Source of the DNA: an uncultured bacterium
Lineage (GTDB): Bacteria; Desulfobacterota; Desulfobaccia; Desulfobaccales; 0-14-0-80-60-11
DNA: 64,000 nt
Assembly (NCBI GenBank): GCA_937943575.1
Contig: CALEAV010000028.1
Span: forward strand, 1-64,000
Direction of reading: 5' to 3'
Part shown: positions 1 through 64,000 of the stretch, one piece after another
Layout of the letters: each line of letters starts with the position of its first letter
Position numbering within the stretch: the first letter of the stretch is position 1
Notes under the pieces: model-generated
What the model was told of the DNA's origin: nothing
The model's database searches: none
What the model saw: the letters and a program-made list of their open reading frames with translations, nothing else
Translations under genes and position numbers: made by a program

Positions 1-1
1 T

Positions 2-78
2 TGGCGGGCGATGGGCGACTCGAACGCCCGACCTTTGGTTCCGGAGACCAACGCTCTATCCACCTGAGCTAATCGCCC
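2..78 (-). tRNA. tRNA-Arg (anticodon CCG), CCA encoded
   Basis: The minus strand folds into a complete cloverleaf. A 7-bp acceptor stem (GGGCGAT with ATCGCCC) is followed by discriminator G and a genomically encoded CCA. The D stem is GCTC/GAGC. The anticodon stem TTGGT/ACCAA closes the 7-nt loop CTCCGGA, so the anticodon is CCG and it reads the Arg codon CGG. The T stem is GGGCG/CGCCC with loop TTCGAGT. Total length is 77 nt including CCA. CGG is a common codon in this GC-rich genome. Confidence 0.95.
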
Positions 79-211
79 GCTCCCTTTTATGTTAACGCAC
101 TCCTCCCGGGCTGTCAATTCTCAAAAACGGCGGGATGCCGTTCCGGGAGGGGCGCTGCCGGTCGGGAAAGCAAGGGCAGCCGGGGAGGGGGCCCAACCGC
201 CCGGGTCCGGC

Positions 212-1288
212 TCATGCCCACGCCCGGATCTCCACCCACCGGCAGCGGCTCACGGGGGCCCTCTCCCCTCGGGCCAGCCACAGGGTGCCCTGGGCCGGGG
301 CAAAGACGGCGGCGACCGCGGTGCCGGGGTTGGCGACGTGGGGGTCGGCGAGGATGGCCTGCAGATCCCGGGGGGACAGCCGCCGTCCGCCAGCCAGCTC
401 CTGGAGGCGCCGGTTGCGGGCTGCACTGTAGGCCTCCCGAAAGTGGGTCGGGGACAGAGGGGAGCCGGGCGGCCGCCGGGGGAAGCGCCCTTTCAAAGCG
501 GCCATCTCCGGGGCCTGGAAGTGATTGGTGGCGGTAAGGAGACCCGCCACCGGCCGGCGGCAGGCCCACGCCCCGGGGGCCAGCTCCAGGACCAGGGCAC
601 CGGAGGCCTCGGCCAGCAGCACGTTATTGCCGATGGTGGCGGGCAGGGCCAGGATCTGCCGGGCCGCCGCCGCCAGGCTGTCCCCCCGCTCCAGGGCCAG
701 GCGGAAGCGCAGGGCCGCGGGCACCCCCCGGAAGGTGGCCCGGCGGCACACCGCGGTGAGCTGGCATAATACCACCCCCCGCCGGTTCATGCCGGTGCAC
801 ACCCCCACATACCCGGGCCAGGCCACCGACAGGAAGGGCACGCCGCCCTCCGGGGTCACCGAAAACAGGCGCTGCTCACGGACCAGCACGTCGATGAACA
901 GGGGATAATCCAGGGTGCGGCCCACCAGCACTCCGCCGGTGGCGCTTCGCTGCCGGTCCACGGCCAGGGCGGAGCAGCGGGGCAGGGCGTTGGCCGCATC
1001 GTCCAGCACATTGATGAGGAGCACGCTGGCCAGATCCAGGTCGGCGGCGGCGGCCAGGGCCCGCATCTCCTCCTTCAGGGCCTCGGGCACCTGACCCCAG
1101 AAGCGGCCCCCCAGGGCGTAAAACAGGAGGGCCAACGGCAAGGAGGCCACCAGATACCCGGCCCGCAGGAGAAAGCGGAAAAAAACCCGGCGCAGCCGGC
1201 GGATCTCCCGGGGAAAAAGGAGGCCATGGCGCCGGCCCCGCTCGGCGGGGCTGCCGGTGAGGAGGATGGGGGTGAAATCCGGGGCCAT
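212..1288 (-). CDS. C45-type (AAT-like) Ntn hydrolase / acyltransferase
   Basis: The protein (358 aa from ATG 1288) resembles peptidase family C45, the acyl-CoA:6-aminopenicillanate acyltransferase-like N-terminal nucleophile hydrolases. These mature by self-cleavage before a Cys and then act as amidases or acyltransferases. The opening LTGSPAERGRRHG is the usual N-terminal signature. The candidate nucleophile is Cys105 in LPRCSALAV, followed by GRTLDYP (about 123-129) and a TNHF motif further on. A hydrophobic stretch at about 38-59 may be a membrane or buried helix. Upstream Met codons at 1321, 1357 and 1414 also keep the frame open; 1288 was chosen because the family signature starts right after it. 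The substrate cannot be told from sequence. Confidence 0.75.
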   Translation of the reverse strand: MAPDFTPILLTGSPAERGRRHGLLFPREIRRLRRVFFRFLLRAGYLVASLPLALLFYALGGRFWGQVPEALKEEMRALAAAADLDLASVLLINVLDDAANALPRCSALAVDRQRSATGGVLVGRTLDYPLFIDVLVREQRLFSVTPEGGVPFLSVAWPGYVGVCTGMNRRGVVLCQLTAVCRRATFRGVPAALRFRLALERGDSLAAAARQILALPATIGNNVLLAEASGALVLELAPGAWACRRPVAGLLTATNHFQAPEMAALKGRFPRRPPGSPLSPTHFREAYSAARNRRLQELAGGRRLSPRDLQAILADPHVANPGTAVAAVFAPAQGTLWLARGERAPVSRCRWVEIRAWA

Positions 1289-1835
1289 ATTCCCAGGGAG
1301 ATTTCCGGGGGTCGGACGCATCGGTCGGAGGCCCTGACTGATGCGCCTTTCTGCCATGCAGCCCTGCGCCTGAGGGGAAGGGGGAAAACCCGGGGCATAA
1401 GCCGAAGCCGGCAAGGGCGTTAAAAAATTATGAAAAAATTACCATAACCTCTTTTTAAAGCTAAATTATTTTACCTATAAATTTTCTGAGGCCAGAAGGA
1501 CGGCGCCCTGCAGCTCACGGCTTGGGCCAGAGTCCCTGAGACCCTGCGGCCCACTCCAGAGAACCCCCCATTTTTCTCAAATATGTTCGCTTACCACCTG
1601 TAATAAAACGAAAAAAAGCTTCTCAAATCCGGACGCTGCCCCGGGGCATGCTCAGGGAGGAGGCCAAAATGGTGAAACTCCTCTCCGGGGGAGGCCGGGG
1701 GGCACCCCTTTTCGCACCCTGGGGAAGGTTGGTGGGGCGTTGTCCCCCACCTTCTCCCGGGGCTCGCAGTCCCCGCCCCCGGAGGGTTGGCCCGCCGCCC
1801 GGGAGGGGCCGGGGCCCGGCCGGACACGCTTCCTT
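1289..1835. other. Intergenic spacer, AT-rich patch plus GC hairpin
   Basis: No gene is seen. Positions 1425-1490 are strikingly AT-rich for this genome and probably hold the promoter of the C45 gene. At 1731-1751 there is a 7-bp hairpin (GGTGGGG/CCCCACC, 7-nt loop) downstream of the minus-strand DUF2207 gene. It lacks a clear T-tract, so it is only a weak terminator candidate. Confidence 0.4.
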
Positions 1836-3755
1836 TCACCAGCCCCGGCCGCCGCCGCCACCCCCCCCGCCGCCGGAGAAGCCCCCCCCGCCGCTCCCGG
1901 AGGTGGACCCCGGGGGCGCTGCCGACGCGGCAATGGCCTGGGTCAGGCTCCCTCCCAGTCGGCCGGCAAAGGTGGTCAGGCGGGCGGGGCTCCAGTCGGG
2001 GCCCTGGTACCAGCGGGGGGCATAGGGCCGGCCCTGCCGCTCCGCCGCGGCCAGAACCTCGGTGAACTGGGCCGCCCAGTCGTTTTCCACTTCCAGGGCC
2101 AGGGCATAGGGCAGGTATTTCTCAAAGAGCTCCGGGGTCTTGTCCGGCGGGTTAAGCATCTGCAGGCGCTCCCCTTCCGCTATGGCCAGAAACATCCGGA
2201 AGCCCTCAATCTGGTCCAGCAGCCGGCGGCCCTGCATAGTGGGGGCCTTCAGGAGCTGGACAAACAGGGCGTTGATGCCGGCCAGGCCCGCAAAGACCAG
2301 GGCTCCGAGGGTGGACAGGGACTGGGCCAACAGATACAGCCCCACGAAAAGAAAGGCGAAAAAGGGCAGGAAAACCAGGGTGCGGCCCAGGGCGGTGACC
2401 AGGGTGCCCAGGCGGCGGGAGCCCCGGAAGTGCCGCCAGCCCTGCCAGGCCTGGTAGCCCAAAAAAGCGCAGCCCACACTCCAACCCGTGAGCCACAGGG
2501 CGGGAAAGGCCGCCTCCAGAGCCGAGGGGGAAGTGATGACCATGCCCGCCACGGCGAGGAGGGAGAGGAGGCCGCCGGGGAGGAGATAGGGGTAGTTGGT
2601 ATTGAAATAGACCCGGTGGAGCTCGCCGTCCAGGGCTGCCTGCAGGGCCTCCCGGGCCTCCCGAAGCTGCGGCTGCGGGGTCTCGTCCAGGGGGACCTCC
2701 CCGGCAGACGCAAAAAGCCGGGAGAGAAACCGCCCCTCGGCCCGGGAGACCTCGGCCTTGCCGGGGCGGCGGCTCAGCCGGTAGGTGCCGTTCTCCTGCT
2801 GGATGAGAAGGTGCCCCTTAACGGCCAGGTCCAGCACCGCGGCGGCCAAGGCCCGGTCATCGAAGCCCATGCGGGTGACCACCCGCACCGCCGCCGGCGA
2901 AAAGCCTGCAGGGGGAGCAAAGAGGGGGATGATGGGGCCCGGCTCCGGGTCACGCCCCACCCGGCGCCAGACCAGCAGGTAATAGGCCGCCACCACCAGG
3001 AGGCCCGCCAATCCCACCAGGTTGCCCAGCTGATCCCTCAGAAGGAACCGGGCCTGGGCGGCAGGGGAGGGCGGGGTGACATAGCCCTTGGGCCAGGCCA
3101 CGGCGATGGTGAGGCCCTCTTTGGGTGCCAGCGGCCGGGTGGTGGTGAAGACCGGCCGGCCGGCGGCATCCAGGCGCTGGCGGCAGGCCTGCTCCCGGGA
3201 GCCGTAGGGGCCGGTGTAGGCCGCGCTCTGCACGACCCTGGCCCCCGGCGGCAACTCCACCACCGCCTCGGCCGACAGGATGGGAAAGACCCAGCCGTGG
3301 CCGGTGACGTTCCAGTAGAGCTCGTCAAAATCCCGGAAGAATCCCAGCTGACGGGTGGTGCGGTAGCGGAGGGTGTAGGTGTAGGTCCCCGGGGGGAGGA
3401 AGACGTCTCTGTGGCCGATATACACATGGATGCCGTTGGCCACCGATTTGGTGTGGAACGGCTCAGCCCGGCCATCCCTGAGGACCTCCCGCACCTCAAA
3501 GTCCACGGTGACGGCATTGCCGAAGCGGTCCCGGTAGCGGGTGGGGAACTCCCGGACGATGCCCCGGCGGATCTCCCGGCCGGCGGCCCTGACCCGGATG
3601 GTCTCGGTGACCTCCAGGGAGGCATCGGGCTGCACCGCCAAATAGCTGTGAAAGGAGAGGATAGCCTCCTCGGCGGCCGGGCAGGGAAGGGCCAGGGCCA
3701 AGAGGAGGGCGATCAAAAGGGGCAGTGCCGGCAAGGGGCGCAGGCGGTGACGCAC
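1836..3755 (-). CDS. DUF2207 domain membrane protein
   Basis: The 639-aa protein has the layout of DUF2207 predicted membrane proteins. A signal peptide (about 1-27, hydrophobic core then PCPAAEE) leads into an extracytoplasmic beta-rich domain that starts with the typical I-SFHSYLAVQPDASLEVTE-like strand. A transmembrane segment near 260-285, a cytoplasmic region and a hydrophobic stretch near 390-490 follow. The C-terminus is a long Gly/Ser tail (GSGGGGFSGGGGG). It is preceded on the same strand by lemA with an 11-nt gap, and DUF2207-LemA pairing is common in bacteria. The start is GTG 3755 with GAGAAGGTG upstream. The molecular role is unknown. Confidence 0.85.
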   Translation of the reverse strand: MRHRLRPLPALPLLIALLLALALPCPAAEEAILSFHSYLAVQPDASLEVTETIRVRAAGREIRRGIVREFPTRYRDRFGNAVTVDFEVREVLRDGRAEPFHTKSVANGIHVYIGHRDVFLPPGTYTYTLRYRTTRQLGFFRDFDELYWNVTGHGWVFPILSAEAVVELPPGARVVQSAAYTGPYGSREQACRQRLDAAGRPVFTTTRPLAPKEGLTIAVAWPKGYVTPPSPAAQARFLLRDQLGNLVGLAGLLVVAAYYLLVWRRVGRDPEPGPIIPLFAPPAGFSPAAVRVVTRMGFDDRALAAAVLDLAVKGHLLIQQENGTYRLSRRPGKAEVSRAEGRFLSRLFASAGEVPLDETPQPQLREAREALQAALDGELHRVYFNTNYPYLLPGGLLSLLAVAGMVITSPSALEAAFPALWLTGWSVGCAFLGYQAWQGWRHFRGSRRLGTLVTALGRTLVFLPFFAFLFVGLYLLAQSLSTLGALVFAGLAGINALFVQLLKAPTMQGRRLLDQIEGFRMFLAIAEGERLQMLNPPDKTPELFEKYLPYALALEVENDWAAQFTEVLAAAERQGRPYAPRWYQGPDWSPARLTTFAGRLGGSLTQAIAASAAPPGSTSGSGGGGFSGGGGGGGGGRGW

Positions 3756-3766
3756 CGGGCACCTTC

Positions 3767-4324
3767 TCAGGAAAAACTCACCCGGGGCACAGCCCGCTCC
3801 CCGGCGTCTTCGATTTCAAAGTAGTCCACGGTGTCAAAATTGAAGGCCCGGGCCACCAGATTGCTGGGGAAGGACTCGATGAGAATGTTCAGGTTGCGGG
3901 CGGCGCCGTTGTAGTAGCGCCGGGCCAGCTGCAGCTGCTCCTCGATGTCGGCCAAGGCCCTCTGCAGGTCCTGGAAGTTGGCGGAGGCCTTGAGGTCCGG
4001 GTAATTTTCCGCCACCGCAAAGAGGGTGCGCAAGGCGGAGGTGAGGAGCCCCTCGGCCTGGGCCTTGTCCGCCACCGTGCCCGCCTCCAGGGTCCTGGCC
4101 CTGAGCTCGGTGACCTTCTCCAGCACCCCCCGCTCGTGCTGCATGTAGCCCTTCACCGTCTCCACCAGGTTGGGGATGAGGTCGGCCCGGCGCTTGAGCT
4201 GCACGTCGATGCCGCTCCAGGCCTCCTTAACCAGGTTGCGGTTTTTCACCAGCCGGTTGTAGATGGCCACCACGCTGAGGGCCACGACCAGCGCCAGACC
4301 CAGGATAACAAGGAGTGCGATCAT
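3767..4324 (-). CDS. lemA: LemA family protein
   Basis: The 185-aa length and layout match LemA: one N-terminal transmembrane helix (about 2-23) followed by NRLVKNRNLVKEAWSGIDVQ-type sequence and a long helical domain. Family hallmarks seen are DLIPNLVETVKGYMQHE, the ELRA segment, YPDLKAS and NFQDLQRALADIEEQLQLARRYYN. LemA proteins are membrane-anchored helical-bundle proteins of unclear function. The gene is followed 11 nt later by the DUF2207 gene, so the two are very likely co-transcribed. Confidence 0.93.
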   Translation of the reverse strand: MIALLVILGLALVVALSVVAIYNRLVKNRNLVKEAWSGIDVQLKRRADLIPNLVETVKGYMQHERGVLEKVTELRARTLEAGTVADKAQAEGLLTSALRTLFAVAENYPDLKASANFQDLQRALADIEEQLQLARRYYNGAARNLNILIESFPSNLVARAFNFDTVDYFEIEDAGERAVPRVSFS

Positions 4325-4448
4325 CCGTCACCGTCGGGAAGGAGTCGGCAGGGGGAAAATAGGCCCCAGGCCGTTTCCGGTTAATATCGGCAGGACCGTT
4401 CCTGGAGTGAACCCCGATGTTCTTCGCAGGGCATTATAAAAAAGAAAC

Positions 4449-4470
4449 GGGGAGGGGACAAGGGAAGGGG
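4449..4470 (+). repeat. Possible G-quadruplex tract in spacer
   Basis: Four G-runs (GGGG-A-GGGG-ACAA-GGG-AA-GGGG) lie on the plus strand in the 296-bp spacer between hcp and lemA. It may be a diverged member of the G-rich element found elsewhere in the window, but no hairpin arm is obvious here. Confidence 0.35.
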
Positions 4471-4581
4471 AGGACCACTTCGGGCGAAGGTCGGCGCCGG
4501 GCTGTCTGGGCCCCTGGGGGTCTCCAGGAAGGGACCCAAGCCGGGCGGCCGTGGGACTGCGCCGGGGTTGCCGGCCAGCCG

Positions 4582-4607
4582 GGGAGGGGCCCAAGCGGAC
4601 CCCTCCC
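4582..4607 (-). terminator. GC-rich hairpin after hcp
   Basis: A perfect 8-bp stem (GGGAGGGG/CCCCTCCC, 10-nt loop) lies 13 nt downstream of the hcp stop codon. There is no T-tract after it on the minus strand, so efficient intrinsic termination is uncertain. Confidence 0.35.
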
Positions 4608-4620
4608 GGAAGCGGGCGGT

Positions 4621-6246
4621 TTACCCGAGGATGGCCTTGAGGTCCTCCTCCGGGGTGGAGATGGGCTGGATGTTGAAGTTCTTCACCAGCACGTCCAGGA
4701 CGTTGGGAGTGACGAAGGCCGGCAGACTGGGCCCCAGGCGGATGTTCTTGATGCCCAGATAGAGCAGGGTGAGGAGGATGGCCACCGCCTTCTGCTCATA
4801 CCAGGAGAGCACCAGGGACAGGGGCAGCTTGTTCACCTCGGTGCCGAAGGCCTGGGCCAGGGCCACGGCGATCTGGATGGCGGAGTAGGCGTCGTTGCAC
4901 TGGCCCACGTCCAGAAGCCGGGGGATGCCGCCGATCTCCCCCAGGGGCAGGTCGAAAAAGCGGAACTTGCCGCAGGCCAGGGTGAGGACGACGCAGTCCT
5001 GGGGCACCTTCTGCACGAACTCGGTATAGTAGCTGCGCCCGGGTTTGGCGCCGTCGCAGCCCCCCACCAGGAAGAAGTGGCGGATGGCGCCGGATTTCAC
5101 CGCCTCGATGACCTTGTCGGCCACGCCCAGGACGGTGTTGCGGGCGAACCCCACCATGACGTGGCGGCCGTTGGCGTCTTCCGGAAAGCCCGGCAGCTCC
5201 AGGGCCTTGTCAATCACCGGCCCGAAGTTGAGGTCCGGGATGTGCTTGATGCCCGGCCAGCCCACCAGCCCCCGGGTGAAGATGCGGTCGGCATACGAGG
5301 CCTGGGGCCGCTGCAGGCAGTTGGTGGTCATGACGATGGCCCCGGGGAACTGGGGGAACTCCTTGATCTGGTTCTGCCAGGCGGTGCCGAAGTGGCCGTA
5401 GAAATGGGGATATTTCTTCAGGCCCGGGTAGCCGTGGCAGGGGAGCATCTCCCCGTGGGTATAGACGTAGATCCCCTTGCCCTCGCTCTGTTTGAGGATC
5501 TCCTCCATATCCAGCAGATCGTGGCCGGAGACCAAAATGGCCTTCCCCGCCTTGTGGCCCAGGGGCACCTTGGTGGGGACGGGGTGGCCGTAGCGCCCGG
5601 TGTTGCCGGCATCCAGCAGCTCCATGGCCCTGAGGTTGGTCTCGCCGCATTTCAGGACCAGGTTCAGGAGCTCCTGCAAGCCCAGGTTGGGATCCGGCAG
5701 GGCGGCGAAGGCCTCCTGGATGAAGGCGTAGACCTTCTCATCCTCCTGGCCCAGGATCTGGGCATGGTCGGTGTAGGCGCACACCCCCTTGACCCCGAAG
5801 AGGAGCACATGCTTCAGGGAGAGGATATCCGGACTGGCGGCCGGGTAGGACTTGAGGCCCACCGCCTCGGCCTGGGCGACCATCCCCTCCTTGGTCTTCT
5901 CGGGCTGGAAGACCGCGGGGCCGCTCCAGTCGCTTCTGCCGCCGGCGGCCTTGACCTTCTCCTTGAGGCGCTCCCGCAGCTCCACCGCTTTGTGGATGAA
6001 GGCGACAAAGCGCTCCGGGTCAAAGTCCACATTGGTGAGGGTGGCGAAGCTGGCCTCGCAGATGAACACATTCACGTCCCGGTCGGTGACCCCCACCTGA
6101 CGGCCGGCCACCGCCACCTGGGCCAGGCCCTGAAGGGTGTAAATCAGCAGATCCTGCAGGGCGGCCACTTCCGGATCTTTGCCGCAGACTCCCAAAACGG
6201 TGCAGGCTTCGCCTTTGGCGGCTTGTTCACACTGGTAACAAAACAT
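4621..6246 (-). CDS. hcp: Hydroxylamine reductase / hybrid cluster protein
   Basis: The 541-aa protein is a hybrid cluster (prismane) protein. It carries an N-terminal [4Fe-4S] or [2Fe-2S] site and a C-terminal Fe-S-O hybrid cluster, with hydroxylamine/NO reductase activity in cytoplasmic nitrosative-stress defence. The N-terminal cysteines C3, C6, C15 and C21 in MFCYQCEQ...CTVLGVCGK match the spacing known from Desulfovibrio Hcp. Family motifs HGEMLPCHGYPGLKKYPHF, TTNCLQRP, GGCDGAKPGRSYYTEF and DVGQCNDAYSA are intact. The start is ATG 6246, preceded by AAGGAGGAT at ideal spacing; 29 codons of open frame upstream are not conserved. A dimer-like regulatory site lies about 150 bp upstream. Confidence 0.97.
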   Translation of the reverse strand: MFCYQCEQAAKGEACTVLGVCGKDPEVAALQDLLIYTLQGLAQVAVAGRQVGVTDRDVNVFICEASFATLTNVDFDPERFVAFIHKAVELRERLKEKVKAAGGRSDWSGPAVFQPEKTKEGMVAQAEAVGLKSYPAASPDILSLKHVLLFGVKGVCAYTDHAQILGQEDEKVYAFIQEAFAALPDPNLGLQELLNLVLKCGETNLRAMELLDAGNTGRYGHPVPTKVPLGHKAGKAILVSGHDLLDMEEILKQSEGKGIYVYTHGEMLPCHGYPGLKKYPHFYGHFGTAWQNQIKEFPQFPGAIVMTTNCLQRPQASYADRIFTRGLVGWPGIKHIPDLNFGPVIDKALELPGFPEDANGRHVMVGFARNTVLGVADKVIEAVKSGAIRHFFLVGGCDGAKPGRSYYTEFVQKVPQDCVVLTLACGKFRFFDLPLGEIGGIPRLLDVGQCNDAYSAIQIAVALAQAFGTEVNKLPLSLVLSWYEQKAVAILLTLLYLGIKNIRLGPSLPAFVTPNVLDVLVKNFNIQPISTPEEDLKAILG

Positions 6247-6391
6247 GGCGATCCTCCTTGAGGTGTGGGATTGACCGGCCACGGGCCCCGGGGCGAGGCC
6301 CGCCCAAGCCCGCTCTTGGGGCTGTGCTCCCATGGACCGCAGCCGTTGTCTGTCCTGACTGTGAAATTAACCAAATCGGCGGGGGGCTTCC

Positions 6392-6405
6392 TTGACTTAA
6401 GACAA
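6392..6405. promoter_or_regulatory. FNR/CRP-family-like dyad upstream of hcp
   Basis: TTGACTTAAGACAA is an inverted repeat (TTG-n-CTTAAG-n-CAA) in the divergent spacer between hcp and the plus-strand gene at 6477. CRP/FNR-family HcpR regulators in anaerobes bind TTGAC-N4-GTCAA-type dyads, as I recall it. This site has one mismatch to that form. The assignment is an inference from motif and position. Confidence 0.45.
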
Positions 6406-6476
6406 AGGCCGTGATTTTTTCTCCCGGCCGGGGGCGCGGTTGGAGAAAACGGGGCGCCGGTCCGACAAGAAGGGTG

Positions 6477-7169
6477 ATGAGGGGCAGTGGGAAAAGGGCA
6501 GGGAAAGGCGCCGCCGGGCTGATGGCCCTGGTGCTCCTGAGCCTCCTGGCCGGCGGGTCCCGGGCCTCGGAGAGCGCCCCCGCCACGGTCACCGAGGCCC
6601 AACTTTTCACCCGGGAGTTTCGGGAAAAGGGGGCCCTGCGTTTTTACGAGGCCACAGAAGAGGAGCTGAGGCTGGGCCGATTTGAGGCGGCCTTTTTGCG
6701 CTACCGCTTTCTCAAGGGCCGGGTGGCGGGCGACCCGGCCTATCGGCCGCTTACGGCCATGGTGGACCACCGGCTGCGCTTCCTGAGCGGGCAGATGGGC
6801 TTGGCGGGGGTGGAGGTGCCGGCGCTTAGGGCCACCCGCCCCCGTCCGGCCCCCGCCGCCCCGGCCGCGCCCCGGGCCATCCAGGACCCGCCCCCGGGCA
6901 CGACCGGTCAGCCCGAGAAGGCCCAAGCCCCCCAGGCGGCGGCGCCGGAATCTGCCGCCTCCCCGCTGCCGGCCCCGGCCGCAGACCCGCCCCCAGCCGC
7001 CTCCGGGCCCCTGGCGGCGGACGCCCCTCCCTCACCGGCGCCGGAGCAGCAGAAAGCCCAGGAAATGGAGCTGGCTGAGCAGAAACCTGCGCCGGAGGCC
7101 CCTGCTCCCCCGCCGCCCCCCAGCCGCTGGCAGCGCCTGAAGGCGCGCCTGTTCTTCTGGCGGAAATAA
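6477..7169 (+). CDS. Secreted protein with Pro/Ala-rich C-terminal half
   Basis: I do not recognise a family. From ATG 6477 (AGAAGGG just upstream) the protein is 230 aa. It has a signal peptide (basic start, then LMALVLLSLLAGGSRAS at about 16-31) and a short helical-looking region of about 85 residues (FREKGALRFYEATEEEL...YRFLKGRV), rich in aromatic and charged residues. A long low-complexity Pro/Ala region follows, and the protein ends in a basic WQRLKARLFFWRK. The helical part could be a TPR-like or scaffold segment, but this is speculative. The gene is divergent from hcp and followed by a large non-coding spacer, so it seems monocistronic. Confidence 0.6.
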   Translation: MRGSGKRAGKGAAGLMALVLLSLLAGGSRASESAPATVTEAQLFTREFREKGALRFYEATEEELRLGRFEAAFLRYRFLKGRVAGDPAYRPLTAMVDHRLRFLSGQMGLAGVEVPALRATRPRPAPAAPAAPRAIQDPPPGTTGQPEKAQAPQAAAPESAASPLPAPAADPPPAASGPLAADAPPSPAPEQQKAQEMELAEQKPAPEAPAPPPPPSRWQRLKARLFFWRK

Positions 7170-7867
7170 ACCTGGGGGGCTGACCGGAGGGAGAGAAGGG
7201 AAGGGGGAACCAGCGGGCTGACTTCTGTGGGGCAGGTTGGACGCCCGGAGGGTTTCCCCCTTGGCACGGGAGTGGTCGCAACCTCAGAGGGAGGTCTTAC
7301 CTCTGCCAGCCCGTCCCCACACCGGGTCCCTTCCACCCCTTACGGGCCCGAGCTGGGAAAACGGGCCTTATCTCTTCCGGGGGTTGAGCTCTGGCAGAGT
7401 TCTTTTTTCCTTGTGCATGGCAAACGGTGTGTGAAGGTGAAACAGGCCCGGGGGCATCTTTGGCGGTGTCGCCGGATGCCCTGAAGAAGGCCGCGCAGGC
7501 CCCCCGAAGAGCCGGAAAGCTGTGGGGGATGGGAGGTGGTCCCGCTCGCATGCCTTCCGGCGGTCCTCGGGGGCTGACTGAGTTATGGGTCAGCTGGAAA
7601 AACCGGGTGGGATGGGAGGGGGTTTTGCACAAGGCCGGGGATGGTGACACCGCGAGGTGATACCATCCGGCCGGCAGCGCGATGCCCGGGGTCTGACAGG
7701 GTAATGGGGTGAGGGGGAGGGGGTCCTCAGCCTCGGGCGCCGGACCTCCCGGCGAAAGCCGGCAACTGTGGCGGCAGCGGCTCCTGCAGCCTCACAAATC
7801 CCACCCGCACAAGGGGGCATCGGGCGTCCCGGGGGGCGGCGGGAGCCGCGGATTCCCGGGGGCGGCT

Positions 7868-7990
7868 CTTGCAGCAGGCCCCGTAATCCCTTGTCCCGGT
7901 GCCAACGGGGCTTGCCGCCCGGGTCTTGCAGCAGGTCTTCTCCACCCTGTTTCAGTGCCAACGGGGCTTGCCGCTCATCTTTTGCGGCGG
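7868..7990 (+). repeat. Imperfect tandem repeat, period 56-57 bp
   Basis: The unit contains CTTGCAGCAGG (7868 and 7925, with a weaker third copy at about 7980) and the 20-mer GTGCCAACGGGGCTTGCCGC (7899-7918 and 7955-7974, identical). The sequence between the conserved blocks differs. A 9-bp arm, GGGCTTGCC at 7964, is inverted at 8040 (GGCAAGCCC). Confidence 0.7.
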
Positions 7991-8100
7991 GTCCCTGCCA
8001 CACCCCCCTGCCGGCCGGGAAAATTCCCTGCCCGATGGTTGGCAAGCCCGCCTCTTTCCAAAGAAGCCGGAGGGGCATGCGCCTCGGGCACCCGCCCGGT

Positions 8101-8192
8101 CTCCTTTTTCCCTGCCCGGAGGGGAGGAGGGACGCCGCTCCGCTCTCCATGTTGCTGGCGGCCCCTTTTTCCCTGTCCGGAGGGGAGGAGGG
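8101..8192 (+). repeat. Imperfect tandem repeat, period 61 bp
   Basis: Two near-identical 31-bp blocks (CTTTTTCCCTG-C/T-CCGGAGGGG core, 8101-8131 and 8162-8192) differ at two or three positions and are separated by unlike sequence. The period resembles the 57-bp repeat just upstream. Confidence 0.7.
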
Positions 8193-8369
8193 CATCGGTT
8201 CAGAAGCGGACCTGGCCAATCTGACATCCAAACAAAATTTTCAGGCTGGGGATAAAAAGCTTGAAAAAAGTGGAAATCTCTGGCATACGGGGAACACGGG
8301 GGAAAACGGCCTCACCCTTCCTTAAGATGATTTCCGGGAAGGATGCCGCGCCACCGGAGGTGCCCGTCC

Positions 8370-9719
8370 ATGCTCCGCCTGCTGCTGCTTCTGGCGGCGG
8401 TCCTGCTGGCCTCGGCCGGACCGGCTGAGGCCGGGGTGGAGCGCTTTGTGGATGAGCAGGGCACGGTGCACATCACCAATCTGGGGCCCTCCCCGGCGTC
8501 TGAGCCAGCCGGCCCGCCGGTGGCGGTGCCGGGAAAGCGGCCGCCGGCCCCGAGAGCCTTGACCCCCGGGCCGCCGGAACCGCCCCCGCCCGAGGCGCCG
8601 GAGGCCGAGCCCTCGCCGGAGCCCCAATCCGCCAGCCCCGGGAAAGGGGCCGGCTCCCCGCCGGGGCCGGAAGATATGGCGCCCGGCCACCTTGACCCCG
8701 GCTCCCCGCCCGCCGCGGCCCGACCTGAGCAGCCGGTCGCCGCGACCCGCCCTGCCGCCGCTTCCGGGGGACGGCCCCACGGCCTGCCGGTGACCACCTT
8801 CCGGGATGCCCGAGGCACCCTGCACATCACCACTGCCCCGGCCAAGCTCAAGGATGACCTCCTCCGCCTGGCGGGCTATGAATGGCCCGCCCACCTGCCC
8901 CGGGCGGCCCTCCCTGGGCCGGACGATGCCCACGTCCCCCCAGTGGCGGAGAGCCGGCCGCTGCCGACGGCCTTGGCCCGGCGGGCGGCAGCCGCCGCCG
9001 CAGCGCCCCTGCAGTCTGCCGGCCCCCGGACCCTGAGGCGGTTCAAGGACGGCAAGGGGGTGCTGCACATCGTCAGCCGCCGGACCCCGCCGCCGACGCC
9101 GGCTGCGGCGCTCCCGCCGGAGGCGTGGTCCCCGGCCCTGCCGGCCGCAAGGGCTGTGCCTCCCTCCCGGGCCGCGGCCCCCCCGGTCCTCAGAGACCCC
9201 GGAGGCGCCCGGGTGGCGGTGCGCCGGGACCGGAACGGCAGGCTGACAATCGTCAGCGAGCCCTCCCTTGGCCCCCTGGCCAGAGGGCCCTCCCCCCCGC
9301 CCGGGGCCCTGCGCCCCCTCACGGAGGAGGCGGCCCGCACCTACGGCCTGCCGGTCTCCCTGGTGGAGGCGGTGATCCGGGTGGAATCCAACTTCACCCC
9401 CCACGCCGTCTCCCCCAAAGGCGCCATGGGCCTGATGCAGCTCATGCCCGGCACCGCCCGGGATCTGGGCGTGGAGGACCCCTTCTGCCCCCGCCAGAAC
9501 ATCCAGGCCGGGAGTCGCTACCTCAGGCTGCTTCTCAACCTCTTCGGCCAGGACCTGCCCTTGGCCCTGGCGGCCTACAACGCCGGTTTCCGGCGGGTGC
9601 TGGAGCACGGCTGGCGCATCCCCCCCATCCCGGAGACCCAGGACTTCGTCAGCCGGGTGCTGCAGGAATACACCCGGCGGGAAAGCCATCTGGCCCGTTT
9701 CCGGGACGGCCCCGGATAG
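8370..9719 (+). CDS. Lytic transglycosylase with four DUF4124-like repeats
   Basis: The 449-aa secreted protein has a signal peptide (MLRLLLLLAAVLLASAGPAEA). Four copies of a short DUF4124-like module follow: VERFVDEQGTVHITN, VTTFRDARGTLHITT, LRRFKDGKGVLHIVS and VAVRRDRNGRLTIVS, separated by Pro/Ala-rich linkers. The C-terminal 130 residues are an SLT-type domain with the catalytic Glu339 in AVIRVESNF, plus GAMGLMQLMPGTA and LALAAYNAGF. Such enzymes cleave the MurNAc-GlcNAc bond of peptidoglycan, giving 1,6-anhydro products in the periplasm. ATG 8370 was chosen because GGAGGT lies 8 nt upstream. The module number is unusual, since DUF4124 normally occurs once at the N-terminus. Confidence 0.88.
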   Translation: MLRLLLLLAAVLLASAGPAEAGVERFVDEQGTVHITNLGPSPASEPAGPPVAVPGKRPPAPRALTPGPPEPPPPEAPEAEPSPEPQSASPGKGAGSPPGPEDMAPGHLDPGSPPAAARPEQPVAATRPAAASGGRPHGLPVTTFRDARGTLHITTAPAKLKDDLLRLAGYEWPAHLPRAALPGPDDAHVPPVAESRPLPTALARRAAAAAAAPLQSAGPRTLRRFKDGKGVLHIVSRRTPPPTPAAALPPEAWSPALPAARAVPPSRAAAPPVLRDPGGARVAVRRDRNGRLTIVSEPSLGPLARGPSPPPGALRPLTEEAARTYGLPVSLVEAVIRVESNFTPHAVSPKGAMGLMQLMPGTARDLGVEDPFCPRQNIQAGSRYLRLLLNLFGQDLPLALAAYNAGFRRVLEHGWRIPPIPETQDFVSRVLQEYTRRESHLARFRDGPG

Positions 9720-10004
9720 GGGGGAGAGAGCCACCTGCCCAGGGAGCCCCGGCAGTGGGGGGAAGGGAACTTTGGGAGGAAACTTATGCCCTGTTCCCAC
9801 CCTGTGGGGGCTGTTTTGACCGGCAATCGCTCTTTTCCGCCTTGCCCCTACTGTATGGTGGCGCCCGGGACCCACTCTCCCGGGGCGGAGGCCCAGGGAT
9901 CCCGGATGAGTACCGTTGATTCCCCTCGTCAGCCTGGCTGACGCCTGCCTCGGGCGGTCTTTATCCGGGCTGTCCCGGTTTCTGCCCTTCTTTTCCTTTG
10001 ACAA

Positions 10005-10190
10005 GCCCGGTGCCCGGGGGTACCATTAGCCCAGTCGGGTATCCTTCGGGATGTAAAAGGGAAGACGGACGAGCCGTCGCGGTCCCGCCGCTGTGACCGG
10101 GGACGAACCCTGCACGAGGCCACTGTCCCTCCTGAGGGGGATGGGAAGGCGCAGGCAGTAGGATGATCCGGAAGCCAGAAGACCTGCCCG
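10005..10190 (+). promoter_or_regulatory. Cobalamin (AdoCbl-type) riboswitch aptamer
   Basis: The conserved blocks of the cobalamin riboswitch family appear in order: GGTGCC (about 10009), AAAAGGGAA (10055-10063), CCCGCCGCTGTGA (10084-10096), CACTGT (10121), GGGAAGGCG (about 10143), GGATGATCCGGAAGCC, and the B12 box GCCAGAAGACCTGCC (10174-10188). It precedes the btuCDF-cbi genes, which it should repress when adenosylcobalamin is plentiful. Confidence 0.95.
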
Positions 10191-10232
10191 ACGGTCTGGA
10201 CCCCCCTCGCGGGTGACGAGGGCCCAGGCAGG

Positions 10233-10318
10233 GGAGCCGCCGTGGACAAGCGGCTCCGACCTTAAGGACAAGCAAGCTGGGTGCATCCTTAAGTCCATGG
10301 GGGCTTAGGGATTTTTTT
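10233..10318 (+). terminator. Riboswitch expression platform: antiterminator / terminator switch
   Basis: Three hairpins can be read. GGAGCCGC/GCGGCTCC (10233-10257) is perfect. GACCTTAAGGA (10258-10268) can pair with TCCTTAAGTC (10286-10295), 10 bp with one bulged C. Alternatively ATCCTTAAG (10285-10293) pairs with CTTAGGGAT (10304-10312), a 9-bp stem with one G-U, running straight into T7 at 10312-10318. The last two share 10286-10293, so they exclude each other. This is what a transcriptional-attenuation riboswitch needs. GTG of btuC follows 17 nt later. Confidence 0.85.
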
Positions 10319-10334
10319 ATGGGGAAGGGGAGGC

Positions 10335-11423
10335 GTGGGTGCGGTCGCAGGAGAAAGTGAGGCCTTGGCCCGGACGCTGGACCGGCGGCGTCGGGGTCGC
10401 CGGCGTTTCGCCGCGGCCGTGCTGCTGCTAAGCGGCGCCCTGGCCCTGTCGGTGGTGCTGGCGGTGCGCCTGGGCCGCCTGGAGGTGACCTGGGAGGCCA
10501 TGGGAGCTGTGCTGCTGGCCAAACTGGGCTGGGCGCCGGCCACCGTGGACCGCACCACCGAGGTGGTGATCTGGGGCATCCGTTTTTCCCGGGTCATCCT
10601 GGCCGGCCTGGTGGGCGCCTGCCTGGCCGTGGCCGGGGTGGTCTTCCAGGGCCTCCTCCTCAACCCCCTGGCGGACCCCTTCACCCTGGGGGTCTCCACC
10701 GGCGGGGCCTTTGGGGCGGCGCTGCTGGTGCTGCTGGGGGTGGGGGGCAGCTTCTGGGGCCTGAGCCCCCTGCCCCTGGGGGCTCTGGCCGGGGCCCTGG
10801 GGGCTCTGAGCGCAGTTCTGCTGCTCTCCCGGGAGGCGGGCCGGATCCGCAAGGAGACCCTGATCCTGGCGGGCATTGTGGTGAGCACTTTCCTCTCCGC
10901 CCTCATCAGCCTCATCAAGAGCCTGGATGAGGAGTCCCTCTCCGCCATCGTTTTTTGGATCATGGGGAGCTTCTCGGGCCGGGGCTGGGTGCACGTGGGG
11001 CTGCTGGTGCCGTATGCCCTGACGGGGTTGGTGCTCATCGGCCGCTATGCCCGGGAGCTGGACATCCTGGCCCTGGGGGAGGAGCACTCCCACTTCCTGG
11101 GGGTGGCGGTGACCCGGGTGCGCCTGGTCCTCTTGATCGGGGCCTCCCTCCTCACCGCCGGGGCCGTGGCGGTGAGCGGGGTCATCGGCTTTGTGGGGCT
11201 GGTGGTGCCCCACGTCATGCGCATGTGGCTGGGGCCGGCCCACGGCCGTCTGTTGTGGCTTTGCGGCCTCGGCGGGGCGCTGACTCTCATCTGGGCCGAC
11301 GCGCTGGCCCGCAATCTGCTGGCCGGCGGCATGGAACTGCCGGTGGGGGTGGTCACCGCCCTCCTGGGCGGCCCCTTTTTCTTCTATCTGCTGAAAACCC
11401 GGCGGGCGCGAGGGATCTGGTGA
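10335..11423 (+). CDS. btuC: FecCD/BtuC-type ABC transporter permease
   Basis: The 362-aa inner-membrane protein has about nine or ten hydrophobic helices and FecCD signatures: GIRFSRVILAGLVGACLAVAG, GLLLNPLADPFTLGVSTGGAFGA, SGVIGFVGLVVPH and GGPFFFYLLKTRR. It transports a corrinoid or metal chelate across the inner membrane. The riboswitch upstream and the cobalamin genes downstream favour a corrinoid or its precursor. The only usable start is GTG 10335 close to a purine-rich GGGGAAGGGGAGG, just past the riboswitch terminator. It ends in a GTGA overlap with the ATPase gene. Fe-siderophore uptake is a less likely alternative. Confidence 0.88.
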   Translation: MGAVAGESEALARTLDRRRRGRRRFAAAVLLLSGALALSVVLAVRLGRLEVTWEAMGAVLLAKLGWAPATVDRTTEVVIWGIRFSRVILAGLVGACLAVAGVVFQGLLLNPLADPFTLGVSTGGAFGAALLVLLGVGGSFWGLSPLPLGALAGALGALSAVLLLSREAGRIRKETLILAGIVVSTFLSALISLIKSLDEESLSAIVFWIMGSFSGRGWVHVGLLVPYALTGLVLIGRYARELDILALGEEHSHFLGVAVTRVRLVLLIGASLLTAGAVAVSGVIGFVGLVVPHVMRMWLGPAHGRLLWLCGLGGALTLIWADALARNLLAGGMELPVGVVTALLGGPFFFYLLKTRRARGIW

Positions 11424-12232
11424 TTCGGGTCGAGGATGTGAGCGTGGGGTATGAGGGCCGGCCGGTGCTCCGGCGGCTCAGTTTCCAGGTGCACCCCGGG
11501 GAGTTTGTGGGACTGTTGGGGCCCAACGGCAGTGGCAAGACCACCCTCATCCATGCCCTGGCCGGGCTGCTGGCGCCCCAGGAGGGCCGGATTTTCTTAA
11601 ACGGCGAGCCCCTGGCCGCCCTCAGCAGCCGGCGGCGGGCCCGCACCGTGGCGGTGGTGCCCCAGGCCACCGACATCCGCTTCCCCTTCAGCTGCCTGGA
11701 AATCGTCCTCATGGGCCGCTATCCCCACCAGCGCCGGGCCTTCAGCCTGACGGAGGCGGATCTGGCGGCGGCGTTGTGGGCCATGCGGGAGACCACCACC
11801 GAGGCCTTCGCGGACCGGCCGGTGACCGACATCTCCGGCGGGGAGCGCCAGCGGGTGATCATCGCCCGGGCCCTGGCCCAGCAGCCGGCGGTGCTGCTCC
11901 TGGATGAGGCCACCTCCTCCCTGGATGTGCGCAAGAAGGTGGAGATCTTTGAATTGCTGAGCCGCCTCAACCGGGAGGGCCTCACGGTCATCTGCGCCCT
12001 GCACGATCTCAACCTGGCGGCCCTCTACTGCCGGCGGCTCATGTTCCTCAAAGGGGGGCGCCTGCTGGAGGACGGCCCCACCGAGACGGTGTTCACGGCC
12101 GCCACCCTGGAGCGGGTCTATGACACTCCCATGGAGGTGATCCTGCATCCGGGCTACGGCCGTCCCTTTGCCCTGACCCTGCCCCTGCATCCGGCGGCGC
12201 CGGCCCGGGCGGCCTCCGGGGGCGTCCCATGA
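11420..12232 (+). CDS. btuD: ABC transporter ATP-binding protein (BtuD/FepC type)
   Basis: The 270-aa ATPase has Walker A GPNGSGKTT (34-42), Q-loop VVPQATD, signature SGGERQR, Walker B LLLDEATSSLD and H-loop ALHDLN, with the FepC-like ending GRPFALTLP. It energises the preceding permease. The start is GTG 11420, overlapping the permease stop by 4 nt (GTGA). It overlaps the next gene by 4 nt (ATGA), so all three transporter genes are translationally linked. Longer upstream frame belongs to the permease region and is not coding here. Confidence 0.93.
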   Translation: MIRVEDVSVGYEGRPVLRRLSFQVHPGEFVGLLGPNGSGKTTLIHALAGLLAPQEGRIFLNGEPLAALSSRRRARTVAVVPQATDIRFPFSCLEIVLMGRYPHQRRAFSLTEADLAAALWAMRETTTEAFADRPVTDISGGERQRVIIARALAQQPAVLLLDEATSSLDVRKKVEIFELLSRLNREGLTVICALHDLNLAALYCRRLMFLKGGRLLEDGPTETVFTAATLERVYDTPMEVILHPGYGRPFALTLPLHPAAPARAASGGVP

Positions 12233-13119
12233 AGCGCCGGGCGCTTTTGTCGGGACTCCTGGCGGCTCTGCTCCTTTGGGGACCGGGGCAGGGAGGCGCC
12301 GAGTTGGGCATCACCGACGACCGGGGCCAGGTGGTGCGTCTGGCGGCCCCACCCCGGCGCCTCATCTCCCTGGCGGGCGGCCTGACAGAGATTCTGGCGG
12401 CCCTGGGGGCGGCGGAGCGGTTGGTGGGGCGCATCCAAGGCGACCATACCGTGAGGGGCGTGCCCACCGTGGGGACCCACCTGCAGCCCAACGTGGAGAT
12501 GATCCTGGCCCTCAAGCCGGATCTGGTGGTGCAGGGCGGGGTGGCCAAGGGGCTCCCGGCCCTGGCCCGCCTGACGGCGGAAGGGGTGCCGGTGGCCCTC
12601 TTCGACCCCCGGGATTTTCCCGGACTTATGGAGACCATCCGGCGCCTGGGGGTCCTGACGGCGCGGGAGGCGGCGGCCCGGGAGCTGGTGGCGGAACTGG
12701 AGTCCCGGCTGGCCAGGGTGGCTCAGGAGGTGGCGGGCCGGCCAAAGCCCACGGTGTTCTTTGAGGTGCGCTACCCCAACCTTTTGGGTGCCGGCCGGGG
12801 CTCCCTGGTGCATGACATCATCGCCCGGGCCGGAGGGGAAAACGTCCTCAGCCACCCCCAGAAGCTGGTGCCCTTCAGCCTGGAGGCCCTGCTTTTGCTC
12901 AACCCCGAGGTCTATCTCATCCAGCGGGGGCCCATGAACAAGAGCCCCCAGGACATTTACACCCGGCCCAACTTCCAGGAAGTGCGGGCGGTGAAGCAGC
13001 GCCGGGTGCTGGTGGTGGAGGAGGAGATGTTCTCCCGACCCGGGCCCCGGGCGGTGGCCGCGGTGGAGCTTTTGGCCCGCTACCTGCACGGCAAGGGCTC
13101 CGGGGAGGGGGGGCCGTGA
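12229..13119 (+). CDS. btuF: Periplasmic substrate-binding protein of cobalamin-type ABC transporter
   Basis: The 296-aa protein has a signal peptide (MKRRALLSGLLAALLLWGPG) and the BtuF/FecB fold motifs: ITDDRGQVVRLAAPPRRLIS, LTEILAALGAAERLVG, a P-VGTHLQPNVEMILALKPDLV block and the C-terminal helix region. No lipobox Cys is evident, so it is probably soluble in the periplasm. It delivers substrate to the permease. The start overlaps btuD and the end overlaps cbiA (GTGA), consistent with one operon under the riboswitch. Confidence 0.9.
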   Translation: MKRRALLSGLLAALLLWGPGQGGAELGITDDRGQVVRLAAPPRRLISLAGGLTEILAALGAAERLVGRIQGDHTVRGVPTVGTHLQPNVEMILALKPDLVVQGGVAKGLPALARLTAEGVPVALFDPRDFPGLMETIRRLGVLTAREAAARELVAELESRLARVAQEVAGRPKPTVFFEVRYPNLLGAGRGSLVHDIIARAGGENVLSHPQKLVPFSLEALLLLNPEVYLIQRGPMNKSPQDIYTRPNFQEVRAVKQRRVLVVEEEMFSRPGPRAVAAVELLARYLHGKGSGEGGP

Positions 13120-14525
13120 GCCGGGCTGCGGTGAAGGGATTGGTGGTGGCCGGGGCCATGAGCGGGGTGGGCAAGACCACCCTCAGCCTGGGCCTCATCG
13201 CCGCGCTGCGCCGCCGGGGCCTGGTGGTGCAGCCCTTCAAGGTGGGCCCCGATTTCATCGACCCCGGCCATCATGCCCAGGCGGCGGGCCGTCCGTCAGC
13301 CACCCTGGACGGCTGGATGCTCCCCCGGGAGGAAAACCTGGCGGTGTTCGCCCGCTGGGCCGCCGGGGCCCAGGCGGCGGTGGTGGAGGGGGTGATGGGC
13401 CTCTTTGACGGGCTGGACGGCAAAAGCGAGGCCGGCTCCACCGCCCAGATGGCCAAGTGGCTAAAGCTGCCGGTGCTGCTGGTGGTGGACGCCCGCTCCC
13501 TGGCAAGGAGCGCCGCCGCCCTGGTGCACGGCTTCACCTCCTTTGATCCCGAGCTGACCTTTGCCGGGGTGGTCTTCAACCGGGTGGGCAGCCCGGCCCA
13601 TCTGGCCTATCTGAAGGAGGCCATGGAAGGGCTCCCCCAGGTTCCCTGTTGGGGCGGCCTCCCCCGGGAGGAGGGCCTGGGCATTCCGGAGCGCCACCTG
13701 GGGCTGACCACGGCGGAGGACCACCCCCTGTCCCCGGAGTATTTGGACCATCTGGCGGACCTGGTGGAGGGGCACCTCGACCTGGAGGGTCTGTGGGCCG
13801 CCCTGCCGGAGGTGGCGCTGCCGCCTCTCTCCCCGGAGGCGGAACCACCTCCCCGGGTGCGCCTGGGGGTGGCCCGGGACCGGGCCTTCTGCTTTTATTA
13901 CCCCGACAATCTCCGGCGGCTGCGCCTCAGCGGGGCGGAGCTGGTGGAATTCTCCCCCCTGCTGGACCGCCGTCTGCCGGAGGGGGTCCACGGCCTCTAT
14001 TTCGGGGGCGGCTACCCGGAGCTGGCCGCGGCGGAGCTGGCCGCCAACGCCGCCTTTCTGGACGATCTTCGGGCCAGGGCGGCGGCGGGGCTGCCCATCT
14101 ACGCCGAGTGCGGCGGCCTCATGTATCTGGGCCGGGAGATCCGGGACCTGGAGGGCACCTCTCATGCCATGGCGGGGATTCTGCCGCTCAGGTTCCGCAT
14201 GCGGCCCCGGCTGGCGGCCCTGGGCTATCGGGAGGTCACTCTGACGGCGGATACGCTCCTGGGGCCGGCGGGCGCCACCCTCCGGGGGCACGAGTTTCAC
14301 TACTCGGACATCGTGGCCGAGGAAGGCCCCCTGGACCGGGTCTACCGCCTCAGCCCCCGGCGGGGGGGCGAAGCCCTGCGGGAGGGCTTTTCCCGGGGGA
14401 AGGTCCTGGCGAGCTATGTCCACCTGCACTTCGGCAGCCGCCCGGAGGCGGCGGCGGCCTTGGTGGCGGCGTGTCAAAAATTTAAGAAGGATTATGAAAA
14501 TACATCGACAAGATCTCAAAAATAA
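13116..14525 (+). CDS. cbiA: Cobyrinate a,c-diamide synthase
   Basis: CbiA amidates the a and c side chains of (cobalt) cobyrinic acid using glutamine and ATP. The 469-aa protein has an N-terminal P-loop GAMSGVGKTT (13-22), switch sequences PFKVGPDFIDPGHH and VVEGVMGLFDG, and a class I glutamine amidotransferase-like domain with Cys332 in YAECGGLMYLG and a late HEFHYSD plus ASYVHLHFGS. Start GTG 13116 overlaps btuF by 4 nt. The last 20 residues are encoded by AT-rich DNA and look non-conserved. It is followed by a 90-nt gap. Confidence 0.95.
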   Translation: MSRAAVKGLVVAGAMSGVGKTTLSLGLIAALRRRGLVVQPFKVGPDFIDPGHHAQAAGRPSATLDGWMLPREENLAVFARWAAGAQAAVVEGVMGLFDGLDGKSEAGSTAQMAKWLKLPVLLVVDARSLARSAAALVHGFTSFDPELTFAGVVFNRVGSPAHLAYLKEAMEGLPQVPCWGGLPREEGLGIPERHLGLTTAEDHPLSPEYLDHLADLVEGHLDLEGLWAALPEVALPPLSPEAEPPPRVRLGVARDRAFCFYYPDNLRRLRLSGAELVEFSPLLDRRLPEGVHGLYFGGGYPELAAAELAANAAFLDDLRARAAAGLPIYAECGGLMYLGREIRDLEGTSHAMAGILPLRFRMRPRLAALGYREVTLTADTLLGPAGATLRGHEFHYSDIVAEEGPLDRVYRLSPRRGGEALREGFSRGKVLASYVHLHFGSRPEAAAALVAACQKFKKDYENTSTRSQK

Positions 14526-14615
14526 TAAATTTTTTGGTCAAAAACTTTTGGCTGGCAGGGCCGCCCCCCGAGGTGGGGCCTGATCCTGCAGCCGGCCGCA
14601 GCGTGAGGAGATGCC

Positions 14616-15257
14616 ATGTCTGCCTGGCGAATCCCCCCCGGGGAGATAGAAGCGGAGAGTTTCCGGCGCATCGAGGCCGAAGCCGGCAAGCACGGCCTCG
14701 ACCGGGAGGTCTGGCTGGTGGTGCGGCGCATGATCCACACCAGCGCCGACTTCGATTACCTGACCCACACCCGCCTCCACCCCCGGGCGATTGCGGCGGG
14801 GGTGGCGGCTTTGCGCCAAGGCCGGCCGGTGGCCACGGACACCCGCATGCTGGCCGCCGGCATCTCCACCGGTCGCCTCAGCCGCCTGGGAGTGGAGGTG
14901 CGCTGTCTTATGGATGCGCCGGAGGTGGCGGGGGAGGCCCACCGCCGCGGTCTCACCCGGGCGGCGGTGGCCATGGAGAGGCTGCTGCCGCAGGTGGCCG
15001 GGGGGATCGTGGCCATCGGCAATGCGCCCACGGCCCTCTTCCGCCTCCTGGAGCTGCTGGATGAGGGAGCGCCGCCACCGGCCCTCATCATCGGCCTGCC
15101 GGTGGGCTTTGTCAATGCCGCGGAGGCCAAGGAGGCCTTGAGCCGCAGCGACTACCCGTATATCACCGCCCTGGGGCGCAAAGGGGGCTCGGCGGTGGCC
15201 GCCAGCGTGGTGAACGCCCTGGCCGTCCTGGCCCTGGAGGAGGGGCGCCATGGCTGA
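14616..15257 (+). CDS. cbiC: Precorrin-8X / cobalt-precorrin-8 methylmutase
   Basis: The 213-aa enzyme moves the C11 methyl to C12 to form (hydrogeno)cobyrinate. Family hallmarks are the IEAESFRRIEAEAG start, catalytic His in RRMIHTSADFD, DTRMLAAGIS, IGNAPTALFRLLE and IIGLPVGFVNAAEAKEAL. ATG 14616 has GAGGAG 7 nt upstream. It overlaps cbiL by 8 nt. Confidence 0.96.
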   Translation: MSAWRIPPGEIEAESFRRIEAEAGKHGLDREVWLVVRRMIHTSADFDYLTHTRLHPRAIAAGVAALRQGRPVATDTRMLAAGISTGRLSRLGVEVRCLMDAPEVAGEAHRRGLTRAAVAMERLLPQVAGGIVAIGNAPTALFRLLELLDEGAPPPALIIGLPVGFVNAAEAKEALSRSDYPYITALGRKGGSAVAASVVNALAVLALEEGRHG

Positions 15258-15999
15258 GAAGACGGGCACCCTCTACGGCATCGGGGTGGGGCCGGGGGAT
15301 CCGGAGCTCATCACCCTCAAGGCCCTGAAAATTCTCCGGCAGGTGCCCTGGATCTTTGCCGCCGCCTCCTCCAAAAACACCTACAGCATCGCCCTGAACA
15401 TCGTGCGCAGCCACCTCAACGGTGCCGGCATCGAAAACCTGCCCTTTCCCATGACCCGGGATCCGGATCTTTTGGCCGCAGCCTGGGAGCAGAACGCCCG
15501 CCGGGTCCTGGCGGTCCTGGAAGCGGGGTGGGACGCCGCCTTCATCACCCTGGGGGACCCCCTCACCTATTCCACCTTCGGCTATCTTTTGAAGACCCTG
15601 AAGCAGCTGAAACCGGACCTGAAGGTGGTCACCATCCCGGGGGTGACCTCCTACAGCGCCGCCGCGGCTGCGTGCCAGACGCCCCTGTCGGAGGGGGAGG
15701 AGTCCTTCTACGTGGTCTCCGGGGCCTTGGGCGCCGCCCGCCTCCGGGAGGCCCTGGCGCGCACCGACACCGTGGTGATCCTCAAGACCTACCGCCACTT
15801 TCCCGAGATTTACCGGACTCTGGCGGACCTGAATCTGCTGGAGTGCGCCGTCTGTATCAGCCGGGTGGGGCTGGAGGGGGAGACGGTGGTGCGGGACCTC
15901 CGGGAGCTGGCAGGGCGCCCGTTGCCATATCTCTCCATGATCATTGTGAAAAAGCCGAAGCAGAGGGAGGGGGAGCCACCCGTGCCCGCCACCGGGTGA
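15250..15999 (+). CDS. cbiL: Precorrin-2 / cobalt-factor II C20-methyltransferase
   Basis: This is a 249-aa SAM-dependent tetrapyrrole methylase. GIGVGPGDPELITLKAL is the N-terminal SAM-binding signature, and DAAFITLGDPLTYSTFGYLL, IPGVTSYSAAAAAC and VVILKTYRH are typical of CbiL/CobI. It methylates C20 early in the corrin pathway. ATG 15250 follows GAGGAGGGG inside the end of cbiC, so translation is coupled. Confidence 0.94.
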   Translation: MAEKTGTLYGIGVGPGDPELITLKALKILRQVPWIFAAASSKNTYSIALNIVRSHLNGAGIENLPFPMTRDPDLLAAAWEQNARRVLAVLEAGWDAAFITLGDPLTYSTFGYLLKTLKQLKPDLKVVTIPGVTSYSAAAAACQTPLSEGEESFYVVSGALGAARLREALARTDTVVILKTYRHFPEIYRTLADLNLLECAVCISRVGLEGETVVRDLRELAGRPLPYLSMIIVKKPKQREGEPPVPATG

Positions 16000-16029
16000 C
16001 TGACGCAGGGAGGGGTCTGCGGGCGGCTT

Positions 16030-17184
16030 ATGACGGAGTTGGTGTTTTTGACTGGCAAAGCTAAGCCTGAGGCGCCGGGACCTGCCCCTGCCGGACGGGC
16101 GCTGCGGAGCGGCTTTTCCACCGGCACGGCGGCCGCCGCGGCCGCGCAGGGAGCCCTGTATGAACTCCTGGGCCTGCCCTGTCCGGCTAAGGTGGAGGTG
16201 GCCCTTCCCGGGGGCGGCAGCCTGAGCATCCCCTTGGCCCGCCACCGCCAGTCGGGCTCCCGGGGGGAGGCGGTGGTCGTCAAGGATGCCGGCGACGACC
16301 CGGACGTCACCCATGGGGCGGAGATCGGGGTGCGGCTGGGCTGGGCCTCGGGGCCGGGCACGGGCGAGCTCCTGGAGATGGTGGGCGGCCCCGGGGTGGG
16401 GCGGGTCACCAAGCCGGGGCTGCCGGTGGCCGTGGGGGAGCCCGCCATCAACCCGGTGCCCCGGCGCATGCTGCGCCAGGCGGTGACCGGGGTGTGGGAG
16501 AGACACGGCAACGGCCGGCCCCTGCGGCTGAGGCTGGAGGTCTTCGTGCCCCGGGGGGAGGAGCTGGCCCGGCATACCCTCAACCCCCGCCTGGGGATAG
16601 TGGGGGGGATCTCCATCCTGGGGACCACCGGGCTGGTTCGGCCATACTCCCACGCCGCCTGGCGGGCCACCATTGTGACGGCCCTCAAGGTGGCCCGGGC
16701 CCAGGGCTGGCGCCAGGTGGTGCTGACCACCGGGGGCCGGAGCGAGGCGGCCCTCAGGGGCCTGCTGCCGGAGCTGCCGCCGGAGTGCTTCGTCCTCATG
16801 GGGGATTACGTGCGCTTTTCCCTCCGGGCTGCGGCTCAACTGGGGTTCCGGCAGGTGACGGTGGCGGCCTTTTTCGGCAAGGCGGTGAAGATGGCCCAGG
16901 GGTTCGGCCAGACCCACGCCTCCCGGGGACTGATCGATTTTGCCGTCCTGGGCCGGTGGGTGGAGGGGGCCACAGGCGATCCCTCCCTGGCCCGGGGAGC
17001 GGCCTGGGCCAACACCGCCCGTCAAGTGTTGGAGATGCTGCCCCCGAAAGCCCGGGAGGCGGTGACCGCGGAGGTGGGCCGCCGCCTGCTGGCCCGACTG
17101 CAAGGGTATGCCGGCCCGGGGGTGCATCTGAAGGCCATGATCCTGGATTTCGACGGCCGCCTGCAGTGGCGGGGGGAAGGGTAG
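16030..17184 (+). CDS. cbiD: Cobalt-precorrin-5B (C1)-methyltransferase
   Basis: CbiD is diagnostic of the anaerobic cobalamin route. The 384-aa protein shows LRSGFSTGTAAAAAAQGA, VKDAGDDPDVTHGAEI, GVGRVTKPGLPVAVGEPAINP, a GGISILGTTG motif and GFGQTHASRG. It methylates C1 with loss of the C2 unit handled by CbiG. It lies 30 nt after cbiL and 1 nt before cbiET. Confidence 0.96.
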   Translation: MTELVFLTGKAKPEAPGPAPAGRALRSGFSTGTAAAAAAQGALYELLGLPCPAKVEVALPGGGSLSIPLARHRQSGSRGEAVVVKDAGDDPDVTHGAEIGVRLGWASGPGTGELLEMVGGPGVGRVTKPGLPVAVGEPAINPVPRRMLRQAVTGVWERHGNGRPLRLRLEVFVPRGEELARHTLNPRLGIVGGISILGTTGLVRPYSHAAWRATIVTALKVARAQGWRQVVLTTGGRSEAALRGLLPELPPECFVLMGDYVRFSLRAAAQLGFRQVTVAAFFGKAVKMAQGFGQTHASRGLIDFAVLGRWVEGATGDPSLARGAAWANTARQVLEMLPPKAREAVTAEVGRRLLARLQGYAGPGVHLKAMILDFDGRLQWRGEG

Positions 17185-17185
17185 G

Positions 17186-18397
17186 GTGGCGGCGCCGGTC
17201 ACCGTCCTGGGGCTGGGGATGTCCCCGGTTGATCTCACCCCGGCGGCCCGGGAGCGTCTGGCGGGGGCGGACGTCCTGGCCGGGGGCCGGCGTCTCCTGG
17301 AATATTTCCCGGGGCATCCGGCGGAAAAGGTGGTGCTGGACCGGCAGGTGGCCGCCACGCTCAGGGACCTGGCCGCCCGGCTGGGTTCCCGGCGCCTGGT
17401 GATCCTGGCGTCGGGGGATCCCAATTTTTACGGCGTGGGGCCCCTGGCGGTGGAGATCTTCGGGCCTGAGCGGGTGGAGATTTTCCCCAACCTCACGGCG
17501 GTCCAGGCTGCCGCGGCGCGCCTGAAGGTGGCCTGGCAGGACGCATGGGTAGTCAGCCTGCACGGCCGCAGTTCCCGGGAGTTCAGCCGGGCCTTGGGCG
17601 AAGCCGGCAAAATCTTTGTCTATACCGACCCGGAGAACACCCCGGCGGTCATCGCCCGGGAGCTCCTGGCCCGGGGGCTGGCGGGGGCCCGCATGGCGGT
17701 GGTGGAGAATCTGGGGCAGCCGGGAGAGCGTCTGGAGTGGTATGACCCCGCCGAGGCCGCAGGGCGCACCTTCGCCGCCTTGAATGTGGTGTATGTGGAG
17801 CGGCCTCCGGCCCCGGCGGCCCTGCATTTGGGCCTCCCGGAGGAGGAGCTGGCCCATGAGGCCGGGCTGGTGACCAAGCTGGAGGTGCGGGCCGTGGCCC
17901 TGGCCCTCTTGAGACTGCTGCCCGGGCACATCCTGTGGGATGTGGGGGCCGGCTCCGGCTCCGTGGGGCTGGAAGCGGGCCGGGTGGCCCCGGGGCTTGA
18001 AGTCTATGCGGTGGAGCGCCACCCTAAGCGCCTGGCCCAGATTACCGCCAATCGGGAACGGTTCGGGGCGGTGTGGCTCCTGCCGGTCCTGGGGGAGGCG
18101 CCGGAAATTCTGGGGGGTCTCCCCGACCCGGACCGGGTGTTTGTGGGGGGCGGTGGTGAGGCTCGGGGCGCCATCCTGACCACGGCGGTCCGGCGGCTGA
18201 AGCGGGGGGGCCGACTGGTGGCGGCCGCCACCCTGCTGAGCAGCCTGGAGACGGCCCGGCAGGTTCTGGCACAGGAGGGCCTCCGGCCGGAGGTGGTGCA
18301 GGTCCAGGTGAGCCGCAGCCGCCCGCTGGCCGGGGATACATATCTTCAGGCGGCCAACCCGGTATGGCTCATTGCCGGCAGCCGGGAGGAGGGCTGA
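17186..18397 (+). CDS. cbiET: Precorrin-6Y C5,15-methyltransferase (decarboxylating), CbiE-CbiT fusion
   Basis: The 403-aa fusion corresponds to CobL. Residues 1-200 form the CbiE methylase (VTVLGLGMSPVDLT, LASGDPNFYGVG, NLTAVQAAAARL, LHGRSSREF). Residues 205-403 form the CbiT methyltransferase/decarboxylase (TKLEVRAVALALLRL, ILWDVGAGSGSVGLEAGR, VYAVERHPKR, VFVGGGGE). It methylates C5 and C15 and removes the C12 acetate carboxyl. The start is GTG 17186 with GGGGGGAAGGG upstream. It shares one base with cbiF (TGATG). Confidence 0.95.
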   Translation: MAAPVTVLGLGMSPVDLTPAARERLAGADVLAGGRRLLEYFPGHPAEKVVLDRQVAATLRDLAARLGSRRLVILASGDPNFYGVGPLAVEIFGPERVEIFPNLTAVQAAAARLKVAWQDAWVVSLHGRSSREFSRALGEAGKIFVYTDPENTPAVIARELLARGLAGARMAVVENLGQPGERLEWYDPAEAAGRTFAALNVVYVERPPAPAALHLGLPEEELAHEAGLVTKLEVRAVALALLRLLPGHILWDVGAGSGSVGLEAGRVAPGLEVYAVERHPKRLAQITANRERFGAVWLLPVLGEAPEILGGLPDPDRVFVGGGGEARGAILTTAVRRLKRGGRLVAAATLLSSLETARQVLAQEGLRPEVVQVQVSRSRPLAGDTYLQAANPVWLIAGSREEG

Positions 18398-19170
18398 TGC
18401 CTCCGGTTCTCTTTGTCGGGGCCGGTCCCGGCGACCCGGAGCTCATCACCGTGAAGGGCCAGCGGGCCCTGGCGGCGGCAAACCTGGTAGTGTATGCCGG
18501 GTCCCTGGTCTCTCCGGCGGTCCTGGCCTGGGCGGGGCCGGGGGCGGAGCTCATCGACAGCGCCCCCCTGAACCTGCCGGAGATCACCGCTCACCTGCTG
18601 CGAGGCTACCGGGCCGGATTGAAGGTCGTGCGCCTGCACTCCGGCGATCCGGCCCTCTTCGGGGCCCTGCAGGAGCAGCTGGCCGTGCTGGACCGGGAAG
18701 GGGTGCCCTACGAGGTCATCCCCGGGGTGACGGCCGCCTTCGCCGCCGCGGCGGCCCTGAAACGGGAGCTCACCCTGCCGGAGGTGACCCAGACGGTGAT
18801 CCTCACCCGGGCGGGCGGCCGCACGCCGGTGCCGGAGAAAGAGGCCCTGCACCGGTTGGCGCAGCACGGCGCCACCCTGGCCATTTATCTGAGCGCCCAT
18901 CTGGCGGCGGAGGTGGCCCGGGAGCTGGCAGGCGGCTACCCCCCGGAGACCCCGGTGGCCGTCGCCTATCGGGTGAGCTGGCCCGAGGAGCGCCTCCTCA
19001 CCTGCACCCTGGGGGAGCTGCCGGAGGTGATGGCCGCGGCGGGGATCCGCCAGCAGGCCCTGATTCTGGTGGGGCCCGCGGTGGGCGCAGGGGCGCCGGC
19101 GGCCGCCTCCCGGCTCTACGACCCCGGCTTCAGCCACGGCCGGCGACCGGGCCGAGAGCCGGATTTTTGA
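18397..19170 (+). CDS. cbiF: Precorrin-4 / cobalt-precorrin-4 C11-methyltransferase
   Basis: The 257-aa tetrapyrrole methylase shows VLFVGAGPGDPELITVKGQRAL, VRLHSGDPALFGALQEQ, VIPGVTAAFAAAAALKRELTLPEVTQTVILTR and GATLAIYLSAH, the CbiF/CobM pattern. ATG 18397 uses a TGATG overlap with cbiET and a purine-rich GGGAGGAGGG upstream. It closes the first block of cobalamin genes; an 847-bp spacer follows. Confidence 0.95.
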   Translation: MPPVLFVGAGPGDPELITVKGQRALAAANLVVYAGSLVSPAVLAWAGPGAELIDSAPLNLPEITAHLLRGYRAGLKVVRLHSGDPALFGALQEQLAVLDREGVPYEVIPGVTAAFAAAAALKRELTLPEVTQTVILTRAGGRTPVPEKEALHRLAQHGATLAIYLSAHLAAEVARELAGGYPPETPVAVAYRVSWPEERLLTCTLGELPEVMAAAGIRQQALILVGPAVGAGAPAAASRLYDPGFSHGRRPGREPDF

Positions 19171-20017
19171 GATTCTCCGCCGTGAGGAGATCGCGCTGCC
19201 CGACAGATGGGGGCGAGCAAGAGGGCGGGAGGCGTCAGGTCGGGAAAAGGAGTCCCGGAGAGTCCCGGCCAAGATTTCCGGGTGGGCCGGGAGGCAAGGC
19301 CACGGAAGAAGGTGTTGCGCCAAGACGTTCCATGGAGAGAGGCCAGCTTCGCCCGTTCTGGGATGGCCGCTTGGGCGGGGGGAAACTGGTTTATATTCGG
19401 GCATATTAATTTCGGTTTAATCAGTCCGCGACGCTGGCTGTTCTTTTCCCGGCTGGGCTTGGGGCGCCGGTTGGAGGAAGTGAAATCTGAAAGATAAACG
19501 GACGTTTTTCCTGTGGTGAAAGTCGGGGGCGGTGCGGCCAGGAAAACTCTCATGTCCGCAGAAGGGCGGGCCTGTGAATTCCCGGGATTTGTCCCAGTTT
19601 TCGGCCCTCGGCCCCAGATCCTTGCCCAGAAACCGCGATTTGCGCCTTCCGGGGACAGGATAAACGAATCCGCCGGTCCAGGGCCGGTCGCCGCTCCATG
19701 ATGGGTCCGGGTGTCGGGGGAGAGGAGCGTGCATCCCCCGCGGGGCTTGAGAGCTGGCGCTTGTCGGATTTCAGAACATTTCATTGACTGGGCCGTGCAG
19801 ATACCCTCGCCTTGGAGGGGGGCCGGGAAGAAGGCGGCTGTTTTCTGACGAAACCCGGCAGTGTTCCCCCGCTCCGCCGGCCCGCTCCCGCTCCGATAGG
19901 GAGGAGAAAAGGGGATCGTTCAGGTTGCGCCATCGGCTGAAAGATCTTTTTAAGATAAAAAGAGAGTTAATTAAATAAGTTAAATGTGAAAATTAAGAAA
20001 TTTTCTTAAATTTGGCC
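19171..20017. other. 847-bp spacer splitting the cobalamin cluster
   Basis: No gene, tRNA or second cobalamin riboswitch is visible; the conserved aptamer blocks seen at 10 kb are absent. GC falls sharply from about 19940 to 20015, just before cbiG, suggesting a promoter region for the second cobalamin block. Whether the first block's transcript extends through here cannot be judged. Confidence 0.5.
19993..20009. promoter_or_regulatory. AT-rich palindrome directly before cbiG
   Basis: TTAAGAAATTTTCTTAA is a perfect 17-nt palindrome around a single central base, 8 nt upstream of ATG 20018. It occupies the place where a Shine-Dalgarno would be expected, and none is seen. It could be an operator or a small mRNA hairpin; no regulator can be named. 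Confidence 0.5.
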
Positions 20018-21088
20018 ATGCGCCCCAGAGCCCCACAACCCCTGGAAATCCGGCGTCCCGTGCGGGTGGCGGCCCTGACCCCCCGGGGAGCGGCCCTGGC
20101 CCGGCGGGTGGCCGCCGCCCTGCCCGGGGCGGTCTGCTGGCTGCCGGAAAACCTGGCGGCCGGGGAGGGCGGCTGCCGGAGCTTTGTGCGGTTCACGGAG
20201 GTGGCCCGGGAGGCCTTTGCCCGCCGGGAGAATCTGGTCTGCATCATGGCGGCGGGCATTGTGGTGCGCGCCATTGCGCCTTTGCTCAGCCACAAAGGCG
20301 TCGACCCGGCGGTGGTGGTGGTGGACGAGGCGGGGCGCTTCGCCGTCAGCCTGCTGTCCGGACATCTGGGGGGGGCCAATGACCTGGCCCGGCAGGTGGC
20401 CACCCTCCTGGGAGGCACGCCGGTCATCACCACCGCCACGGACGTGGCGGGCCTGCCGGCCCTGGACGCGCTGGCTTTTCGCCTGGGGCTGGAGCTGGAA
20501 AATTTGGCCGCGGTGCGGGCCGTCTCCATGGCCCTCCTGAACGGCACCCCGGTGACCCTGGTGGATCCCGCGGCGCGGCTGGCGGCGGTGAGGGCGGCGC
20601 ACCCGGAGGGTTTTCAGCCGGAGGAGGACCTGAAGCATGCCCTGAGCCGGCCCGGCCCCGGAGTCTATGTGGGCTGCCGGGAGGCGCCGTGGCCCCCGGA
20701 CTGGCTCCGCCTCCGGCCCCGGGTCCTGGCGGCGGGCGTGGGCTGTCACCGGGGGGTGGAGGCCGAGGCGGTCCTGGCTGTGGTGCACGAGGTTTTCTCC
20801 CGGGAAGGGTTGTCTCTCCGGTGCCTTCGGGCCCTGGCCACGGTGGCGGCCCGCAGGGATGAACCCGGGCTCAAGGAAGCCGCCCGGCGGCTGGGAGTGG
20901 AGTTGGTATGGTTCAGCGCAGCGGAGTTGGCGGAGGTGGAGGCCCCCAACCCGTCGGGGGTGGCGGCCCGGCATCTGGGGACCCCCAGCGTGGCCGAGGC
21001 CGCGGCCCTGAAAGCCGCGGGGGGAAGGCTCCTCGTCCCCAAGGTGAAGACCCCCCACCTCACCCTGGCGGTGGCCCGGGAACCCTGA
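20018..21088 (+). CDS. cbiG: Cobalt-precorrin 5A hydrolase
   Basis: CbiG opens the delta-lactone of cobalt-precorrin-5A and releases acetaldehyde, a step unique to the anaerobic route. The 356-aa protein shows VAALTPRGAALARRVAAAL, LVCIMAAGIVVRAIAPLL, DPAVVVVDEAGRFAVSLLSGHLGGAND, the central VITTATDVAGLPALD, and the C-terminal VLAAGVGCHRGV and VAARRDEPGLKEAA domain. ATG 20018 is used; a TTG two codons upstream is possible. No ribosome-binding site is visible. The stop overlaps the presumed cbiH start. Confidence 0.95.
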   Translation: MRPRAPQPLEIRRPVRVAALTPRGAALARRVAAALPGAVCWLPENLAAGEGGCRSFVRFTEVAREAFARRENLVCIMAAGIVVRAIAPLLSHKGVDPAVVVVDEAGRFAVSLLSGHLGGANDLARQVATLLGGTPVITTATDVAGLPALDALAFRLGLELENLAAVRAVSMALLNGTPVTLVDPAARLAAVRAAHPEGFQPEEDLKHALSRPGPGVYVGCREAPWPPDWLRLRPRVLAAGVGCHRGVEAEAVLAVVHEVFSREGLSLRCLRALATVAARRDEPGLKEAARRLGVELVWFSAAELAEVEAPNPSGVAARHLGTPSVAEAAALKAAGGRLLVPKVKTPHLTLAVAREP

Positions 21089-21867
21089 GCATCGTCAGCC
21101 TGGGGCCCGGAAGTCCCGAGCACCTGACCCCCCGGGCCCGGGCGGCCCTGGAGGCGGCCCAGGTGGTGATAGGCTATCAGACCTATCTGGACCACATCGC
21201 CCCCTGGCTCCCGGGTCGGGAAGTGGTGGCCGGCGCCATGAAACAGGAACTGGCCCGGGGCCGCCTGGCCCTGGAACGGGCCATGGCCGGGGCCCGGGTG
21301 GCCGTGGTCTCCGGCGGAGACGCCGGTGTCTATGGCATGGCCGGCGTCATCCTGGAGCTCGCCGCGGCTCGGGGGCTCAAGGTGGCCCCTCCCGGAGAGT
21401 CGGGCCCGGTGGACCTCCACCTGGAGGTCATCCCCGGGGTACCGGCCGTGACTGCCGCCGGGGCGCTTCTGGGCGCGCCCTTGATGCATGACTTTTGCGC
21501 CATCTCCTTGAGCGATCTCCTGACGCCCTGGGAGATCATTGCCCAACGGGTCCGGGCGGCGGCGGCCGGCGATTTTGTCATCGCTTTGTATAACCCCATG
21601 AGCAAAAAGCGGCACTGGCAACTGGCGGCGGTGCAGGAGCTCCTCCTGGCGGCCAAGGCCCCCCAGACCCCCGTGGGCATTGTTCGCCGGGCCATGCGGG
21701 CAGGGGAGGAGGTCATCCTCACCACCCTGGGGGAGATGCTCAGCCACCCGGTGGATATGCAGACCATCGTGATTGTGGGGAATTCCCGCAGCTTTGTGTA
21801 TGGCCGCTACCTGATCACTCCCCGGGGCTATCTGGACAAGTATGCCCTGCCGGAGGAGGCGCGGTGA
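21085..21867 (+). CDS. cbiH: Precorrin-3B / cobalt-precorrin-3 C17-methyltransferase
   Basis: The 260-aa methylase shows SIVSLGPGSPEHLTPRARAAL, VIGYQTYLDHIAPWL, VAVVSGGDAGVYGMAG, EVIPGVPAVTAAGALLGAPL, MHDFCAISLSDLLTPW, VIALYNPMSKKR and TIVIVGNS, the CbiH/CobJ pattern. It methylates C17 and contracts the ring. The conserved protein begins exactly at a CTG codon (21085) that forms a CTGA overlap with the cbiG stop. No ATG, GTG or TTG is in frame until ATG 20908, which would add 59 non-conserved residues. A CTG start with coupled translation is therefore inferred. Confidence 0.9.
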   Translation: MSIVSLGPGSPEHLTPRARAALEAAQVVIGYQTYLDHIAPWLPGREVVAGAMKQELARGRLALERAMAGARVAVVSGGDAGVYGMAGVILELAAARGLKVAPPGESGPVDLHLEVIPGVPAVTAAGALLGAPLMHDFCAISLSDLLTPWEIIAQRVRAAAAGDFVIALYNPMSKKRHWQLAAVQELLLAAKAPQTPVGIVRRAMRAGEEVILTTLGEMLSHPVDMQTIVIVGNSRSFVYGRYLITPRGYLDKYALPEEAR

Positions 21868-23381
21868 AGTTCCGGCCGCTGATGATTCTGGGGTCCGGCT
21901 CGGATGTGGGCAAAAGCGTGCTGGTGGCGGGGCTGTGCCGGGTCTTCGCCCAGGAGGGGGTCAAAGTGGCCCCCTTCAAGGCCCAGAACATGGCTCTGAA
22001 CAGCTTTGTCACCGCCCAGGGCGGGGAGATGGGCCGGGCCCAGGTGGTGCAGGCCCGGGCTGCGGGTCTGGAGCCCCACGTGGACATGAACCCCATCCTC
22101 CTCAAGCCCAGCTCGGAGGTGGGCTCCCAGGTCATCGTGCAGGGCCGGGTGCTGGGGAATTTCAGCGCCCGGGACTACTACCGGCTCAAGCCCCGGCTGG
22201 TCAGGCGGGTGATGGAGAGCTTCCGCCGCCTGGCCCGGCAGTATGAGCTCCTCATCCTGGAGGGAGCCGGCAGCGCTGTGGAGCTCAACCTCAAGGCCCA
22301 TGATCTGGTGAACTTTGCCATGGCCCGGCGGGCCGATGCCCGGGTGCTGCTGGTGGCGGACATCGAGCGGGGAGGGGTCTTTGCCGCCACCATCGGGGCC
22401 TTTCAGCTCCTGACGCCGGCGGAGCGGCGGCGGCTTGGGGGGTTCATCATCAACAAATTCCGGGGGGACCCGGCTCTGTTCGCCGACGGGGTGGAGATCA
22501 TCGCCCGGCGCACCGGCCGGCCGGTCCTGGGGGTCCTCCCTTATCTCCGGGATCTGGCCCTGCCGGAGGAGGACAGCGTCGCCCTGGCTCGCAAATCCGC
22601 CGGCGGCGGCTGGCAGGGCGACGGCCGCCTGCGCATCGGGGTGGTGCGCCTGCCTCACATCTCCAATTACACGGATTTCGACCCCCTGGAGCGGGAGCCG
22701 GGGGTGGAGCTGCGCTACCTCACTGCACCGGAGGAAGTGGCCGGGGCCGACCTGGTCATCCTGCCGGGGAGCAAGAATACCCTTGCGGACCTCGCCCATC
22801 TGCGGGAACAGGGATTTGCGGCCTGCTTGATGGAATTTGCCCGCCTGGGGGGACATGTGCTGGGGGTGTGCGGCGGCTACCAGATGCTGGGGCTGGAGGT
22901 GCGGGACCCCCTGGGAGTGGAGGGCCCCCCGGGCCAGAGCGCCCCGGGGCTGGGGCTCCTGCCGGTGGTCACCACCATGGCGGGGGAGAAAACCCTGACC
23001 CGGGTGGAGGCCGAAGCCCTGACCGGAGAGGCCCGGGAGCAGCGTCTCACGGCTTATGAAATCCACATGGGGGTGACGGAGCCGGTGGGGGAGGGGAGGC
23101 CGCTCTTTGCCCTGGTGGCGGTGAACGGCCAGGCCGCCACCGGGCTGGAGGGCTGGCAGAGTCCCGATGGCCGGATTGCCGGCACCTACCTCCACGGTCT
23201 TTTCGATGCCGACGGCTTCCGGCGGGCTTACCTCACCGGCCTGGCCCGGGAGCGGGGCCGCCGGCCGGGGCCGGGGGCGGGTTCCTTCCAGGCCTTTCAG
23301 GAAGAGCAGTTCGACCGGCTGGCGGCCGCCCTCCGCCAACACCTGAATCTGGAGGCCATCCGGGAGATGATCAGGAAATGA
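21864..23381 (+). CDS. cbiP: Cobyric acid synthase
   Basis: CbiP/CobQ amidates four peripheral side chains of adenosylcobyrinate diamide using glutamine and ATP. The 505-aa protein shows MILGSGSDVGKSVLVAGLCR, PFKAQNMALNSFVT, GRAQVVQARAAGLEPHVDMNP, ILEGAGSAVELNL, DIERGGVFAATIG, FIINKFRGD and an amidotransferase half with VLGVCGGYQMLG and YEIHMGVTEP. Start GTG 21864 overlaps cbiH by 4 nt; the end overlaps cobD by 4 nt. Confidence 0.97.
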   Translation: MKFRPLMILGSGSDVGKSVLVAGLCRVFAQEGVKVAPFKAQNMALNSFVTAQGGEMGRAQVVQARAAGLEPHVDMNPILLKPSSEVGSQVIVQGRVLGNFSARDYYRLKPRLVRRVMESFRRLARQYELLILEGAGSAVELNLKAHDLVNFAMARRADARVLLVADIERGGVFAATIGAFQLLTPAERRRLGGFIINKFRGDPALFADGVEIIARRTGRPVLGVLPYLRDLALPEEDSVALARKSAGGGWQGDGRLRIGVVRLPHISNYTDFDPLEREPGVELRYLTAPEEVAGADLVILPGSKNTLADLAHLREQGFAACLMEFARLGGHVLGVCGGYQMLGLEVRDPLGVEGPPGQSAPGLGLLPVVTTMAGEKTLTRVEAEALTGEAREQRLTAYEIHMGVTEPVGEGRPLFALVAVNGQAATGLEGWQSPDGRIAGTYLHGLFDADGFRRAYLTGLARERGRRPGPGAGSFQAFQEEQFDRLAAALRQHLNLEAIREMIRK

Positions 23382-24475
23382 GGCCCACAGCCGAGGCGCG
23401 CGCCGTGCCGGAACACGGCGGGGATATCTATGGCATTGCCCGGGAGCTGGGTCTCGCCCCGGGGGAGCTTTTGGATTTTTCTGCCAGCATCAACCCCTTA
23501 GGTTTTCCGCCGGGGCTGCCGTCGGCGCTCTCGCAGGCCCTGGCGGAGGTGGTGCATTATCCGGACCGGCGGTGCACCGCCCTCAGGGAGGAGCTGGCGG
23601 CCTATCACGGCCTCAGCCCGGCGCAGATCCTGGTGGGGAACGGCTCCACCGAGCTCATCTATCTCATTCCCCGGGCGCTGCGGCCCCGCCGGGGGCTGAT
23701 CGTGGCGCCGGCCTTCGGGGAATATGACAAGGCCCTCCGGGCCGCCGGGGCAGAGGTCCGGTGGCATGTTACCGCCGAGGCCGATGGCTTCACCTTAAGG
23801 GGGCCCCTGGACCCGGGCGCGGCGGAGCTGGTCTTTCTGGCCAACCCCGCCAGCCCCAGCGGCGCCCTGGTGCCCCCGGAAGAGATGGCGGCAGTGGTCC
23901 GGCGCTTGACGGCCCGGGGCGCGGTGGCGGTCCTGGATGAGGCCTTCATCGACTTTGTGGAGGAGGCCTCCCTCAAACACGCCCTTTCCCGGGTGCCGGG
24001 CCTTATGGTCTTGCGCTCCTTCACCAAGTTTTTCGGCATTCCCGGCCTCCGGCTGGGATATCTCCTGGGTGCGGCGGAGTTGGTGGCCAGGGTGGGGGCG
24101 GTCCAGGAGCCCTGGTCGGTGAGCACCCTGGCCCAGGCGGCGGGGCGGGCCTGTCTGGCGGAGGCGGATTTCATGGCCCGCAGCCGCAGGATGGTGGCAG
24201 AGGCTCGGGAGCGCTTCCAGGGGCAACTGGCCGGGCTGCCGGGGCTGAGGGTCTTCCCTTCGGCGGCCAATTACCTGTTGCTCAAGCTGGCGCAGCCGGG
24301 CCTGGACGCCGCCACCGTGCGCCGCCGCCTGCTGGCCCGGGGCCTGATCATCCGGGATGCCAGCAATTTCCGGGGGTTGAATGAGCGGTTCGTGCGGGTG
24401 GCGGTGCGCCGGCCGGAGGAGAACGACCGCTTGGTGGCGGCCCTGGCGGAGATTCTTCTGGGGGCGTCGGAGTGA
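23378..24475 (+). CDS. cobD: L-threonine-O-3-phosphate decarboxylase
   Basis: This PLP-dependent fold-type I enzyme (365 aa) makes (R)-1-aminopropan-2-ol O-phosphate for the corrin nucleotide loop. It starts with the CobD-typical EHGGDIYGIARELG and LLDFSASINPLGFPP. LVGNGSTELIYLIPRAL, VLDEAFIDF and the PLP lysine K217 in RSFTKFFGIPGLRLGYLLG follow. It resembles histidinol-phosphate aminotransferase, but the HGG opening and the position between cbiP and cbiB favour CobD. No C-terminal Cys-rich zinc domain is present. It overlaps both neighbours by 4 nt. Confidence 0.92.
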   Translation: MRPTAEARAVPEHGGDIYGIARELGLAPGELLDFSASINPLGFPPGLPSALSQALAEVVHYPDRRCTALREELAAYHGLSPAQILVGNGSTELIYLIPRALRPRRGLIVAPAFGEYDKALRAAGAEVRWHVTAEADGFTLRGPLDPGAAELVFLANPASPSGALVPPEEMAAVVRRLTARGAVAVLDEAFIDFVEEASLKHALSRVPGLMVLRSFTKFFGIPGLRLGYLLGAAELVARVGAVQEPWSVSTLAQAAGRACLAEADFMARSRRMVAEARERFQGQLAGLPGLRVFPSAANYLLLKLAQPGLDAATVRRRLLARGLIIRDASNFRGLNERFVRVAVRRPEENDRLVAALAEILLGASE

Positions 24476-25446
24476 ACCCGGCCTGGCCGTTTCTGGCGGG
24501 CTACGCCCTGGATCTGCTTCTGGGCGACCCCCCGTCCTGGCCGCACCCGGTGCGCCTCATCGGCCGGGTGATTGAGGTGCTGGAAAGCCGCTTTTATGAG
24601 CCCACGGTGGCCGCCGGCCTGCGGTTTTGGCTCGGGGTCCAGGCCGGGGTGCTGGGGCCGGTGGTATTGCTCTGCTTGCTTCTCCCCCAGCTGCCGGGAG
24701 TAGCGCAGTTTCTGGTGCCGGCCTATCTCTGCTACGCCGGTTTGGCCACCCGCAGTCTGCATCTGGAGAGCCGCCGGGTGGAGGCGGCCCTGGCCGCCGG
24801 GGATCTTAAGGCGGCCCGCTTTTGGCTCAGCCGCATCGTGGGCCGGGAGACGGCGGCGCTCTCGCCGGCGGAGATCCGGCGGGCGGTGCTGGAGACGGTG
24901 GCGGAGAACCTCTCCGACGGCATCATCGCGCCCATGTTTTATCTCCTGCTCCTGGGCCTGCCGGGGCTGGCCCTCTACAAGACGGCCAACACCCTGGACA
25001 GCATGGTGGGTTACAAAAATGCCCGCTATCTGCACTTCGGGCGGGTGGCGGCCCGGGTTGATGATGCGTTGAATTTTCTCCCCGCCCGGCTGACGGCCTG
25101 GCTGATGGTGCTCCTGGCCGGACCCCTGGGACTGGACGGGGCCCGCGCCCGCCGGATTCTCAGGCGGGATGGCCACAAGGCCAGCAGTCCCAACGCCGGC
25201 CGGCCCGAGGCGGCCCTGGCCGGGGCGCTGGGGGTGCAGCTCGGAGGTCCGGCGGTGTATTTCGGCCGGCGGGTGGACAAGCCCGCCATCGGCGATCCGG
25301 GCCCCCGGCCGCTGGACGCCGGGCACTACCGCCAGGCGGTGCGCCTGCTGTATGCCGTCTCGGTGGCCATGGCGGCGCTGACTGCCCTGGGGCTGGGGCT
25401 TTTCGGGGCCGGCGTCTGGGGTCTGGCGGGCCGTCTGTGGGGCTGA
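24472..25446 (+). CDS. cbiB: Adenosylcobinamide-phosphate synthase
   Basis: CbiB is an integral membrane enzyme that attaches aminopropanol phosphate to adenosylcobyric acid. The 324-aa protein shows AGYALDLLLGDPPSWPHPVRLIG, IVGRETAALSPAEIRRAVLE, TVAENLSDGIIAPMFYLLLLG, YKTANTLDSMVGYKN and DGHKASSPNAGRPEAALAGAL, with several hydrophobic helices. GTG 24472 overlaps cobD. It is the last plus-strand cobalamin gene and converges on cobO. Confidence 0.96.
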   Translation: MNPAWPFLAGYALDLLLGDPPSWPHPVRLIGRVIEVLESRFYEPTVAAGLRFWLGVQAGVLGPVVLLCLLLPQLPGVAQFLVPAYLCYAGLATRSLHLESRRVEAALAAGDLKAARFWLSRIVGRETAALSPAEIRRAVLETVAENLSDGIIAPMFYLLLLGLPGLALYKTANTLDSMVGYKNARYLHFGRVAARVDDALNFLPARLTAWLMVLLAGPLGLDGARARRILRRDGHKASSPNAGRPEAALAGALGVQLGGPAVYFGRRVDKPAIGDPGPRPLDAGHYRQAVRLLYAVSVAMAALTALGLGLFGAGVWGLAGRLWG

Positions 25447-25482
25447 CCGGCCAGACCCCGGCCTCCCGGGGGAGGGCGCCGC

Positions 25483-26040
25483 TCACCACTCGATCCCCCG
25501 GCGGGCCCGGAGGCCGGCCTGGAAGTAGTGCCTCACCGGGTGCATCTCCGTCACCCCCTGGGCCGCCGCCATGAGGCCGGCGGGCGCCCGGCGGCCGGTG
25601 AGGATCAGGGTCATCCCCGGCGGACGGGCCTGGAAGGCTGCCAGGGCCTCCTCCAGGGGGATGAGGCCGGCATCCAGGACCGGGTTGATCTCATCCAGGA
25701 CCACCAGGTCATAGTCCCCGGAGGCGATGGTGCGGCGGGCCAATTCCCAGCCTCCCTGAACCCGGGCCAGGTCCGCCGGGGCCGGGGCCTTGAGGTTCAT
25801 GCGGCCGGGGCGGCCCAGGCTCACCAGGGTGAGGTCGGGGGCCAGCCGGGGGGCGGCCAGGATCTCGCCGGTCTGGCGGCCCTTGAGGAACTGCAGGACG
25901 CACACCCTCAGGCCCCGGCCCACGGCGCGCAAAGCCTCCCCCAGGGCGGCGGTGGTCTTGCCCTTGCCGTCGCCGGTGTAAATGAGGAGGGGGCCGCGGC
26001 CCCCCCCGGGCTTGAAGGACGGTTCATGATCAGCCGGCAT
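25483..26040 (-). CDS. cobO: Corrinoid adenosyltransferase (CobA/BtuR/CobO family)
   Basis: The 185-aa enzyme transfers the adenosyl group of ATP to Co(I) corrinoids. Hallmarks are the P-loop IYTGDGKGKTTAALGEALRA, VCVLQFLKG, YDLVVLDEINPVLDAGL, LILTGRRAP and the C-terminal EMHPVRHYFQAGLRARRGIEW. It is encoded opposite to the cbi genes, converging on cbiB with a 36-nt gap, and divergent from the methyltransferase at 26108, so it must have its own promoter. ATG 26040 is used; longer upstream frame is not conserved. Confidence 0.95.
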   Translation of the reverse strand: MPADHEPSFKPGGGRGPLLIYTGDGKGKTTAALGEALRAVGRGLRVCVLQFLKGRQTGEILAAPRLAPDLTLVSLGRPGRMNLKAPAPADLARVQGGWELARRTIASGDYDLVVLDEINPVLDAGLIPLEEALAAFQARPPGMTLILTGRRAPAGLMAAAQGVTEMHPVRHYFQAGLRARRGIEW

Positions 26041-26107
26041 TTCCGCTTCCCGGCCAGAGGAAAATGGCAATGAACCCGGCGGTCGGCGCAGCTGCGCCTC
26101 TGCCGGG

Positions 26108-27490
26108 GTGAGGTGCCCGGTGGACTCCCTGCCGCCCCTGGCGCCCGGCACCGAGCTGGAGCTCACCCCGGACCGCCTGGCCTTCGGCGGCCCGGCCCTG
26201 GCCCGGGTGGGCGGCCTGGTCGTCTTTGTGGACCGGGCCCTGCCCGGCCAGCGGCTTAAGGTGCAGATCACCCGGCGGCGCCGGCGCTACCTGGAGGCCC
26301 GCATCGTCCAGGTGCTGCAGCAGTCGCCCCACTACTCGCCTCCCTTCTGCCGGCATTTCGGGGTCTGCGGCGGCTGCTCCTGGCAGCATCTGGCCTACCC
26401 GGAGCAGGTGCGCTGGAAGGGCCGTCATCTTGAGGAGGTGCTGGCGCACCTGGGCCGGGTGGCGCCCCGGGAATTCCTCCCCCCGGTGCCCTCGCCCCGG
26501 GAGCGTTGCTACCGCAACAAGATGACCTTTGCCTTTGCGCCCGGCGGCCCGGGAGAAGGCCGGTTCATCCTGGGCCTGCACCGCGGGGACCACCCTCAGG
26601 AGATCTTCGCCCTGGAGGAGTGCCACCTGCTTGGGCCCGCGGCCCTGGAGCTGGTGCTTCAGCTGCGGGAGATCTGCCGCCGCCTGGGCCTTGGGGCCTA
26701 CGACCCCCGCACCGGCCAGGGGATGCTCCATTCCCTGGTGGTGCGGGAAGGGCAGCGCACCGGGCAGACGCTTCTGCATCTCATCACCGCCGGGAAGGCG
26801 CCGCCTCAGGGACTGACGCAGCTGGCGGAGGAACTTCGCCGCCACGCTCCCCGCCTCACCACCCTGGCCCACTCGCATCACCCCGGACGGCCCCCGGCCC
26901 GCATCCTTTTCGGCCCCGGCTGTCTGGAGGAGGAGCTGGCGGGGCTGCGCCTGTGCATCTCTCCCGATTCCTTTCTCCAGCCCAACACCGAGGCGGCGGA
27001 ATTGCTCTATAATGCCATTGCGGAACGGGGGGAATTCACCGGCGGGGAGGTGGTCTGGGACCTCTACTGCGGCGCCGGCGGCATTGCTTTGGCCCTGGCC
27101 CCCCAGGCAAGGCAGGTGGTGGGCTTTGAACTCTCCTCCCGGGCCGTGGCGGATGCCCGCGCCAACGCCAGGCGGAACCGCGTGGACGACTGCCGCTTTG
27201 TGGCCGGGGATCTGGCCCGGACCCTGGGCGCAGCCCTGAGAGAGCCCTCCTTACCGCGGCCTCAGGTCATCATTGCGGATCCGCCTCGGGCGGGCCTGCA
27301 CCCGGCAGTCGTCGCCCTTCTCCAGGAACTGGCCCCCCGGCGCCTGATCCTGGTGTCCTGCCACCCCGCCACCCTGGCCCGGGACCTGGAGCGGCTTTCC
27401 GGCCCCTATGAGGTGGAGACGGCCCAGGCCTTTGATTTTTTTCCCCATACGCCGCACCTGGAGGCCCTGGTGACCCTCAGACGGCGATAG
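26108..27490 (+). CDS. TRAM-domain RNA m5U methyltransferase (TrmA/RlmD family)
   Basis: This SAM-dependent enzyme makes 5-methyluridine in tRNA or 23S rRNA. The 460-aa protein has a TRAM domain (about 10-68) and four [4Fe-4S] ligands Cys81, 87, 90 and 172 in FCRHFGVCGGC...EECHLLG. SPDSFLQPNTEAAELLY, DLYCGAGGIALALA and ADPPRAGLHP follow, with catalytic SCHPATLARDL, where the usual SCNP has His in place of Asn. GTG 26108 opens the frame; GTG 26120 with GAGG upstream is an equally good start. Target (RlmD-like or TrmA-like) is undecided. Confidence 0.9.
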   Translation: MRCPVDSLPPLAPGTELELTPDRLAFGGPALARVGGLVVFVDRALPGQRLKVQITRRRRRYLEARIVQVLQQSPHYSPPFCRHFGVCGGCSWQHLAYPEQVRWKGRHLEEVLAHLGRVAPREFLPPVPSPRERCYRNKMTFAFAPGGPGEGRFILGLHRGDHPQEIFALEECHLLGPAALELVLQLREICRRLGLGAYDPRTGQGMLHSLVVREGQRTGQTLLHLITAGKAPPQGLTQLAEELRRHAPRLTTLAHSHHPGRPPARILFGPGCLEEELAGLRLCISPDSFLQPNTEAAELLYNAIAERGEFTGGEVVWDLYCGAGGIALALAPQARQVVGFELSSRAVADARANARRNRVDDCRFVAGDLARTLGAALREPSLPRPQVIIADPPRAGLHPAVVALLQELAPRRLILVSCHPATLARDLERLSGPYEVETAQAFDFFPHTPHLEALVTLRRR

Positions 27491-27569
27491 ACCGGCGGCT
27501 GGCCGAGAGGAACGGAGATCCTGCCGGCCCGGGGACATCAGGGCTGGCGGGCTGATAAAACTCAGTGGC

Positions 27570-28547
27570 TCATTCCGGACACGCGGCGGCCAGCCGGGCC
27601 ACCACCGCCTCACTGGCGCTGTAGGGGTCGGTGCGCCGGGCCAGAATGTCGTCCAGGATCTCCTCCAGGCGGCCGTCCCTGAGGAGGCGGCGGAGAAGGA
27701 GCTCGGCCACCCTCTCCTTCACCAGTTCCAGGAATTCCTGGCGCAGCCGCTCCCGCCGCGCCGCCAGAAGCGCCGCCCCCCCGGCCTGGGTGAGGTAATG
27801 CCGGTGTTCCTCGATGGCGGCCAGCAGCTCCACCACCCCCAGATCATCCTTGGCCTGGGTGCGGATGACCCGGGGCAGCCACCCTTCGGACTCTTTTCCG
27901 CCCCGGCGCATGTCCACCATGAGGAGCAGATCCTGCACGGTGCGCTCCGCTCCCTCCCGGTCGGCTTTGTTCACCACCAGGATGTCCGCCACCTCCAGCA
28001 GCCCCGCCTTGAGGGCCTGGATGTCATCCCCCAAACCCGGCACGGTGACCACCACGGTGGTGTCGGCGGTGCCGGCGATCTCCACCTCATCCTGGCCCAC
28101 CCCCACGGTCTCCACCAGCACATAGTCCTTGCCCATGGCGTCCAGCACGGTGATCACCGCCCGGGCCGAGGCGGTGAGGCCGCCGAAATGCCCCCGGGTG
28201 GCCAGAGAGCGGATGAACACCCCTTCATCGGTGGCGTGGCGCTGCATGCGGATGCGGTCCCCCAGAATCGCCCCGCCGGAGAAGGGGCTGGTGGGATCCA
28301 CCGCCACCACCCCCACGGTCTTCCCCTGGGCCCTCAGGTGCTGAATGAGGCGGTCAGTCAGGGTGCTTTTCCCCACCCCTGGGGAGCCGGTGAGGCCGAC
28401 GATGTGGGCCCGGCCGCTGTGGGGATAAAGCTGCTTCAGGACCTCCCGGGCCGCGGGGAAGCCGTCGTCCAGATCCCGCATCAGGCGGGCTGCGGCCCTG
28501 ATGTCCCCCGAGAGGATGCGCTGGACCAGGTCAGCAGGGTTTTCCAT
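27570..28547 (-). CDS. meaB: MeaB/ArgK-type G3E GTPase (methylmalonyl-CoA mutase chaperone)
   Basis: MeaB guards adenosylcobalamin loading and protects acyl-CoA mutases from inactivation. The 325-aa protein shows GLTGSPGVGKSTLTDRLI (Walker A), VVAVDPTSPFSGGAILGDRIRM, FIRSLATRGHFGGL, VLVETVGVGQDEVEIAGTADTTV and LVVNKADREGA (NKxD). The start is ATG 28547 with GAGGTAA upstream. No mutase gene lies in the window, but a B12-dependent mutase partner elsewhere would fit the complete corrin pathway next door. Confidence 0.95.
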   Translation of the reverse strand: MENPADLVQRILSGDIRAAARLMRDLDDGFPAAREVLKQLYPHSGRAHIVGLTGSPGVGKSTLTDRLIQHLRAQGKTVGVVAVDPTSPFSGGAILGDRIRMQRHATDEGVFIRSLATRGHFGGLTASARAVITVLDAMGKDYVLVETVGVGQDEVEIAGTADTTVVVTVPGLGDDIQALKAGLLEVADILVVNKADREGAERTVQDLLLMVDMRRGGKESEGWLPRVIRTQAKDDLGVVELLAAIEEHRHYLTQAGGAALLAARRERLRQEFLELVKERVAELLLRRLLRDGRLEEILDDILARRTDPYSASEAVVARLAAACPE

Positions 28548-28591
28548 CGTTACCTCGGTGCGTGAAAGGGGAGATTCTCCGTGCTCTCCGG

Positions 28592-29764
28592 CTAAAAGAC
28601 CAACAAAGAGATGACGGCCACCGCGGCGAGGACCCACAGCAGGCTGAGGCCGCCGCCGATGAGGGCCGCCGCGGCCCCCAGCATGAGGGCCCAGGTCCTG
28701 AGGTCCGTCAGGGTGGGCAGGGCCAGGGTCACCGTGGTCCAGACCAGCATGCCCGCCAGGGCCGCCAGCACCCCCTGGATGAAGGGCCGGATCCGGGGGC
28801 TGGATTTCACCTGCTCATACAGGGGGATCAGGCCCACGACGATCAGGATGGGGGGAAGAAAGATGGCCCCGGTGGCCACCGCCGCGCCCGCCAGCCCCTG
28901 CACCAGATACCCCGTGAAGGCCGCCAGAATCAGCAGGGGCCCGGGAGTGACATAGCTCAGAAGCAGCCCGTCCAAAAACTGGGGGAGGGTGAGCCAGTGG
29001 AGGTGCTCCACCACCTCCCGCTGCAGCGCCGGAATCATGGCATAGCCGCCCCCGAAGCTGATGAGGCCCACCTTGGCCATGATTGCCGCCAGCCGGGCCA
29101 GGAGGGGGGAAAAATGCCCCAGCGTCAGCCAGAGGGCTCCGGCCCCGGCCGCCAGGGCGACAACCACTCCCAGATCCCGGAGGGAAGCCGGCGAGGCAGC
29201 CCTGCGTCCAGGCTCTGCGGCGGCCGGTTCCCCTGCAGATGACAGAAGCATCCGCACCAGCCCGGCTCCCACAAACACCAGGAGGTAGTTCACCCGGAGG
29301 GCGAAGGTTCCCAGGGCCGCGGCCGCCAGGGCCACCTCGGGCCAAAAACGGCACAGGTCCCGCCCCAGCCGCCAGAGGGCCTGCAGGAGCAGGGCGATGA
29401 CTGCGGCATTCAGACCCCGGGAGAGGGCCTGGATCCAGGCAAGGTGGCCGAAGCGCACATACAGCCCGGTGAGGGCGGTCATGAGGACGAAGGCCGGCAG
29501 GATGAAGCCCGCCGCCGCAGCCAGGGCCCCGGCCGGCCCCTTGAGCCGCTGCCCCACATAGGTGGCGATCTGCACCACCGTCGCCCCGGGGAGCAGCTGG
29601 CAAAAAGCCACCCCGTCCAGGAACTCCCGCTGGCTCAGCCAGCCCTTCTCCTCCACCACCCGGCGGCGCAGGGGCTCAATCATGGCCAGCCCGCCGAAGG
29701 CCGTGAGGCCCAGGTGCAGGAAGGTGGCGAACAGGGCCGCCGCAGAGGGGGGCCGGGCGCTCAC
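28592..29764 (-). CDS. chrA: ChrA-type chromate/anion transporter
   Basis: The 390-aa membrane protein has two tandem chromate-transporter domains. Each carries the family motif: FLHLGLTAFGGLAMIEPLRR with FLDGVAFCQLLPGATVVQIA in the first half, and VGLISFGGGYAMIPALQREV with FLDGLLLSYVTPGPLLILAAF in the second. ChrA proteins export chromate, though many homologues have unknown physiological anions. The start is GTG 29764, overlapping the paaK stop by 4 nt, so it is probably translated from the paaK transcript. Confidence 0.93.
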   Translation of the reverse strand: MSARPPSAAALFATFLHLGLTAFGGLAMIEPLRRRVVEEKGWLSQREFLDGVAFCQLLPGATVVQIATYVGQRLKGPAGALAAAAGFILPAFVLMTALTGLYVRFGHLAWIQALSRGLNAAVIALLLQALWRLGRDLCRFWPEVALAAAALGTFALRVNYLLVFVGAGLVRMLLSSAGEPAAAEPGRRAASPASLRDLGVVVALAAGAGALWLTLGHFSPLLARLAAIMAKVGLISFGGGYAMIPALQREVVEHLHWLTLPQFLDGLLLSYVTPGPLLILAAFTGYLVQGLAGAAVATGAIFLPPILIVVGLIPLYEQVKSSPRIRPFIQGVLAALAGMLVWTTVTLALPTLTDLRTWALMLGAAAALIGGGLSLLWVLAAVAVISLLVF

Positions 29765-31161
29765 GTCTCCTGCCGCCGGTCCACGATCCGCAGGGCCTTG
29801 CCTTCGCTCACCGGCAGGGTGTTGGGCTCCACCAGCTCCACCACCGGGGTGACCAAAAGCTCGCTCTTCAAGGCCTCGGTGAGGCGCTTTTTCAGTCCGG
29901 TGAGATACTTCAGGTCCTCCTTGAAGAAGCTCTCCTTGACCTCCACCTTGACGGTCATGATGTCGTTGTAATCCCGGCGACTGAGCTCCACCAGGTAATT
30001 GGTGTGCACCTCGGGCAGGGCCATGAGCACCTTCTCGATCTGCATGGGGAAGATGTTGACCCCCTTGATGATGATCATGTCGTCGGTGCGGCCCTGGATG
30101 CGGGAGATGCGCCGCATGGCCCGGCCGCAGGGGCAGGGGGTGTCCTCATACGATGCCAGGTCCCGGGTGCGGTAGCGGATGAGGGGCATGCCCTCCCGGG
30201 TGAGGTTGGTGAACACCAGCTCCCCCACCACCCCGGGGGGGAGGGGCTCCAGCGTGTTGGGGTCCACCACCTCCAGGAGGAAGGCGTCCTCCCAGACGTG
30301 CATGCCGTTTTGCTCCGGGCACTCAAAGGCCACGCCGGGGCCGTTCATCTCCGAAAGGCCGTAGGAGTTGTAGGCCTTCAGGCCATAGGCCGCCTCGATG
30401 CGCCGGCGCATGTCCTCGGTGTGGGGCTCGGCGCCGATGAAGGCGATGCGCAGGGGAAGGTCCCTGGGGTCCACGCCCATCTCGGCGAAGACATTGAGGA
30501 GATACAGGGCATAGCTGGGGATGATGTGCAGCACCGTGGTCCGGAACTGCTGCATGAGCTGCACCTGGCGGCGGCTGTTGCCGGCGCCGGCGGGGATGGT
30601 GAGGCAGCCCAGGCGCTCCCCCCCGTAGTGGAACCCCAGGCCCCCGGTGAACAGCCCGTAGCCCATCATGTTCTGGAAGACATCCCCGGGCCGGACCCCG
30701 GTCATGTACATGGAGCGGGCCACCAGCTCGGCCCAGGCCTCGATGTCGGCCCGGGTGTAATAGATGACCGTGGCCTGGCCGGTGGTGCCGGAGGAGGCAT
30801 GGAGGCGCACCAGGCGCTCTGTGGGGACGGTGAGGAAATCCGGCCCCCGGGCCCGAAGATCATCCTTGGTGGTGTAGGGCAGCCGGCGGACATCCTCCAG
30901 GCTGCGGATGTCCTGGGGCTGCAGGCCCGCCTCCCTCAGCCGCTCCCGGTAGAAGGGGGACTGAGACGCCCGGGCCACGGTGGCCTGCAGGCGCTGCAGC
31001 TGCAAATCCCGGAGCTTCTCCGGGGTCAGGGTTTCCACCTCAGGGTCCCAGTACACCGGCCTCTCTCCGCGGCGGAGGTTCGTCCCCGGGGGCGCCCAGG
31101 GCCGGCGCCGATCGCCGCCCCGCTGCCGGCCGCCTCCCGGAGCAGGTGAAAAATCACTCAT
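29761..31161 (-). CDS. paaK: Phenylacetate-CoA ligase family AMP-forming enzyme
   Basis: The 466-aa adenylating ligase shows LHASSGTTGQATVIYYTRAD (AMP-binding P-loop), MMGYGLFTGGLGFHYGGERLG, FIGAEPHTEDMRRRIE, YNSYGLSEMNGPGVAFEC, RYRTRDLASYEDTPCPCGR, ISRIQGRTDDMIIIKGVNIFP and the C-terminal NTLPVSEGKALRIVDRR. It activates an aryl or arylacetic acid to its CoA thioester. Paralogues with different substrates are common in anaerobes, so the substrate is uncertain. No other phenylacetate gene is nearby; it is coupled to chrA. Confidence 0.92.
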   Translation of the reverse strand: MSDFSPAPGGGRQRGGDRRRPWAPPGTNLRRGERPVYWDPEVETLTPEKLRDLQLQRLQATVARASQSPFYRERLREAGLQPQDIRSLEDVRRLPYTTKDDLRARGPDFLTVPTERLVRLHASSGTTGQATVIYYTRADIEAWAELVARSMYMTGVRPGDVFQNMMGYGLFTGGLGFHYGGERLGCLTIPAGAGNSRRQVQLMQQFRTTVLHIIPSYALYLLNVFAEMGVDPRDLPLRIAFIGAEPHTEDMRRRIEAAYGLKAYNSYGLSEMNGPGVAFECPEQNGMHVWEDAFLLEVVDPNTLEPLPPGVVGELVFTNLTREGMPLIRYRTRDLASYEDTPCPCGRAMRRISRIQGRTDDMIIIKGVNIFPMQIEKVLMALPEVHTNYLVELSRRDYNDIMTVKVEVKESFFKEDLKYLTGLKKRLTEALKSELLVTPVVELVEPNTLPVSEGKALRIVDRRQET

Positions 31162-31303
31162 TTTTATCCCCTTCCCGGGGGGCTGTCAAGGAAAGCCACC
31201 GGGGGGCCCAGGCTTTTGTTTGCCTGAGCGGGATTATTTTTCTAAGATGACAGAAGGTGGTCCGACAGACCGCCATGGTTTCCCAGCCGGCAAGGAGGGC
31301 TCC

Positions 31304-32947
31304 ATGCGCCTCACCATTGCCCAGGTGAACCCCACCGTGGGCGATATCGCCGGCAATCTGGCCAGGCTGAAGGACGTGCTTGCCCAGGTGCCGGCCGACA
31401 GCGATCTCGTCATCTTTCCAGAGCTGTATCTGGTGGGCTACCCGCCCCGGGACCTTCTGGAGCGCCCGGCCCTGCTGGAGGCGGTGGCGCGGGCTTTGGA
31501 GGAGATCGCCCGGCTGTCGGCCCGATACCCGGAATCGGGCCTCCTGGTGGGGGCGCCCCGGGCCACCGGCCAGGCCCGGGGCAAAGGGCTGTACAACTCC
31601 GCCCTGCTGTTTTACCGGGGCCAGATGGTGGGCTGCCGGGACAAGACGCTGTTGCCCTCCTACGACGTGTTTGATGAAACCCGCTATTTCGACCCCTCCC
31701 CGGTCATCAAGCCGGTGCCTTTCAAAGGGGTGCGGCTGGGAATCACCATCTGCGAGGACGCCTGGGCCCAGGAGGAGACCTGGTGCTCCCGGCTTTACAC
31801 CCACGACCCGGTGCGCCTGCTGGCGGAGCAGGGAAGCGAACTCTTCATCAACCTGTCCGCCTCGCCTTTCCAGGTGGGCAAGGAGGAGGTGCGCTACCGC
31901 CTCATGGGCCGCCACGCCCGCAAGTACGGCCGCCCCTTTGTGTATGTCAACCAGGTGGGGGGCAACGACGAGCTCATCTTCGACGGCCGCAGCCTGGCCT
32001 TTGACAGCCGGGGGGACCCCCTGGCGGTGCTGCCGGCCTTTGAAGAGGCGGTGGTGACGGTGGACCTGACCCGGCCGGGCACTCCGGGCCTGTATGAGCC
32101 CCAGGAGCCCATCGCCGCGGTGTGCGACGCCCTGATTCTGGGCCTGAAGGATTATCTCCGCAAATGCGGTTTCCGCCAGGTGGTGGTGGGCCTCTCCGGA
32201 GGGGTGGACTCGGCGGTGGTGGCCGCAGTGGCGGTGAAGGCCCTGGGGGCGGCCAACGTCCTGGGGGTGGCCATGCCCTCCCCCTATTCCTCGCCCGCCT
32301 CCCTGGCGGACGCCCGCACCCTGGCCGCCAATCTGGGGATTGAGCTCAAGGTGGTGCCCATCACCCCCATCTATGAAGCCTACAAGCGGAGCCTGGGGGA
32401 GCACTTCCCGGTGGAGCCCATCGACGTCACCCTGGAGAACATCCAGGCCCGCATCCGGGGCAACATCCTCATGGCCTTCTCCAACCGCTTGGGCCATCTG
32501 GTGCTCTCCACCGGCAACAAGAGCGAGCTGGCGGTGGGCTACTGCACCCTCTACGGCGACATGAGCGGCGGGCTGGCGCTGCTGGCGGACGTGCCCAAGA
32601 CCATGGTGTATGAACTGGCCCGCTTCCTCAACCGGGAGCGGCCCCTCATCCCCGAGTCCATCCTCACCAAGGTGCCCTCCGCCGAGCTCCGCCCCAACCA
32701 GAGAGACCAGGACACCCTGCCGCCCTACGAGATCCTGGACCGGATCATCCAGCTCTATCTGGTGGAGTCCCGCTCGGCCCAGGAGATCATGGCCCAGGGC
32801 TTTGAACCGGAGACGGTGCGCTGGGTGATCCGGGCCATTGACCACAACGAATACAAGCGCCGCCAGGCGGCGCCGGGCCTGAGGGTCACCTCCAAGGCCT
32901 TCGGCATGGGCCGGCGCTATCCCATCGCGGCCCGATATGATTTTTAG
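31304..32947 (+). CDS. nadE: Glutamine-dependent NAD+ synthetase
   Basis: This two-domain enzyme (547 aa) amidates deamido-NAD+. The N-terminal nitrilase-like glutaminase has Glu in [15 protein letters not shown], Lys in [13 protein letters not shown] and nucleophile Cys in GITICEDAW. The C-terminal synthetase has the PP-loop [35 protein letters not shown] and [21 protein letters not shown] 31304 follows CAAGGAGGG at 6 nt. It is divergent from paaK across 142 bp. Confidence 0.97.
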
Positions 32948-32980
32948 GGAGGGGGCGGAGGGCCGCACCCTGGCCCGCTC

Positions 32981-33033
32981 CTCCCCCCGGGCTGGAGGAG
33001 GGGGCAGGGGGCAACAGCTCCTTGGGCCCCTCC
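32981..33033 (-). repeat. G4-element copy G (inverted)
   Basis: On the minus strand GGAGGGGCCCAAGG... is followed by TTGCCCCCTGCCCCCTCC. It aligns closely with copy B at 38387. The plus strand is G-rich. It lies between convergent nadE and the secreted-protein gene and overlaps a 7-bp hairpin CTCCTCC/GGAGGAG (32978-33000) that might serve as a bidirectional terminator. Confidence 0.6.
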
Positions 33034-33046
33034 GCCCGCCGCAGGC

Positions 33047-33682
33047 TCACATGGCCTTGGGGACCCGGGGGTCGGAGGCCGGCCGGGGCTCCGGGTCAGG
33101 TGGGGGCATCGGGGGGGACCCGTCTTCATCCGGCAGGGGGAGATAGGGGGCCGGGGTGGCCTCCGGCCCGGGGGGGCTCCCGCCCGGGGGCAGACCGGGG
33201 GAAGGCCCCTGGGCGCCCGGGCCCCGGAAAGAGGGGGGCGGTTTGAAGCGGTCGTCCAGGTCCGGGGGCGGCAGGGTGAAACCCTTGGCCGACGGCCCTT
33301 CGTAGCCCTCCGGCAGGCCCGGCCCGGGTAAGCCCCGGCCGCCTTGCGCTGCCGGCGGCCTGCCGGGGACCTGGGCCATCTTGAAGGCTCGGGGGTCCAG
33401 CCGCTCCAGGGCCAAGGGGGGCTGGGTGCGTCTCCACGGCCCCTTGAGGCTCCGGCTCGCATACCAGACCCCCTCCCAGAGAAAGTAATACTGCCCCCGG
33501 TAGCGGAAGACATCCGTGGGGATGTTGGGGGCGTAGTAGACCATGGGGGAGCCCGGCGCTGGCAGCCACCGGGGGGTGACCTCCGGGGGCACCGGGATGA
33601 TGCGGGGGCTCTGGGCCCACCCCGGAGACGCCCATAATAGTGCCACCGCTACCAAGGCCAGCAACCAGCGACTCCCTGGCAT
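33047..33682 (-). CDS. Secreted protein, Tyr/Trp-rich domain with Pro-rich tail
   Basis: I do not recognise a named function. The 211-aa protein from ATG 33682 (GAGGGGA upstream) starts with a signal peptide (MPGSRWLLALVAVALLWASPGWAQ). A compact aromatic segment PTDVFRYRGQYYFLWEGVWYA and SLKGPWRR resembles the YYY-WY-GPW pattern of small secreted or outer-membrane-associated proteins. The last 110 residues are Pro/Gly-rich and probably disordered. An in-frame upstream ATG (33763) would place the signal peptide internally and is less likely. Confidence 0.6.
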   Translation of the reverse strand: MPGSRWLLALVAVALLWASPGWAQSPRIIPVPPEVTPRWLPAPGSPMVYYAPNIPTDVFRYRGQYYFLWEGVWYASRSLKGPWRRTQPPLALERLDPRAFKMAQVPGRPPAAQGGRGLPGPGLPEGYEGPSAKGFTLPPPDLDDRFKPPPSFRGPGAQGPSPGLPPGGSPPGPEATPAPYLPLPDEDGSPPMPPPDPEPRPASDPRVPKAM

Positions 33683-33835
33683 GCCCCGCTTCCCCTCTCG
33701 GGACCAAAGCGCCATTCTCCCCGGCGCCTCCCTCAGCCATCGCCTCACCGCCATGTCTCCCACCTCCTCCGGATGAGGGGGTGCTCCTCCTCATCATCGG
33801 CTTCCTGCGGCAGTTTATTCAGCCCTACCGGTCCC

Positions 33836-34555
33836 TCAGTCCTCCGGGATGGTGCGCCGGCGGCCCACACTCAGGTCGTGGTTGGGGATGAGGATGTCCC
33901 CCAGCTGCCGGACCCGCTGGGCGCTCTCGTAGGCCTCCAGGAGGTTGAGGTGCACCCCCGGCGGCACCGCCGGCCCCGAGCTCGGGAAATTCTGGTCATT
34001 GCAGCAGAACCCGGTGATCACCGCCCGGCCCTTGGGGGTGTCCACCACCACGGACTGGCCCCCCACGGTGTGGCCGGGGGTGAGGACCACCCGGATGCCG
34101 GGGACGATCTCGGCGTCCCCGTCCACCGTCACCACCTCATTCTCATCCAGAAGATCGGGGAAATAGCGGTGGTCTGCCGGATGGGGGTTTTTGAAAAACT
34201 CATACTCCCGCTTCTGCACGTAAACCCGGGCGTTGGTGCATTTGTAATCGTTTTCGCAGTGGTCGTTGTGGAGATGGGTGTGGATGATGATGTCGATGTC
34301 TTCGGGTTTGAGGCCGAATTTGGCCAAGGCGTCCTCGAATTCCAGGATTTCCAGGCCCAGCTCCTCCTCCACGCCCGGGGGCACCATGAACTGCTCCATG
34401 CCGGTGTCCACCAGGATGCGCTCCGGGCCGCCTTCCAGGTAAAAGACGTAAATGGGGAGATAGATGCGCTTGCCGTAGCCTTTGAGGTAGGTCAGGATGC
34501 CCTGGTCGGTCTCGTTGATGCCCACCACCAGGGGGTGAATATGGTACACCGCCAT
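33836..34555 (-). CDS. MBL-fold metallo-hydrolase, N-acyl homoserine lactonase-like
   Basis: The 239-aa metallo-beta-lactamase-fold enzyme has the metal site HTHLHNDH (92-99), a later Asp/His set in TPGHTVGGQSVVV and the end LIPNHDLSV. Overall length and the FYLEGGPERILVDTG opening fit the AHL-lactonase/AiiA-like group, but these share a fold with many other hydrolases and no LuxI/LuxR is present. The start ATG 34555 has AAGGAGAGG upstream. A G4-element copy lies 30 nt upstream of it. Confidence 0.85.
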   Translation of the reverse strand: MAVYHIHPLVVGINETDQGILTYLKGYGKRIYLPIYVFYLEGGPERILVDTGMEQFMVPPGVEEELGLEILEFEDALAKFGLKPEDIDIIIHTHLHNDHCENDYKCTNARVYVQKREYEFFKNPHPADHRYFPDLLDENEVVTVDGDAEIVPGIRVVLTPGHTVGGQSVVVDTPKGRAVITGFCCNDQNFPSSGPAVPPGVHLNLLEAYESAQRVRQLGDILIPNHDLSVGRRRTIPED

Positions 34556-34584
34556 ATGCCTCTCCTTTGGTAGGTTTCGTAGGA

Positions 34585-34643
34585 GGAGGGTTCAGGGAAC
34601 AGTGGCCCCTGCCCCCTCTCCAAAGCCCTCCCCCCCACCCCCT
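34585..34643 (+). repeat. G4-element copy A
   Basis: This copy contains a CAGGG...CCCTG hairpin (CAGGGAACAGTGGCCCCTG) followed by a C-rich tract. The opposite strand reads GGGGGTGGGGGGGAGGG then GGGGGCAGGGG, a strong quadruplex pattern. Because the adjacent hydrolase gene is on the minus strand, the G-rich form would be in its 5' leader if transcription starts upstream. Confidence 0.65.
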
Positions 34644-34818
34644 TGATGTAGACCGGGCCTGGATTGCCCAAAGCTTCAGGGCGGTGAGGAAGGGAGTGTG
34701 AGCAGCGCGGGGGTCCGCTGATCTCCCCGCTCTCCGCCCAAAAATCACTTCCGCCCCGGTCTCAACTAAAAGCCATAGGCTCATAATACACCCGAAGCAA
34801 AATTCCGGGCAGAGGTTT

Positions 34819-34839
34819 GGCGGGAAAAATTTTTCCGCC
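34819..34839. promoter_or_regulatory. GGCGG-AAAAATTTTT-CCGCC dyad upstream of CpxP-like gene
   Basis: Arms GGCGG and CCGCC enclose GAAAAATTTTT, about 78 bp upstream of ATG 34917, in an AT-rich patch. It could be an operator or the terminator of an upstream transcript. No regulator can be assigned. Confidence 0.4.
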
Positions 34840-34916
34840 GGATGTCCGGACCCTTCGGGTTAATTGGAAACAACAGGAGATTTTTTTCCTCCATTTCGCG
34901 GCAAGGAGTGGAATCC

Positions 34917-35441
34917 ATGGCAACATTGATACGGCAGCGCGGTTTTCTCCTGGCGGTGGCGGCCCTGCTGGTGGTGGCCCTGGCCTGGCCGGCGGCGGCC
35001 CAGCCCGGCCGCGGCCGGGGCCTGTGGGCCCAGCTCACCCCGGAACAGGCGGCCCAGGTCTTTGATCTGCGCCAGAAATTCCTGAACGACACCGCCGCCC
35101 TGCGCAGGGAGATCTTCGTCAAGCGGGCCGAGCTTATGGCCCTGTGGCAGGCGGAAAACCCCGATGAGAAGGCCATCACCGCCAAGCTCAAGGAGCTCAA
35201 CGCCCTGAAGGGTCAGCTCATGGAGAAGGGCGTGGCCCATCGCCTGGCCCTGAAGAAGATCGCCCCCCAGGCGGCCATGTGGGGCTGGGGCTGGGGCATG
35301 GGCAAAGGCTGGGGCCTGGGCCCGGGGATGGGCCGGGGCATGGGTCCGGGACCGATGCCTCCTCCCGGGCCGGGTCCCCGGAGCGATCTGGAGATGGGCT
35401 TCGGCGAGGAGATCCTGGCCCTGGAGCCCGGCCTGGAATAA
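34917..35441 (+). CDS. CpxP/Spy-like periplasmic protein (heavy-metal resistance/sensor type)
   Basis: The 174-aa secreted protein has a signal peptide (about 1-28, ending AWPAAAQPG), a helical region with LTPEQAAQVFDLRQKFLNDTA and KRAELMALWQAENPDEKAI, and a Gly/Trp/Met-rich tail (WGWGWGMGKGWGLGPGMG). The LTPEQ-helix layout is that of the CpxP/Spy/ZraP-like periplasmic chaperone or metal-sensing family. The Met/Trp/Gly-rich tail could bind metal, which is inference. ATG 34917 has AAGGAG upstream. It appears monocistronic. Confidence 0.75.
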   Translation: MATLIRQRGFLLAVAALLVVALAWPAAAQPGRGRGLWAQLTPEQAAQVFDLRQKFLNDTAALRREIFVKRAELMALWQAENPDEKAITAKLKELNALKGQLMEKGVAHRLALKKIAPQAAMWGWGWGMGKGWGLGPGMGRGMGPGPMPPPGPGPRSDLEMGFGEEILALEPGLE

Positions 35442-35957
35442 CCCCCAGCCCAGCCCCGGTGCAGGCCCCCGGGCAGGGGGGAAGGAACCCGGGGGGGCCG
35501 CTGGGCGGGGTGGGGGCAGGCGAGGGTGATCCCCCGGGGTGAGGAGTGGGCCCGTGGCTTGCAGGGGAAGGGCGGCCAGGCTCCGCTGCCGGGTGATGTG
35601 GGCCCCTGCATTGCAGGGAAGGGTCCTGGGGGGGGATCCTTCCCCTTTCTTTGCGGCCGGCAAGGCTTGCCTTTGCTGACGATTTCTTCCTTGCACTTCA
35701 GCCCCTTACATCTTAAATTAGAAGATGGTGGGAAGAATTCACGCGGCCAGGGAGTGCTGCCCCCCGGCCCTCGCTCTTCTCCGGCAGCCCTTGTCGAGGG
35801 GGGAAGGGAGATGTGAGGCGGGGGCGGGTCAAGAAGCGCGGTCCCGGCCCTTCTCCACCGCCGGTCACCTTGATCTCAGCCCGGTGACCAAAATCGGCGG
35901 CAGGCAAGTTGGCGCCTTTGTCCAGGAGCCCTGCCCCCAGGAGAGACCTCACAGCCC
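35442..35957. other. 516-bp spacer with one tandem duplication
   Basis: No gene is seen. At 35546-35623 two copies of GTGGGCCC...TTGCAGGG(G)AAGGG stand 52 bp apart. AT-rich sequence at 35680-35730 may hold the promoter of the def operon. Confidence 0.5.
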
Positions 35958-36470
35958 ATGACCGTGCTGCCCATCCGCCTCTATCCCGACCCGGTGCTGG
36001 TGACCCCGGCCCGGGAAATCACCGACATCAACGGGGAGCTGCAGGCCCTCATCGACGCCATGGCGGCCACCATGTATCATGCCCCGGGTCTGGGGCTGGC
36101 CGCCAACCAGGTGGGGGAGCTCAAGCGCCTCATCGTCTTTGACGTGGACCAAAAGGAGGGCTCGCCCCGCCTGCAGGTGCTCATCAATCCGGTGCTCACC
36201 GCTGCGGAGGGGGAGATCGTTTATAATGAGGGGTGTCTGTCGGTGAAGGACTACTCCGCCGAGGTGCGGCGGGCCGCCCGGGTGTGCGTGGAGGGCTTCG
36301 ACCGGGAGGGCCGCCCCGTCTGTTTGGAGGCAGAGGGACTTTTGGCCATCGTCCTGCAGCATGAGCTGGACCACCTGGAGGGCAGGCTCTTCCTCGACCG
36401 CATCAGCCGCCTGAAAAAGAATCTTTACCTGAGGCGTCTCAGGAAACTGCAGCGGGAAGCCGCGGCGTGA
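35958..36470 (+). CDS. def: Peptide deformylase
   Basis: This metalloenzyme removes the formyl group from nascent proteins. The 170-aa protein has all three family motifs: GLGLAANQ (44-51), EGCLS with metal ligand Cys93, and QHELDHL with ligands His135 and His139 and catalytic Glu136. Its stop overlaps the fmt start by 4 nt (GTGA), the usual def-fmt pairing. Confidence 0.97.
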   Translation: MTVLPIRLYPDPVLVTPAREITDINGELQALIDAMAATMYHAPGLGLAANQVGELKRLIVFDVDQKEGSPRLQVLINPVLTAAEGEIVYNEGCLSVKDYSAEVRRAARVCVEGFDREGRPVCLEAEGLLAIVLQHELDHLEGRLFLDRISRLKKNLYLRRLRKLQREAAA

Positions 36471-37414
36471 AGCGGCCCTGGCGGCTGGTCTTTTTCGGCA
36501 CCCCCGACTTCGCGGTGCCCACCCTGGAGGCCCTGGTTGCGGCGGGGGAGGAGGTGGCCGCGGTGGTCACCCAGCCCGACCGGCCCAGGGGGCGGGGCCG
36601 GAGGCTGCTGCCGCCCCCGGTGAAGGTGCGGGCCCAGGCCCTGGGGCTGCCGGTCCTGCAGCCCGGCCGCCTCAAGGATCCGGAGTTTCTGGCGCGGCTG
36701 CGGGAACTGGAGCCGGAGCTGCTGGTGGTGGCCGCCTACGGCCGCCTGCTGCCCCCGGAGCTGCTGGCGCTGCCCCGGGTGGGGTGCCTCAACGTACATG
36801 CTTCGCTCCTGCCCCGCTACCGGGGGGCGGCGCCGGTGGCGTGGGTCCTCATTGAGGGGGAGGCTGAGACCGGGGTCACCATCATGTGGATGGTGGCGGA
36901 GCTGGACGCCGGCCCCATTTTTCTTCAAGAGCGGGTGCCCATCGGGCCGGAGGACAACGCCGGCACCTTAAGCGCCCGGCTGGCGGAGGTGGGGGCCCGG
37001 CTCCTGGCGGCGGCGCTGGAAAGGCTGCGTCGGGGTGAGGCCGTCAGGATTCCGCAACCCGACACCGGGGTGACCTACGCGCCGCCCCTCACGCCGGAGA
37101 TGCAGCGGCTGGACTTCACCCGGGAGGCCAGGGCAGTGGCCGGCCGGATCCGGGGGCTGGACCCGGAGCCCGGGGCCTACACCCTCTTTCAGGGGCAGCG
37201 CCTGAAGCTCTTCGGCGGCCGGGTGGCCCGGGAAACCGGCTCACCGGCGCCGCCGGGCACCGTCCTGGGCCTCACCCCCTACGGCCTGGAGATCGCCTGC
37301 GGCCGGGGCACGGTCACGGTGCGGGAATTGCAGCTGCCCGGCCGCAAGCGCCTGCCGGCGGCGGACTTCCTCCGGGGCCGGCCCCTGGCGGGCGGAATTC
37401 TGGGACGGGATTAG
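36467..37414 (+). CDS. fmt: Methionyl-tRNA formyltransferase
   Basis: This 315-aa enzyme formylates Met-tRNAfMet from 10-formyl-THF. It shows VFFGTPDFAVPTLEAL, VTQPDRPRGRG, LNVHASLLPRYRGAAPVAW (with catalytic Asn/His) and GVTIMWMVAELDAGPI, plus the C-terminal OB-like domain. The start is GTG 36467, overlapping def. The next gene begins directly after its TAG stop. Confidence 0.97.
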   Translation: MKRPWRLVFFGTPDFAVPTLEALVAAGEEVAAVVTQPDRPRGRGRRLLPPPVKVRAQALGLPVLQPGRLKDPEFLARLRELEPELLVVAAYGRLLPPELLALPRVGCLNVHASLLPRYRGAAPVAWVLIEGEAETGVTIMWMVAELDAGPIFLQERVPIGPEDNAGTLSARLAEVGARLLAAALERLRRGEAVRIPQPDTGVTYAPPLTPEMQRLDFTREARAVAGRIRGLDPEPGAYTLFQGQRLKLFGGRVARETGSPAPPGTVLGLTPYGLEIACGRGTVTVRELQLPGRKRLPAADFLRGRPLAGGILGRD

Positions 37415-38233
37415 ATGACGGACACCCCCACCTTAAGCGGCGGCAACTCCTTCAAGCCTCAAAAACGCACCTTTCTCGGGCTCCTGGTCCTCACCACCTG
37501 CCTCTTCATCCTGCTGCTGGCCCTGCTGTGGTATGTGCCGTATGTGGGGCTGCAGACCCTGCATCCCCGTCTGCCCCTCATCCTGGGGCTGCTGTTTGCC
37601 GCCCTGGCCCTGGCGGTGGTGGTGGCGGTGGGCATTCTCGGCCTCACCGTGGCCCTGGGCCGGGATCTCCCCTTCTCCCGTTCCCTTCGGGGCCTGCTCA
37701 TCAAGCTGCTTCTGCCCCTCATGAGCGGGGTGGGACAGCTTCTGGGCATCAGCAAGGACCGGGTGCGCCGCTCCTTCATCGAGATCAACAACCAACTGGT
37801 GCTGGCGCAGCGGCCCCGGGCCACTGCGGAGCAGCTGCTGCTCCTCATGCCCCACTGCCTGCAGTTTCACGAATGCCAGTTCCGCATCACCGGCAACGTC
37901 CTGCACTGCAAGCGCTGCGGCAAGTGCCCCATCAAGGGGCTGGCGGAGCTCTCGGAGAAATACGGCGTCGGCCTGGCGGTGGCCACCGGCGGCACCCTGG
38001 CCCGCCGCATCGTGGTGGAGCGCCGCCCCCGCCTCATCATCGCGGTGGCCTGCGAGCGGGATCTGGCCAGCGGCATCCAGGACAGCTACCCTCTCCCCGT
38101 CTTCGGCATCACCAACCGGCGTCCCTTCGGCCCCTGCTATGACACCCAGGTGGACCTGGCCCGGGTGGAGGAGGCCCTGACCACCTTTCTGGTGCCGTCC
38201 CCTGGCAGCTCCCAGGAGAAGCCGCGGTCGTAA
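37415..38233 (+). CDS. DUF116 family protein
   Basis: The 272-aa protein has two N-terminal transmembrane helices (about 20-43 and 53-80) and a cytoplasmic DUF116 domain with LLLLMPHCLQFHECQFRI, CKRCGKCPIKGLAELSEKYG, ATGGTLARRIV, IIAVACERDLASGI and FGITNRRPFGPCYDT. The conserved cysteines (CQ..C..CGKC, AC, C in GPCYDT) suggest metal or Fe-S binding. The family recurs next to def/fmt in Deltaproteobacteria, and its function is unknown. It abuts fmt with no gap. Confidence 0.9.
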   Translation: MTDTPTLSGGNSFKPQKRTFLGLLVLTTCLFILLLALLWYVPYVGLQTLHPRLPLILGLLFAALALAVVVAVGILGLTVALGRDLPFSRSLRGLLIKLLLPLMSGVGQLLGISKDRVRRSFIEINNQLVLAQRPRATAEQLLLLMPHCLQFHECQFRITGNVLHCKRCGKCPIKGLAELSEKYGVGLAVATGGTLARRIVVERRPRLIIAVACERDLASGIQDSYPLPVFGITNRRPFGPCYDTQVDLARVEEALTTFLVPSPGSSQEKPRS

Positions 38234-38386
38234 GAACATATTCAGCCATTGCGGGGAGGGAGCCAGAGGCCGAGGACCCCTGTCCCTGCCTCCGCACCCG
38301 CATCCCCCCCTCTCTTTCTGCTCCGGATTTCGTGCACATTGACTCAGGTTTCCCCACCCTTTAAGATAGAAACAGAAAACCAGGCA

Positions 38387-38444
38387 GGAGGGGCCAGTGA
38401 TTGAGGACCCTTGCCCCTGCCCCTCCACACCCCTCCCCAACCCC
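38387..38444 (+). repeat. G4-element copy B
   Basis: GGAGGGGCCAGTGATTGAGG is followed by ACCCTTGCCCCTGCCCCTCC and further C-runs. The minus strand reads GGGGTTGGGGAGGGG with two more G-runs beyond, a near-ideal quadruplex sequence. It lies in the 295-bp spacer between the DUF116 gene and cfa. Confidence 0.7.
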
Positions 38445-38528
38445 ATGCCAAGGGGAAGAAAAGCGGCAGGGGAGGGGGAGGGTGAAGCTTACTTCGGTCC
38501 TCACCTTACAGACGAGGATGCGCCAGCC

Positions 38529-39656
38529 ATGAGACTCATCAAAACCCCGCGGGCCCTGGTGGAGGAGATCCTGGAGCGCGCCGACATCCGCCTCAACGGC
38601 AGCCGGCCCTGGGACCTCCAGGTATACAATGACCGACTCTTCAGCCGGGTGCTGCGGGAAGGCTCCCTGGGGCTGGGGGAGTCCTACATGGACGGCTGGT
38701 GGGAGGCCGAGCGCCTGGATGAATTTTTTGCCAAAGTCCTCAGCGCCGGCCTGGAGAGGGAAAACTTCGGCCGGGTCAAGAAGCTCCTCCTCAGCGCCGG
38801 GCAAATACTCCTCAACCCCCAGCGCCGCTCCCGGGCCTACCAGATCGGTGAGCACCACTACGATATCGGCAATGACCTCTACCAGGCCATGCTGGATCGG
38901 CGGCTGGTCTATTCCTGCGCCTACTGGCGGAACGGGGCCAAAAATCTGGACGCAGCCCAGGAGGCCAAGCTGGACCTGGTCTGCCGCAAGCTCGATCTTC
39001 AGCCCGGTCAGCACGTCCTGGACATCGGCTGCGGCTGGGGGAGCTTCGCCAAATTCGCCGCCGAGCGTTATCAGGTAAGGGTCACCGGGGTCACCGTCTC
39101 CCGGGAGCAGTTGACTTTGGGCCGGGAGCTGTGCGCCGGCCTGCCGGTGGAGCTGCTCTATCAGGATTACCGGGAGATGACCGGCACCTACGACCACTTG
39201 GTCTCCATCGGCATGTTTGAGCACGTGGGCTACAAGAACTACCGCACCTTCTTTCAGGTGGCCGCCCGGCACCTGCAGGACGACGGCCTCTTCCTGCTGC
39301 ACACCATCGGCAGCAACATCTCCAGCCGCACCCTGGACCCCTGGTTTGAGAAATACATCTTCCCCAATTCCATGATTCCCTCCGCGGCCCAGATCGCCCA
39401 GGCGGTGGAGGGCCTCTTTGTCATCGAGGACTGGCACAACTTCGGCCCCGACTACGACCCCACCCTGATGGCCTGGTTTGACAATGTCCGGCGGCACTGG
39501 GAGAGTCTCAAGCCCCGCTACGGGGAGCGTTTCTTCCGCATGTGGAAGTACTATCTCCTGTCGTCGGCCGCCACCTTCCGGGTGCGGAAAAACCAGGTCT
39601 GGCAGATCGTCCTGTCGAAGCGGGGCGTGCCCGGCGGCTACCGGTCCCTGCGCTGA
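38529..39656 (+). CDS. cfa: Cyclopropane-fatty-acyl-phospholipid synthase family methyltransferase
   Basis: The 375-aa SAM-dependent enzyme shows YNDRLFSRVLREGSLGLGESY, YQIGEHHYDIGNDLYQAMLD, VYSCAYW, VLDIGCGWGSFAKFAAERY (SAM site), GVTVSREQ, YDHLVSIGMFEHVGYKNYRTFF and the late FNSMI/HNFG and FRMWKYYLLSSAATFR motifs of CFA synthase. It cyclopropanates unsaturated acyl chains in membrane phospholipids. ATG 38529 was chosen because conservation begins there; an upstream ATG (38397) runs through the repeat element. Confidence 0.95.
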   Translation: MRLIKTPRALVEEILERADIRLNGSRPWDLQVYNDRLFSRVLREGSLGLGESYMDGWWEAERLDEFFAKVLSAGLERENFGRVKKLLLSAGQILLNPQRRSRAYQIGEHHYDIGNDLYQAMLDRRLVYSCAYWRNGAKNLDAAQEAKLDLVCRKLDLQPGQHVLDIGCGWGSFAKFAAERYQVRVTGVTVSREQLTLGRELCAGLPVELLYQDYREMTGTYDHLVSIGMFEHVGYKNYRTFFQVAARHLQDDGLFLLHTIGSNISSRTLDPWFEKYIFPNSMIPSAAQIAQAVEGLFVIEDWHNFGPDYDPTLMAWFDNVRRHWESLKPRYGERFFRMWKYYLLSSAATFRVRKNQVWQIVLSKRGVPGGYRSLR

Positions 39657-39667
39657 CCCCCCCTCCC

Positions 39668-41029
39668 ATGGCGTCCCCGCCCGCCGCCCGGGATCTGGCC
39701 CTGTGGGCGCTCTCTGAAGCCAACCGGCGGGGGGTGTGGGTGGAGGAGGCCCTGGCCGCCGCGCTCCGGCGGCATCCGGGGCTGCCGCCCCCGGAGCGGG
39801 CCCTGCTCCTGGAGCTGGTGCAGGGGGTCAAACGCTGGGAGATCCGCCTGGACTGGGTGCTGGAGCACTTCCTCACCCAGCCCCTGAGGCGGCTCCACCC
39901 CCGGGTGCTCCTCATCCTGAGGCTGGCCGCCTACCAGCTCCTCTTCCTTGACCGCATCCCGGCCCGGGCCGCCATCCACCAAGCGGTGTCCCAGGCCAAG
40001 GCGGCCCGATTGCCGGACGTGCATGCCGGCCTGATCAATGCGGTGCTCCGCCGCCTGGCCCGGGAGGGCCCGCCGCCCCTGCCGCCCCGGGAAGAGGATC
40101 CGGTGGCCCACCTGAGTCTGGCCCACGCCCACCCCCCCTGGCTGGTGGAGCGCTGGCTCCGCCGGCATGGCCCCGAGGAGACCGAAGCCCGGCTGGCGGC
40201 CAACAATCAGCTCCCCCCCCTCACCGTCCGGGTGAATGCCCTGAAGACCACGCCCACAGCCCTGCTTCAAAGGCTGGCGGCGGAGGGGATGGCGGCGGCT
40301 CCCACCCCAAATTACCCCCAGGGCCTGGTGCTCACCCATTGGCGCACCCCGCCCCCGGAGGCGCCCTCCTTCCGGGAGGGGCTTTGGCGCTTCCAGGACG
40401 AGGCGGCCATGCTGGCGGGGCTGCTGCTGCCCCTCTCTCCCGGAGACCGGATTCTGGAGCTGGGGGCCGGCCGGGGCGGCAAAAGCACCCACTTGGCGGA
40501 GCGCCTGGGAAACCGGGGGCTGGTGGCGGCGGTGGAGGTGAACCCGGCGCGGCTGCGGGAACTGCGCCGGACCTGTGCGGCCTGGGGCGCCGTCGTGGTG
40601 GCGGGGGTCAAAGCCGATGCCGGCCGGGCCTTGCCGTTCCGGGAAGCCGCCTTCGATGCCGCCCTGGTGGATGTGCCCTGCTCCGGGCTGGGGACCCTCA
40701 GGCGCCATCCGGAGATCAAGACCCGCCTCAGCGAGGCCGACCTGGCCACCTTCCCGCCCCGCCAGCTCCGGATGCTGGCCGCCGCGGCGCCGGCGGTGCG
40801 CCCGGGGGGCTGGCTTCTTTACCTCACCTGCACCACCGAGCCGGAGGAAAACGAAGAGGTGGTGGCCGCCTTCCTGGCGGAGCACACGGAATGGCGCCGC
40901 CTCACCGACCCCGGGGGCTTTCCCCCAACGGTGCGCCCTTTCCTTGACGCCGCCGGCTGGTTCCGCACCTCGCCCGCGGTCCACGGGCTGGACGCCTTCT
41001 TCGGGGCCCTCCTGCTCAAGGCCGGTTAG
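39668..41029 (+). CDS. rsmB: 16S rRNA (cytosine967-C5)-methyltransferase
   Basis: The 453-aa protein has an NusB-like N-terminal helical domain (residues about 1-140; ARDLALWALSEANRRGVWVEEAL, RLAAYQLLFLDRIPARAAIHQAV) and a RsmB/Sun methyltransferase domain with ILELGAGRGGKSTHLAE, LVDVPCSGLGTLRRHPEIKTR and catalytic Cys in LLYLTCTTEPEENEEVV. It starts 12 nt after cfa and its stop overlaps that of the convergent MFS gene by 4 nt. The def-fmt-DUF116-rsmB order is familiar in this bacterial group, here with cfa inserted. Confidence 0.95.
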   Translation: MASPPAARDLALWALSEANRRGVWVEEALAAALRRHPGLPPPERALLLELVQGVKRWEIRLDWVLEHFLTQPLRRLHPRVLLILRLAAYQLLFLDRIPARAAIHQAVSQAKAARLPDVHAGLINAVLRRLAREGPPPLPPREEDPVAHLSLAHAHPPWLVERWLRRHGPEETEARLAANNQLPPLTVRVNALKTTPTALLQRLAAEGMAAAPTPNYPQGLVLTHWRTPPPEAPSFREGLWRFQDEAAMLAGLLLPLSPGDRILELGAGRGGKSTHLAERLGNRGLVAAVEVNPARLRELRRTCAAWGAVVVAGVKADAGRALPFREAAFDAALVDVPCSGLGTLRRHPEIKTRLSEADLATFPPRQLRMLAAAAPAVRPGGWLLYLTCTTEPEENEEVVAAFLAEHTEWRRLTDPGGFPPTVRPFLDAAGWFRTSPAVHGLDAFFGALLLKAG

Positions 41030-42168
41030 GCGGCCGCGGCCGGCGCCGGTCGTTTCAGCCCCAGATACACCAGAGGAATGAGGGCCAGGCTGACGGCCCC
41101 GGAGAGGATGAGGGGCCACCGGTAGCCCCAGGCCGCGCCCAGGGGCCCGAAGATGAGGGAGCCGGTGAGCACCCCCAGGGTGGTGGTGAGGGAGATGAGG
41201 CCGGAATTGCCGCCGATGCGGTCCACGTGGAAGAGCCGGGCGATGGTGGTGTAGGTGAGCAGGGCGATGAGGCCGTCCCCCACGCCGTGCACCAGGCGCC
41301 AGGCAAAAGACCAGGCCACGGGAGGCTGGGTCATGAAGAGGTGGCCCAGCCCGGAGGCGGCCAGGCCCAGGATGAGAAACACCAGCGGCGGCAGGCGCCC
41401 TTCCAGAAAGCGGCCGTACATGTAGGAAGTAAGGGCCACGGTGCCGAACTCCCCCGCCAGATAGAGGCCCATGCCCCAGGGGGTGAGGCCCAGGCCCTCC
41501 TGCAGGAAGAGGCCCAGGCTGGTGCCCTCGGCGCCCCAGTGCAGGGTGAAGAGAAAGAGCCACAGGGCAAAAAAGAGCACCGGGCCGCTTTTGAAATCCC
41601 GGGCGTACTGGCGGAGCTCAATGCGCCGGCCCCGGGTGTGGGGCAGGAAGAAGGTGAGGCAGAAAAGGCCCGCCAGCCCCAGGGCGAAGAGGCGGAAGAG
41701 GGTGGGGAAGGGCAGGGTCTGGAGGATGAGCCCGCCCACCAGGATGCCCACCAGCATGCCGCTCATGCGCCAGGCGGTGTAGCCGCCGAAGCGCCGGGCA
41801 TCGCCCCCGGGATTGTCCTTAAAGAGCAGGATGTCCAGGGACTGGCGGAAGAGCTGCAGGCTCAGCCCGAAGAGCCAGAAGACCGCCAGGAAGGGCCAGA
41901 AGCCGGTGACGGCGGCCAGCCCGAGGAGGCTGAGGGCGGTGCACCCCAGCCCCAGTTGGGTCAGGAGGCGGGCCGGATAGCGGTCCCCGGTGACCCCCAC
42001 CGGGAAGGAGACCAACAGAGAGGTGATGCTGAGGGTGGCGTAGAGCAGCCCGATGCGGGCGCCACTGAACCCCAGCGTGCCCTTGAGATACAGGGGCAGA
42101 AAGAAATAGAGGGCGGCGATGACCAGGGCATACGCGCCGATGAAGACGTTCAGCAGCAATCGCGTCAG
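41026..42168 (-). CDS. MFS transporter
   Basis: The protein of about 380 aa has roughly 12 hydrophobic helices and MFS hallmarks: YATLSITSLLVSFPVGVTGDRYPARLL (loop 2-3 motif) and a long central loop (LPHTRGRRIELRQYARDFKSG). The substrate is unknown. The start is uncertain. GTG 42231 has no ribosome-binding site and lies in the ferredoxin gene. CTG 42168 forms a CTGA overlap with the ferredoxin stop and is preceded by GGAG. TTG 42159 is also possible. The conserved first helix begins just after these codons. It is probably co-transcribed with the upstream NIL-ferredoxin. Confidence 0.82.
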   Translation of the reverse strand: MTRLLLNVFIGAYALVIAALYFFLPLYLKGTLGFSGARIGLLYATLSITSLLVSFPVGVTGDRYPARLLTQLGLGCTALSLLGLAAVTGFWPFLAVFWLFGLSLQLFRQSLDILLFKDNPGGDARRFGGYTAWRMSGMLVGILVGGLILQTLPFPTLFRLFALGLAGLFCLTFFLPHTRGRRIELRQYARDFKSGPVLFFALWLFLFTLHWGAEGTSLGLFLQEGLGLTPWGMGLYLAGEFGTVALTSYMYGRFLEGRLPPLVFLILGLAASGLGHLFMTQPPVAWSFAWRLVHGVGDGLIALLTYTTIARLFHVDRIGGNSGLISLTTTLGVLTGSLIFGPLGAAWGYRWPLILSGAVSLALIPLVYLGLKRPAPAAAA

Positions 42169-42593
42169 CGCTCCAGGGCCTTCTGATTCAGGCGCACTTC
42201 CATGGCCCTCGCCGGGCAGACCACACAGCACATCTCACAGGCGCTGCACTTGGCGGCATCGAAGGCCACCGACATCTCCGGCCGCTCCACGTAAAGGGCC
42301 CCGGAGGGGCAGATGGCGGTGCAGGTGCCGCACTGGTAACAGCGCTCCTCATTGCGCCGCACCTCATGGGCCACCCGCTGCACCTTCACCCCGGCCTCCT
42401 TCAGATACTTGATGCCGCGGCGGAAGTTCTTGGGATGACCCCTGAGCTCCATGACAATCAGCCCCTCCTGGCGCGGGGTGATGGTGGCCTTGAGGAGGTT
42501 GAATTCCAGGTCATAATCCTTGACCAGGCGGTAGATGATGGGTTTGTCCACCACCTCTTTGGAAAACCGCAGCATAAGCATCTCGGCGTGCAT
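42165..42593 (-). CDS. NIL-domain 4Fe-4S ferredoxin
   Basis: The 142-aa protein has an N-terminal NIL domain (about 1-75; LMLRFSKEVVDKPIIYRLVKDYDLEFNLLKA) and a C-terminal two-cluster ferredoxin with CYQCGTCTAICPSGAL and CSACEMCCVVCPARAM. NIL domains otherwise occur in MetN-type transporters, and NIL-ferredoxins are common in anaerobes and methanogens. Some have been linked to methionine or homocysteine sulfur metabolism. ATG 42593 has AAGGAAAAACC upstream; a longer ATG at 42650 is not needed. Confidence 0.92.
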   Translation of the reverse strand: MHAEMLMLRFSKEVVDKPIIYRLVKDYDLEFNLLKATITPRQEGLIVMELRGHPKNFRRGIKYLKEAGVKVQRVAHEVRRNEERCYQCGTCTAICPSGALYVERPEMSVAFDAAKCSACEMCCVVCPARAMEVRLNQKALER

Positions 42594-42629
42594 GGTTTTT
42601 CCTTGGCTGAAACTGGCGCGTTCCTTCTG

Positions 42630-42690
42630 GGAGAGGGGGCCAGGGATCACGGACCTCTGCCCCCGCTCCCAGACTCACACCCCCAACCCC
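42630..42690 (+). repeat. G4-element copy C
   Basis: GGGGGCCAGGGATCACGG with ACCTCTGCCCCC forms an 8-bp hairpin with one bulge, followed by C-runs. The minus strand, which is the sense strand of the ferredoxin gene 37 nt downstream, has GGGGTTGGGGG then GGG and GGGGG runs. Confidence 0.65.
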
Positions 42691-42789
42691 TTATACGTTA
42701 ATTGCGAGGTGAGGTCGATTTCGCCATTGATTTGGCAGCCCCATGAGAAAATCGGGCTTTGGCTGAGATTACCAAAGCTCCAGGGAGCC

Positions 42790-45774
42790 CTACACCAGCC
42801 CGCCGAAGCGGCGCTGCCAGGCCCGGGCCAGCTCCGGCAGACTGATGTCTATAATTTTACTGGAATTAAAAGACAGGCGAAAGGTCCGGTCGGGTCGCAC
42901 CCGGCCCAGGTGGATGAGGGGGCTGCCCTCAAAGAGGGCCTCCACCTCCTGGCGGTGCTCCGGGGCGACACTGATAAGAAACCGCCCGGCGGATTCGGAG
43001 TAGAGCGCTGCGTGGGCCGGTCCCCCGGGGAGGACGGGGCCGACCTCCGCCTCCACCCCCAGTCCGGCGGCCAGGCTCACCAGGGCCAGGTGCACCCCCA
43101 GTCCGCCCCGGGAGAGAGCCCGGCAGGAGGCGAGAAGCCCCCGGGCCAGGACCTCCTCCAGCCTGCGATAGTAGGGCAGGAAGTCGTCGCTGCGGACCTT
43201 CGGCACGCTCAGGCCGGTATAGCCCAAAAGCTCATAGAATTCGGAGCCCCCCAGCTCCGGCTGGGTCCGGCCCAGGACATAGAGGTGATCGCCCGGGGCC
43301 TTGAGCTCAGGGCCCGTCACCCGGGCCAGGTCGTCCACAGGGGCCACCCCGGTGAAGAAGAGGGTGGGGAGACCGGAGACCCGGTGGGTCTCGCCGAAGG
43401 CCCCCGGATGCACCCCGTCCACATACATGCTGTCCTTGCCGGAGAGCAGCGGCACGCCGTACGCGAGGCAAAGATCCTTCACCGCCCGGCAGGCCCGGAT
43501 GAGCTGGGCCGCCTTGAACCTGCCGTCGGGGTTGCGCTCCGGGTGATACTCGATGCTGGGCCAGCAGAAGTTGTCCACCCCGCCGAGGTGCTCCAGGGAG
43601 GCGCCCACGCTCAGCAGCCGGCGCACTGCTTCGTCGATGGTCACCGCGGCCATGTGATAGGCGTCGATGCGGCTGTAGGCGGGGTTCAGGGCCAGGGCCA
43701 CCGCCAGGCCGCGGCGGGAGTCCAGCCGGGGCCGCAGCACCGCGGCGTCCGCCGGAATGGCGACGGCCCGGCCGGTCAGGGGCTTGAGGACGCTTCCCCC
43801 TTGCACCTCATGGTCGTATTGCCGGGGGATCCACTCCCGGGAGCAGAGATTGGGCCGGTCCAGAAGAGCCAGGAGGAGGTTTGTATGATCCTCCACCTCC
43901 CCCAGGACCGGCTCGCTGAGGCGCATCTCCGGCGGGATCCACTCCGCCTCAAATTCCCAGGGCGGGAAATCCTGCTCCAGGAAGGAGAGCTCCACCGCGG
44001 CGCAGGTTTTCTCCTGGTAGCGCACCATCAGGAGGCCAGTGTCGGTGAAGCGGCCGATGGCGGCCACCTCCACCTCGTGGCGCCGGGCCAGTTGCCGAAA
44101 GGCGGCCTCATCTTCCGGGGCCACCCCCACCACCATGCGCTCCTGGGACTCGGAGACCCAGATCTCCCAGGGGTCCAGGCCGGTGTATTTCAGGGGCACC
44201 TGCTCCAGCCAGACCTCGGCGCCCCCGGCCAGCCGGGCGGATTCCCCCACGGCGCTGGAGAGCCCGCCGCCGCCGCAGTCGGTGATGAAGCGGATATAGC
44301 CCCGGTCCCGGGCCTCCAGCAGGAAATCGTGGAGTTTCTTCTGGGTGTAGGGGTCGCCGATCTGCACGTGGCCCGCCGGCGTCCCGGGGGTGGCCACCTC
44401 CGAGGAGGCGGTGACCCCGTGGATGCCGTCGGCGCCCACCCGGCCGCCGCACATGAGAATGAGGTCCCCGGGACGGGCCGCCTTGGAAAAGCCCGCCCGG
44501 CCGGCCACCTCTCGGGGCAGGAGCCCCACCGCGGCCACAAAGACCAGGCACTTGCCCAGATAGCTCTCGTCGAAATAGAGGGCCCCGGCCACCGTGGGGA
44601 TGCCGCTTTTGTTGCCGCCGTCCCTCACACCTTCGATGACCCCGTCCAGGAGCCGCCGGGGGTGGAGCCGGGGGGTCAGCGGCCCGGGGTAGTCCCGGGG
44701 GCCGACGCAGAAACCATACAGCCCGGCGATGAGTCTGGCGCCCTGGCCGGTGCCCAGGGGGTCCCGATACACCCCCACGATGCCGGTGAGGGAGCCGCCG
44801 TAGGCCTCCAGGTTGGAGGGGGAGTTGTGGGTCTCGCCCTTGATGACATAGCAGAACTCCTCGTCAAAGGCGCCCACCCCGGCGTTGTCCCACAGGACCG
44901 AGAGCACCCAGGGTTTCTCCTTGGCCAGGGCCAGGGTGGGGGCTTTGATGCAGTGCTCGAAGGGGTTGTCCAGCAGGAAGCGCTCCCCGGTGGCCAGATC
45001 GGTGTAGTGGAACCGGCCCCGGAAGGTGTTGTGGTTGCAGTGGTCGCTCCGGGCCTGGGCGAGGTATTCCAGCTCCACGTCGGTCAAGGGCCCCAGCCCC
45101 AGCTCGGCCCGCCGGGCCAGGACCGCCGGCCGGGAGAAATACTCCAGGATGACGGGCAGGTCCTGCTCCCGCAAGGCCAGGTGGCGGGCGGCGCTCAGGG
45201 CGGCCAGCTCCCGGGGCGAGGTGAGGGGGAACTCCTGCACCCTGGGCTCGTGGGCCAGCTCCACTTTCGGGAGGATGAGGCCCACGCCCGCGGCGGGGTC
45301 CCAGTCCGCCCGGGAGTAGACCCGGTATTCCTGGATGAGGTCGTTGGCCAGAAGCTCCCTGGCCAGGCGCTCCATCTGGGCCCGGGTGAGCTCCGGCCCC
45401 CGGATGACGTAGAGCCGGGACGTGTAGACCTGGGCCTCCGGGGGCAGGGGCCGCCTCAGGAAGGCGGCGACGGCCTCCTTGGCCACTGCGCCGGCGGTGT
45501 CCCGGACCCCGGGGCGGAAGCCCACCCACACCGCCCAGTCCGGGTCCCGGGCCAAGGGGGCGTAGCTGCTCACCTGAGTCACCGGGTTGGTGAAGATCTC
45601 CGTGCGCACCGCCTCCCACTCCACTGGGGTGAGGTCCAGATCCAGGGTGAGGAGCCGGATGACGCGCACCTCCGACAAAGCAAAGCCGAAATATTCCGCG
45701 GCCTTGCGGGCCACGACGGCGCCGTCGGCGTCCGGCAGTTCCGGCCGCCAGGCGATCTCCAGTCTCCGGGGCAT
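42790..45774 (-). CDS. purL: Phosphoribosylformylglycinamidine synthase, PurS-PurS-PurL fusion
   Basis: The 994-aa protein catalyses FGAR to FGAM with ATP and ammonia in purine synthesis. Two N-terminal modules (about 1-85 and 88-165) each resemble PurS: RPELPDADG...LTLDLDLTP...FTNPVTQ and RPGVRDTAG...LARELLANDLIQEY. The PurL core follows, with QARSDHCNHNTFRG, YVIKGETHNSPSNLEAYGG, GNKSGIPTVAGAL, CGGRVGADGIHG, GDPYTQKK, TDCGGGGLSSA and LSGKDSMYVDG. There is no glutaminase domain, so a separate PurQ is needed. ATG 45774 follows GGAGGAACTGCTGAT. Confidence 0.92.
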   Translation of the reverse strand: MPRRLEIAWRPELPDADGAVVARKAAEYFGFALSEVRVIRLLTLDLDLTPVEWEAVRTEIFTNPVTQVSSYAPLARDPDWAVWVGFRPGVRDTAGAVAKEAVAAFLRRPLPPEAQVYTSRLYVIRGPELTRAQMERLARELLANDLIQEYRVYSRADWDPAAGVGLILPKVELAHEPRVQEFPLTSPRELAALSAARHLALREQDLPVILEYFSRPAVLARRAELGLGPLTDVELEYLAQARSDHCNHNTFRGRFHYTDLATGERFLLDNPFEHCIKAPTLALAKEKPWVLSVLWDNAGVGAFDEEFCYVIKGETHNSPSNLEAYGGSLTGIVGVYRDPLGTGQGARLIAGLYGFCVGPRDYPGPLTPRLHPRRLLDGVIEGVRDGGNKSGIPTVAGALYFDESYLGKCLVFVAAVGLLPREVAGRAGFSKAARPGDLILMCGGRVGADGIHGVTASSEVATPGTPAGHVQIGDPYTQKKLHDFLLEARDRGYIRFITDCGGGGLSSAVGESARLAGGAEVWLEQVPLKYTGLDPWEIWVSESQERMVVGVAPEDEAAFRQLARRHEVEVAAIGRFTDTGLLMVRYQEKTCAAVELSFLEQDFPPWEFEAEWIPPEMRLSEPVLGEVEDHTNLLLALLDRPNLCSREWIPRQYDHEVQGGSVLKPLTGRAVAIPADAAVLRPRLDSRRGLAVALALNPAYSRIDAYHMAAVTIDEAVRRLLSVGASLEHLGGVDNFCWPSIEYHPERNPDGRFKAAQLIRACRAVKDLCLAYGVPLLSGKDSMYVDGVHPGAFGETHRVSGLPTLFFTGVAPVDDLARVTGPELKAPGDHLYVLGRTQPELGGSEFYELLGYTGLSVPKVRSDDFLPYYRRLEEVLARGLLASCRALSRGGLGVHLALVSLAAGLGVEAEVGPVLPGGPAHAALYSESAGRFLISVAPEHRQEVEALFEGSPLIHLGRVRPDRTFRLSFNSSKIIDISLPELARAWQRRFGGLV

Positions 45775-46253
45775 ATCAGCAGTTCCTCCCCACCCCCGGC
45801 CCATTCCCAGAAGGGGTGCAGGGGGCCGTCAGGCGCTGAGGGTCAGGGATGTCAGGGATGATGTCCGAATATATCCCAAAGGCAGGGGAGAGGAAAGACA
45901 AAGGGGGCGCCGGTCAGGGTCCGGCAGCCTGGGAGGAGGCGCGGCGTTCCATGCCGGTCGCCTTGGACGGGGAGTATCGCCTGGTGGACTTGCGCCGCCA
46001 CCGGGAGGCGCCGCCTTCCAGGCCGGTCCCTTCTTGATCAAGGGTGTCCTGCTCGGCTGTCCAGCCCCCGGAGCAGCCGGCGTCGCGTTATCTTCAGGTC
46101 GCTGTCTTTATCAAAGGGGACCGGAACCTGCCATGCCCGGCTGAAGGGAGAACCCTCAGAAGCGATAAGACCGCCACGGGACCAGGTGCGGAAAACCGCC
46201 GGGTGCGCCCGCCAGGATCGTGGGCAGGCAGCCGGACCGGCCCGCCGGGATGG
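45775..46253. other. 479-bp spacer with imperfect duplication
   Basis: No gene is seen. Two related blocks, GGGAGGAGGCGCGGCGTTCC... (from 45931) and GGGAGGCGCCGCCTTCC... (from about 46003), each continue into a CCGGTC-CC-like end, with a spacing of 69-72 bp. A third weak, partly inverted relative (TTTATCAAAGGGGACCGG) lies at about 46108-46125. Confidence 0.45.
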
Positions 46254-46427
46254 TCAGGAAAACAGGAGCTGGGCCGGGCCGTAGAGGCGGTTCATAACCA
46301 CCTGGCCCAGAAAGACCACCGAAGCGAAGATGGCCAGGGCAATGCCGGCGATGAGGAGGCCGTATTCCACGCTGCTGGCGCCGTCGTCCGCCTGCCACAA
46401 GCCGAAGAGGGGCATCCGGGGGGTCAT
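46254..46427 (-). CDS. Flp/Fap-type pilin, short orphan gene
   Basis: This 57-aa reading frame, too short for most gene finders, begins at ATG 46427 with GGGAG 6 nt upstream. It encodes a short leader (MTPRMPLFGLWQADDG), then ASSVEYGLLIAGIALAIFAS, the classic Flp pilin helix with Glu at position 5-6 of the mature region, and a short tail. Flp pilins are cleaved by TadV-type prepilin peptidase and assembled by the Tad system. No tad gene lies in the window. It sits between purL and the nucleotidyltransferase gene. Confidence 0.8.
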   Translation of the reverse strand: MTPRMPLFGLWQADDGASSVEYGLLIAGIALAIFASVVFLGQVVMNRLYGPAQLLFS

Positions 46428-46481
46428 GGGGGCTCCCTTCCCAGACCTTTTCCCCCCTCATCGGCATTCAAGACCGCGAAC

Positions 46482-46976
46482 TTAAAACTCTTTTGTCCCC
46501 CTGTCCTGGAGGCGCCTGAGAAGCCCGGTGGTGGAATACCCCGCCACATAGGGGATGATGATGACCCGGCCGCCCCGGGCCAGCACTTCCTCCCGGCCCG
46601 CCACCTCCTCGGGGCGGTAATCCCCCCCCTTCACCAGGACGTCGGGCCCCAGCTCGCGGATGAGCTCCCGGGGGGTGTCCTCGGGGAACAGCACCACCCG
46701 GTCCACGCAGGCCAGGGCGGCCAGCACCCGGGCCCGGTCGGCCTCAGAATTGAGGGGCCGCCCGGGGCCCTTGCCCAGGCGCCGGACCGAGGCATCGGTG
46801 TTCACCGCCACGATGAGGGCGTCCCCCAAGGCCCGGGCCGCCTCCAGATATTCCACATGGCCCCGGTGCAGGAGGTCAAAGCAGCCGTTGGTGAAGACCA
46901 CCCGCCTCCCCTGGGCCTGCTCGGCCTTCACCCAGCGGACCGCCTCCCCCCGGCTGAGGATCTTTCCTGCCGTCAT
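46482..46976 (-). CDS. rfaE2: D-glycero-beta-D-manno-heptose 1-phosphate adenylyltransferase (HldE C-terminal type)
   Basis: The 164-aa nucleotidyltransferase shows [23 protein letters not shown] (HxGH signature), [48 protein letters not shown] and the [11 protein letters not shown] end. It makes ADP-heptose, the LPS inner-core precursor, indicating a Gram-negative envelope. It is a stand-alone RfaE2, so the kinase must be elsewhere. ATG 46976 is used; conservation begins directly after. Confidence 0.93.
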
Positions 46977-47378
46977 GGCCTGTCCCACTCTCCCTTGGGC
47001 AGGGCTCCTTGCGGAACGGAACCTTCGGCGATGCACCCGGGTGGGGCGCAGGTGCCCGGAAGCCTGGCCCCGCGCTCCTCCCCTGCCTCCCCTCCCTTAG
47101 CCCCCGGGGCGGGGCGGGCAGGAGCGCCCCTTCGGGGCTCAGGTGGAACGGGGGCCGGGGGCCCCTCCGCCCTGCTTAGAGCTTCCCCTCCCCCTTCGGA
47201 GGCCTGCCCATTGAACGGGGGAGGGGGCGGGGAACCACCTCCCGGCCCCCTTTCCCAAAACTTGTGCAGCAAGGGGCGGGCCTCGGCACTGTGTCGCTCA
47301 TCAACCCTCCCCCGGCCCCCTCTTCCAGGAGCTTCGCCACCTCCCCCGGGGTCGACGGCCGGCGGCCCAAACATCCGC
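46977..47378. other. 402-bp GC-rich spacer
   Basis: No gene or RNA is recognised. The stretch is strongly C/G-biased with several GGGGCC/CCCC runs (47100-47260) that could fold, but I see no clear copy of the dispersed element and no T-tract terminator. Confidence 0.45.
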
Positions 47379-48140
47379 TCATCCCGCCCGGAAGCCGGGG
47401 GGCGCCACCCGGGCCACGGTGAGGACCCGCACCTCCCGGGCCCCGGCGGCCAGCAAGGCCCGGCTGCACTCCCTAACGGTGGCCCCGGTGGTATAGACGT
47501 CGTCCACCAAAAGCACGCTTTTCCCCTGAATCATTTCCGGCCGCCGCACCGCAAAGGCCCGGCGCACGTTCTCCCGCCGGGCCGTGGGGCTCAGCCCCGT
47601 CTGCGGCTGGGTGTGCCGGGTGCGCACCAGGGCGTCCCGGAGAAGCCGGCCGGGAAGGGCCCGGGCCAGCAGCAGCGCCTGGTTGAAGCCCCGCTCCCGC
47701 AAGCGGCGCACATGCAGGGGCACGGGCACCATGAGGTCGCAGGCGGCGGCGAACCCGAGGCAGGCGGGCTCCGTCAGCCAATGGGTGAGGAGCGGCAGGT
47801 ATTCCAGGCGGCGGTGATATTTGAACTGCTTGATGGCTTGGCCGCTTAAGCCCTCCTCCTCATAGACCACCGCGGCCCGGGCCGCCGCGAAGGGCGGAGG
47901 CTCCTTCAGGCACCAGCCGCAGGGGCGGTCCGGCCCCTGGCGATGGATAAACAGGCGGCCGCAGCGGGGACACATGGGGCTTTGTACCCGCGGGACCCTG
48001 GCCTCGCAGGCGGGGCAGAGGGCCGCCGGGGCCCGGGGGGCCACCGCCTCCCCACAGAAGAGGCACAGCCGGGGCAGGAAAAAATCCAGGGTGTAGGCGG
48101 CGAGATTTCTGAGGGAATCCCTGAGCGCGGCGAGGAGCAT
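47379..48140 (-). CDS. comF: ComF family phosphoribosyltransferase-like protein
   Basis: The 253-aa protein has an N-terminal zinc-finger region (CLFCGEAVAPRAPAALCPACEA, CPRCG, CGWC) and a PRTase-fold domain with VVYEEEGLSGQAIKQFKYHRR, VPVPLHVRRLRERGFNQALLLARAL and the PRPP loop VLLVDDVYTTGATVRECS. ComF proteins assist DNA uptake and natural transformation or nucleotide salvage. It begins 5 nt after the PHP gene with GTGAGGGGA overlapping that gene's stop. Confidence 0.93.
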   Translation of the reverse strand: MLLAALRDSLRNLAAYTLDFFLPRLCLFCGEAVAPRAPAALCPACEARVPRVQSPMCPRCGRLFIHRQGPDRPCGWCLKEPPPFAAARAAVVYEEEGLSGQAIKQFKYHRRLEYLPLLTHWLTEPACLGFAAACDLMVPVPLHVRRLRERGFNQALLLARALPGRLLRDALVRTRHTQPQTGLSPTARRENVRRAFAVRRPEMIQGKSVLLVDDVYTTGATVRECSRALLAAGAREVRVLTVARVAPPGFRAG

Positions 48141-48145
48141 TCCCC

Positions 48146-48805
48146 TCACCTGAGGCGGGCTGCCAGGCGGCGGGCCAGGGTCTCGGCGTGCTGAAAGAGG
48201 GCCTCCACCTCGGCGTCCTCCAACCCGGCGCCCAGGGCCACCCGGCGGGCTTCCTCCCGGGTGATGAGGTCGCCGGGCGCATGGGCGTCGGTGTTGACCG
48301 TGAGGGCGGCCCCGGCGGCCACAGCCAGCCTGGCCACCCGGCCGTTGGCCAGGGAGTGCCCCTTGCGGGCGGAGAGCTCCAGGGTGATGCCCCGGGCGGC
48401 GGCCAGGTCCGCCTCCTTGGGGGTCAGAAGCCCGGGATGGGCCAGGATGTCGATGTCCGCCTCCAGCCCGGCCCGGTTGGTGCCCGGCGCCACCGGCTCC
48501 ACCAGGGTCTCCCCGTGGATGACGATGAGGGGCACCCCCAGCTCCCGGGCCTGGGCCACCAGCCCCCCAATCTGTTCCGGCGGCACGTGGGTGAACTCCA
48601 GCCCCGGGATGAGCACCGGCGCCAGCCCCCGGTTGAGGCTGGCCGCCGCCACCTCCAGGCGGGCGAAGACCTCCCTGAAATTGCTGGCGTCCACGTGGTC
48701 GGTGATGCCCAGATAACGGTAGCCCTTCACCTGGGCCCGGCGCCACAGCTCCGCGGGGATCAGCTCCCCGTCGCTGTTGAGGGTGTGGGTGTGCAAATCA
48801 ATCAT
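48146..48805 (-). CDS. PHP-domain phosphoesterase (histidinol-phosphatase-like)
   Basis: The 219-aa protein starts with DLHTHTLNSDGEL (metal ligands) and continues with YLGITDHVDASN, GLEFTHVPPEQI, DILAHPGLLTPKEADLAAARGITLELSARKGHS and LTVNTDAHAPGDL. The PHP fold uses a trinuclear metal centre for phosphoester hydrolysis, and the histidinol-phosphatase-like subfamily is broad, so the substrate is unknown. It is coupled to comF. Confidence 0.88.
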   Translation of the reverse strand: MIDLHTHTLNSDGELIPAELWRRAQVKGYRYLGITDHVDASNFREVFARLEVAAASLNRGLAPVLIPGLEFTHVPPEQIGGLVAQARELGVPLIVIHGETLVEPVAPGTNRAGLEADIDILAHPGLLTPKEADLAAARGITLELSARKGHSLANGRVARLAVAAGAALTVNTDAHAPGDLITREEARRVALGAGLEDAEVEALFQHAETLARRLAARLR

Positions 48806-48950
48806 GCAGATGAAGAACGGGCCGCCAGCCTTCCCCCTCCTCCCCTGGCCGCGGCCCTGGTCGAGGCCCCCCTGGGGCAGGCAAAGGCCGGATCACCCCC
48901 CGCCCCCGACCTACACCTTCGGCTTGGGCGCCCTGGGCGCACCACCGGCC

Positions 48951-49448
48951 CTACATCTTGTATTTCCCGAAGTCCTCCGGATCCAGGGACTCCAGGATTT
49001 CGGTCCACTTCTTGGCTTCGTCGTTGGTGATGGCCTCCTGGGCGGCCAGATCCACCCGCCGGGCCTTGCGAATGACCTCCTCGGCCACGTAGATGGGGCA
49101 CTTGGCCCGCAACGCCAAGGCGATGGCGTCGCTGGGGCGGGCGTCGATGGTCAGCTCCCGGCCGTCCCGGAACAGGTGGATGAGGGCAAAGTAGGTGTTG
49201 TCCCTGAGATCGCAGACCTCCACCTTGACGACGCTGGTTTCCGTGGTGTCCAGGATGTTTTTCAGGAGGTCATGGGTCATGGGGCGGGAAAATTTGATGT
49301 TCTCCAGCTCGCTGGCAATGGCGGTGGCCTCCAGCAAACCGATCCAGATGGGGACCGCCTTGTCCGAGTCCACATCCTTGAGAATCATGATGGGGCTGTT
49401 GGTAAAGGGGTCAATGGTCAGGCCCGACACCACCATCTGCCGATACAT
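48951..49448 (-). CDS. Bifunctional nuclease-domain (BFN/DUF151) protein
   Basis: The 165-aa protein shows LTIDPFTNSPIMILKDVDSDKAVPIWIGLLEA, RPMTHDLL, VEVCDLRDNTYFALIHL and IDARPSDAIALALRAKCPIYVAEEV, the DUF151 pattern. Plant homologues have RNase and DNase activity; the bacterial role is not established. ATG 49448 has GGAGGTAGG upstream. It follows miaB on the same strand (44-nt gap), a frequent arrangement in this group. Confidence 0.93.
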   Translation of the reverse strand: MYRQMVVSGLTIDPFTNSPIMILKDVDSDKAVPIWIGLLEATAIASELENIKFSRPMTHDLLKNILDTTETSVVKVEVCDLRDNTYFALIHLFRDGRELTIDARPSDAIALALRAKCPIYVAEEVIRKARRVDLAAQEAITNDEAKKWTEILESLDPEDFGKYKM

Positions 49449-49492
49449 ACCTACCTCCTCGGAGCGCCGGACCCCTGAGATCCCAAGCGGCC

Positions 49493-50809
49493 CTACGCCT
49501 CCCGCACCCACCTCCCTCTGAGGGAATGGGGGTGTGCCTCGGTGATTTCCACCTGCGCCAGCTTCCCGACCAGGTGCCGGGGGCCGGCAAAGTTGACCAC
49601 CTGATTGGTCCTGAGCCTCCCGGTGAGCCCGCCGCCCCGCTTGCTCTCCCCCTCCACCAGCACCTCCCCGGTCCGCCCCACCAGCCGGCGGTGGGCCGCC
49701 AGGGTAAGCTCCGAGAGCAGGGCCTGCAGCCGCGCCAGCCTGTCGCTCTTCACCTCCTCGGGCACCTGATCCGGGAAGCTGGCGGCCCGGGTCCGGGGCC
49801 GGGGGGAATACTTGAAGGAGAAGGCGGCCTCAAAGCCGGCCTCCTGGACCAGCTCCAGGGTGGCCTGAAAATCCGCCTCGGTCTCCCCGGGAAAGCCGAC
49901 GATGAGGTCGGTGCTGAGGGCGATCTCCGGGCAGGCCCGCCGCAGTTTGGCCACCTTGTCCAGATAGGCCGCCCGGGTGTAGCCCCGGTTCATGGCCGCC
50001 AGGATGCGGTCCGAGCCGGACTGGGCCGGCAGGTGCAGGTGCTCGCACAGAGGCGGCAGCTCCGCAAAGGCGGCGATGAGCTCCTCGGAGAGGTCCTTGG
50101 GGTGCGAGGTGGCAAACCTGAGCCTGGCCAGCCCCGGCAAGGCCGCCAGCCGGTCCAAAAGCTGCCGGAAGGTGAGGGGCTCCGGCAGGCCCCGGCCGTA
50201 GGAGTTGACGTTCTGCCCCAGGAGGGTGACCTCCTGGCCCCCGGCGGCCAGAAAATCCCGCACCTCCGCCTCGATGTCGTCCGGGGGCCGGCTCACCTCC
50301 CGGCCCCGCACGTAGGGGACGACGCAGAAGGTGCAGAAGTTGTCGCAACCCTGCATGATGGTGACGTAGCCCTGGATGACCCCGGCGGGCCACCGGCGGC
50401 GCAGCCCGAAGAGGCCCTCCCGCAGCTCCACGTCCACGGTGCGGCTCACCTCGGCCTGGCGCACCAGCTCCGGCAGGCGCCAGACCCCGTGGGTGCCGAA
50501 GACCAGGTCCAGGTGGGGCGCCGCGGCCACAAGGCGCTCCCCCTCCTGCTGGGCCACACAGCCCCCCACCCCCACGATGAGGTGGGGCCGGCGGCGCTTC
50601 AGGGCCTTGAGGCTCCCCAGGAGGCTCAGCACCTTGTGCTCCGATTTCTTCCGGATGGCGCAGGTGTTGATGAGATAGAGGTCGGCCTCCTCCGGGTCGC
50701 AGGTGAGCTCATACTCCGGCGCCAGCACCTGGGCCATGAGCTGGGAGTCCGCCACGTTCATCTGACAGCCGAAGGTGCGCAGATACAGCTTCTTTTTCGG
50801 AGCCGCCAT
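49493..50809 (-). CDS. miaB: tRNA-2-methylthio-N6-dimethylallyladenosine synthase
   Basis: This radical-SAM methylthiotransferase (438 aa) adds the 2-methylthio group to i6A37 of tRNAs reading UNN codons. The N-terminal MTTase domain has Cys15, Cys50 and Cys84 for the auxiliary [4Fe-4S] cluster (RTFGCQMN, INTCAIRKK, GVGGCVAQQ). The radical-SAM site is Cys155/159/162 in QGCDNFCTFCVVPYVRGRE. A C-terminal TRAM domain ends the protein. ATG 50809 is used; the extra 32 upstream codons are not conserved. Confidence 0.96.
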   Translation of the reverse strand: MAAPKKKLYLRTFGCQMNVADSQLMAQVLAPEYELTCDPEEADLYLINTCAIRKKSEHKVLSLLGSLKALKRRRPHLIVGVGGCVAQQEGERLVAAAPHLDLVFGTHGVWRLPELVRQAEVSRTVDVELREGLFGLRRRWPAGVIQGYVTIMQGCDNFCTFCVVPYVRGREVSRPPDDIEAEVRDFLAAGGQEVTLLGQNVNSYGRGLPEPLTFRQLLDRLAALPGLARLRFATSHPKDLSEELIAAFAELPPLCEHLHLPAQSGSDRILAAMNRGYTRAAYLDKVAKLRRACPEIALSTDLIVGFPGETEADFQATLELVQEAGFEAAFSFKYSPRPRTRAASFPDQVPEEVKSDRLARLQALLSELTLAAHRRLVGRTGEVLVEGESKRGGGLTGRLRTNQVVNFAGPRHLVGKLAQVEITEAHPHSLRGRWVREA

Positions 50810-50833
50810 GGCTCTTATTAAATCCGAATCCCC

Positions 50834-50939
50834 CGGCCTTGTCAACCGGGCCCTGCCGGAGCCTTGCCGCTGGACAAGGCCGTCCGGGCGGGGTAAAATC
50901 CCCACCAGGAGGGGGAAAAGGCGGCAGGGGATTTACCCC
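50834..50939. repeat. Two consecutive inverted repeats in the miaB/rhomboid promoter gap
   Basis: CGGCCTTGTC (50834-50843) is perfectly inverted as GACAAGGCCG (50873-50882). Just downstream GGGGTAAAATCCCC (50890-50903) is inverted as GGGGATTTACCCC (50927-50939), 13 bp with one missing T. Together they fill most of the 150-bp divergent spacer and end 20 nt before the rhomboid ATG. They could be operators or mRNA leader hairpins. Confidence 0.65.
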
Positions 50940-50959
50940 GGCCCCACAGCAGCCCGGCC

Positions 50960-51691
50960 ATGATTCCTCTGCGCGGCGCCGCGGCCAAAGGACGCTTTCC
51001 CTGGATCACCGTGGGCCTCATCGGGGCCAACGTCCTGGTGTTCCTCTACACCCTCTACATCGGCCCCCAGGCCACCCTCCACCTCTACTTCAAGGGCGGC
51101 GCGGTGCCGGCCAAGCTGAGCCAGCTCAAGCTCCTCTCCCAGGGGTCCCTGTCCCTTCTGGCCACCATGTTCATCTCCCTCTTCCTGCACGCCGGCTGGG
51201 TGCACCTGTTGGGGAACTTATGGTTTCTCTGGGTCTTTGGGGAGGCTTTGGAGGACGACCTGGGGCATGGGCGCTTCCTCCTTTTTTATTTCTTCTCCGG
51301 CTTTTTCGCCTGCCTCTTCCATGTGCTGGCCTCCAGCCGCCTGGACGCCCCCCTCATCGGCGCCAGCGGTGCCATCGCCGGGGTAATGGGGGCCTATCTC
51401 CTGCGCCTGCCTCAGACCCCCATCCTCACCTTGGTCTTCTGGCGCCTGCGGCTGCAGACCATTCCGGTGCCGGCCTTTGTCTGGCTCCTTCTGTGGCTGG
51501 GCCTGCAGTTTTACGGCCTGCGCCAGGGCGGCACCGTGGCTTGGGTGGCCCACCTGGGGGGCTTCGCCACCGGGCTGTTGGCCGTCAATCTGTTTACGCC
51601 GCTGGAGCCCCGGCTGCAACGCCAGACGGTGACGGAGGTGCTGCGGTCCGCTCCCAGGCGGCGGCCGAGCCGCAACCGCCGCCGCTCCTGA
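50960..51691 (+). CDS. Rhomboid family intramembrane serine protease
   Basis: The 243-aa membrane protease has about seven hydrophobic segments, HAGWVHLLGNLWFLWVFG (the HxxxN motif), the nucleophile Ser136 in IGASGAIAGVMGAYLL and catalytic His198 in WVAHLGGFATG. It cleaves membrane proteins within or near transmembrane helices. A basic C-terminal tail (PRRRPSRNRRRS) is cytoplasmic. ATG 50960 lacks a clear ribosome-binding site but follows the strong inverted repeat at 50890-50939. Confidence 0.93.
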   Translation: MIPLRGAAAKGRFPWITVGLIGANVLVFLYTLYIGPQATLHLYFKGGAVPAKLSQLKLLSQGSLSLLATMFISLFLHAGWVHLLGNLWFLWVFGEALEDDLGHGRFLLFYFFSGFFACLFHVLASSRLDAPLIGASGAIAGVMGAYLLRLPQTPILTLVFWRLRLQTIPVPAFVWLLLWLGLQFYGLRQGGTVAWVAHLGGFATGLLAVNLFTPLEPRLQRQTVTEVLRSAPRRRPSRNRRRS

Positions 51692-51698
51692 CCCTGCC

Positions 51699-51780
51699 GG
51701 GGGAGCCCATGGGGCCGGAGGATTGAACGACTGCAGGCAGAGGCCAAAGACCTTTCGGGGGGGACCCATGGGGCCGGGCG
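51699..51780 (+). repeat. Spacer duplication, period 59 bp
   Basis: GGGGGAGCCCATGGGGCCGG (51699) recurs as GGGGGGACCCATGGGGCCGG (51758) directly after the rhomboid gene. The intervening sequence is unrelated. Confidence 0.6.
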
Positions 51781-51795
51781 AAAGCGGGTGGCGAA

Positions 51796-51846
51796 AGGAG
51801 AGGTGGGGATGTGGAGGCCCCTTGGCCCCAGCCCCTTCCCCCACCC
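51796..51846 (+). repeat. G4-element copy F
   Basis: GGTGGGGATGTGGAGGCCCC is followed by TTGGCCCCAGCCCCTTCCCC and CACCC. The minus strand carries GGGTGGGGG-AA-GGGG-CT-GGGG, a quadruplex pattern. The hairpin arm is more degenerate than in copies B-D. Confidence 0.5.
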
Positions 51847-51948
51847 GGTGTGATGAAGGGAAATTGCCGATGAATGCTTGCCGGGAGGGGGAGACTTCCT
51901 CCCGCCATCCCCATAAGAGCCGGTGACCACCGACCCAGGGTATCCGAG

Positions 51949-52779
51949 ATGAGCGACGCCCTTCTCAAAGTCGCCCGCCAGGCGGCTGTGGCCGCCGGGG
52001 CCCTCTTGCGCCTCAATTTTGACCGGCCCCACGACATCACCCTCAAGGGGGTCATCGACCCGGTCACCGAAAGCGACCTCCAGTCCCAGGAGATCATCAT
52101 CTCCCTCATCCGGCAAGTTTTTCCGGACCACGCCTTCCTGGCGGAGGAGGACCTTCCCGGCTCCGGGGGGGGCAGCGGTGCGGCAGCTCCGGGGGGGAAG
52201 GCCGCCGCCTCCCACCGCTGGATCATCGACCCCCTGGATGGCACGGTGAACTTTGCCCACGGCTTTCCCATGTTCTGCGTCTCGGTGGCCTGCGAGGTGG
52301 AGGGTCGCTTGGAGGTGGGGGTGATCTACGACCCTCTCAGGGAGGAGCTCTTTGAAGCCCGGCGGGGCCACGGCGCCTTCCTCAACGGCCGGCGGCTTGC
52401 GGTGTCGTCCACTGAGCGGCTGGAGGCGGCGCTTTTGGTCACCGGCTTTCCCTACAACATCCGGGAGCGCCTGCCCGCCACCATGGCCCGGCTGCGGAAT
52501 CTGATCGCCCGGGCCCAGGGGGTGCGGCGGGCCGGCTCCGCCGCCCTGGACCTGGCCTATGTGGCCGCCGGCCGCTTCGACGGCTTCTGGGAGGAGGGCC
52601 TCAAACCCTGGGACACCGCCGCCGGGGTGCTGTTGGTGGCCGAAGCGGGGGGGCGCCTCAGCACCTTCGAGGGTCGGCCCTACGACCTCTTCGCCCCCTC
52701 CATTGTGGCCACCAACGGCCGGCTGCACGGGGCCATGCTGGCGGCCCTGGAGATCGACCCGGCGGCCGCCGGCCTCTGA
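51949..52779 (+). CDS. Inositol monophosphatase family phosphatase
   Basis: The 276-aa Mg2+-dependent phosphatase shows the family metal and active-site motifs: DPVTESDLQSQEIII, FLAEED, WIIDPLDGTVNFAHGFPMFCVSVA and KPWDTAAGVLLVAEAGGRLS. Bacterial SuhB-like enzymes hydrolyse inositol phosphates or related sugar phosphates. There is a Gly/Ala-rich insertion (GSGGGSGAAAPGG) between the EED and DPLDG motifs. ATG 51949 is used; the next gene follows after 21 nt. Confidence 0.92.
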   Translation: MSDALLKVARQAAVAAGALLRLNFDRPHDITLKGVIDPVTESDLQSQEIIISLIRQVFPDHAFLAEEDLPGSGGGSGAAAPGGKAAASHRWIIDPLDGTVNFAHGFPMFCVSVACEVEGRLEVGVIYDPLREELFEARRGHGAFLNGRRLAVSSTERLEAALLVTGFPYNIRERLPATMARLRNLIARAQGVRRAGSAALDLAYVAAGRFDGFWEEGLKPWDTAAGVLLVAEAGGRLSTFEGRPYDLFAPSIVATNGRLHGAMLAALEIDPAAAGL

Positions 52780-52800
52780 AGGGGAAGGGGAGGGGGGCAG

Positions 52801-53829
52801 ATGGCCGAGGTCATGCCGGTCACCCGGCGGGTGCGCACCCGACAGGGGGTCATGGCCGCCGCCCTGGCGGTGAGCGTCTGTCTCACCGGGGCGAAATTCT
52901 ATGCCTATCACCTCACCGGCTCCGCCGCCATCCTCTCCGATGCGTTGGAGTCCATCATCAATGTGGCGGCCGCCGCTTTTGCCCTGTTCAGCGTGGTGCT
53001 GGCGGCCAAGAGCCCGGACCCCAGCCACCCCTACGGCCACGGCAAGGTGGAGTACCTGGCCGCCGGCTTTGAAGGCGCCCTCATCATCCTGGCGGCCCTG
53101 GGGATCATCCTCGCCGCCCTGCCCCAGCTCCTCTCCCCCCGGGAGCTCCCCCGCCTGGAGCTGGGGTTGCTTTTCGTGGCCGGGGTGACCCTGGTGAACC
53201 TGGCCATGGGCCTCACCCTCATCCACTTCGGCCGGCGCACCCATTCCCTGGTGCTGGTGGCCGACGGCCAGCATCTCCTCACCGACGTCTACACCAGCGT
53301 CGGGGTGCTGGCGGGGCTGGGGCTTCTGCATCTCACCGGCCGCCTGTGGCTGGACGGGCTGGTGGCGCTGGTGGTGGCCGCCAACATCCTCTATACCGGG
53401 GGCAGGCTGCTGCGCCGCTCTGTGGGCGGCCTGTTGGATGAGTCCGACCCGGCGCTGCTGGAGCGCCTGGTGCAGGTGCTCTCCGAGCACCGCAAGGAGT
53501 TGTGGATCGATGTGCACCGCCTCCGGGCTCGCCGGGCCGGGGATCGGGTGCTGCTGGATTTCCACCTCACCCTGCCCCGGGACCTCCCCTTAGAGGAGGC
53601 CCACCACGAGGTCAAGGAGCTGGAGCGCCTCTTTGCCGAGGCCTTTGACGGCCAGGCGGATCTGCTCATTCACCTGGACCCCTGCACCCAGCCGGTGTGT
53701 CCGGTGTGCGGCCACGACCCCTGCAGCATCCGCACCTATGAGGCCCGGGCCCGGAGCCTGTGGCAGCGCCAGACGGTGACCCAGGAGGACGCCTGCCTGC
53801 CGCCGGACCTGGAGACGCCGAAAAAATAA
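52801..53829 (+). CDS. Cation diffusion facilitator (CDF) transporter
   Basis: The 342-aa inner-membrane metal/proton antiporter has six helices. Its metal-site motifs are ILSDALESIINVAAAAFAL, DPSHPYGHGKVEYLAAGFEG and LVADGQHLLTDVYTSVGVL (DxxxD-type sites). A cytoplasmic ferredoxin-like C-terminal domain includes LWIDVHRLRARRAGDRVLLDFHLTLP. The extra tail CPVCGHDPC could bind metal. It likely exports Zn2+, Fe2+ or a similar ion. ATG 52801 has a strongly purine-rich leader. Confidence 0.93.
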   Translation: MAEVMPVTRRVRTRQGVMAAALAVSVCLTGAKFYAYHLTGSAAILSDALESIINVAAAAFALFSVVLAAKSPDPSHPYGHGKVEYLAAGFEGALIILAALGIILAALPQLLSPRELPRLELGLLFVAGVTLVNLAMGLTLIHFGRRTHSLVLVADGQHLLTDVYTSVGVLAGLGLLHLTGRLWLDGLVALVVAANILYTGGRLLRRSVGGLLDESDPALLERLVQVLSEHRKELWIDVHRLRARRAGDRVLLDFHLTLPRDLPLEEAHHEVKELERLFAEAFDGQADLLIHLDPCTQPVCPVCGHDPCSIRTYEARARSLWQRQTVTQEDACLPPDLETPKK

Positions 53830-53975
53830 GGGCGGGGTGCCCCAGGCGCCTTCCCTGGCCCCCCGGGGGCGATGGCTCCTCTTCCCCGGGCCGCCACGGG
53901 TCTGCCGCCGCAGGATGGCGGACTGCCTTCAATGGGGGCTTGACAGGCACCGGGGAGGTGATTTAAGCTGAACCC

Positions 53976-54044
53976 ATGCAACTGCAGCGGACATGCCTCC
54001 CGGAGACCGGGAACTGGTGCTGGTGGCGCCTGACGAGCCCGTGA
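53976..54044 (+). CDS. trpL: trp operon leader peptide
   Basis: This 22-codon frame starts at ATG 53976 and ends at TGA 54044. The peptide reads MQLQRTCLPETGNWCWWRLT followed by SP. Three of the residues (14, 16 and 17) are Trp, the signature of a tryptophan attenuation leader. It lies directly upstream of overlapping terminator and antiterminator hairpins and 288 nt before trpE. Translation start signals are weak: GGAGG lies 17 nt upstream of the ATG, further than usual. Confidence 0.85.
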   Translation: MQLQRTCLPETGNWCWWRLTSP

Positions 54045-54074
54045 GGTGCACCCAGCGCTTCTGACCGCCGACAG

Positions 54075-54113
54075 CCGGGGCCCCTCACGGGAGGGGGCCC
54101 CGGTTCTGCTTTT
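54075..54113 (+). terminator. trp attenuator terminator with competing antiterminator
   Basis: CCGGGGCCCC (54075-54084) pairs perfectly with GGGGCCCCGG (54094-54103), followed by the T-rich TTCTGCTTTT. The antiterminator alternative pairs CCCGTGAGG (54038-54046, over the leader stop codon) with CCTCACGGG (54083-54091), 9 perfect base pairs that invade the terminator stem and loop. A further 1:2 hairpin can form between 54021-54031 (Trp codons) and 54044-54054. This is the canonical ribosome-mediated attenuation layout. Confidence 0.88.
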
Positions 54114-54119
54114 CAGCGC

Positions 54120-54152
54120 AAGCCGTGGCTCCAGCAGGGTCACGGCTTTTTT
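54120..54152 (+). terminator. Second intrinsic terminator in trp leader
   Basis: AAGCCGTG pairs with CACGGCTT (8 bp, 13-nt loop) and ends in T6 at 54147-54152. It lies only 16 nt after the attenuator stem and about 180 nt before trpE. It may reinforce attenuation or respond to a different signal; no competing pairing was found for it. Confidence 0.75.
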
Positions 54153-54331
54153 GATGGTGGGGGCCGAAGAGGCCTGCCGAAAACAAGAGTCCGCCGGGGG
54201 CGCGTACCTGCACTGGTGAATGGGGTTGCGTCCTGCGGCTCGGCCCGGGGCCTGGGAGACGGACAGGGCCAATGCCTCTGACCTTTTCTCCCTGAAGCTC
54301 GAAAAGGGTAAGAAACACGAGGCAAAACGAG

Positions 54332-55807
54332 ATGGTCGTTCCGGACATCCGAACCTTCCGGCAGCTGTCTGCCCACGGCAATGTCATCCCGGTCTACCGG
54401 GAGATTTTGGGGGACCTGGAGACTCCCGTCTCGGCCTACAAGAAACTGCGGACTGCGGCGCCCTCCTTTCTCCTGGAGAGCGTGGAGGGCGGGGAGAAGT
54501 GGGGCCGCTTCAGTTTCCTGGGCTTTCATCCCCGGCTGACGTTCCGGGTGCAGAAGCATCAGTGCTTCCTCAACCGGGACGGCCGGGAGGACCTCCTGGA
54601 TCCGGGCCTCAGCCCCTTTGAGCATCTGGCCCGGCTCCTCCAAGGGTTCCGGCCGGCGGCGGTGCCGGGCCTGCCCCGTTTCTGGGGGGGGCTGGTGGGG
54701 TTTTTGGGCTATGACATGGTGCGCTACATTGAGCGCCTGCCGGAGCTCACCCCGGAAAGCCCGCTGCCGGAGGCCTGCCTGCTGCTGCCGGAGCATCTCC
54801 TCATCTTTGACAACCTGCGCCAGACCATCAAGGTGGTGGCGCTGGTGTGCCTGGGCGGCGGGGAGCGGCCCGAAGCCCGCTACGAGGCCGCGGTGGCCGC
54901 CATCCATGAGATCATCGCCCGGCTGCGCCAGCCGGTGCCGCCCTCTGAGCCCCCGCCACCGGGCAGGGGGCCGAAGCTTGCCAGCAATGTCACCAAAAAG
55001 CAGTTCGAGGCCATGGTGCACCGGGCCAAGGACTATATCGCCGCCGGGGACGTCATCCAGGTGGTGCTCTCCCAGTGCTTCCAGGCGCCCTTTGAGCATG
55101 ACGCCCTGGATCTTTACCGGGCGCTGCGCTGCATCAACCCTTCACCCTACATGTTTTTCCTGGAGTTCGGCGACCTGAAGCTGGTGGGGGCCTCCCCGGA
55201 GATCCTGGTGCGCCTGGAGGACCGCCGCATCACCTACCGGCCCATCGCCGGCACCCGCCCCCGGGGCAAAACCCCGGAGGAGGACCTGGCCCTGGAGCAG
55301 GACCTGCTGGCCGACCCCAAGGAGCGGGCCGAGCACATCATGCTGGTGGATTTGGGCAGAAACGACGTGGGCCGGGTGGCCGCCATCGGCAGCGTCCGGG
55401 TACCGGAGCTCTTCACTGTGGAGCGCTACTCCCACGTCATGCACCTGGTCTCCCAGGTGGAGGGGGAGCTGGCCGAGGGTGAGGACGGCATCAGCCTGCT
55501 CAAGGCCACCTTCCCGGCGGGCACCGTCACCGGCGCCCCCAAGGTCCGGGCCATGGAGATCATCGAGGAGCTGGAGCCCAGCCGCCGGGGCCCCTATGCC
55601 GGCGCCGTGGGCTATCTCGCCTTCGGGGGCAATCTGGATTTCTGCATCACCATCCGGAGCTTCACCGTGCACCGGGGCCGGGTGTATCTCCAGGTGGGGG
55701 CGGGCATTGTGGCCGATTCCGACCCGGGACGGGAGTTCCAGGAGACGGTGAACAAGGCCATGGCCCTGATGCGGGCCCTGGAGCTGGCGGAAGCGGGCCT
55801 GTGGTGA
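54332..55807 (+). CDS. trpE: Anthranilate synthase component I
   Basis: TrpE (491 aa) converts chorismate to anthranilate with ammonia from TrpG, the first committed step to tryptophan. The N-terminal FLLESVEGGEKWGRFSFLG includes the LLES feedback-inhibition site for Trp. The catalytic half has YIAAGDVIQVVLSQ, RPIAGTRPRGKTPEED, LVDLGRNDVGRVA, YSHVMHLVSQVEGEL and FPAGTVTGAPKVRAMEIIEELE. ATG 54332 has GAGG 9 nt upstream. It is controlled by the attenuator upstream. Confidence 0.97.
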   Translation: MVVPDIRTFRQLSAHGNVIPVYREILGDLETPVSAYKKLRTAAPSFLLESVEGGEKWGRFSFLGFHPRLTFRVQKHQCFLNRDGREDLLDPGLSPFEHLARLLQGFRPAAVPGLPRFWGGLVGFLGYDMVRYIERLPELTPESPLPEACLLLPEHLLIFDNLRQTIKVVALVCLGGGERPEARYEAAVAAIHEIIARLRQPVPPSEPPPPGRGPKLASNVTKKQFEAMVHRAKDYIAAGDVIQVVLSQCFQAPFEHDALDLYRALRCINPSPYMFFLEFGDLKLVGASPEILVRLEDRRITYRPIAGTRPRGKTPEEDLALEQDLLADPKERAEHIMLVDLGRNDVGRVAAIGSVRVPELFTVERYSHVMHLVSQVEGELAEGEDGISLLKATFPAGTVTGAPKVRAMEIIEELEPSRRGPYAGAVGYLAFGGNLDFCITIRSFTVHRGRVYLQVGAGIVADSDPGREFQETVNKAMALMRALELAEAGLW

Positions 55808-55867
55808 AACGGGGGAGGGGCTCCGGGTCCCACCCTTTTCCGTGGGCCGGCGCCGGGGGGACAGAGT

Positions 55868-56440
55868 ATGCTGGTGATGATCGACAATTACGATTCCTTC
55901 ACGTACAATCTGGTGCAGTACTTCGGCCAGCTGGGGGCCGAGGTGCGGGTGTTCCGCAATGATGCCGTTGATCTTCACGGCCTGGAGGCGCTGCCCCTGA
56001 CCCACCTGGTGATCTCCCCGGGCCCGTGTTCCCCGGATGAGGCGGGGATCTCGGTGGCGGCCATCCGGCATTTTGCCGGCCGGGTGCCCATTTTGGGGGT
56101 CTGTCTCGGCCACCAGGCCATCGGCCAGGCCTTCGGCGGCCGGGTGGTGCGGGCTCCCCGGCTGATGCACGGCAAGACCTCCCTCATCTACCATGACGGC
56201 CGGGACCTCTTCCAGGGGCTGCCCAACCCCTTCGAGGCCACCCGCTACCACTCCCTCATCGTGGAGCGGGAGACCCTGCCCGCCTGCCTCATGGTCTCGG
56301 CCCAGACCGCGGTGGGGGAGATCATGGGCCTGCGCCACCGCTCCCACGCCATCTTCGGGGTGCAGTTCCACCCGGAATCCATCCTGACGGAAGAGGGCCT
56401 CAATCTGCTGCGCAACTTCCTCAAGCGCCAGAAAGGCTGA
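55868..56440 (+). CDS. trpG: Anthranilate synthase component II (glutamine amidotransferase)
   Basis: TrpG (190 aa) hydrolyses glutamine to feed ammonia to TrpE. It has [32 protein letters not shown], nucleophile Cys79 in [17 protein letters not shown], and His168/Glu170 in [15 protein letters not shown]. The same subunit could also serve p-aminobenzoate synthase. ATG 55868 follows GGGGGA. There is a 60-nt gap after trpE and 15 nt before korD. Confidence 0.96.
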
Positions 56441-56455
56441 GGCGGGGGGATCGGC

Positions 56456-56767
56456 ATGAGCCCAGACAAGAAGCCCCGCCGGGCCAAAGCCGCACCCAGG
56501 GCCGAGGGTCCGGAGACCCGGGAGACCCCCCAGGGTCCGGCGCCGCCCCGGTTTGTCATCGACATCTACCGGGCCTGGTGCAAGGAGTGCGGCCTGTGCG
56601 CCGAATTCTGCCCCACCGGCTGCCTGAAGCTGGACGAAGCCGGGCGCCCGGTGGTGGCCGACGCCGCCGCCTGTGTGGGCTGCCGCTTCTGCGAGCTGCA
56701 CTGCCCGGACTTCGCCATCAGCGTCCGGGAGTGCGACCAAAAGCCTGCGGCGGAGGATGCCGAATAA
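56456..56767 (+). CDS. korD: 2-oxoacid:ferredoxin oxidoreductase delta subunit (ferredoxin-like)
   Basis: The 103-aa protein has a basic/Pro-rich 30-residue N-terminus and a two-[4Fe-4S] ferredoxin domain with CKECGLCAEFCPTGC and CVGCRFCELHCPDF. It is the electron-carrying subunit of KorDABC, which oxidatively decarboxylates 2-oxoglutarate (or another 2-oxoacid) to the acyl-CoA with reduction of ferredoxin, or runs in reverse. It starts 15 nt after trpG with GGGGGAT upstream, so it can be co-transcribed with trpEG. Confidence 0.93.
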   Translation: MSPDKKPRRAKAAPRAEGPETRETPQGPAPPRFVIDIYRAWCKECGLCAEFCPTGCLKLDEAGRPVVADAAACVGCRFCELHCPDFAISVRECDQKPAAEDAE

Positions 56768-56946
56768 GGCGACAGACCGAAATTATTGCGTCATCCCCCA
56801 AAGTCATTGTGGAGTTTTCCGCATCCCGGTTCAAATGGGAGATAAGGCAAGGGGAAGGTGGCCACCGGAATCAAAAAACCTGGTCAACTGTGGCCTGTGA
56901 GTTCAACCGTGGGACTGTGGCCCCTCACCTTGGCGCCCCTGAGCTG
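56768..56946. other. 179-bp lower-GC spacer between korD and korA
   Basis: This spacer is unusual for a compact kor cluster. Its base composition (56785-56900) is less GC-rich than the genes around it. I find no gene or recognisable element; it may be a remnant of inserted DNA. Confidence 0.4.
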
Positions 56947-58098
56947 ATGTCCGAAAAAGGCAACCCCGGCCGGCCGTTACTTTTGCAGGGCAACGAAGCG
57001 GTGGTGGAAGGCGCCCTGGCGGCGGGCTGCCGGTTTTTTGCCGGCTATCCCATCACCCCGGCCACCGAGATCAGCGAGGTGATGAGCGTGAAGCTCCCGG
57101 CCGCGGGGGGCGTGTTCATCCAGATGGAGGATGAGATCGCCGCCCTGGGGGCGGTCATCGGGGCCTCCCTGGCCGGGGCCAAGGCCATGACCGCCACCAG
57201 CGGCCCGGGCTTCTCTTTGATGCAGGAAAACCTGGGCTTCGCCATCATCGCCGAGGTGCCCTGCGTCATCGTCAACGTCATGCGGGGGGGGCCCTCCACG
57301 GGCCTGCCCACCCACGTCTCCCAGGGGGATGTGCAGCAGGCCCGCTGGGGCACCCACGGCGACCATCCCATCATCGTGCTGGCCCCGGCCACCACCCGGG
57401 ACTGCTTCGAGCTCACCGTTTTGGCCTTCAACCTGGCGGAGAAATTCCGGATCCCGGTGATCCTGCTGTCCGACGAGGTGGTGGCCCACACCCGGGAGAA
57501 GGTCTGTCTGCCGCACCCCAGCGAAATCGAGGTGGTGGAGCGCCTCAAGCCCACCATGCCGCCGGAGTGGTACATCCCCTACGAGGACACCCCCCGGGGG
57601 GTGCCCCCCATGGCCAGCTTCGGGGACGGCTACCGCTACCACGTCACCGGGCTCATCCACGATGTGCGGGGCTTTCCCACCGAGCGGCCGGATGAGATCG
57701 TGCCCTTCCTGAACCGGCTCTTCCGCAAGATCCGCCAGCACTTCCACGAGATCTGCCGGGTGGAGGAGTTCCTCACCGAGGACGCCGAGCTCCTGGTGGT
57801 GGCCTACGGCAGCGTGGCCCGCTCCGCCCGGCGGGCGGTCATCGACGCCCGGGCCCGGGGAGTCAGGGCGGGGCTGGTGCGCCTCATCACCCTGTGGCCC
57901 TTCCCCCGGCGGCTGCTGGAGCCGCATCTTGGCCGGGTACGGACGGTGCTGGTGCCGGAACTGAACATGGGCCAGATGGCCCGGGAGGTGAAGCGCATCA
58001 ACCGGGGCCTCACCCGGGTGGAGACCTTAAACCGCATCGACGGGAGGCTGATCCCGCCGGAGCAGGTTCTGGACCTTCTGTTAAAATTACACCGGTGA
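56947..58098 (+). CDS. korA: 2-oxoacid:ferredoxin oxidoreductase alpha subunit
   Basis: The 383-aa protein shows LLLQGNEAVVEGALAAGCRFFAGYPITPATEI (domain I), FIQMEDEIAALGAVIGASLAGAKAMTATSGPGFSLMQE, VNVMRGGPSTGLPT and LLSDEVVAH, ending with VPELNMGQMAREV. It carries part of the thiamine-diphosphate site together with KorB. 2-Oxoglutarate is the likeliest substrate from the four-subunit KorDABC pattern, but branched 2-oxoacids cannot be excluded. ATG 56947 is preceded by no clear ribosome-binding site. korB, normally next, is 657 bp away across a decayed gene. Confidence 0.94.
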   Translation: MSEKGNPGRPLLLQGNEAVVEGALAAGCRFFAGYPITPATEISEVMSVKLPAAGGVFIQMEDEIAALGAVIGASLAGAKAMTATSGPGFSLMQENLGFAIIAEVPCVIVNVMRGGPSTGLPTHVSQGDVQQARWGTHGDHPIIVLAPATTRDCFELTVLAFNLAEKFRIPVILLSDEVVAHTREKVCLPHPSEIEVVERLKPTMPPEWYIPYEDTPRGVPPMASFGDGYRYHVTGLIHDVRGFPTERPDEIVPFLNRLFRKIRQHFHEICRVEEFLTEDAELLVVAYGSVARSARRAVIDARARGVRAGLVRLITLWPFPRRLLEPHLGRVRTVLVPELNMGQMAREVKRINRGLTRVETLNRIDGRLIPPEQVLDLLLKLHR

Positions 58099-58101
58099 AT
58101 T

Positions 58102-58646
58102 ATGGAGGCGGGCGCCGGCGGCAGTTGGTTTTATGAAATCTTCACATCAATTTTCAGTGGATTTGTTGGAGCAGCATTTGCTCTTTATCTGCCTCGGGTC
58201 AAACGCTTGTTTTGGGGGCCTGAGCTGAGGCTTTCCTTTGGCAAACATATTGACGGTTGCGTTGCCAGAACTTCGGTTTCATCTTGTGTTGGCATTACTG
58301 AAGGGTATTATATCATAATTAAAGTAGAAAATATTTAACCGATCATGGCAAAAGAGTTCAGGGCATTTTTGGTGAATATTGAAAAAAATTTAAAAATGGC
58401 TTATTTCAACCCACTATTTATCAGGGCAGTATTCAGCGCCCATGGTCCTGCAGAATTAACAGTTATGAAGCCATTGACCTCCCATATGGAATAAGCCAAC
58501 TTGTTGATATATTTTCTACAATTAAGGAAAATGATAAAATAATAATACCAATAATAAAAATGCCTTTCAGGCACGAAAAATTAATTGGTGAACCTGGGAC
58601 ATTCCCGAAGCTTTCCCAGAAAAAGCCGAAACATGAGAGCTGGTAG
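58102..58646 (+). pseudogene. Decayed AT-rich membrane-anchored protein gene inside kor cluster
   Basis: The frame begins at ATG 58102 with a membrane helix (FYEIFTSIFSGFVGAAFALYL) and LRLSFGKHIDGC. It then hits an in-frame TAA at 58336 within YIIIKVENI*. The same frame continues with AKEFRAFLVNIEK. After a one-base loss in the A-run near 58382-58396 the frame that ends at TAG 58646 continues sensibly: NGLFQPTIYQGSIQRPWSCR, NSYEAIDLPYGISQLVDIFS, TIKENDKIIIPIIKMPFRHE. One protein is thus split by one nonsense and one frameshift. Codon use and AT content differ sharply from korA and korB, which indicates transfer. The family is unnamed to me. Confidence 0.8.
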
Positions 58647-58755
58647 AGAAAATTGAAGGTTTTTGTGCTGTGTTAAGCTGTTGGCAAAGAAATGAGTCCT
58701 GTCGGGCAGTGTCCGTAACCGGAGGCTGACCGCTGCCCGCTGTGAGCTCGCAGCC

Positions 58756-59595
58756 ATGCCCGAAATCACCAAACTTATCCACAAATACCTGCGGCACGAA
58801 AAGAAGTTCCCCCACGTCTGGTGCCCGGGCTGCGGCAACGGCATCGTCCTGGGGGCGCTGATCCGGGCCGTTGACCGCACCGGGTTCACCAAAGACGACA
58901 TCGTGCTGGTCAGCGGCATCGGCTGCGCCGGCCGCATGAGCGTGTATGTGGATTTCAACACCCTGCACACCACCCACGGCCGGGCCCTCACCTTCGCCAC
59001 CGGGGTGAAGCTGGCCAACCCCCGCCTCCAGGTCATCGTGGTCATGGGCGACGGCGACGCCACCGCCATCGGCGGCAACCACTTCATCCACGCCGCCCGG
59101 CGCAACCTCAACCTCACCGCCCTCATCATCAACAACCAGATCTACGGCATGACCGGCGGGCAGTATTCCCCCACCACCCCGATGGGCGCCAAGACCACCA
59201 CCAGCTTGTATGGCCACCTGGAGCAGCCCTTCGCCATCGCCGAGCTGGCCGTGGCCGCCGGCGCCGCCTGGGTGGGCCGCAGCACCGTCTACCACGCCAG
59301 CCACCTGGATCAGCTCATCGAAGCCGCCATCCTCAAAAAAGGCTTCGCGGTGGTGGAGGTCATCAGCCACTGCCACACCCAGTTCGGCCGCAGAAACAGG
59401 ATGGGCGGCCCGGCGGAGATGATGCGCTGGCAGAAGGAGGTGGCCGTCCGGGTGGAGAAGGCCCGCACCATGTCCCCCGAGGAGCTGCGCGGCAAGATCA
59501 CCATCGGCATCCTGGCCGACCGGGACCTGCCCAGCTACACCCGGGAATACAAAAAAATCCAACAAGCCGCCCGGGCCGCGATGGAGGAAGGCTGA
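58756..59595 (+). CDS. korB: 2-oxoacid:ferredoxin oxidoreductase beta subunit
   Basis: The 279-aa TPP-binding subunit shows FPHVWCPGCGNGIVLGALIRAV, VSGIGCAGRMSVYVDFNTLHTTHGRA, VIVVMGDGDATAIGGNHFIHAARRN (TPP/Mg motif), IINNQIYGMTGGQYSPTTP and CHTQFGRRN. It works with KorA, C and D. ATG 58756 has no obvious ribosome-binding site. A 7-bp inverted repeat (CGGGCAG/CTGCCCG, from about 58703 to 58740) lies just upstream, after the broken gene. Confidence 0.95.
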   Translation: MPEITKLIHKYLRHEKKFPHVWCPGCGNGIVLGALIRAVDRTGFTKDDIVLVSGIGCAGRMSVYVDFNTLHTTHGRALTFATGVKLANPRLQVIVVMGDGDATAIGGNHFIHAARRNLNLTALIINNQIYGMTGGQYSPTTPMGAKTTTSLYGHLEQPFAIAELAVAAGAAWVGRSTVYHASHLDQLIEAAILKKGFAVVEVISHCHTQFGRRNRMGGPAEMMRWQKEVAVRVEKARTMSPEELRGKITIGILADRDLPSYTREYKKIQQAARAAMEEG

Positions 59596-59603
59596 GGAGC
59601 TTT

Positions 59604-59661
59604 GGAGGGAGGGCCAGGGAAGGCAGTTCCCTGCCCTGCCCCCAAGCCCCCCTCCCAACCC
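59604..59661 (+). repeat. G4-element copy D
   Basis: GGGCCAGGGAAGGCAGTTCC with CTGCCC forms a 10-bp hairpin with one bulge, the clearest of all copies, followed by CCCCC/CCCCCC/CCC runs. It lies 8 nt after korB. The minus strand is quadruplex-prone (GGGTTGGGAGGGGGG-CTT-GGGGG). Confidence 0.7.
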
Positions 59662-59666
59662 TGTCC

Positions 59667-59728
59667 GGGTTTGGGGGTGGGGGCGAAGGGGGAGGGGGTA
59701 AGGGCCCACGGCACTCAGCCCCCTCCCC
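59667..59728 (-). repeat. G4-element copy E (inverted relative to D)
   Basis: The plus strand carries GGGTTTGGGGGTGGGGGC then GGGGGAGGGGG and GGGCCCACGGCACTCAGCCC, the reverse complement of the element. With copy D it forms a large imperfect inverted repeat filling the korB-korC gap. Confidence 0.6.
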
Positions 59729-59750
59729 CAAGAAACCCCGAGGAGCACCG

Positions 59751-60338
59751 ATGGCGGAGAGGCTGGAGATCAGGCTGGCGGGGTCGGGAGGGCAGGGAGT
59801 GATCCTGGCGGGGGTGGTGCTGGCGGAGGCGGCGGGGATTCATGAGGGGCGTGAGGTGGCGCAGACGCAGAGCTATGGGCCGGAGGCCCGGGGCGGGGCC
59901 GCCCGGGCGGAGGTGGTGATCAGTGACGGGGAGATTGATTATCCCAAGGCCATGCAGCCGGACATCCTGCTGTGCCTGAGTCAGCGGGCCTGTGATGCGT
60001 ACGTGTTTGACCTCAAGCCCGACGGGACCATCCTGGTGGATGCGGAGCTGGTGCAGCATCTGCCCACCACCCGGGCGGTGGCCCTGCCCTTTGCCCGCCT
60101 GGCCCGGGAACAGGTGGGGGAGGTGCTGATGGCCAACATGGTGGCCCTGGGGGCGCTGGCGGCACTGACGGGGGTGGTGTCCCTTAAAAGCCTGGAGGCG
60201 GCGGTGCAGACCCGGGTGCCTCAGGGGCACCGGAAGAAGGCTCTCGCGGCCCTGGAGGTGGGAGCCCTGGCGGCCCGGGAGCATCTGGCGCAGAAAGAGA
60301 CCTACCGACCGACGGAGAGCGATGCAGATCCTCTTTGA
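59751..60338 (+). CDS. korC: 2-oxoacid:ferredoxin oxidoreductase gamma subunit
   Basis: The 195-aa subunit shows LEIRLAGSGGQGVILAGVVLAEAAG, VAQTQSYGPEARGGAARAEVVIS and ILLCLSQRACDAYV, the KorC/gamma pattern, with a conserved MVALGALAALTGVVSL. ATG 59751 has GAGGAG 6 nt upstream. Its last 17 nt overlap the antiporter gene. Confidence 0.95.
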   Translation: MAERLEIRLAGSGGQGVILAGVVLAEAAGIHEGREVAQTQSYGPEARGGAARAEVVISDGEIDYPKAMQPDILLCLSQRACDAYVFDLKPDGTILVDAELVQHLPTTRAVALPFARLAREQVGEVLMANMVALGALAALTGVVSLKSLEAAVQTRVPQGHRKKALAALEVGALAAREHLAQKETYRPTESDADPL

Positions 60339-62328
60339 CCTGCTGGTGGTTTATGTCCTGGCGGTGCTGGTCATCATGGTCTGCCACCGGCTGGGGATTC
60401 CGCCCCTGGTGGGCTTCATCCTCACGGGGGTGCTGGCCGGGCCCCAGGGGCTGGGGCTCATCCACGCCGTGCATGAGGTGGAGACCCTGGCGGAGATCGG
60501 GGTCATCCTCCTCCTTTTCACCATCGGCATCGAATTTTCCTTTGCCAATCTCCTGCAACTGCGGCGCTCGGTCCTGGTGGGGGGGCCGCTGCAGGTGGGC
60601 CTCACCTGCCTCCTCTTCTTTTTCCTGGCCTGGCAGGTGGGCGGCCTGGGGGTGGGGGAGGCGGTCCTGGTGGGCTTTCTCATGGCCTTAAGCAGCACCG
60701 CCATTGTCCTCAAGGTCCTGCAGAGCCGGGGGGAGGTGGAATCCCCCCATGGCAACACCTCCCTGGGCATTCTCATTTTTCAGGACATCATCATTGTGCC
60801 CATGATGCTCTTCATCCCCTTCCTGGCGGGGGTGGGGGGGGAGGCGGTGGGCCGCAAGTTCCTGCTGCTGTTTTTGGAGGGGGCGGCCATTGTGGCCGGG
60901 GTGATCGTCACGGCCAAATACGTGGCGCCCCGGGTGCTCTATCAGATCGCCCGCACCCGGGATCGGGAGATCTTTCTCCTGGCAGTGCTGGTGCTGTGCT
61001 TTCTGGTGGCCTGGGTCACCGCCGCCGCGGGCCTCTCCCTGGCCTTGGGGGCCTTTCTGGCCGGGCTGATTCTCTCCGAAACCGAGTACAGCCACCAGGC
61101 CCTGGGGAACATCCTGCCCTTCCGGGACACCTTCTCCAGCATCTTCTTTCTCTCCATCGGCATGCTCCTCAATGTGGAGTTTCTGCTGCGCCATCCCCTG
61201 AGCATCGTCCTGGCGGCGGCCCTGGTGCTGGCCGCCAAGACCCTCATCGCCGGCGGGGCCACCCTGCTGTTGGGCTATCCCCTGCGCACCGGCATCATCG
61301 TGGGCCTCACCCTGTGCCAGGTGGGGGAGTTCTCCTTTGTGCTGGCCAAGGCCGGGGTGGCCCAGGGGCTGCTGTCCGGGGACAACTATCAGCTCTTCCT
61401 GGACGTGTCGGTGCTCACCATGGCCCTGACCCCCTTCATCATCGCCGCGGCGCCCCGGGTGGCGGACCTGGTCCTGCGCCTGCCCCTGCCGGCCCGCTGG
61501 CGGACGGGCTCCTTTTTGCCGGCGGCCCCATCCGGGGCTGCGGTCCGGGATCACCTCGTCATCGTGGGCTACGGGGTCACCGGCCGCAACCTGGCCCGGG
61601 CCGCCAAGGTGGGGGGCATCCCCTATGTCATCATTGAGATGAATCCGGAGACGGTGCGCCGGGAGCGCCAGAAAGGGGAGCCCATCTACTTCGGGGACGC
61701 CACCAATTCCGAGATCCTGGAGCTGGCGCATCTTCCCGCGGCCCGCATCGTGGTGGTGGCCATCAACGATCCGGCGGCCACCCGGCGCATCATCGAGCGG
61801 GTGCGGGCTTTGCACCCCACCGTCTACCTCATTGTGCGCACCCGGTATCTGTTGGAGATGCCGGCCCTCTATGAGCTGGGGGCCGATGAGGTCATCCCCG
61901 AGGAGTTCGAGACCTCGGTGGAGATCTTCACCCGGGTGCTCAGGAAGTATTTGCTTCCCAAGGATGAGATCGAGCGCTTTGTCCAGGAGGTGCGGGCCGA
62001 GGGCTACCGCAGGCTCCGCAGCCTGCCGGCGGAGACCCCCTCCCTGGCGGATCTGCGGCCCCACCTCAAGGACATGGAGATCACCACGGTGCGGCTGGCC
62101 GACGGCGCGCCCCTGGCGGGCAGGACCCTGGCGCAGATGGAGCTGCGCAAGAAACACGGCCTCACAGTGCTGGCGGTGCGCCGGGACGGGGAGCTGGTCT
62201 TCAACCCCGACCCGGACCTGGAGCTTTTGCCCGGGGACCTCCTCATCCTTCTGGGCGCGCCGGAAAAACTCGCCGCCGGCGGCTTCCTCTTCCGCCCGGC
62301 AGACAAGGAAGCCGGAGGCAAGGCCTAA
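60322..62328 (+). CDS. CPA2-type cation:proton antiporter with TrkA-N and TrkA-C domains (KefB-like)
   Basis: The 668-aa protein has about 12 membrane helices (residues about 1-385) with CPA2 motifs GFILTGVLAGPQGLGLI, LLFTIGIEFSFANLL, STAIVLKVL, FQDIIIVPMM and FSSIFFLSIGML. A TrkA-N/RCK nucleotide-binding domain follows (VIVGYGVTGRNLARAAKVGGIP, about 410-520), then a TrkA-C domain (about 575-655). KefB-like proteins exchange K+ or Na+ for H+. It overlaps korC by 17 nt, so it is in the same transcript. Confidence 0.93.
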   Translation: MQILFDLLVVYVLAVLVIMVCHRLGIPPLVGFILTGVLAGPQGLGLIHAVHEVETLAEIGVILLLFTIGIEFSFANLLQLRRSVLVGGPLQVGLTCLLFFFLAWQVGGLGVGEAVLVGFLMALSSTAIVLKVLQSRGEVESPHGNTSLGILIFQDIIIVPMMLFIPFLAGVGGEAVGRKFLLLFLEGAAIVAGVIVTAKYVAPRVLYQIARTRDREIFLLAVLVLCFLVAWVTAAAGLSLALGAFLAGLILSETEYSHQALGNILPFRDTFSSIFFLSIGMLLNVEFLLRHPLSIVLAAALVLAAKTLIAGGATLLLGYPLRTGIIVGLTLCQVGEFSFVLAKAGVAQGLLSGDNYQLFLDVSVLTMALTPFIIAAAPRVADLVLRLPLPARWRTGSFLPAAPSGAAVRDHLVIVGYGVTGRNLARAAKVGGIPYVIIEMNPETVRRERQKGEPIYFGDATNSEILELAHLPAARIVVVAINDPAATRRIIERVRALHPTVYLIVRTRYLLEMPALYELGADEVIPEEFETSVEIFTRVLRKYLLPKDEIERFVQEVRAEGYRRLRSLPAETPSLADLRPHLKDMEITTVRLADGAPLAGRTLAQMELRKKHGLTVLAVRRDGELVFNPDPDLELLPGDLLILLGAPEKLAAGGFLFRPADKEAGGKA

Positions 62329-62348
62329 CAACCTGAGATTGAGATAGA

Positions 62349-63260
62349 ATGCATCAGTCAGGAAAAGCGACCCATCTGGCTTTTGGAGATGAATCCCACT
62401 GGAGTCAAGGAAGATATCGGGCCATCGGCTTAGTGACTCTTAGAATAGAACATTATCATGATTTAAGGGAGAAGTTAAAAAATATATTAAAGGAATCAGA
62501 AGTTAAAGAATTTAAATGGAATAATCTGAGAAGTGCAAGGGAGAAATTTGCAGCTTTTAAGATAATTGATTTTAGTATAGAATCAGCATTAAATAAATTA
62601 ATAAGATTTGATATTCTCGCCTGGGATAATGAGGACAGCCGTCATAAAATAAAAAGGCGTGATGACGTGGCTAATCTGTAGCGTATGTACTATAAATTGT
62701 TTTTAAATGTAATGAAAGAACGCTGGCCTGACGGGTGTATCTGGCGCTTGCATCCTGATGAACATACTGCAATTAATTGGAAGGAAATTAAAAATTATCT
62801 TAAGCATAAAGAGACGGAGATTGATTTTAAGAGAAACCTTCAGACAGACCGTGATTTTAATATTATTATTAGAAAGAAATTCAATATCGTCTCAATCGCT
62901 CCGGTGAACTCTTATGAAGAGCCTCTCATTCAACTGTCAGATCTCTTTTCCGGGATGGCCGTCTTTTCAAGAACGAAGTTTGATAATTACCTAAATTGGG
63001 ACAGTAAAAAATCAGGTCAGCTTGGGCTATATGATAACTCACCAGAATATCAGCACAGCCAGGCTGACATCGTTAGATTCGAAGTTTTAGACGATTTTAA
63101 TGAAAAATGTAAAAAACATAATTTATATGTAAGTCTTCGGAAGAAAAATGGACTGTATTGTTTTAAGCCTGATAAACCATTTAATTTTTGGCTTTATGAG
63201 CCACAGCACCCCGCGGACAAAGCGCCGGTTAAACAAGGCAATAAAAACCTGAGGCGGTAA
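62349..63260 (+). pseudogene. DUF3800-type gene interrupted by an in-frame amber codon
   Basis: Two pieces in the same frame, 62349-62681 and 62685-63260, are separated only by TAG (62679) and one codon. Piece 1 has HLAFGDESHWSQGRYRAIG and IRFDILAWDNEDSRHKIK. Piece 2 has MYYKLFLNVMKERWPDGCIW, SIAPVNSYEEPLIQLSDLFS and GMAVFSR. Joined, they give a DUF3800-like, RNase H-fold-type protein of about 300 aa with the acidic D-E and late QLSDL motifs; a single CAG-to-TAG change explains the break. AT content is far above its neighbours. DUF3800 genes are often linked to mobile or defence DNA. The SD of trpD (GAGG) lies in its last codons. Confidence 0.8.
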
Positions 63261-63261
63261 T

Positions 63262-64000
63262 ATGTTAAAGGAAGTCATTTACAAAGTCGTCACCCGGCAG
63301 GACCTCACCGAGGAGGAGATGGTGGGGGCCATGGAGGCCATCATGAGCGGGCAGGCCACCGACGCTCAGATCGCCGCCTTCATCACCGCCCTGCGCATGA
63401 AGGGTGAGACGGTGACGGAGATCACCGCCGCCGCCCGGGTCATGCGGGCCAAGGCCACCCGCATCCCTCTGGGGGACAACCTGGTGGACCTGGACCGGGA
63501 CGAGATCAACGTGGACTGGGAGACCATCGTCGACACCTGCGGCACCGGCGGGGACGCCACCCAGACCTTCAATGTCTCCACCACCACCGCCTTTGTGGTG
63601 GCCGGCGCCGGGCTCAAGGTGGCCAAACACGGCAACCGGGCGGTCTCCAGCCGCTGCGGCAGTGCCGATGTCATCGAGGCCCTGGGGATCAATCTCTCCC
63701 TCACCCCCGAGCAGGTGGCCCAATGCATCGAGGAGGTGGGTATCGGTTTTCTCTTCGCCCCCCAGCTCCATGGGGCCATGCGCTTTGCCATCGGCCCCCG
63801 GCGGGAGATCGGCATCCGCACCATCTTCAATATCCTGGGGCCGCTCACCAACCCGGCGGGGGCCAACGTCCAGGTGCTGGGGGTGTATGACCCCGGCCTC
63901 ACCGAGCCCTTGGCCCACGTGCTGGGGAACCTGGGCACCCGCCGGGCCTTTGTGGTCCATGGCGAGGGCTCCTATGACGAGATCAGCATCGTGGGCCCCA
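63262..64000 (+). CDS. trpD: Anthranilate phosphoribosyltransferase (truncated by window end)
   Basis: TrpD transfers phosphoribose from PRPP to anthranilate, the second tryptophan step. The visible 246 residues show [54 protein letters not shown] (PRPP site), [52 protein letters not shown] and [15 protein letters not shown] 63262 has GAGG 7 nt upstream, inside the end of the DUF3800 pseudogene. The gene continues past base 64000. Confidence 0.96.

Follow-up and report, generated by a model that had tools for sequence, protein, structure and literature searches.

The trp attenuator of Escherichia coli and Salmonella (RF00513) lies upstream of trpE and combines clustered Trp codons (WW) in a leader peptide with a 1:2 protector hairpin, a 2:3 antiterminator over the stop codon, and a 3:4 terminator. 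In the his attenuator of the same bacteria, six alternately pairing segments, lettered A to F, form a chain in a leader with His codons, and the terminator role is ascribed to the last hairpin alone. An extra hairpin in that leader is thought to lower basal read-through (PMC1183508). The trpL leader of Sinorhizobium meliloti (rnTrpL/peTrpL) encodes a Trp leader peptide, controls trpE(G) by attenuation, and is drawn with one terminator (PMC7298713). Outside the proteobacteria, the text searched of a source on Actinobacteria (Corynebacterium and Streptomyces) describes classical Trp-codon leader attenuators, and that same text contains no tandem terminator (PMC1262725). Tandem terminators do occur in an attenuating leader in some Gammaproteobacteria, i.e., the rimP-leader, in which one of them has a potential antiterminator; however, this antiterminator belongs to an extra upstream terminator, and the element is not described as a ribosome-sensed Trp leader (PMC2965389). 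In the literature searched, which had subscription papers outside its scope, we found neither a tandem-terminator leader-peptide attenuator nor a deltaproteobacterial trp attenuator, and the rimP-leader was the nearest tandem case.

Here, we analyzed a 64,000-nucleotide stretch of DNA (the window) from an uncultured bacterium of the order Desulfobaccales, phylum Desulfobacterota, and compared its trpE locus with a set of 25 trpE loci of this order. The sequence makes it likely that the region upstream of trpE is a ribosome-mediated trp attenuator in which one sensing event sets two terminators, T1 and T2. The relevant features are as follows.

53940-53967, + strand: predicted leader promoter (−35 TTGACA at 53940-53945, −10 TTTAAG at 53962-53967, 16-nt spacer)
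53976-54044, + strand: leader peptide gene trpL, 22 aa, MQLQRTCLPETGNWCWWRLTSP followed by a stop codon (ORF translation; W-C/L-W-W motif in nearly all 25 relatives)
54015-54031, + strand: segment 1, carries the Trp control codons (54015-54026) and supplies the 5' arm of the 1:2 protector hairpin (89.7% of cells paired, weak covariation)
54038-54046, + strand: segment 2, antiterminator arm that spans the stop codon and is also part of the 1:2 hairpin, which extends to 54059 (2:3 covariation)
54073-54113, + strand: terminator T1 (3:4), whose U-rich tail is interrupted (terminator scan)
54074-54091, + strand: segment 3, pairs with segment 2 through 54083-54091 and supplies the 5' arm of T1 (54074-54086) (folding, 2:3 covariation)
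54093-54105, + strand: segment 4, supplies the 3' arm of T1 and can pair with segment 5 (folding, duplex energies)
54120-54152, + strand: terminator T2 (5:6) with a TTTTTT tail (terminator scan; in 25/25 relatives)
54120-54132, + strand: segment 5, supplies the 5' arm of T2 and can pair with segment 4 (4:5 duplex of −22.9 kcal/mol)
54137-54148, + strand: segment 6, 3' arm of T2 (two-sided changes in 5:6)
54332-55807, + strand: trpE, the regulated gene, encoding anthranilate synthase component I (TIGR00564, 551.7 bits, cutoff 517.7)
55868-56440, + strand: trpG/pabA, glutamine amidotransferase of anthranilate/aminodeoxychorismate synthase (TIGR00566, 269.5 bits, cutoff 121.05)

The original prediction had placed at this locus a 22-aa leader peptide with Trp-Cys-Trp-Trp, a 10-bp T1 stem competing with a 9-bp antiterminator, a 1:2 pairing of the Trp-codon region, and an extra terminator 16 nt past T1, and we recovered all of these elements at the coordinates it gave. 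Specifically, the Trp-Cys-Trp-Trp codons of the leader ORF (peptide motif NWCWW) lie upstream of a cognate biosynthesis gene that scores above the TIGR00564 cutoff. The antiterminator is a perfect 9-bp pairing of 54038-54046 with 54083-54091, and the T1 stem is a perfect 10-bp pairing of 54075-54084 with 54094-54103 that folds as 13 pairs within 54073-54105; the 2:3 and 3:4 pairings are mutually exclusive. The 1:2 hairpin folds at −30.1 kcal/mol and buries segment 2 when the leader is untranslated. The T2 hairpin (54120-54148) is followed by its U-tract. Between 53500 and 54600, we identified five terminator-like sites compared to 1.0 ± 1.1 in shuffled sequences, and T1 and T2 have the longest stems among the five. 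Because the U-tract of T1 is interrupted (TTCTGCTTTTC) in the window's genus while that of T2 is clean, T2 may carry much of the termination in the window's genome.

The locus thus has all the elements listed above for the E. coli/Salmonella trp attenuator and differs in having WCWW rather than WW, in lacking TrpR in 31 relatives, and in having a second terminator, 5:6, that we propose is coupled to the first through a 4:5 pairing. The resulting chain of 1:2, 2:3, 3:4, 4:5, and 5:6 pairings among six segments resembles that of the his attenuator; in contrast to the latter, the control codons are Trp codons and both 3:4 and 5:6 have U-tracts. Two terminators also distinguish the locus from the S. 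meliloti leader. In this comparison, the attenuator is conserved and otherwise ordinary, with an unusual second terminator that is probably functional.

The same parts, i.e., a Trp leader, the 2:3 antiterminator, T1, and T2, are present in 25/25 Desulfobaccales trpE loci, and the attenuator is therefore not a chance arrangement. L089 (genome G007) comes from the window's own family, and its TrpE is 73% identical. The original prediction of a classical ribosome-mediated trp attenuator, for which relatives should show compensatory changes and conserved Trp codons, is borne out by these homologous leaders, which keep both the Trp codons and the alternative pairing. Trp codons are clustered in all 25: most have WCWW, L094 and L097 have WLWW, and L085 and L087 have WCWR. 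Outside this cluster, the leader peptides vary in length and sequence. The antiterminator covaries: four 2:3 pairs and 12 cells have two-sided changes, with 96.7% of cells paired and 0/500 shuffles reaching this level; segment 2 is CCGTGAGG-type, and three of the four pairs change from CG to UA and the fourth from GC to AU. For 5:6, three pairs and 12 cells have two-sided changes; here, shuffles matched the covariation score in 0/500 and the number of two-sided cells in 3/500. Covariation in T1 is weak, because this hairpin is nearly invariant and shifts register in a second family. In 25/25 loci, the last Trp codon and segment 2 are separated by 10-13 nt, a spacing that fits a ribosome footprint.

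The middle Cys codon of the cluster (54018-54020) is kept in 23/25 loci and replaced by Leu in L094 and L097, while in other families this position is Trp, Arg, or Tyr; based on these replacements, we rejected co-sensing of Cys as the main reading of WCWW. In one locus (L084), there is no ATG, GTG, or TTG near the promoter in the frame of the Trp codons, which points to an ATT start, a frameshift, or a sequence error. Short GC-rich repeats (CGCCGATGAACGCCGATG...) lie just after T2 in L086, L091, L094, L096, and L105, which belong to several genera, and an interspersed repeat may mark that junction.

Next to this conserved leader, other Trp regulators were not detected: the Trp repressor TrpR (PF01371) and TRAP (PF02081) were each found in 0/31 genomes of the window's relatives, with positive E. 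coli and B. subtilis controls, respectively. Attenuation may therefore be the main Trp control in these relatives, which would favor a switch with low leakage. The Rfam Trp_leader model (RF00513) gave a match above the gathering score in 0/40 relatives, with a positive E. coli control, and neither it nor other relevant Rfam families matched the window at gathering or relaxed thresholds; likewise, no T-box match was obtained upstream of trpE at gathering scores. The only window matches at gathering scores are a cobalamin riboswitch (RF00174, 104 bits, 10020-10205, + strand) and a tRNA (5-78, − strand). Elsewhere in the window, two adjoining ORFs at 62349-63260 resemble one gene split by a stop codon or a frameshift. 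By the features that can be tested, i.e., the leader ORF, the cognate gene, the terminators, and the covarying antiterminator, the locus is predicted to be a ribosome-mediated attenuator, and we regard trp attenuation here as close to certain.

A second terminator that acted as a passive extra stop would cancel the T1 decision by stopping transcription 16 nt later, and T2 should therefore not be passive. The original prediction overlooked both the conservation of T2 and the complementarity of its 5' arm to the 3' arm of T1. Because of this complementarity, a single switch probably governs both T1 and T2, and neither would simply sit unused downstream of its partner. We propose that, when Trp-tRNA is scarce, the ribosome would halt on the Trp codons and 2:3 would pair, thereby blocking T1; the free segment 4 would then capture segment 5 as it emerges, so that T2 would form too late and trpE would be transcribed. 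Otherwise, T1 and T2 would both form, with segment 4 occupied and polymerases that escape T1 meeting T2. If the leader is not translated, 1:2 would form, followed by both terminators. T2 would thus be a conditional back-up that lowers leakage in the presence of Trp and does not block induction. We consider it reasonably likely that T2 is under coupled control through 4:5.

Energies and folding are consistent with this proposal. Across the 25 relatives, the 4:5 duplex ranges from −17 to −25 kcal/mol with a mean of −21.0 kcal/mol compared to −20.7 kcal/mol for T2, while the 3:5, 2:5, 2:6, and 4:6 duplexes average only −10.7 to −13.2 kcal/mol. When 2:3 is held in constrained folding, 4:5 forms in 25/25 once segment 5 has emerged; when 3:4 is held instead, 4:5 is absent in 19/25 and has 5-7 pairs in 6/25. 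With a ribosome on the Trp codons, no forced pairs, and segment 5 just out, the combination of 2:3 and 4:5 is the minimum in 23/25. In full-length folds with 2:3 held, 17/25 have 5:6 as their energy minimum, and skipping of T2 must therefore be kinetic; the outcome here would depend on timing, as it does in classical attenuators. That T2 is the minimum in these 17 leaders and is a complete intrinsic terminator on its own also fits a different reading, which we find unlikely, namely, that the single decision is made at T1 and that T2 is an independent, unswitched fail-safe of partial efficiency that trims transcription by a constant factor. A strong T2 of this kind would undo much of what is decided at T1.

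The coupled and unswitched readings differ in what they say about 4:5. Among 56 leaders with tandem terminators, cognate 4:5 pairing (−20.0) exceeds that of swapped partners (−16.6 ± 0.42; z = −8.1, 0/5000) in permutations that are not tree-aware and in which the T1/T2 boundaries of leaders from outside Desulfobaccales were placed manually. In the tandem leaders outside Desulfobaccales, 4:5 also exceeds the 3:6 control (z = −5.5 versus −1.1), as it does there with arms stripped of A/U tails (z = −4.2 versus −1.4). Both comparisons argue against an unswitched T2. In the whole set without tails, 4:5 (z = −5.7) is accompanied by a significant 3:6 control (z = −5.1), and the resemblance of T1 and T2 therefore explains part of the 4:5 signal. 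This resemblance perhaps stems from an old duplication, and a duplication of T1 could also account for the shared arm motif under the unswitched reading. With other terminators as control partners, a leader's own 4:5 ranks high and is not always extreme (z = −1.0 to −3.7). Within Desulfobaccales, 4:5 is too invariant for significant covariation (permutations, 265/5000). Strong pairing of the T1 3' arm with the T2 5' arm is present in every tandem leader checked, and concerted changes of all four arms in L146, L166, and L098 favor 4:5; a mismatch in the 4:5 core in L145 and L150 counts against it, as does the presence of the GCCGTGG motif in single-terminator leaders too. Among 101 other terminators, only 1 is followed by a second terminator within 70 nt. 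Together, these sequence comparisons support the 4:5 link but do not prove it.

The 5' end of the leader RNA bears on the remaining alternatives. A TTGAC-type −35 hexamer (TTGACA in most) is present at the matching place in 25/25 relatives with a −10-like hexamer 16-18 nt downstream, although a stricter promoter scan of the window region missed this promoter. Because 8 nt separate the predicted −10 hexamer from the trpL start codon in the window, this mRNA probably has little or no untranslated leader and may begin at the AUG, the predicted start site; in about half of the 25 relatives, this distance is 6-9 nt, and in several it is exactly 6 nt. The Shine-Dalgarno-like GGAGGTGAT upstream of trpL would then fall in the promoter and not in the RNA. 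The predicted start matches S. meliloti, in which the 5' end of the trpL transcript is the trpL ATG and rnTrpL acts in trans (PMC7298713). This likeness and the short −10-to-ATG distances would suit a T2 that mainly shapes a stable attenuated RNA acting in trans like rnTrpL; however, any attenuator yields a terminated RNA as a by-product, and we consider this role very improbable. Least probable of all is that trpE has its own promoter downstream of T2, with the terminators serving just to shield it from the gene upstream, whose end is at 53829. About 180 nt (54153-54331) separate T2 from trpE, and the distance from leader stop to trpE varies from about 130 to 530 nt across relatives; however, the interval is not conserved even within the genus and a promoter scan found no promoter-like site in it, whereas the promoter, Trp codons, and antiterminator of the leader are all conserved. 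Downstream of trpE-trpG, a ferredoxin-like gene and apparent 2-oxoacid:ferredoxin oxidoreductase subunit genes follow (56456-60338), and from the latter to the window end we recognized no further trp genes.

Returning to the attenuator with two coupled terminators, we assessed its distribution using a covariance model, R1, built from the 25 Desulfobaccales leaders and by inspecting trpE upstream regions across the phylum. This approach identified about 30 further tandem-terminator leaders elsewhere in Desulfobacterota; a covariance model search of the window's own genome gave no second strong R1-like element. When 80 diverse trpE upstream regions were read by eye, ~29 had a Trp-cluster leader with a terminator, of which ~17 were tandem. 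Trp-codon leaders precede trpE in many Desulfobacterota families and, based on the searched text of PMC1262725, are published in Actinobacteria; the view in the original prediction that such an attenuator is remarkable outside the alpha- and gammaproteobacteria, in a deltaproteobacterial anaerobe, is therefore not supported.

Tandem Trp leaders also lie upstream of aroF (L141 and L147), trpD (L234), and a TrpB-like gene (L150, L233, and L239), and Trp-rich leaders precede iorA, for indolepyruvate ferredoxin oxidoreductase alpha, in two genomes, at L240 (WWCWWW) and L246 (WWRWWW; iorA by NCBIfam); the names of these targets rest on partial matches or translated sequence. In L249, a Val-rich leader with tandem terminators precedes an acetolactate synthase gene, with a similar one in L248, and in L252 a Tyr-rich leader (GFYYYSS) with tandem terminators precedes a 2-amino-3,7-dideoxy-D-threo-hept-6-ulosonate synthase gene. 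The layout with two terminators may therefore serve other amino acids as well. A crude scan of Desulfobaccales found no tandem Val/Ile leaders before ilvB.

On balance, we lean toward a phylum-wide attenuator with a double check, in which one ribosome-sensing event would set two serial terminators through a six-segment chain, cutting leakage roughly by the product of the two termination efficiencies while preserving induction, possibly replacing the missing repressor and being reused for other amino-acid genes. The R1 model detects such leaders, which the Rfam Trp_leader model misses. The findings carry textbook trp attenuation into a large anaerobic phylum and suggest, in a clear and testable form, how induction of a gene that lies behind two strong terminators is possible. 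Should 4:5 act as proposed, it would be a simple means of giving a ribosome-sensed switch a wider dynamic range with no need for a repressor.
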